Virus record (IMG/VR): IMGVR_UViG_3300005329_000032
Location: 1-21,827 of that record
Direction: 5' to 3' (one strand)
Source of the DNA: a virus
Length of the DNA stretch: 21,827 nucleotides
The notes under the pieces are model-generated. The model saw only the letters and a program-made list of their open reading frames with translations, had not been told where the DNA came from and did no database searches. This document shows, in pieces, positions 1-21,827 of this stretch (its first letter is position 1; each line of letters begins with the position of its first letter). The translations under genes and the position numbers were made by a program.

Positions 1-27
1 GGCGGCCTCGCTTACGCTGTCCGATGC

Positions 28-136
28 GGTCGGAGCAGGGCTCCGACCTGGAATAACCCTTGGGAGAGAGATCCCAGAAATAGCAAAACCCCGCTGGAAG
101 CGGGGCCTGCCATATTCGGCGATATCAAGGGGAGAC
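28..136. other. Cluster of short hairpins upstream of the helicase gene
   Basis: Between the window start and the helicase gene at 266 I see no convincing gene. The stretch holds several inverted repeats in a row: a perfect 9-bp stem at 28-36/40-48 with an AGG loop, a 5-bp stem at 61-65/72-76, a 7-bp stem at 89-95/99-105 with a GGA loop, and a weak GGGG/CCCC pair near 129-136. Positions 106-265 hold nothing further apart from the ribosome binding site. The cluster could be the 3' end of an upstream transcript, a structured leader, or part of a control region. The pairing is visible in the sequence; any function is inference. Confidence 0.4.
85..105 (-). terminator. Possible intrinsic terminator on the minus strand
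   Basis: The 7-bp stem CCCCGCT/AGCGGGG is preceded on the plus strand by AAAA. On the minus strand this makes a GC hairpin followed by TTTTGCT, the shape of a weak Rho-independent terminator for leftward transcription. There is no T-tract on the plus side. No minus-strand gene can be seen that would need it, so it may be only one element of the hairpin cluster. Confidence 0.3.
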
Positions 137-253
137 TAGCCCCCAATCGCGGTTCAGCACAAAACCGAGATTGCCCTGTATCGCCTGATTTCGCAAGCGT
201 CGTCTTGCCACGCTCGACGTGCGTCTTGCCGCAGGCCGCGCTCCGGCACAACC

Positions 254-259
254 GGAGGA
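254..259 (+). promoter_or_regulatory. Ribosome binding site fixing the GTG start of the helicase
   Basis: GGAGGA lies 6 nt before the GTG at 266. No ATG in this frame precedes the conserved DnaB-N domain with comparable spacing, so the site supports a GTG start. Confidence 0.75.
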
Positions 260-265
260 CAAGCC

Positions 266-1792
266 GTGCCTGATTCCGTCATTCCGTTCCGCCATCCCGA
301 GCCTGCACGGGAGCCGCCCGTGGACATCGAGGCCGAACAAGCGCTCCTGGGCGCGGTTTTAATCAATCCCGCCGCCTATCAGAGCATCGAAAATACGCTG
401 CTGCCGGAGCACTTCGCGAACGCGATTAACAGCAGGATTTTCAAAGCCGCAGCCACGCTGATTACCGCCGGAGCCAACCCCGACCCGGTAATGCTCAAGC
501 ACAGCCTGGGCGAAGAGCCTTTGCTGGCCTCGATGGGCGGCACCGCCGGATATATCGCGACGCTGATCCGGGCCGCCGGCCCGCCCAGCAATGCTCCGTT
601 CTATGCCAAGGCGATCAAAGAGGTTCACTTCCGCCGGATCGCCATCGCCGCCGCCACCCGCGTCATCGATGCCGCCAACAATCCCGCGGAACCGATGTCG
701 GATAGCGTCGCACATGCGTCGCACATATTTGGCGCCGTCCCACATGCGTCTCTCACCTTAGTTTGTGCGGCTGACGTGGCTGCGAGGCCAGCTCCCGCCA
801 GACCGTGGATCGTACCCGAATGGTTGCCATCGCGGCAAGTCACGCTACTCACAGGTGATGGCGGCACCGGAAAATCGCAGATCGCGATGCAGCTGCAGGC
901 GTCGGCCTCGGGCGGGACGCTCTGGCTCGGCCTGCCGGTCGTGCAATGCCGCTCGATCGGGTTCTATGCGGAGGACGACGACGACGAGCTGCACCGCCGG
1001 CTGCACGGCATCGCCGCACTGACCCAGGCTTCGCCTGAAACGCTGTCCGACATGCATTGGCGCAGCGTACTCGGCGACGAGGCCGAGATGGTGGAAGTCG
1101 ACGAGACCGGCACGATCCAGCCGACGCCGTACTTCCGCGAGCTTGAGCGCATCGTGCTGAATTACAAGGCGCGACTGCTGGTCCTCGACGCCGTAACGAA
1201 CCTGTTCGGCGGCGACGAGATCCGCCGCCGGCAGGTCAACGCCTTCATTCTGCTGCTGCGCCAGCTCGCCATCAAGATGGACGGCGCGGTGCTGTTGCTG
1301 GGGCATCCCAGCGCATCGGGCATCGCGAGCGGCTCGGGCCTGTCCGGCTCGACCCACTGGCACAATGCCGTGCGGTCCCGGTTCTATTTTGCGCGTGTAA
1401 TCGACGAGGACGCCGACCCCGACGAGCGCACGCTGTCCAAGATGAAAGCAAACTATGCCGGGGCCGGCGACGTGCTTCGGGTGCGCTGGCAGCCGGGCGG
1501 TTTCGTTGCCCTCGACGAGCCCGGCTCGGTCGACCGCGCGGCCCAGGCATCCAAGGCAGAGCGCGTGTTCCTGGCGATCCTGGCCAGCACGTACAACAGC
1601 GGCACATGGACATGCCCAAACCTCACCGCGCGCAACTACGCGCCGCACGTCTTCGCCAGGCACGCTGATCGCGAAGGGCTCGGCAAGCCAGCATTCGAGA
1701 TGGCAATGCACCGTTTGCTGCGTAGCGGCCGTATTTCAACTGAGAGTTATGGCAGACCGTCAGATCCCCGGGCACGTCTGAGACTTATATGA
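266..1792 (+). CDS. Replicative helicase-like ATPase: DnaB N-terminal domain fused to a RepA/RecA-like ATPase
   Basis: This 508-aa protein probably loads or drives the phage replication fork. Residues about 18-125 resemble the DnaB N-terminal domain (conserved EAEQALLGAVL, then an H-x8-RIF-like segment), which in DnaB contacts primase and holds the ring together. A linker (about 140-175) leads into a RecA-like fold of the RepA/AAA_25 kind: Walker A GDGGTGKS at 197-204, an EDDDDEL acidic stretch near 236-242, Walker B LLVLDAV at 304-310, and a GHPS/GSTHWHNAVRSR segment at 347-372 typical of RepA-type hexameric ATPases. About 75 C-terminal residues look like a winged-helix tail. The start is GTG, with GGAGGA 6 nt upstream. 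The linker is encoded by 11-bp repeats that recur just after the gene. Fold assignment is firm; calling it the fork helicase rather than a loader is inference. Confidence 0.85.
   Translation: MPDSVIPFRHPEPAREPPVDIEAEQALLGAVLINPAAYQSIENTLLPEHFANAINSRIFKAAATLITAGANPDPVMLKHSLGEEPLLASMGGTAGYIATLIRAAGPPSNAPFYAKAIKEVHFRRIAIAAATRVIDAANNPAEPMSDSVAHASHIFGAVPHASLTLVCAADVAARPAPARPWIVPEWLPSRQVTLLTGDGGTGKSQIAMQLQASASGGTLWLGLPVVQCRSIGFYAEDDDDELHRRLHGIAALTQASPETLSDMHWRSVLGDEAEMVEVDETGTIQPTPYFRELERIVLNYKARLLVLDAVTNLFGGDEIRRRQVNAFILLLRQLAIKMDGAVLLLGHPSASGIASGSGLSGSTHWHNAVRSRFYFARVIDEDADPDERTLSKMKANYAGAGDVLRVRWQPGGFVALDEPGSVDRAAQASKAERVFLAILASTYNSGTWTCPNLTARNYAPHVFARHADREGLGKPAFEMAMHRLLRSGRISTESYGRPSDPRARLRLI
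707..747 (+). repeat. Iteron-like cluster 1 inside the helicase gene
   Basis: Three copies of an 11-bp unit are present: GTCGCACATGC (707-717), GTCGCACATAT (718-728), and GTCCCACATGC (737-747) after an 8-bp gap. The first two copies are identical in order and phase to those at 1815-1836. The repeats code for the VAHASHI...VPHAS part of the helicase linker, a non-conserved region free to carry DNA signals. Likely binding sites for a replication initiator or regulator; that role is inferred. Confidence 0.7.
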
Positions 1793-1812
1793 TCAAAGGT
1801 GTATCGTATGAA
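1781..1812. other. AT-rich patch beside the second iteron cluster (possible unwinding element)
   Basis: Twenty-two of these 32 bases are A or T, against a window that is clearly GC-rich. The patch covers the last codons of the helicase gene and runs up to the iterons at 1815, the arrangement expected of a DNA-unwinding element. Inference from composition and position only. Confidence 0.4.
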
Positions 1813-2020
1813 CCGTCGCACATGCGTCGCACATATGTCCCACATTCGGCCCCGCCCGCCCAAGGCGCCCCCACGCGTGTCCCCCACCCCCCGTAAGGGG
1901 GGATGGGGACACGCGGGGGCTGGGGGCGCCAGAGCGACACGCGGGCAGTCTTCGGGCCTTAGGCACATCTCGGAAATTCTACCGGCTGTTACCGCCGTAG
2001 TCCGGCAAGCAGCGGAGTAA
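1808..2020 (+). CDS. Doubtful 70-aa ORF spanning the iterons and the large hairpin
   Basis: An open frame runs from ATG 1808 (or the in-frame ATG at 1799) to TAA 2018-2020. Its product would be Arg/Pro/Gly-rich in the middle because it is read through the large GC hairpin, ending in a more protein-like tail (RHISEILPAVTAVVRQAAE). No good ribosome binding site precedes it, and no family is recognised. It may be coding at its 3' end only, or not at all. It is recorded because otherwise 1793-2026 would be an unexplained gene-free gap. Confidence 0.2.
   Translation: MNRRTCVAHMSHIRPRPPKAPPRVSPTPRKGGWGHAGAGGARATRGQSSGLRHISEILPAVTAVVRQAAE
1815..1847 (+). repeat. Iteron-like cluster 2: three tandem 11-bp repeats
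   Basis: GTCGCACATGC (1815-1825), GTCGCACATAT (1826-1836) and GTCCCACATTC (1837-1847) are directly adjacent. An 11-bp period puts each copy on nearly the same face of the helix, as in initiator-bound iterons. The first 22 bp are identical to 707-728. An AT-rich patch lies immediately upstream and a strong hairpin begins 17 bp downstream. Confidence 0.75.
1864..1930. repeat. Very strong GC-rich imperfect palindrome
   Basis: The outer arms 1864-1873 and 1921-1930 are perfect 10-bp complements. Inside them, 1874-1884 pairs with 1905-1915 (11 bp) and 1887-1892 with 1897-1902 (six C against six G), closing on a GTAA loop. The only interruptions are a 5-nt bulge (1916-1920) and a 2x2 internal mismatch. 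No T-tract follows, so it is not a standard terminator. Possible roles are an origin hairpin or single-strand initiation site, an RNA stability element, or an mRNA end formed in another way. Confidence 0.65.
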
Positions 2021-2026
2021 CCCGCC

Positions 2027-2182
2027 ATGATCGCCACCCTGTGCCTCCTGATCGCCGTCGTGTTTGCCTTGCTCTCGACCACCGGCATCCCGGAGCATCC
2101 CAGGTGGCACCACCTCTCGGCAGCGATCCTGTTCCTGGCGCTGGCACTTCTCGTCGGCCACCTGCCATGGCCCGCGCCGTGA
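2027..2182 (+). CDS. Small two-helix membrane protein
   Basis: This 51-aa ORF begins with ATG 10 nt after GGAG (2014-2017). Residues about 2-20 (IATLCLLIAVVFALLSTTG) and 31-45 (SAAILFLALALLVGH) are hydrophobic enough to span a membrane, joined by a short polar loop with His, Arg and Trp (PEHPRWHH). The gene overlaps the next one by 16 bp (2167-2182), which suggests translational coupling. Size and topology would fit a small holin-like or superinfection-type membrane protein, but there is no family signature and the lysis module is not visible nearby. The function is unknown. Confidence 0.55.
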   Translation: MIATLCLLIAVVFALLSTTGIPEHPRWHHLSAAILFLALALLVGHLPWPAP

Positions 2183-2418
2183 CGCTTGCCCAGGTGCTCA
2201 ACGCGGTCGACCGCGACAGCCGGGACGCGCTGGTGCTGCGGGTGGAGGACGCGCTGGAAGGCTACACTGCGCCCGAGGCGTTTTTGGTGACTGCGTATTT
2301 CTGCGCCATCGCCATCAGCCGCCTGCCGTGCGGCGATACCGCCGAGCTGATCGCCGACATGCCGAGGATCATCGCCGACGTGATCCGCAACGAGCTGCAC
2401 AACGTGGTCCGGCAGTAA
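2167..2418 (+). CDS. Small phage protein of unknown function, stop codon at the TnpB element boundary
   Basis: The 83-aa soluble protein is helical and rather acidic (VLNAVDRDSRDALVLRVED..., ending ...RIIADVIRNELHNVVRQ). The ATG at 2167 lies inside the end of the upstream membrane-protein gene, so the two are probably co-translated. I do not recognise the family. Its stop codon TAA (2416-2418) falls at the inferred right end of the TnpB element. The original stop may therefore have been displaced; a TAG in the matching position can be seen on the far side of the element at 3541-3543. It probably formed an operon with the regulator gene at 3547 before the insertion. Confidence 0.6.
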   Translation: MARAVTLAQVLNAVDRDSRDALVLRVEDALEGYTAPEAFLVTAYFCAIAISRLPCGDTAELIADMPRIIADVIRNELHNVVRQ

Positions 2419-3487
2419 CGTCTTCCCTGGCCTTTAGGACGGGGATTCCCGGTCGGTGGAGGGCGACGTTCCGCCCCGAAGCCAGGATGTTTAGAGAGGC
2501 ATTGGTATCGCGATCGTGCAGAACACCACAGCCAGAACAAACCCAACTTCTCACTCCGAGGTCTTTCAACCCTCTCGGGCCGCTGGTTGCGTGACAGCCA
2601 GAACAGACCTGGGAACTGTATCGCTCGTCCGTGTCAACGAACCGTGCTCCGTGCCTCATGGCCTTGTAGCGGAGCATCAAGCGAAGGGTACTCCAGCCGG
2701 CATCGAAAACGGATTTCGCCATCTTCGTGCGGGCCAGTGCCGCGCTGTTCACATCACCGACACAGATCAGGGCATTGGCCCGAACAATGCGGGTGCTGGT
2801 TTCGTGCAGAAAGTGTCGCCGTTGAGCGGCCACCTTCCGGTGAATCTTACGCGCCAGCTTTTTACGGCCGGCACGTTGCGCGCGAGCCAACTGGATCGCC
2901 GCCCTACAAACGTGGCGCGGGTTTCTTATCTTCTCGCCGGTCGAAAGCGCAGCAAGATCCTTCAGACCAAGGTCAATCCCAACCTCGCCCGTGCCGGTCG
3001 GCAGGTCATCGGCAATCTCGCACACGAGGTTGAGATACCAGCGCCCAGAGGCATCCTCGCTAAAACTACCGCAACGGATATCCGGCGGGATCGGGCGCGA
3101 CAGCCACAAGCGATAGTCTCGTCCAAAAAAACGAACGGTATCGTCGCATACCTTGAGCGGCCGGTCGCACTGAAACGGCACCCAGCCGAGAGATCGCTTC
3201 GGACCACGGCTAACGCGCCAGCGCGGACGCCGACGTGCTTTATCCCGGCTCAAAGCGAACTGCTTGCAGACCGCCTGTACAGTGTCGCTGTGCAGTCCGA
3301 GTTCCTTGCTGCTGCCGTTGGTCAGCTTGATCAGATCGAACCCGCCCGGCCAGTGTCGGTTCAGGCGGCGGCTGTCGTTGTGGATGCCACCGCAATAATT
3401 CCAGATTTGGTTGACCGCCAAGGCCATGCGAGCCAGCCGCTTTCCGGCTGTCGCGTCCTTGACCCGATAGCGGTACGTCAAAAGCAT
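2369..3487 (-). CDS. tnpB: TnpB RNA-guided nuclease (IS200/IS605 family) with a displaced catalytic glutamate
   Basis: TnpB proteins are RNA-guided DNA endonucleases, ancestors of Cas12. The start at 3487 gives 372 aa beginning MLLTYRYRVKD, the usual N terminus; an in-frame ATG at 3592 would add 35 residues that belong to the flank. RuvC-I is GIDLGLKDLAALS with Asp172. The RuvC-II segment reads ICVGDVNSAALART, with Gly where the usual Glu stands. A Glu is present just before the zinc ribbon (DERYSSQVCSGC, Glu288). The zinc ribbon is Cys295/298/317/320, and RuvC-III is DRDTNASLNIL with Asp327. The last 15 or so codons read through the element's right end into the neighbouring gene. Opposite orientation to the phage operons and no tnpA partner mark it as an insertion. 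The nuclease is probably active. Confidence 0.9.
   Translation of the reverse strand: MLLTYRYRVKDATAGKRLARMALAVNQIWNYCGGIHNDSRRLNRHWPGGFDLIKLTNGSSKELGLHSDTVQAVCKQFALSRDKARRRPRWRVSRGPKRSLGWVPFQCDRPLKVCDDTVRFFGRDYRLWLSRPIPPDIRCGSFSEDASGRWYLNLVCEIADDLPTGTGEVGIDLGLKDLAALSTGEKIRNPRHVCRAAIQLARAQRAGRKKLARKIHRKVAAQRRHFLHETSTRIVRANALICVGDVNSAALARTKMAKSVFDAGWSTLRLMLRYKAMRHGARFVDTDERYSSQVCSGCHATSGPRGLKDLGVRSWVCSGCGVLHDRDTNASLNILASGRNVALHRPGIPVLKAREDVTAGPRCAARCGSRRR
2416..2560 (-). ncRNA. Predicted TnpB guide RNA (reRNA/omegaRNA) overlapping the 3' end of tnpB
   Basis: In this family the guide RNA is made from the 3' end of tnpB plus the element's right end, with the guide taken from DNA just outside. 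On the minus strand there is a GGGCG/CGCCC hairpin (2461-2476) and then the terminal imperfect hairpin (about 2424-2446). The guide would begin near 2415 and read CTGCCGGACCACGTTGTG, which is the end of the 83-aa phage gene. The 5' limit is a guess. Position and hairpins are seen; the RNA itself is inferred from the family. Confidence 0.45.
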
Positions 3488-3492
3488 TTGTG

Positions 3493-3535
3493 CATTGTAC
3501 TCGCAATGATGCAGCGCGAAAGAAAAGACGTTTCG
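3493..3535 (-). repeat. Probable left end of the TnpB element with two small hairpins
   Basis: Two short inverted repeats sit directly upstream of tnpB: CATTG/CAATG at 3493-3497/3504-3508 and CGAAA/TTTCG at 3517-3521/3531-3535. Subterminal hairpins are what a TnpA transposase recognises at the left end of IS200/IS605 elements. The exact cleavage site cannot be fixed from one copy. Confidence 0.4.
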
Positions 3536-3546
3536 AATTGTAGGCA

Positions 3547-4077
3547 ATGGCAATGAGCCGCGCATCCCGCTTCCTCGCTGCATTGGATGCATCTTTGCCG
3601 CCCGAGCGCCTGCAGCATGGCCGGGTCGAGCGCTCCCACGAAACCGTGGCGGACGCCTCGGGCGCTATCGGGAGGCCATATATCGCCGAGGGCCTGCTCG
3701 GCATGCTGGAGCGCCGCGGCCAGATCAGCCGGGCGCAGCGCCAGGCGGGCGAGCAGTTCTCCGAGTGGTTCAGACTGGCGCAACTCGATCCGTTGCGCGC
3801 CGCCGACCTCGGCCAGCGCATCCCATCCGGACGACTTCCGAGCGGCGTCGCTATCGAACACGCCCGCCGGCGCGTCAATGCCGCGCTCGACGCAACAGGC
3901 GGCATCGGCAGTCCGTGCGGCTGCGCCTGCTGGTACATCCTCGGCCTCGAACTCACCGTCGCCGAGTTCGCCCGCCGTGAGGGCTGGTCGGGCCGCCCGA
4001 TGCGCCACGAGACGGCCAAGCACTTGCTGTTTGGCGCGCTCAGCGTCCTGGCCGCCCACTACGAAAAAAACCGTTGA
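3547..4077 (+). CDS. Putative phage late-gene regulator (DUF6456-like helical protein)
   Basis: A 176-aa protein starting at ATG 3547 (ATG 3553 is an alternative); no strong ribosome binding site is visible, perhaps because the TnpB element landed just upstream. The C-terminal third (about 125-172) carries CxCxxWYILGLELTVAEFARREGWSGRP...AKHLLFGALSVLAAHYE, which reads like a sigma-region-4/helix-turn-helix segment and resembles alphaproteobacterial DUF6456-type proteins. The N-terminal half is basic and helical. Its stop codon overlaps the -35 box of the promoter in front of the packaging genes, the position held by late activators or antiterminators (Q, ArpU or RinA types) in other phages. 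The family resemblance is moderate; the regulatory role is inferred from fold and place. Confidence 0.6.
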   Translation: MAMSRASRFLAALDASLPPERLQHGRVERSHETVADASGAIGRPYIAEGLLGMLERRGQISRAQRQAGEQFSEWFRLAQLDPLRAADLGQRIPSGRLPSGVAIEHARRRVNAALDATGGIGSPCGCACWYILGLELTVAEFARREGWSGRPMRHETAKHLLFGALSVLAAHYEKNR

Positions 4078-4102
4078 CAAACCGTGGAATTTGTTTTGAT
4101 GA
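4074..4102 (+). promoter_or_regulatory. Candidate late promoter
   Basis: A perfect TTGACA (-35) occupies 4074-4079, overlapping the stop codon of the regulator gene. A weak -10 follows in TTTTGATGATTTAT (TGATGA at 4097-4102 with a 17-nt spacer, or GATGAT one base on). The poor -10 would fit a promoter needing an activator. This is the only promoter-like site I noticed ahead of the packaging genes. Confidence 0.55.
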
Positions 4103-4108
4103 TTTATG

Positions 4109-4192
4109 CAATCCCTTCGGATTGTCACTGCGCGGTGGAAGAAGGCTTTCACCGGACCCCGCCAAGGATCAACTGCGGCGGGTTTTGTGTTT
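4109..4192 (+). ncRNA. Structured late leader RNA (three hairpins, the last a terminator)
   Basis: Right after the promoter the transcript folds into three consecutive stems: 4109-4114/4119-4124 (6 bp, CTTC loop), 4133-4141/4146-4154 (9 bp with one G-U pair, AAGG loop), and 4158-4163/4177-4182 followed by TTTTGTGTTT. There is no convincing coding sequence in it. A leader of about 80 nt ending at a terminator suggests either a discrete small RNA or an antitermination/attenuation site controlling the late operon. The folding is read from the sequence by eye; the role is inference. Confidence 0.5.
4157..4192 (+). terminator. Intrinsic terminator in the late leader
   Basis: The stem CCCGCC (4158-4163) / GGCGGG (4177-4182) with a 13-nt loop is followed by TTTTGTGTTT. 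Transcripts from the promoter at 4074 must pass it to reach the terminase genes. From here to the minus-strand gene at 4292 (about 100 bp) I see nothing else. Confidence 0.6.
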
Positions 4193-4291
4193 CTGGGGCG
4201 CGTACAGCGCGCTATTTGTCGGACCCTATCGTGGCAGCCAAAAACCCGTTCAGCGCATCAGGCGGCCACGAGAAGCGATTTACGGGGCATC

Positions 4292-4555
4292 CTACCGCAG
4301 CGGCATGCCGCGCATGATGACCACGCCTGCCGGGGTCATCGTCGCGGACGGCGGCAGCACCGGGCGCGGCGGCTCGGGCGGCAACTGTACCTTGCGTTCG
4401 GGCCTGCGGATCACGGTCTCGCTCTCGGTGTGGCACACGTTCTTGCGAAAGGCGCGCTTGCAGTAAGTCGTGCTCTCGCGCTCGATGGTGGTCGTCTCAG
4501 CCTGCGCCGCCAACGGAATGGCGACCAGCATGGCCGCAAGGATCATGGTTTTCAT
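4292..4555 (-). CDS. Small exported protein on the opposite strand
   Basis: An 87-aa protein (or 84 aa from the second Met). Residues 1-19 form a clean Sec signal peptide, MKTMILAAMLVAIPLAAQA, with cleavage expected before ETTT. The mature part has two cysteines (32 and 41) that could form a disulfide, then a basic stretch and a proline-rich segment (KVQLPPEPPRPVLPPS). On the minus strand a GGAGG lies only 2-3 nt before the first ATG and about 11 nt before the fourth codon (also ATG), so either start may be used. There is no lipobox cysteine, which argues against an Rz1-type spanin. It runs against both flanking phage operons, so it must have its own promoter. It may be a moron-type gene expressed from a prophage. 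Function unknown. Confidence 0.6.
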   Translation of the reverse strand: MKTMILAAMLVAIPLAAQAETTTIERESTTYCKRAFRKNVCHTESETVIRRPERKVQLPPEPPRPVLPPSATMTPAGVVIMRGMPLR

Positions 4556-4624
4556 GGCCTCCGGAGATGCACCCCGTCGCCAGTGGCGTCTTGATAGCTT
4601 CGGCCAATTACTTGATATCCGCGC

Positions 4625-4975
4625 ATGACGGGCAGAAGACACAAGCGGCAGCATCCGTTCTACGACACGGCAGCGTGGAAGGCACTGCGCAGGCAGATCC
4701 TGGCCGGGGACGGCTACAGGTGCGTTGTGTGCCATGTCTCGCTCACCTCGGCACAGGCACGGGTCGACCACATACAGCGCAGGGCAGACGCACCGCACCT
4801 GGCACTGGAGCCGAGCAACCTGCGCACCCTGTGCCCACGGTGCGATGGGCACAGCCATCGAGAGCGGGGCACCGGCATACCCTACCGCATCGAGCGGTTT
4901 GTGCTTGGGCACGACGAACATGGCATGCCGCGCGACATGCAACACCCTTGGCACAACGACCAGGGGGGAGGGTGA
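4625..4975 (+). CDS. HNH endonuclease
   Basis: This 116-aa protein carries a compact HNH (beta-beta-alpha metal) nuclease: Cys33-x2-Cys36, Asp48-His49 in the ARVDHIQ segment, Asn65 in SNLRTLC, and Cys70-x2-Cys73 followed by His76 and His78. The two CxxC pairs hold a zinc ion, and the His/Asn/His residues form the active site. HNH proteins next to terminase genes are common in HK97-type phages, where they assist the large terminase in cutting concatemers at packaging. The spacing to the small terminase (75 bp) fits that role. The ribosome binding site is weak. A free homing endonuclease is the less likely alternative. Confidence 0.88.
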   Translation: MTGRRHKRQHPFYDTAAWKALRRQILAGDGYRCVVCHVSLTSAQARVDHIQRRADAPHLALEPSNLRTLCPRCDGHSHRERGTGIPYRIERFVLGHDEHGMPRDMQHPWHNDQGGG

Positions 4976-5050
4976 TATTGTGGCGGTGGCGTGTAACTAC
5001 CGCGTTTGGAGTTCAAGCGTGAGTGATTTAACGATTTCGGGTGGTCTTGT

Positions 5051-5476
5051 ATGAGGTCAGCAGCTAATCGCGGCGGTGCATTTTACCGGGCGGATAACAC
5101 TGTTCGGGAGCCGCCGAAAGAATTGTCGCAGCGTGCAAAGGCGATATGGCGCGAAATTGTGAGATCGAAGCCGCTCGATTGGTTCGACGGCGCTTCGCTG
5201 GGGTTGTTGGCCGATCATTGCGAGACGCAGGCACGTCTGGAGGAATGCTGGGGCATTTTGCGCCGGTTGCCGGCGGGTTCGGACGATGCTCGGTGGGTCA
5301 TGGCGGAAGTGAAAGTATTACGGCCGAATTATGCGACCAGCTCGCGGCTCTTACGGCTGACGGTGTCGGCCGGCATTGAGCGACAGGCGGCTAAGGCGGG
5401 TGAGAAGGCGCCAGAGGGGCAGGGTGATGCGCTGATCGGCGGGCAGGCTGCTGAGCGCTTTAGGGTGGTTGGGTGA
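5051..5476 (+). CDS. terS: Phage terminase small subunit (P27 family)
   Basis: A 141-aa protein with the P27-type layout: PPKELSQRAKAIWREIV near 21-38, a helical segment around FDGASLGLLADHCETQARLEECWGIL (about 45-70), then the conserved LRPNYATSSRLLRLTVSAGIERQAA (about 97-121). The small subunit binds the packaging start site on the phage DNA and hands it to the large subunit. GGGTGG about 10 nt upstream serves as the ribosome binding site. The next ORF begins inside its stop codon (GTGA overlap). Base use is more T/G-rich than in the neighbouring genes. Confidence 0.85.
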   Translation: MRSAANRGGAFYRADNTVREPPKELSQRAKAIWREIVRSKPLDWFDGASLGLLADHCETQARLEECWGILRRLPAGSDDARWVMAEVKVLRPNYATSSRLLRLTVSAGIERQAAKAGEKAPEGQGDALIGGQAAERFRVVG

Positions 5477-5664
5477 GCATGGCGAAAGGCCCGTCCGGGC
5501 GGAAGGCGGCTCAAGTCACCGATAGCGACATACTTTGCGTGCTGCTGGGCGACCGGAAGATTGCCCAGCACTTTGTTCGCGAAATTCGCCGATTCGTCGG
5601 AGATGCCGGCGAGGTGAATCCGCTGCAAACAGAGGAAGATGCCAGGAGCCGACCTCCGGTCTGA
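5473..5664 (+). CDS. Small ORF between the terminase subunits
   Basis: A 63-aa ORF that starts with GTG at 5473 overlapping the stop of the small terminase (or ATG at 5479) and ends inside the start of the large terminase gene. The sequence is protein-like (DSDILCVLLGDRKIAQHFVREIRRFVG), but I recognise no family. Overlaps on both sides suggest translational coupling of the three packaging genes, in which case this peptide may act mainly as a coupler. It could also be a packaging accessory protein. Confidence 0.5.
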   Translation: MSMAKGPSGRKAAQVTDSDILCVLLGDRKIAQHFVREIRRFVGDAGEVNPLQTEEDARSRPPV

Positions 5665-7159
5665 CCGGATAATCCGCTTCTGCGAGAAGTATCTGGTCGT
5701 CCCCGAGGGGGCCGACGTCGGTAAGCCGGTGCGGCTGCGCGAGTGGCAGCGCGACATAATCCGGCAGGTCTACGACACGCCGACCCGGCAGGCGATCGTC
5801 ACGATGCCGAGGAAGCAGGGCAAGACGGCGCTCTGCGCGATGCTGGTCCTGGCGCATGTCATCGGTCCTGAGTCGCAGCGCAACAGCCAGGTGTATTCGG
5901 CAGCGCAATCGCGGCAGCAGGCGGCGCTGGTGTATGATTTGGCGGCCAAGATGGTTCGCATGTCGCGCGAATTGTCGGACCCCAACATGGTGGTCTGCCG
6001 CGAGCACGCGAAGGAGTTGTTCAGCCCGTACACGGGAGTGAGGTATCGGGCGCTGGCGGCGGAAAGTTCTACTGCATACGGATTATCACCAGCCTTAGTC
6101 ATCCACGACGAATTGGGCCAGGTGCGCGGGCCGCGCAGCGAGTTGTACGATGCGCTGGAGACCGCAATGGGGGCGCACCCGAACCCGCTCAGTATCGTGA
6201 TTTCGACCCAGGCGCCCACATCCAGCGACCTGCTCTCGCAGCTTATCGACTACGCCTCGACGGGTGCGGACACCAAGACAAAGCTGATTTTTTTCGGCGC
6301 CCCTGACGATGCGGCACTGGACGACCCCGCGACGTGGCGGCAAGCCAATCCGGCGCTCGGGGATTTTCTGAATTTCGACGAAATTCAGGGGCTGGCCGAA
6401 AAGGCAATGCGGATGCCGAGTTTCGAGGCGAGCTTCCGCAACCTGCATCTCAATCAGCGCGTGTCGGCCGATGCGGCGCTGTTCAGCCACGGCGTGTGGG
6501 TCGCCAACGGGGCCGAACCGGACATGGAGGCATTCGCGCAGGGGCCGGTTTACGGCGGCCTCGACCTGTCGAGCCGGCAGGATCTCACCGCGCTGGTTCT
6601 GCTGGCGGAGAAGCCGAAAGGCTTTTGGAACGTCTGGTGTCACTTCTGGACGCCAGCCGACACGTTGCGCGAACGAGCAACGCGCGACCGGGCGCCCTAC
6701 GATTTGTGGGTGCAGCAGGGATTCCTCACGGCGGTGCCGGGGGTCAGCATCGATTACGGCTATTTGGCGGCGCGCCTGGCAACGCTGCGCAATCAGGTGC
6801 GCTTCCGCACCATCCTGTTTGACCGCTGGCGCATCGAGGAATTGCGCATGGCATTGCAGGCGCACGGCGTAAACCAGCTTCCGCTCGAGGAGTGCGGCCA
6901 GGGCTACCGCGACATGGCCGGGGCGCTCGATGCGCTCGAGACGCTGGCACTGCAGGAGCGGCTGCGCCACGGCATGCACCCGGTCTTAACGATGTGCGCA
7001 TCCAACGCCACCGTCGTCACCGACCCGGCGGGCAACCGCAAGTTGGAGAAAGCGAAGTCGTCCGGCCGCATAGACGGCATGGTGGCGCTCTCTATGGCGG
7101 CCAAGGGCGCCACCGCGACGACGGCGCCGATGTTCGACCACAGAACGATGGTTGCGTAG
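5639..7159 (+). CDS. terL: Terminase large subunit (HK97 type)
   Basis: This 506-aa protein powers DNA packaging and cuts the concatemer. The N-terminal ATPase has the adenine-binding LREWQRDII (33-41), a Walker A variant PRKQGKTA (57-64), Walker B LVIHDE (153-158) with the catalytic Glu, and coupling motif ISTQAP (188-193). The C-terminal RNase H-like nuclease has GGLDLSSRQD (Asp309), a central FDRWRIEEL segment, and a final acidic residue in RIDGMVAL (Asp479). The length is normal for Terminase_1-type proteins. The start overlaps the upstream ORF by 26 bp. It is followed after a few bases by an intrinsic terminator rather than running straight into the head genes. Confidence 0.95.
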   Translation: MPGADLRSDRIIRFCEKYLVVPEGADVGKPVRLREWQRDIIRQVYDTPTRQAIVTMPRKQGKTALCAMLVLAHVIGPESQRNSQVYSAAQSRQQAALVYDLAAKMVRMSRELSDPNMVVCREHAKELFSPYTGVRYRALAAESSTAYGLSPALVIHDELGQVRGPRSELYDALETAMGAHPNPLSIVISTQAPTSSDLLSQLIDYASTGADTKTKLIFFGAPDDAALDDPATWRQANPALGDFLNFDEIQGLAEKAMRMPSFEASFRNLHLNQRVSADAALFSHGVWVANGAEPDMEAFAQGPVYGGLDLSSRQDLTALVLLAEKPKGFWNVWCHFWTPADTLRERATRDRAPYDLWVQQGFLTAVPGVSIDYGYLAARLATLRNQVRFRTILFDRWRIEELRMALQAHGVNQLPLEECGQGYRDMAGALDALETLALQERLRHGMHPVLTMCASNATVVTDPAGNRKLEKAKSSGRIDGMVALSMAAKGATATTAPMFDHRTMVA

Positions 7160-7168
7160 CGATCCACA

Positions 7169-7192
7169 GGGCGCCTGCGGGCGCCTTTTTTT
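7169..7192 (+). terminator. Intrinsic terminator between terL and the head genes
   Basis: GGCGCC (7170-7175), loop TGCG, GGCGCC (7180-7185), followed immediately by seven Ts. A textbook Rho-independent shape on the plus strand only. It sits 15 bp before the protease/capsid start with no promoter visible in between, so head-gene mRNA must either read through it or arise from an unseen promoter. Confidence 0.8.
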
Positions 7193-7207
7193 ATTGGACC
7201 CAACGGC

Positions 7208-9187
7208 ATGAACCTGATCCGCAAACGCGAGGTCGCGGCGCCGCCTCCGGCTGCCGACCCGCGCGAGTTTGTCATGAGCGACGGCAGCGTCGACCGCATG
7301 GGCGATGTGATCGAGCCGGAAGGTTGGCGGTTGGACCGGTTCCAACGCAACCCGGTTGCGCTGTTCAATCACGACCCGTCGTTCCCGATCGGCACCTGGC
7401 ACGACGTCGCGGTGACGAAGGGACGCCTCACCGGCCGGCTCGAACTGATGGAGCCGGTGTCGTACCGGCTGAAGGAACTGCATCAGGCAGTCGAGGCCGG
7501 CGTGCTGCGCGCCGTCAGTGTCGGTTTTCATTCAGACAGTTTCGAGCCGCTCGGCAAGTCCGGCGGTATCCGTTTCACCGAGGCCGAGCTGGTCGAGTGC
7601 AGCCTGGTGTCGGTGCCTGCCAACCCGAACGCTCTAGCAGTAGCCAAGGCGCTCGGCCTCTCGCGCGAGACGCGCAGCCTGATCTTTGGCGAGCATGCCT
7701 TTGATGGAGATCGGACCAGGTCGAAGCAGGGCTTCGACCGACGCGTCAGCGCTTCAACCGGCGAGATAGCCAAAGGAGACGATCGTAAATCGGGAAATCG
7801 AAAGATGCTTTACAGCGAGCGTATTCAATCCGCGCAGCAGGAAGTCGTGACGCTGCAAGACCAGTTGGCCAGCTTGCCGGACGCCGAGGACGTCGCGCGG
7901 GTCACCGACCTCACGGCAAAGATCGGCGAGGTGAAGGGCAAGATTTTCGCCTGGACCGAGGCCGAGAAGGCACTCGGCGAGAACGCGCCGATCACCGTGC
8001 CGAAGGAGAGGATTACCGTCTACACGCCGGCACAGCCATTGCCGGCGTCGGCGCCGAAAGCCTGGGCGCAGCCGAAGCGCAAGGCGGCCGAGCCTGGCGA
8101 GTATGTGCTGCGGCACTTCCTCGCCAAGACATTGGCCTTTGTCACCAAGCGGCCGGCTGAGGCGGTGCTCGAAGAGCACTACGGCTCGCACGGTGATTAC
8201 GAAGCCACGCGAGGTGTCCACGACTGGTACGTCAGGGCCGCCACGGCGCCGGCGACGACCACAACCGCCGGTTGGGCGGCCGAGTTGGCGGTGACCGGGC
8301 AGGGAGAATTTTTCAATCAGATCATGGCCGGGTCGGTCTTTCAGCCGGTCGCCTCGCGCGGCATGCAGATCACGCTTGGCCGGTATGGCCAGATCAGCAT
8401 GCCGACGCGGGCGTCGACACCGACGGTGGCGGGGTCATTCGTGCTCGAAGGCAGCGCGATACCCGTCAAGCAGGCGGCGTTCACGACGGTGACGATCGGC
8501 CTCAAAAAGATGGCCGTCATCACGTCCTACACCCGCGAGATCGCCGAGCACTCGACGCCGGAAATCGAGATGATCCTGCGCCAGCTCATCGTCGACGATA
8601 CCGGCATCGCGGTCGATACGGTGTTCATCGACAACGTCGCTGCGACTTCTATCCGCCCGGCCGGGATCAGGGCGGGCGTCGCCGGCCTGACACCCACGGC
8701 GGGCGGCGGGTTTGCCGCGCTGGTGGGCGACGTAAAGGCATTGGTCGGCGCGCTGGCCGGGGTCAATGCGCTGCGCAATCCGGTGTGGATCATGAACCCG
8801 GTGCAGCAGATCGCGATATCGCTGACACAGAACAACGGCGGGGATTTCCCATTCCAGGCCGAAATAAACGGCAACCGCATGCTCGGCTATCCGGTCGTCG
8901 TGTCCTCGACGGTGCCGGCCGGAATGGTGATCCTGATAAATGCCGACGACCTGATGGTCGTGCAGGGCAACAGCCCCAGATTCGATGTCTCAGATCAAGC
9001 GACGTTACATTTCGAGGATACTTCCCCATTACAATTGGTAACAGGAGCGCAGGGATCAGGGGTTGTGGCAAGCCCAAGTCGTTCTCTGTATCAGACAGAC
9101 AGCCTGGCACTTCGGATGATCCTGCCGATGAACTGGGCGCTTTTGCGCACCGGCTCGGTGGCATGGGTCACGGGCGTGACCTGGTGA
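7208..9187 (+). CDS. Fused prohead protease / major capsid protein (HK97 fold)
   Basis: A single 659-aa reading frame carries two normally separate HK97 proteins. Residues about 15-160 are the U35-type prohead protease, with a likely catalytic set of His55 (FNHDPSFPIG), Ser104 (RAVSVGF) and Glu130 (ELVECSLVSVPANP). Residues about 200-255 form a coiled-coil scaffold-like delta domain starting at Met200 (MLYSERIQSAQQEVVTLQDQL). From about 300 to the end is the capsid protein: the N-arm/E-loop region (FFNQIMAGSVFQPVASRG), IPVKQAAFTTVTIGLKKMAVIT, and the P- and A-domain segments (NPVWIMNP, LGYPVVVSSTVP). The protease would cut itself and the delta domain away during maturation. Internal initiation at Met200 (7805) could give extra capsid protein. 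The ribosome binding site is poor. Codons about 594-640 are AT-richer than the rest. Confidence 0.92.
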   Translation: MNLIRKREVAAPPPAADPREFVMSDGSVDRMGDVIEPEGWRLDRFQRNPVALFNHDPSFPIGTWHDVAVTKGRLTGRLELMEPVSYRLKELHQAVEAGVLRAVSVGFHSDSFEPLGKSGGIRFTEAELVECSLVSVPANPNALAVAKALGLSRETRSLIFGEHAFDGDRTRSKQGFDRRVSASTGEIAKGDDRKSGNRKMLYSERIQSAQQEVVTLQDQLASLPDAEDVARVTDLTAKIGEVKGKIFAWTEAEKALGENAPITVPKERITVYTPAQPLPASAPKAWAQPKRKAAEPGEYVLRHFLAKTLAFVTKRPAEAVLEEHYGSHGDYEATRGVHDWYVRAATAPATTTTAGWAAELAVTGQGEFFNQIMAGSVFQPVASRGMQITLGRYGQISMPTRASTPTVAGSFVLEGSAIPVKQAAFTTVTIGLKKMAVITSYTREIAEHSTPEIEMILRQLIVDDTGIAVDTVFIDNVAATSIRPAGIRAGVAGLTPTAGGGFAALVGDVKALVGALAGVNALRNPVWIMNPVQQIAISLTQNNGGDFPFQAEINGNRMLGYPVVVSSTVPAGMVILINADDLMVVQGNSPRFDVSDQATLHFEDTSPLQLVTGAQGSGVVASPSRSLYQTDSLALRMILPMNWALLRTGSVAWVTGVTW

Positions 9188-9216
9188 CGTGGTAGCTCGC
9201 AGGTACGGCTGGCGGA

Positions 9217-9241
9217 CGCCGGGCAGACGCCTCGCCCGGCG
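9217..9241. other. 8-bp hairpin between the capsid gene and the next gene
   Basis: CGCCGGGC (9217-9224) and GCCCGGCG (9234-9241) pair perfectly around a 9-nt loop. There is no T-tract, so simple termination is unlikely. It ends 12 nt before the strong GGAGG of the next gene and could protect the 3' end of capsid mRNA or damp downstream expression. Confidence 0.4.
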
Positions 9242-9264
9242 GCTCGTCACAAAGGAGGACATGG

Positions 9265-9636
9265 ATGCAAACGACACTGACGGAACAGCAGCAGGCCGCG
9301 AGGTCGGACTACGACCAGCAAAAGGAACGGCGGGCGGCACTGACGAACCTGACGCTGCGGGTGACGGAGAGCGCGGTGCCGACCCCGACCCAAGAGGAGA
9401 TCGACCTGACGAAGCTCGGCCTCCTGCACCCGGACGAGAAGAGCCAGGGCGCGGCACCGGAAATGCCGACCGTGGCCGCGCAGCAGGAATACCTCGCTTC
9501 GGGAGAAGGTAGGATGGAGCCGGTCGAGCGGAGAGAAGCGCGGACGCCGACGCCGCCGGCGGCACACCGGCCACAGCCCGAACAGCGCCCGGCAGAGCGA
9601 AACGTGCCGCGGACGCCGGACGCCGACAAGCGCTAG
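9265..9636 (+). CDS. Hydrophilic phage protein of unknown function between capsid and portal
   Basis: A 123-aa protein preceded by AAAGGAGG (9251-9258), the strongest ribosome binding site in the operon. The N-terminal third is a helical, charged stretch (LTEQQQAARSDYDQQKERRAAL); the rest is Pro/Glu/Arg-rich and probably disordered (TPTPPAAHRPQPEQRPAERN). An alternative ATG at 9261 in another frame would give a Gly/Arg-rich product that looks like a shadow. The stop overlaps the portal start (TAGTG). High expression and position suggest a head-associated or assembly-helper role, but no family is recognised. Confidence 0.6.
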   Translation: MQTTLTEQQQAARSDYDQQKERRAALTNLTLRVTESAVPTPTQEEIDLTKLGLLHPDEKSQGAAPEMPTVAAQQEYLASGEGRMEPVERREARTPTPPAAHRPQPEQRPAERNVPRTPDADKR

Positions 9637-11018
9637 TGGCTCCTGCCTGGGGCGGGATGCTAACGCGGATCTTCCGCCCGCGCGCCAAGGCCGCGCCCGT
9701 CACTCTGGCGACGGGGGGTTATATCCCGCCGTCGTGGCCGGCGAACTTCTGGCAGTTGGGTTATGACCCGGTCCGCGTCGCCGGCGGCGCCATCGTGCAT
9801 TCGTGCATCGCCTGCTATTCGCAGACCGCCGCCCAGTGCCCACCGACCCACTGGCGCTCGACCGGCGACGGCGGGCGCGAGCGGGTCACGAACTCGGCGC
9901 TGTCGCGGGTGATGCTGAAGCCGAACGCCTACCAGAGCGGCAGTGATTTCGTGCTGAACCTGGTCGGCGCGCTTTACAGCGACGGCAACGCCTACGCCTA
10001 CGCAACACGAAATAACCGCTACGAGGTGGACGCGCTGCACCTGATGAGCAGTCCCTCTTGCGGCGCCTGGGTCGCCGGCAACGGGGAAATCTTCTATTCG
10101 ATCGCCGGTAATCCGGTCGTCGAGCGGCTCTTGACGAAGGAAGCGGCAAAACGCGTGCCGGCGCGCGACGTCTTACACATCAAGCTCGATGCGCGCGACG
10201 GCGATCCGCTGAAAGGCGTGCCGCCCTTAACCAACGCGATGCTCGACATCGCGGCGAGTAATAGCATGGTGCGGCAGGCGTTGGACTTCGCCCAGAACTC
10301 GGCCAAGCCGTCCGGTGTCTTGACCACCGACCAGCAACTCGAAAGCTGGCAGACGAGTGAGATTCGTCAGGCGTGGCTCGATCGGACAACCGGCGCCAAT
10401 GCCGGCGGCACGCCGATCCTGTCGTCCGGGCTGAAGTGGCAGCAGGTGTCGAGCACCTCGCGGGACGCGCAGCTCGCTGAACTGCTGCAGATCGCCGACG
10501 GGCGGATTGCCACCGCGTACCGCATCCCGCTGCCCTTGCTGTCGCTGTGGGGCGCGCAGATGCAGGCGGGCGGCGAAGACCAGATGCGGTTTTGGGTGAG
10601 TGGTGCGCTGGGGTTCAGCCTTAACCACGTCGAGGACGGTATCGGGCGGTTTTTCGGGCTAGCGGGATACCCGAACGAGTATTTGGAATTTGATACCGCG
10701 GTCTTGCTGCGCTCGAACCAGAAAGACCGGGTTGCGGCGCTGGCGCAGGCAGTTCAGGGCGGGATCTATTCTCCGAACGAAGCGCGAGCGCTGGAAGACC
10801 TGCCGGCAGTTGAGGACGGGGACTCGCCTCGCGTGCAGCAGCAGGTGATTCCGCTCGAAGCCTGGTCGCAACCGCCGCCATCCTCGCCGCGCCCCGATGC
10901 GCCGGCCGCACCGCCGGGACCGGATGCGCCGGCCGCCAATACCAATGAGCCGCAAGACATCGAGGCGGCGAAGAGCGCCGGAGTAGCGGCAATGCGGAAG
11001 AGTTATGCCGGAGCTTGA
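9636..11018 (+). CDS. Portal protein (HK97 family)
   Basis: This 460-aa protein forms the 12-subunit ring at the capsid vertex through which DNA enters and leaves. Family features include VTNSALSRVMLKPNAYQSGSDFVLNLVGALYSDGNAYAYA (about 88-127), the wing and stem segment VLHIKLDARDGDPLKGVPPL, and the clip/stem helix with LLQIADGRIATAYRIPLPLL (about 284-303). The tail (about 405-445) is Pro/Ala-rich and probably disordered. The start is GTG at 9636, overlapping the upstream stop; an ATG at 9657-9659 in the same frame would remove seven residues. In HK97 itself the portal comes before the protease and capsid genes; here it comes after. Confidence 0.93.
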   Translation: MAPAWGGMLTRIFRPRAKAAPVTLATGGYIPPSWPANFWQLGYDPVRVAGGAIVHSCIACYSQTAAQCPPTHWRSTGDGGRERVTNSALSRVMLKPNAYQSGSDFVLNLVGALYSDGNAYAYATRNNRYEVDALHLMSSPSCGAWVAGNGEIFYSIAGNPVVERLLTKEAAKRVPARDVLHIKLDARDGDPLKGVPPLTNAMLDIAASNSMVRQALDFAQNSAKPSGVLTTDQQLESWQTSEIRQAWLDRTTGANAGGTPILSSGLKWQQVSSTSRDAQLAELLQIADGRIATAYRIPLPLLSLWGAQMQAGGEDQMRFWVSGALGFSLNHVEDGIGRFFGLAGYPNEYLEFDTAVLLRSNQKDRVAALAQAVQGGIYSPNEARALEDLPAVEDGDSPRVQQQVIPLEAWSQPPPSSPRPDAPAAPPGPDAPAANTNEPQDIEAAKSAGVAAMRKSYAGA

Positions 11019-11634
11019 TGAACTCGCCGTCTCGCTCGGCGGTGAGTTGGGCGCCATCGCCGCCCGCATCGAGCGCGATCTGCTGCTGCGCTTTGCCTTG
11101 GAGGCCGAGCGGTTGCGCGCGGGGCAGGCCGAGTTCGAGCTGCGCGTCGAGCGTGCCGTCGCGGCGAAGCTGGCGGGGGTCAAGGATGGCCCGCCGGGGC
11201 CGCAGGGCGAGCGTGGAGAGCGCGGGGAACCGGGCGAGGCTATCACGGGGCCGCAGGGCGAACAGGGCACTGCAGGGCCTCCTGGTGAGCCGGGGGAAGT
11301 GCCCTATGTCGGCGAGGTGTGCGGCCTCTTCGACCCGGAACGGGAATACCGCAGGTTCGATCTCGTCAGCCTGCACGGTGCCGAATGGCGCGCAAAATGC
11401 GATGCGCCGGGGCCGCTGCCGGGCGATGGCTGGGCATTGGGGTCCAAGGCAGGGGAGCGCGGCAAGCGGGGCGAAGCTGGCCCGCGCGGGGAGCGCGGAA
11501 TGCCGGCGGCGAGCATCGCGGAATGGCGGGTGCGCGACTACCGCGCCGTGCCGGTGATGAGCGATGGCAGCCTCGGGCCGGCGCTTGATCTCAGCGCGCT
11601 GTTCGCCCAGTACCACACAGAGGCCGCCGAGTGA
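11005..11634 (+). CDS. Collagen-like phage structural protein
   Basis: A 209-aa protein with an N-terminal helical segment (1-60, probably a coiled coil), a collagen-like stretch of Gly-X-Y triplets at 62-98 with a two-residue break (AIT), a small domain at about 99-148 resembling chitin/carbohydrate-binding modules of the CBM5/12 kind (YRRFDLVSLHGAEWRAK...GDGWAL), a second run of six triplets (150-167), and a C-terminal domain ending DLSALFAQYHTEAAE. Collagen repeats make trimers, so this is probably a trimeric fibre. Its place between portal and connector, overlapping both, suggests a head or neck fibre or a decoration rather than a tail-tip fibre. The motifs are clear; the location on the virion is inferred. 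Confidence 0.75.
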   Translation: MPELDELAVSLGGELGAIAARIERDLLLRFALEAERLRAGQAEFELRVERAVAAKLAGVKDGPPGPQGERGERGEPGEAITGPQGEQGTAGPPGEPGEVPYVGEVCGLFDPEREYRRFDLVSLHGAEWRAKCDAPGPLPGDGWALGSKAGERGKRGEAGPRGERGMPAASIAEWRVRDYRAVPVMSDGSLGPALDLSALFAQYHTEAAE

Positions 11635-12257
11635 GGCCGCTTTACACGGCGGTGATAACGCCCGCGCTCGAGCGCAATCTTGTGAGCCTGGACGATCTGC
11701 GCGAGCAGCTCCGGGTGCGGCCGGGCGACGTCGCCAATGACGCCTGGCTGACCAAGGTCATCGCGCGGGCGAGCCTGGCGGCCGAACGCTACTGCAACCG
11801 CATATTTGCCGAGCAGACTTATCTCGACACGTTCCTCTCCGATGTCACCGGCATGACCGGCGAGCCGCTGATGTTGAGCCAGGCGCCGGTCGATCCGGCG
11901 AGTCTTGAAGTGACGCTCGATGGTGCCGGTCTGGCTCCGGCCGACTATGCGCTCGAACCGCTCGCGGGACATCTGTGGCGCATTACCGATCCGCGCGCCT
12001 GGGTGGTCGGGGCCACAGGGTTGTCTGTCGTGTACGACGCTGGCTTCGCGGAAATCCCGGCCGATGTGCAGCAGGCAGTGCTCGACCTCTGCACGATGGA
12101 ATCCTCAGCGCGCGGGCGCGACCCGATGCTGCGCGCCACCGAGTCTCCCGGGTTGGGGCGGCAAGAGTTCTGGGTCGGCGGCGTGCCGGGCGGCTCGCTG
12201 ATCCCGCAGGACATTGCTTCGCTGTTGAACCCGTACCGGCGGGGTTTGGTCGGATGA
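11631..12257 (+). CDS. Head-tail connector (gp6-like)
   Basis: A 208-aa protein starting at GTG 11631 in a 4-bp overlap (GTGA). The N-terminal part, LVSLDDLREQLRV...DAWLTKVIARASLAAERYCNRIF, is the standard helical start of the HK97 gp6/YqbG connector family. The central part (about 70-140) is a beta-rich insertion seen in the longer alphaproteobacterial versions (PLMLSQAPVDPASLEVTLDG...GLSVVYDAGFAEIPADVQQAVLDLC). The protein forms a ring under the portal and closes the filled head. The next gene starts inside its stop codon. Confidence 0.85.
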   Translation: MRPLYTAVITPALERNLVSLDDLREQLRVRPGDVANDAWLTKVIARASLAAERYCNRIFAEQTYLDTFLSDVTGMTGEPLMLSQAPVDPASLEVTLDGAGLAPADYALEPLAGHLWRITDPRAWVVGATGLSVVYDAGFAEIPADVQQAVLDLCTMESSARGRDPMLRATESPGLGRQEFWVGGVPGGSLIPQDIASLLNPYRRGLVG

Positions 12258-12736
12258 TCTCGGCGCGCGACACGCTGATCGACGCCAAAATGGACATGAA
12301 CGACACAAGGCTGCGGGTGCGGCTCGATGAGTTGCCAAACAAGCTGCGGCGGCGGCTCGTCTCGACGATCGGCAAGCTGACCAACGAACTTTTGCACAAG
12401 GTCGAGGCGCGCGAGCCGTTCCGAACCGGGCGGTTGCGCTCGCTGACGCAAGCCTACGTCGACGACAACCGGATCAAAATGTTCGTGCGCGGCCGGGTGA
12501 GGGTGCTGCGGACCCGCGAGCACAACACCGCGGCGGCGGCCGGGGCGCTGGAGTATGGCAGCACCGGGAAACGGTTTCCGGTCAGCGGCTACATGAGGCG
12601 CGGCTACCGCGTGAGCGGCTATCAGCGGGTCGGCGGCATCAGCGAGATGCGATTTTTACGCGGCCCGGCGTCGGCGATGCTGCCAAAGGCGCGCGCCGAG
12701 CTGCGCCGGGTGCTGCAGGAAGTTCTGAAGGACTGA
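12254..12736 (+). CDS. HK97 gp10-like head-tail joining protein
   Basis: A 160-aa protein. The ATG at 12254 overlaps the connector stop (ATGA), the tight coupling seen throughout this operon; a longer frame opening at 11975 lies inside the connector gene and is rejected as the start. Family features are the helical N terminus (VRLDELPNKLRRRLVSTIGKLTNELLHKVEAREPFRTGRLRSL), the beta region with AAAAGALEYGSTGKRFPV, and the closing FLRGPASAMLPKARAELRRVLQEVL. gp10-type proteins sit at the head-tail interface. The protein is basic, as is usual for this family. Confidence 0.82.
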   Translation: MISARDTLIDAKMDMNDTRLRVRLDELPNKLRRRLVSTIGKLTNELLHKVEAREPFRTGRLRSLTQAYVDDNRIKMFVRGRVRVLRTREHNTAAAAGALEYGSTGKRFPVSGYMRRGYRVSGYQRVGGISEMRFLRGPASAMLPKARAELRRVLQEVLKD

Positions 12737-12740
12737 GATT

Positions 12741-13097
12741 ATGGCATTGGTGGTGCTTAATGGCCCGACTATCGCGGCCGGTCAAAGCTTGTCCTCAGGG
12801 CTCGATTGCACGAGCGGCCGGCTGGTCCGCATCACGATGCCGGCGGCGTGGACGGGGGCCAACCTGAGCTTCCAGATATCGACCGACGGCACTTTCTATA
12901 ACGATTTGTTTAGCGTCGACGGGACCGAAATCATTATCCCGGTCGTAGCGGGGACGGCTGTCGTGGTGGCGCAGCTCGGCGCCGCGCTGGAAGCCATCCA
13001 ATTTCTTAAACTGCGCTCCGGCTCGCGTAGCTATCCGGTTGTGCAGCCAGCAACGCGGGACTTTGCCGTAGCGGTCGAGACTGCCGCCGCGCGATGA
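12741..13097 (+). CDS. Beta-rich phage protein of unknown function in the neck module
   Basis: A 118-aa protein rich in beta-branched and small residues (ALVVLNGPTIAAGQSLSSGLDC..., LSFQISTDGTFYNDLFSVDGTEIIIPV). The repeated short strands suggest a jelly-roll or Ig-like decoration fold. It lies between the joining protein and the tail terminator, overlapping the latter (ATGA at 13094). I recognise similar small proteins at this place in alphaproteobacterial phages but know no assigned function. A neck or stopper-associated protein is plausible. Confidence 0.7.
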   Translation: MALVVLNGPTIAAGQSLSSGLDCTSGRLVRITMPAAWTGANLSFQISTDGTFYNDLFSVDGTEIIIPVVAGTAVVVAQLGAALEAIQFLKLRSGSRSYPVVQPATRDFAVAVETAAAR

Positions 13098-13741
13098 ACC
13101 GCGAAACCATTGTCGGCGCCCTGTTGAGCAAACTCAGCGGGCCGCCTGTCGTGGTGCCGTTTACAGCCGACACGACGACAGGGTCGGCCACGCTGACCAA
13201 TGTCAGCAGCACCGCCGGCTTGATGGTCGGGATGCCAGTGGCGGGCGAGGGTGTGTCGGACGGGGCGACTGTTGCCACGGTATCGCCTGAGGTGACGCTG
13301 TCACTGCCGGCTATCGCCGACCGTACCGCGGCGCCGCTGCTGCAGGGCTTCCTGACCCTTGAGCGGCGGCTGCGCGATCCCAACGCCGAGCAGGACATGC
13401 CGGCGCTGTACCTGGTCGAGCTGAACGAGATCCACGGCTATCGCGAGTCGACGCGCGCCATGCTGGTCGAGCTGAATTGCGAGGCGTGGATTTTCACGCG
13501 GGTTGGGGCGGATCAGAACGCCGTGCCGGCGGCGATGCTCAATACCCTTATCGATGCCGTCGAGCGGGCGCTGTCGGCCGGGCCGGAAGGCTTCCGCCAG
13601 AACCTCGGGCTGCACGGCGTGCAGTATTGCCGGATTGAAGGCGAACTACAAAAAGATCCAGGGCACTCGGCACAAACCGCAATGGCAGTGATCCCGATCA
13701 AGATCGCCGCCGCACCACACATCGACAACGTCCCAGCCTAG
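13094..13741 (+). CDS. Tail terminator-like protein carrying an inserted beta domain
   Basis: A 215-aa protein. Residues 1-16 (MNRETIVGALLSKLSG) and about 84-215 (LQGFLTLERRLRDPNAEQDMPALYLVELNEIHGY..., GVQYCRIEGELQKDPGHSAQTAMAVIPIKI) form a tail-terminator/minor-tail type protein that caps the tail tube and joins it to the head. Between them, residues about 18-82 (TADTTTGSATLTNVSSTAGLMVGMPVAGEGV...) look like a short repeat domain common in phage surface proteins (the xxTVxxTAGLxVGMxVxGxG type). It appears to have been inserted into the terminator fold. The next gene follows after 9 bp with a GGAG site. Confidence 0.72.
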   Translation: MNRETIVGALLSKLSGPPVVVPFTADTTTGSATLTNVSSTAGLMVGMPVAGEGVSDGATVATVSPEVTLSLPAIADRTAAPLLQGFLTLERRLRDPNAEQDMPALYLVELNEIHGYRESTRAMLVELNCEAWIFTRVGADQNAVPAAMLNTLIDAVERALSAGPEGFRQNLGLHGVQYCRIEGELQKDPGHSAQTAMAVIPIKIAAAPHIDNVPA

Positions 13742-13750
13742 GAGCCTCTT

Positions 13751-14263
13751 ATGGCAACAGCGACGATCAATATCGGCGCAAACCCGAATGTCGAAGGAAC
13801 GCTTAAATTTGTCGGGGCGAACGATATCGGCCCGAAAATCGAAATGACCCTGACGAGCGTGCAGTTCGGGCCTGCCGCGGCGATTAACCTTATCGGCGAC
13901 GAATATGGACTCATAGAACTCGAAGGGCGCGTGCTGCTGGTCGATGGCAATTTCGGCACCGTGACACATCCCGATGACGCTATGGTTTCGCCGAACGTCC
14001 TGAACTACTACGTCGGAACCGGCATTGTCTCGTGGCAGGGGGCCGGCGACTCGACATTTGCCGAACTCGGAAACTGCCAGCAATTCGAGTTCGAGCAAAC
14101 GATCGAGCGGCTCGACCACCTGCAGCATATGAACGGCATCAGATCGCTCGATTTTTCACCTATCGTGCAGCAGAGCGCGACGGTTCGGCTCCAGCTGGAC
14201 GAGTGGACCGCACCTAATCTGCGAATGTATTTGCTCGATGCAGCAACCGTTGTGACGCCCTAA
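13751..14263 (+). CDS. Major tail tube protein
   Basis: A 170-aa protein with a good ribosome binding site (GGAG about 8 nt before the ATG). It is beta-rich, with the long-hairpin pattern of tube subunits (GTLKFVGANDIGPKIEMTLTSVQFGPAAAINLIGDEYGLIELEGRVLLV) and a C-terminal part (VQQSATVRLQLDEWTAPNLRMYLLDA) fitting tube proteins of siphoviruses. Its position directly before the chaperone pair and tape measure supports the call. It lacks the extra Ig-like C-terminal domain found in lambda gpV. Confidence 0.8.
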   Translation: MATATINIGANPNVEGTLKFVGANDIGPKIEMTLTSVQFGPAAAINLIGDEYGLIELEGRVLLVDGNFGTVTHPDDAMVSPNVLNYYVGTGIVSWQGAGDSTFAELGNCQQFEFEQTIERLDHLQHMNGIRSLDFSPIVQQSATVRLQLDEWTAPNLRMYLLDAATVVTP

Positions 14264-14264
14264 C

Positions 14265-14678
14265 ATGGCCGTCAACTTTCTCGACCTCGACCCGCAGCCG
14301 GCCGTCGACACCGTCACCCTGCAGACCCGGAGCGGCCCGATCGAACTGGAGTTGACCGGCGTTCGGCTATCGACGCTGACCGAGCTGGCGCGCAAATATC
14401 CCGCGTTCGCCCGCGTCGTCGAGGGCGGCGCTGGCTCGATCATCGAAGCCTCGGAAGCTATGCCGGCGCTAATCGCGGCCGGGCTCGGTCACGCCGGTGA
14501 ACCGGACTATGAGGCGAAGGTCCGTCAGTTCGGCGCCGCCGATATCATGACAATGGCGATGGTCGTTGTGCGCCTGACCTTCCCGGCGGCAGATCCCGCC
14601 CCTTTGGCAGACGCGGCGCCCAACGGCGCCGGCGGCGCAACGCCGGTTCACACTTCGCTGCAGCCATTGAACAGCTAG
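14265..14678 (+). CDS. Tail assembly chaperone (upstream frame, gpG-like)
   Basis: A 137-aa protein directly after the tube gene. In siphoviruses two overlapping frames here encode chaperones that coat the tape measure during tail assembly. The sequence (VTLQTRSGPIELELTGVRLSTLTELARKYPAFARVVEGG...AADIMTMAMVVVRLTF) has the usual beta start followed by helices. From about residue 110 the protein becomes low-complexity (PAADPAPLADAAPNGAGGATP), while the -1 frame stays open and joins the next ORF. A CCCTTTG heptamer at 14600-14606 is in the right phase for a -1 shift. Confidence 0.78.
   Translation: MAVNFLDLDPQPAVDTVTLQTRSGPIELELTGVRLSTLTELARKYPAFARVVEGGAGSIIEASEAMPALIAAGLGHAGEPDYEAKVRQFGAADIMTMAMVVVRLTFPAADPAPLADAAPNGAGGATPVHTSLQPLNS
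14600..14606 (+). promoter_or_regulatory. Candidate -1 ribosomal frameshift site in the tail chaperone genes
   Basis: C CCT TTG in the frame of the upstream gene fits the X XXY YYZ slippery pattern. After a -1 slip the reading frame is open to the stop at 14861-14863, giving a predicted fused protein of about 199 aa (114 + 85). Frameshifting at this point of the tail operon is well established in many siphoviruses (lambda G/GT). Confidence 0.6.
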
Positions 14679-14863
14679 TGCAGTGGCAGCACCCGGTTGA
14701 GTCTGTCTTTCGGATGACGCCGCGGCAGATGCACGCCTGGCTGCAACTCGGCGCCGCGCGCCACGCCCGCGAGCGCGCAGAGGCAATTGCCGATGCCGCG
14801 CTGGCCGCGCAGGGCAAAGCCGATGCTATCCGCAAGGCCGTGCATGAACTCGGTGAGAGCTGA
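14678..14863 (+). CDS. Tail assembly chaperone, downstream frame (gpT-like)
   Basis: A 61-aa ORF if translated alone from GTG 14678, which overlaps the stop of the upstream frame. The protein-like sequence begins earlier in the same frame (FAAAIEQLVQWQHPVESVFRMTPRQM), so the main product is more likely the -1 frameshift fusion with the upstream chaperone. The rest is helical and Ala/Arg-rich (HAWLQLGAARHARERAEAIADAALAAQGKADAIRKAVHEL), fitting the T domain that contacts the tape measure. The stop overlaps the tape-measure start. Confidence 0.7.
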   Translation: MQWQHPVESVFRMTPRQMHAWLQLGAARHARERAEAIADAALAAQGKADAIRKAVHELGES

Positions 14864-16968
14864 TGCCCGACAACCTGACGGTCGACATCACCGCCAATAC
14901 GACAAAGCTCCGCACCGAGCTTGCTAAAGCCCAGGCCGATCTGCGCCAGTTCGGCAAAGATTTACGACAGGCGACCGAAAGCGGTAACACCACCCGCGCG
15001 ACCGAGCTGGCGGCGAGTTATGAAAAGACGCGAGCCGCCGCGGCCAGCCTCACCCGGCAACTGCGCATCGTCCACGACACGGCGAGCGATGCGACACCGT
15101 GGGCTGCAGCAGCCCGCAACGTTGCTGGCCTGCATGCCGCCTTTAACCGGTTCGGGCGCAGTCTCACGACGATGGCCGACAAGACGTTTCCGGCTTGGCG
15201 CACCGCCCTCACGGTAAGCCTCGCCGGCGCCGCCGCGGGTGTCGCCAAGCTCGTCAGCTCGGCCAACGATTCGGTCGACAGTCTCGGCGACCAGGCCGAC
15301 GCTCTCGGCGTCAGCAGCGAATTTGTCGAGACCTATCGTCAAATCGCCGTAAAGGCGGGCGCCGGGATCGATGAGACCGATGCCGCGTTTGGCCGCCTCA
15401 TCAAGAGCCTGGGCGAACAGAGGCGGGCGCTGCAAGACAACAATCAGCAGTTCAAGACAATCGGCGATCAGGCAGCATCGACAGTCCAGGTGTGGCGCGG
15501 CGGCGAGGACGCCTTAAAGGGGCTTAACACCGAGCTGCAGACCGGGGTTAAGACGTTGCGCGGCGGTCAAAAGACGGCGGTGGACTGGGCCGATACCTGG
15601 AAAGCCTTCGGCGTCGACATCCGCAATATCCCGCCGGGCCAGAAGGGCGCGCAGGACGCCATCAAACAACTCGTCACGGGCTTCGACGCGATGAAAGACC
15701 GCCAGTTGGCGGCATCGCTCGCGGCTGACGCCTTGGGCAAGAACTGGCGAAACATTGTCGAGGTGATGCGCAATCTTGCGACGCAGTGGGATGCAACACA
15801 GAAGGAAATAACGGACGGCCTCGGCTTTACGACGGAAGCGATGAAGCAGCAGGCGAACGACTATAAAATCGCGACCGGTATCATGCAGGCGAGCTTTATT
15901 CGCCTCCGCAATATCGTCGGGGTCGAGATCGGGACAGCGGTAACAAAGGTGCTCAACGACCTGAACCTGCGGCTGCAGGCAAACAGTGGCGCGATAAAGG
16001 CGTGGGCCGAGAGTGTCGGGGTCGAAGCGCAGAAGGTCGCCGACGACCTAATCAAGATATTCAACAATCCGCAGGTCGAGGGCAGCGATCTGCAATCCAA
16101 GCTCGCGCCTGTGTTGACGTTCTTCCGCGATTTGGGCACGGCATTGCCGCAGGTCATCAGCGGCCTGCGAATGGTTGCGGCAGGATTTACCGCGCTTGCG
16201 AATGCGATCAACGCGGTGGTCGGAACCAACGTCAGCGGCGGCGAGGTCGCGGTTGTCGTGACCTTGGGGCTGATGACCGGCGCGTTTAACGCATTGGCGG
16301 GGGCGCTGGTGCTGGTGGGCACGGCGCTCATACCGGTGTTGGCGGCGATGGGGCCGGTCGGCTGGCTCGTGCTGGGCATCGTCGCGATCAATGCCGTGAT
16401 GCTCACCTTTACGGATTCGTGGGGTGTGTTGGCAGAGGGCGCGAAGACGGCAATCACAGCAATCGGCGCCGGGGTCGATTGGCTGTGGAACAAGATCAAA
16501 GCGGTCGGCACCGCGTTGGCCGGGCTCGGTTCCTCTAATGCGGATTATGGCGGCGCAGCCATTTCCGGGGGCGCCTTCCCGATGGCGCGGGGCGGCCGGG
16601 TGCCGGGCAGCGGCAGCGGCGACACCGTGCCGGCCATGCTGACGCCGGGTGAGTTCGTCAACAGCCTGCCCTCGGTGCGCTATTACGGCGCCGACCTGTT
16701 TCGTGCCCTGAATGCACGGCTACTGCCGCGCAACCTGTTCAGCGGCTATGCCGTGGGCGGGTTGGTCGATGCGCTGCACCGGCCGGTGCGCGGGTTTGCC
16801 GACGGCGGGTTGGTCGCAACCTCATCGGATGGTGTGCCGGTGCATCTGCACTTCCCCAGCGGCGGCCAAGTGCAGCTCCACGGCGACAAGGCAATCGTGC
16901 GCTCGCTGCTGCGCGAGGCGCGGCGGGCCGGCATGGTCAGTGCCGGGCGGGCGGCGGCGGCGGCGTGA
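14863..16968 (+). CDS. Tail tape measure protein
   Basis: This 701-aa protein sets tail length and is ejected with the DNA. The N-terminal region (1-70) is helical coiled coil (LRTELAKAQADLRQFGKDLRQ). Residues about 280-420 remain long helical segments. Residues about 430-516 hold several hydrophobic helices (VVVTLGLMTGAFNALAGALV, GPVGWLVLGIVAINAVMLTF) suited to a membrane pore. The C terminus has the common tape-measure motif GDTVPAMLTPGEFV (about 586-599) and a Gly-rich repeat (YAVGGLVD, FADGGLV). By the rule of about 0.15 nm per residue the tail would be roughly 100 nm long. The ATG overlaps the preceding stop (TGATG). Confidence 0.92.
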   Translation: MPDNLTVDITANTTKLRTELAKAQADLRQFGKDLRQATESGNTTRATELAASYEKTRAAAASLTRQLRIVHDTASDATPWAAAARNVAGLHAAFNRFGRSLTTMADKTFPAWRTALTVSLAGAAAGVAKLVSSANDSVDSLGDQADALGVSSEFVETYRQIAVKAGAGIDETDAAFGRLIKSLGEQRRALQDNNQQFKTIGDQAASTVQVWRGGEDALKGLNTELQTGVKTLRGGQKTAVDWADTWKAFGVDIRNIPPGQKGAQDAIKQLVTGFDAMKDRQLAASLAADALGKNWRNIVEVMRNLATQWDATQKEITDGLGFTTEAMKQQANDYKIATGIMQASFIRLRNIVGVEIGTAVTKVLNDLNLRLQANSGAIKAWAESVGVEAQKVADDLIKIFNNPQVEGSDLQSKLAPVLTFFRDLGTALPQVISGLRMVAAGFTALANAINAVVGTNVSGGEVAVVVTLGLMTGAFNALAGALVLVGTALIPVLAAMGPVGWLVLGIVAINAVMLTFTDSWGVLAEGAKTAITAIGAGVDWLWNKIKAVGTALAGLGSSNADYGGAAISGGAFPMARGGRVPGSGSGDTVPAMLTPGEFVNSLPSVRYYGADLFRALNARLLPRNLFSGYAVGGLVDALHRPVRGFADGGLVATSSDGVPVHLHFPSGGQVQLHGDKAIVRSLLREARRAGMVSAGRAAAAA

Positions 16969-17399
16969 TGAACGGCGGCACGCTATTGGAAATCTCCGGG
17001 CCTGGGATTCCGACCTGGGCCTCGCGTGGACTGACGCAGACGCTCGACCCGATCGACGCCGCGTCGAGCCTGATGCGCACGGTGAACGGCGACCTCGTCG
17101 ATTTCAGCCCGCCGCAGATGCGCAAATACAAGTCCACGATCAGTTGTACGGATATCGAGGGGCCCGCCCTCGATGGCGTGTGGCCGGGCATGGAGTTGAC
17201 CGTTAACTGCGTCTCGGAGTTGGGGTTCCTTACAATCAGCGGTGCGCCAACCCGTCCCGTCGTGCCGGATTCCTCCCGGCTTGTCGGCGATTACACGTTT
17301 TATAGGCCGCAGATCGTGTTCCGGGTCGTCAGCTACACCGTGAGTACCGACGAGTACGGCGCGGCGGTCGCCTGGACATTGGAACTCTCCGAGGCATAG
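16965..17399 (+). CDS. Minor/distal tail protein of unknown family
   Basis: A 144-aa protein starting at GTG 16965 or ATG 16968, both within the tape-measure stop. It is beta-rich (GTLLEISGPGIPTWASRGLTQTL..., MRKYKSTISCTDIEGPALDGVWPGMELTVNCVSEL, QIVFRVVSYTVSTDEYGAAVAWTLELSEA). Its place directly after the tape measure is where a distal tail protein lies in siphoviruses. The repeated use of 'W.G..L.V' and the closing 'W.LELSE' pattern look like a ring-forming tail protein. Family not recognised; the role is inferred from gene order. Confidence 0.65.
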   Translation: MMNGGTLLEISGPGIPTWASRGLTQTLDPIDAASSLMRTVNGDLVDFSPPQMRKYKSTISCTDIEGPALDGVWPGMELTVNCVSELGFLTISGAPTRPVVPDSSRLVGDYTFYRPQIVFRVVSYTVSTDEYGAAVAWTLELSEA

Positions 17400-17402
17400 G
17401 CG

Positions 17403-19217
17403 GTGCCGGGGCCGTTCTATCTGGCATACATCGCCGCGCCCGAGCCATTCGACCCGGTGCTGCACGCCGTTGAAGACGAGCAGGTCGTCGCCCTGACGAT
17501 AAGCCAAGACGAGGGCGACTTCGCGTCGCTTCAGATCACCGTGCGCAACCCCGGCGGTTTGCTTGCGTCAGGGCGGCGCTCGTGGTGCTGGCTGTCGTGG
17601 GATGACGGCGGCGAGGTGGTGCCGTTGTTTACTGGCCGTAACGTTGCCGTGCCCGAGCAGCTCGACGGCGAGACGGTGCGGCTGCTGTTCATGGCGCGGC
17701 CGCTAGACTTCGATAGCGTTAAAAGCGATTACGCCACCACGTTGAAGACCCTGCCGTACTGGGACCCCGTTTGGTTCCTCGGCGATTTGGAGGACGCCGA
17801 TGCCGTTCTCGATGCCTACGGCGCGCAATGGCACATCGACCGGGTCACTTTGGCGCTGACGCACTCGGACGAGTGCGAAGGCGAAGACGGCGAGATGCTG
17901 GTCGGCGAAGAGGATCACACCTACGACAATTTCGAGATGTCCTACACCAATCCGCCGCTGAGCCAGGTCGATATCGAGGGCACGCTGACCTGGACGCAAT
18001 CGGGCGCCGGCACAATCGACCTCACGAAGCGCATTACCCAGGAGTTCAAGGCCCAGAAGACGATATACGCTTACGTCGATTCCTACACCGGGCTAATTAC
18101 GACGCTAACCGGCGACGGGCTGATGAACTCGTGGCCGAAGGGCGGGACTACGTTTGGCGGCGGGTGGAGCGTCTCGAACGACACCAGCATCGGAGATGCC
18201 TCGGGCAGCTTCACCCGATACGAGCTGACGCGGAAATACCGCGGGGTCCGCGGGAGCTACCCAGAGGGCGACGAGGACCGTTCGGTCAGCGCCTATTACT
18301 TTAGATCGCACCAAGACTACGAAGTGACGTATGACGTCTATGCGTTCGAGCAGCACACGTTGTTCGATTGGGAGGCGGAAAAGAAACGCACCGAGACGAT
18401 AAAGCTCTCGATGGTCGCGGACATCCAGGATGTGCTCGCCGAGCCGGAAGACGAGGCGAACATCGAGAAAATCACCGTCTCGGCTGACGCAACCGTCACC
18501 GAGCCGGATGACGACGGCGCGATGCCGATCGGCGATAAGCGCCGCAAGGCGTACCTGCCGACCGACCGCGGCAATGACAGCGTGCAGCATCTGCTGCTTT
18601 TGGGGCGGGCGTTGCTGCGGCGCCGCGCGCGAGCCGTGGAAATCCGCTGTCGGGTGCCGTGGGAAATTGGTATCGGCGCCAGCCTGCGGATGAACGCGCG
18701 GGTCACCGACCGTCGCCTGCCGGGCGGCGAGGCATCCGGCAAGATCATCGGGTATGAGCTGAGTGCGGCAGGCACTGGCGAGTTCTATGCCGAGTTGACG
18801 ATCGGCTGTTCCGTAGGCCGCGGCGGCGGCGTCTTGGCAGCGCCCGGCGCGCCGACCTGGGTCAATGACGGCTATGTGTACGGCGGCTACCAGATCGCGG
18901 CTGGCGCGGGCGTCACGGTGCTCACCGGCGATATCGTGTATCAGACGCTAGACGATTTCACGGTCGACGACGACGGCGTCGATCTGTTGTCGCTGGATGC
19001 GACAACCGCCGTTCAAACCCTGACGGTGACCAACGGATTGGGTCCGCAGATCCTGGAGCTGGCCGGCAGCGACGACCCCGCCAATGCAATGAAGGATGCG
19101 CCGACCGAGGTGTGCGTGCAGCTCGTGCCGATGGCCGATCTTGAGTTCGAGACGATCTTCACGCCATCGGTCGAACTGGTGCCGTTGCCCAAGACAATCG
19201 ACCTGGAGGCGGCGTAG
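17403..19217 (+). CDS. Tail hub / baseplate protein
   Basis: A 604-aa protein starting at GTG 17403, three bases after the previous stop. The first 150 residues (FYLAYIAAPEPFDP..., QVVALTISQDEGDFASLQITVRNPGGLL, PLFTGRNVAVPEQLDGETVRLLFMARPLDFDSVK) are the two-barrel hub pattern of gp27-like/tail-hub proteins. The middle (about 180-330) is rich in aromatic and acidic residues, and the part near 410-470 (LLLLGRALLRRRARAVEIRCRVPWEI...LRMNARVTDRRLPGG, GKIIGYELSA) is the closing hub barrel. The C-terminal 120 residues are an extra acidic beta domain. The hub joins tail tube to tip. The assignment rests on pattern and gene order. Confidence 0.65.
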   Translation: MPGPFYLAYIAAPEPFDPVLHAVEDEQVVALTISQDEGDFASLQITVRNPGGLLASGRRSWCWLSWDDGGEVVPLFTGRNVAVPEQLDGETVRLLFMARPLDFDSVKSDYATTLKTLPYWDPVWFLGDLEDADAVLDAYGAQWHIDRVTLALTHSDECEGEDGEMLVGEEDHTYDNFEMSYTNPPLSQVDIEGTLTWTQSGAGTIDLTKRITQEFKAQKTIYAYVDSYTGLITTLTGDGLMNSWPKGGTTFGGGWSVSNDTSIGDASGSFTRYELTRKYRGVRGSYPEGDEDRSVSAYYFRSHQDYEVTYDVYAFEQHTLFDWEAEKKRTETIKLSMVADIQDVLAEPEDEANIEKITVSADATVTEPDDDGAMPIGDKRRKAYLPTDRGNDSVQHLLLLGRALLRRRARAVEIRCRVPWEIGIGASLRMNARVTDRRLPGGEASGKIIGYELSAAGTGEFYAELTIGCSVGRGGGVLAAPGAPTWVNDGYVYGGYQIAAGAGVTVLTGDIVYQTLDDFTVDDDGVDLLSLDATTAVQTLTVTNGLGPQILELAGSDDPANAMKDAPTEVCVQLVPMADLEFETIFTPSVELVPLPKTIDLEAA

Positions 19218-19679
19218 ATGTCACTTGGCGGCGTGATCGGCGGCTGGCCTAAAAGAGAGATTACAAAGTACCGCACCGAGCGGGTCGTCAAAAGCGTAGA
19301 GGAAGACAAGAGCGCGCTGACACCGGGACTGTTGTGCTGGGGTGCCACAGGCACCTTGCCGGCGCCGGTCCCGGTCTCGACCGATTTCGAGGTGGCAAAG
19401 GCGAAACACAAAGAAAAGAAGCGCGAGACCGAGCCCGTCGAGATCCACGATGTAAACAACCCGGAAAACTACGTGGTCGCAGCCCGCACAAAGCGCATGT
19501 TGTTCGACGTCACCGAGGTGAACCCCAAATTTATAAGCAACAACAACACCAGCACAGGCGGCGAGGACCTCTCCGACTTTGGCAGCGACATGGGGCCGGT
19601 CGACCTGTCACCAAAAACCAACAAATCGAGGATAAGCCAGCTCGAAGTGGAGTTCAGTAATAACGACGGCACGATCTGA
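19218..19679 (+). CDS. Tail-region protein of unknown function
   Basis: A 153-aa hydrophilic protein. The N-terminal half contains a strongly charged stretch (FEVAKAKHKEKKRETEPVEIHDVNNPENY); the C-terminal half is Asn/Ser/Asp-rich (FISNNNTSTGGEDLSDFGSDMGPVDLS). No domain is recognised. It begins directly after the hub stop and its stop overlaps the start of the next small gene (TGATG), so it belongs to the late operon. A tail-tip accessory is the simplest guess. Confidence 0.6.
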   Translation: MSLGGVIGGWPKREITKYRTERVVKSVEEDKSALTPGLLCWGATGTLPAPVPVSTDFEVAKAKHKEKKRETEPVEIHDVNNPENYVVAARTKRMLFDVTEVNPKFISNNNTSTGGEDLSDFGSDMGPVDLSPKTNKSRISQLEVEFSNNDGTI

Positions 19680-19846
19680 TGCCGGAGGATCTGCGCTATT
19701 TCGAGAACCCCTACACCGGCCTTTTGAAAGAGTATCACACCGGCGGGCTCGCGGTTCACTTCGGTGCCGCGGCCGGGCCGCCGGCGGAGGCGTCTTCCAC
19801 GGTCGCGCTAACCAGGGCACAACATGAGTTACTTGACGCTTCCTGA
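19679..19846 (+). CDS. Small 55-aa protein in the tail-tip module
   Basis: ATG 19679 overlaps the preceding stop (TGATG) and the frame closes at TGA 19844-19846, inside the next gene (23-bp overlap). The product begins MPEDLRYFENPYTGLLKEYH and ends QHELLDAS. Perfect stop-start coupling on the upstream side and protein-like composition support it as real despite its size. Without it there would be a 144-bp gap, unusual in this tightly packed operon. Function unknown. Confidence 0.55.
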   Translation: MPEDLRYFENPYTGLLKEYHTGGLAVHFGAAAGPPAEASSTVALTRAQHELLDAS

Positions 19847-21320
19847 AGGTATCGCAGATTTCTCTAAAGCCGTGGTCTCTCTGTGGTTCCGGGTGCCGCA
19901 ATCATCGCTCGACGAGGCACGCGATCGTTACGTCGCATGGCGGGCAAGCGGTGGACCCCAGCCGCCCTATGGGTCTCAGCCGCCGTTTATCGGCATCGTT
20001 CCGCTTATGACGTTCGGCAAGGCCGAGGCAAATCGATTGTACACATCCGAGACGACCGTCAACGCAGGCACCTGGACGAGGACGATACAGAACTGGGCAT
20101 TCACCTGCGAGTGGATCAATGACGAGGCGCCTATTTCGGAAAGCACAGAAAGTCGCGAATGGCGGTTTACCGGCGAGCAGTACGACATGGAACCGAGCTA
20201 CATTGGTATTGACTGCCGGCAAATCGGGACCGAACGCAATCTGCTCGGTATCTGCATACAGTTGCCGAACTACGCCACGCTCGCTGGCTCGTTCCCGCAG
20301 CAGATCAACGAAACCAGGACAGACAAGCTCGATTGGACTCAGCCGGTTCTATACGGTCATTGCACAAACAACCCCGCGGTCGACGAGGACGGGTTCGTCC
20401 TGCCGGTGCGCAGCCACACGATAACCCAAATCTGGGAAAGCATGGCGCCTTTCATCATGGGGGGCGCGCCGGAGGTTTTCGCAACGGTGGTAAACCCCAA
20501 CCGCATATACCCGAATTTCATTGACACCGAGGGCGGTCAGGAAGTCACCTCCGACCATTGGCACCATTTGTTGTTGTCGTTCGATCTTGAACCAGACTGC
20601 AATACCCAGGGACAGATCGTCGACAACATGACCGACGTCGATCGGTTTGCCGGCACGGTCGAAAGCGCGTGCCGGATGTGGATATCTTATGACGATGTTA
20701 ACCTTGTCGAGGGCGCGCTCAGTATGTATTGGCCGCAAGCCAACCCAGACCCGAATGCGATCCTTACGCCCAACGCCTATTGGGTTTTCATCGATGTGAT
20801 CTCGAGGGACACGTTCACTCATGGGACGGCAAACGACCGGCTCGGCAACATCGTGTCCGTCGTGGACACCGGCGCCGTCAACCTGCCGACCTGTACCTAC
20901 ACGCCCGGCCTGGTGGCGGCCGCCGATCAGCCGCTCGGCATCCCGGCCTCTGCCGAGTACATCGACGCGATCCTGCCAGTGGAATTGGCCGAGCTGCAAG
21001 TTTGGGCCGGGCAGACACTGGACACCGGAATCATCGCCAACCGGCGCGCCTTTGTCGACGACGCCGGCAAATCTGTCGATCCCGCACAGGCCGAGACGCT
21101 GATCGGGGCCAAGCCGGTAATTTTGCTGCACGGGACCGGCCATTGGCAGAAGGGCACCAACACCGGGCCGCCCGATGTCATCGATCCCGATACCGGAGAG
21201 CCGGCGCCCGATCCGGCGAAGGCACTGACCCCGACCGGCAAAATAGATGCCTACTCGCCCGACCCGAGCCTGCACGGCCCGCAAGGTCCGTCGCCAAGTA
21301 GAGATAGCGCATGGCGATAA
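19824..21320 (+). CDS. LamG/concanavalin-like tail-tip protein, possible receptor binding
   Basis: A 498-aa protein. Two well-separated blocks together look like a LamG/concanavalin-type lectin fold split by insertions: KAVVSLWFRVPQSS (about 15-28), DHWHHLLLSFDLE (about 243-255), and LAELQVWAGQTLDTG...RRAFVDDAGKSVDP...LIGAKPVILLHGTGHWQKG (about 389-450). Such folds bind sugars. The region about 60-230 has many aromatic residues and Cys and no recognised domain. The Pro-rich C terminus ends PSLHGPQGPSPS. It lies between the hub and the fibre-like gene, suggesting a tail-tip or fibre role in attaching to the cell surface. The fold call is moderate and the ligand is unknown. Confidence 0.6.
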   Translation: MSYLTLPEGIADFSKAVVSLWFRVPQSSLDEARDRYVAWRASGGPQPPYGSQPPFIGIVPLMTFGKAEANRLYTSETTVNAGTWTRTIQNWAFTCEWINDEAPISESTESREWRFTGEQYDMEPSYIGIDCRQIGTERNLLGICIQLPNYATLAGSFPQQINETRTDKLDWTQPVLYGHCTNNPAVDEDGFVLPVRSHTITQIWESMAPFIMGGAPEVFATVVNPNRIYPNFIDTEGGQEVTSDHWHHLLLSFDLEPDCNTQGQIVDNMTDVDRFAGTVESACRMWISYDDVNLVEGALSMYWPQANPDPNAILTPNAYWVFIDVISRDTFTHGTANDRLGNIVSVVDTGAVNLPTCTYTPGLVAAADQPLGIPASAEYIDAILPVELAELQVWAGQTLDTGIIANRRAFVDDAGKSVDPAQAETLIGAKPVILLHGTGHWQKGTNTGPPDVIDPDTGEPAPDPAKALTPTGKIDAYSPDPSLHGPQGPSPSRDSAWR

Positions 21321-21827
21321 CCTATCGTACCGCCGGAGCGTGGGGGCCGGGCAAGGGCGCCAACCTCGAGCCTGCCGAGGTCGACAGCAACTTTTTCGAT
21401 TTGGGCACGCGCGTCGATTTCATCGAGGACAACCCGCCCGCCGCAATCGTGCCGATCGCCATGAGCATCGAGGGTTCGGCGCTGACCATCGGGCTGTCCA
21501 ACGGCGACGTTCTCGGGCCGGTGACGATCACGATGCCGATGCCCGAGTGGCGCGGTGACTGGCAGCCCGCTATGCCATACGCTGAGATGGATTTTGTGAT
21601 CGCGCCAGACAACAGTCTGGTCGCGGTGCTGATCCCGCACACCAGCGCGGCGACGTTCGACCTGGCCGCGCTCGACCCCGACAGCGGACAACCGATTTAC
21701 AAGGAGCTGATCGGCTCCACGGGCGAGACGACCGGACTGTCGGATTTGACCGATGTGTCGATCACCGTTCCGGCCGATGGCGACGTGCTGGCGTACAATG
21801 CCAGCGCAGGCATCTGGGAGAACCAAG
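21311..21827 (+). CDS. Tail fibre-like protein (partial, cut by window end)
   Basis: The ATG at 21311 overlaps the end of the preceding gene by 10 bp; 172 codons are visible before the window ends. The N-terminal part (ITYRTAGAWGPGKGANLEPAEVDSNFFDLGTRVDFIED) is a common start of phage fibre/tip proteins, followed by a beta domain (EWRGDWQPAMPYAEMDFV). The last visible part, GLSDLTDVSITVPADGDVLAYNASAGIWEN, is one unit of the 'LxDLxDVxxxxPxxGxxLxYNxxxxxW' repeat of tail fibres. It probably takes part in host recognition. Confidence 0.72.
   Translation, partial: MAITYRTAGAWGPGKGANLEPAEVDSNFFDLGTRVDFIEDNPPAAIVPIAMSIEGSALTIGLSNGDVLGPVTITMPMPEWRGDWQPAMPYAEMDFVIAPDNSLVAVLIPHTSAATFDLAALDPDSGQPIYKELIGSTGETTGLSDLTDVSITVPADGDVLAYNASAGIWENQ

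Follow-up and report, generated by a model that had tools for sequence, protein, structure and literature searches.

The segment directly behind the replication ATPase gene of this 21.8-kb virus DNA is very probably a phage replication origin whose initiator is encoded by the immediately preceding gene, as indicated by sequence comparison and structure models. The whole stretch of 21,827 nucleotides that was analysed is referred to as the window. The anatomy of the segment, the recurrence of the layout across the ATPase family, the 11-bp phasing of the repeats, and the co-variation of the iterons with the winged-helix part of the ATPase were observed directly. Judged from sequence, roughly a hundred related phages and prophages share this layout with differing repeats, phage WO of Wolbachia among them.

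The replication ATPase and the elements around its gene

The replication ATPase gene occupied positions 266 to 1792 (+). Its product carried a DnaB_N domain (aa 17-119, Pfam), an AAA_25/RSF1010-RepA-like helicase domain (aa 168-349, Pfam and PDB profile match), and a C-terminus predicted to be a winged helix. When the family profile was compared with the PDB, the best solved relative was RSF1010 RepA (1g8y, E 3.5e-21). Of the 339 profile positions, the RepA chain covered only 4-241, which leaves the C-terminal part of the ATPase unmatched. The AlphaFold2 model (mean pLDDT of 87 for the whole ATPase and 88 for the C-terminal part modelled alone) matched 1nlf in Foldseek with a TM of 0.78 over the target. 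In this model, residues ~422-508 were arranged as helix-helix-helix-strand-strand, and when the winged helix was searched by itself in Foldseek, the top matches were mostly winged-helix proteins, although these matches were weak (best E 0.05). The coding segment of the winged helix, 1517 to 1789 (+), is the candidate iteron reader on the basis of the model, Foldseek, and iteron co-variation.

The DnaB_N domain was nearest to the PRK09165 DnaB model. The identity of the protein as a DnaB replicative helicase was rejected, because only the DnaB_N domain was present, the ATPase domain was AAA_25, and the scores were far under the NCBIfam DnaB cut-offs. No close relatives of the whole ATPase protein were found in the genome scan. 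Furthermore, no separate RepC-like iteron-binding initiator was recognised by eye among the window ORFs or in the 5 kb upstream in L006, a relative with a 96% identical protein.

The three elements named in the original prediction were all recovered behind the gene. The AT-rich patch at 1781 to 1812, a possible unwinding element by base composition, had 68.75% A/T in a window of 64% G+C; only 0.055% of the 32-bp stretches were as AT-rich, and all of them lay here or around 4074-4088. Immediately past the gene, array B (1815 to 1847, +) held three iterons of 11 bp, GTCGCACAT/GTCGCACAT/GTCCCACAT at 1815, 1826, and 1837, with a period of exactly 11. The period-11 triple was absent from 60 dinucleotide shuffles, as was a triple of any period from 9 to 14. 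By a generic repeat score, array B with its three copies fell below the control 95th percentile; what gives it weight is its position, its retention in L006, the presence of a second array, and the pattern across the family. The GC-rich hairpin at 1864 to 1930, folded as DNA, had 27 pairs closed by GTAA, with a folding energy of −39.4 kcal/mol and a z of −6.6, and contained a 2x2 internal loop and a 5-nt bulge. Between the window and L006, the distal stem was kept via three compensatory pair changes. No Rfam match was found in the window. The 3′ arm of the hairpin (1897-1926, +) held four G-tracts (GGGGGGATGGGGACACGCGGGGGCTGGGGG) resembling a G-quadruplex. A G-quadruplex was rejected, as comparison of the two sequences showed that the G-tracts of the window were lost in L006.

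A second array of perfect copies, overlooked in the original prediction, was found inside the gene. Array A (707 to 745, +) comprised three copies of GTCNCACAT, the 9-bp iteron core common to both arrays, at 707, 718, and 737, at the junction of the DnaB_N and AAA_25 domains. Positions 706-728 were identical to 1814-1836 over 23 bp, whereas no exact repeat longer than 17 arose in 60 shuffles. No perfect copies of GTCNCACAT occurred in the window outside arrays A and B, and L006 retained both arrays. In the array A cores, none of the 9 third positions differed between L006 and the window, compared with 107 of 500 (21%) in the rest of the gene, a difference that alone was not significant. The next relative after L006, L013, had the DnaB_N fusion without array A, and an inverted array was present in the N-terminal linker of the Acidiphilium locus L093. 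Intragenic arrays were thus rejected as a family rule, being seen only in the window, L006, and (inverted) L093. Array A may be a second binding site, perhaps serving copy control by array pairing, or autoregulation.

Elsewhere in the window, a TnpB-type transposase ORF was located at 2369-3592 (−), and L006 lacked the insert, which falls between 2365 and 3571 of the window. A tRNA-Ser call by ARAGORN at 17348-17435 (+) spanned two large adjoining ORFs of the tail region and was probably spurious; the tRNA scan of the window gave nothing beyond this call.

Recurrence of the layout among ATPase relatives

Similarity in the ATPase domain was the only criterion for picking the family loci, blind to the repeats; 80 loci came from viral contigs and 61 from genomes, the latter mostly of Alphaproteobacteria. 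In 74% of 137 loci, an exact 7-mer occurred at least three times no further than 250 bp from the ATPase stop; the corresponding values were 3.5% for 3441 tiles cut from the same DNA and 1.2% for shuffles. For at least four copies, the values were 46% of the 137 loci, 0.2% of tiles, and 0.07% of shuffles. With anchoring at the domain end in 120 non-redundant loci, the proportions were 81% against 5.6% for at least three copies, and 55% against 0.4% for at least four. When up to two mismatches were allowed, 61% of loci exceeded the control 99th percentile. About a fifth of the family loci, including the window, showed no clear array by exact 7-mers. The original prediction had named relatives that keep the helicase without the repeats as the refuting case; the opposite was seen, with arrays behind the ATPase gene in most relatives, which supports, at the level of sequence, its interpretation of iterons beside the ATPase gene as an origin layout.

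The spacing between copies had its main peak at 11 bp, with lesser peaks near 21-24 and 33-37 bp. The first copy started at a median of 6 nt past the ATPase stop; in several loci the arrays reached into the 3′ end of the ATPase gene, and some ORFs ran through the array. The orientation of the repeats was constant relative to the gene: TTCCAAC was forward in 16 loci and reverse in 1, and TGCAAC in 9 and 0, respectively. The repeat sequences themselves varied from locus to locus. An exact scan of viral contigs for the window repeat returned only a close relative and one unrelated 4-kb contig. This unrelated contig (L004) carried arrays of GTCACACAT together with inverted copies in a non-coding stretch at 1890-2190.

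In Wolbachia phage WO (KX522565, L009), 9-bp repeats of the form AAGWTGGCA occupied both strands where the RepA-like ATPase gene ends and beyond it. There were 17 matches in the 5.7-kb WO locus against 3.3 expected, most of them within ~210 bp. The stretch L009 3657-3865 is accordingly a predicted WO origin from its sequence. An AT run and a CCTCCTATATAGAGG palindrome accompanied the repeats in this stretch. The AAGWTGGCA repeat was absent from the WO variant L007.

A second, C-rich module was also detected behind the ATPase stop. The most enriched 8-mers there were CATACCCC, ATACCCCC, and their relatives. An element of C-run/ATA/C-run occurred in 44 of 124 loci against 2 of 3136 tiles, and on the opposite strand in 1 of 124; 89% of the iteron copies lay 5′ of it. 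A C-run/TA/G-run hairpin was found in 19 of 124 loci against 2 of 3136 tiles, and either C-rich form was present in 65 of 124. The window hairpin groups with these element and hairpin forms of the family. Moreover, the folding energy behind the ATPase gene was below that of control tiles (p 2e-9). An AT-rich TAAGTCATTGA-like element was present in 16 of 124 loci (e.g., L083, L093, L113, L114, and L011) against 1.1% of tiles; it was often paired, ~53-70 bp apart, and sometimes began with the ATPase stop codon. The AT-rich unwinding element of the original prediction did not extend to the family as a whole, in which no common AT peak was observed, and a GC-skew profile, which had been proposed as a check, gave no switch at the array within the flanks examined.

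The N-terminal part of the ATPase differed among the family members. A DnaB_N N-terminus was found in the window and L013, Prim-Pol in L022, L033, L050, L070, and L083, and PriCT_2 in L070 and L142, and the N-terminus of L021, L028, and L136 had no Pfam domain. We read this as priming being supplied or recruited by swappable N-terminal parts, with the helicase and winged helix constant and most members carrying an array behind the gene.

Co-variation of iterons and the winged helix

Co-variation was examined over all locus pairs, using arrays strictly after the stop and dropping the last 8 protein residues. When core identity was controlled for, iteron similarity correlated with the identity of the winged helix (partial r 0.24, Mantel p 0.0005); when the winged helix was controlled for, no correlation was found with the core (0.07, p 0.08). 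The effect persisted in pairs with <50% core identity (0.20, p 0.001). In sliding windows along the protein, the values were approximately zero or slightly negative across most of the ATPase core and rose only from residue 448, with the maximum (0.35) at the wing, residues 490-504. Joint transfer could mimic such co-variation, because the coding DNA of the winged helix adjoins the array. The synonymous identity of this segment had no residual effect on iteron similarity (−0.02), which reduces the concern about linkage and does not remove it, because synonymous sites are near saturation at such distances. The predicted winged helix, and the co-variation of its sequence with that of the repeats, thus back the earlier suggestion that the repeats may be bound by the ATPase.

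Proposed origin model, alternatives, and known systems

Binding, melting, helicase loading, and origin function are what we infer from the sequences and models. In the proposed model, the C-terminal winged helix would bind the 11-bp iterons; as these are spaced one helical turn apart, the protomers are proposed to align along the same face of the double helix. The RecA-fold domain of the RSF1010-RepA type would form a ring and open the DNA at the AT patch or at the hairpin/C-rich module. The DnaB_N domain would recruit the host primase, and Prim-Pol domains may fill this role in other family members.

The array could instead be an operator, through which the winged helix of the ATPase regulates its own operon or downstream genes, with the hairpin ending the transcript and replication starting elsewhere. 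Such a role would suit an array right after the stop codon, a stable hairpin, and a fold common among regulators. However, regulators normally bind promoters, whereas these arrays lie behind the gene and enter its 3′ end in several loci. The same position is occupied by the characterised or proposed origins of SaPI Rep, SCCmec Cch2, and pRN1 (PMC7581432, PMC4234260). In addition, the arrays accompany a helicase fused to priming-type domains, and no T run follows the hairpin, so that we consider the operator unlikely.

A different kind of phage site, for example one used in packaging or partition, that lies beside the ATPase gene by chance is more improbable still. A terminase gene is located 3.8 kb downstream, and partition sites are also marked by tandem repeats, but the sequence of the array tracks the winged helix of the ATPase, and its position is tied to the ATPase gene across many genera. 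The three copies of array B are few, as chance repeats might be, yet the triple never arose in shuffles, was kept between relatives, and had enriched counterparts family-wide. A dispersed host repeat is at odds with the absence of perfect copies outside the two arrays from the window and from 17 kb of L006, and we give either of these last explanations hardly any credence.

Within the origin reading, a further proposal is that the family forms a class of self-sufficient initiators, RecA-fold (RSF1010-RepA-like) helicases that would each use a built-in winged helix to read the iterons following their own gene. This proposal is tentative, and we give it somewhat less than even weight. In such a class, the helicase would need neither DnaA nor a loader nor a separate Rep for its own loading, and a GC-rich, strand-specific CCCC-ATA-CCCC/hairpin module would be opened in place of an AT-rich element. 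Interchangeable N-terminal domains (Prim-Pol, PriCT_2, and DnaB_N) would supply or recruit the primase.

Several known replication systems can be compared with the window. The oriV of RSF1010 contains iterons and hairpins, and its iterons are longer and bound by a separate protein, RepC. RSF1010 RepA, which is hexameric, belongs to the same RecA-fold AAA_25 helicase family as the window ATPase, by profile and fold, but the latter has a fused, predicted winged helix instead of a separate RepC. In RSF1010 a hairpin acts as a primase start site (ssi), and the window hairpin may have a similar use. The lambda O protein is a non-helicase initiator with longer iterons, and its origin lies inside the O gene; this resembles array A, whereas the main array of the window is outside the gene.

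As reported in PMC7581432 (citing Ubeda 2007), SaPI Rep uses its C-terminal domain to bind iterons that lie immediately downstream of the rep gene. SCCmec Cch2 likewise binds repeats, downstream of its operon (PMC7581432), and an origin 3′ of rep is common to PICIs (PMC6092414). The window resembles the SaPI/PICI systems in having a helicase-initiator with a C-terminal DNA-binding domain (here predicted), a short-iteron array immediately 3′ of its own gene (here by position), and a primase nearby or fused. On the other hand, two iteron sets flank an AT-rich region in SaPI/PICI, whereas the window has one set after the gene, and the SaPI/PICI Reps are helicases of the DUF927 or D5/Primase_Cterm types (PMC7581432), unlike the AAA_25/RSF1010-RepA-like RecA-fold of the window. 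For pRN1, a stem-loop directly downstream of the replication gene is required, placed similarly to the window hairpin, and its ORF904 is a Prim-Pol/helicase/winged-helix protein (PMC4234260). However, pRN1 is an archaeal plasmid with an SF3 helicase, for which the stem-loop suffices without iterons (PMC4234260), and the window has an AAA_25 helicase. The window system would work like SaPI/PICI Rep-ori, SCCmec Cch2, and pRN1 and is not a member of that group, because its helicase is from another family. For AAA_25 phage ATPases, no report of this layout was found in the open-access literature searched, outside which most subscription journals lie.

The result offers a map of predicted origins that can be put to the test in a large set of phages and prophages, as well as in phage WO; the genome-derived members of this set come almost exclusively from Alphaproteobacteria. 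Furthermore, the matched pairs of winged helix and iteron form a natural series for learning the rules of DNA reading. The layout of an initiator directly before its origin is already known for SaPI- and pRN1-type helicases of other families, and the present findings would show that RecA-fold helicases, too, became origin-reading initiators encoded directly before their origin.
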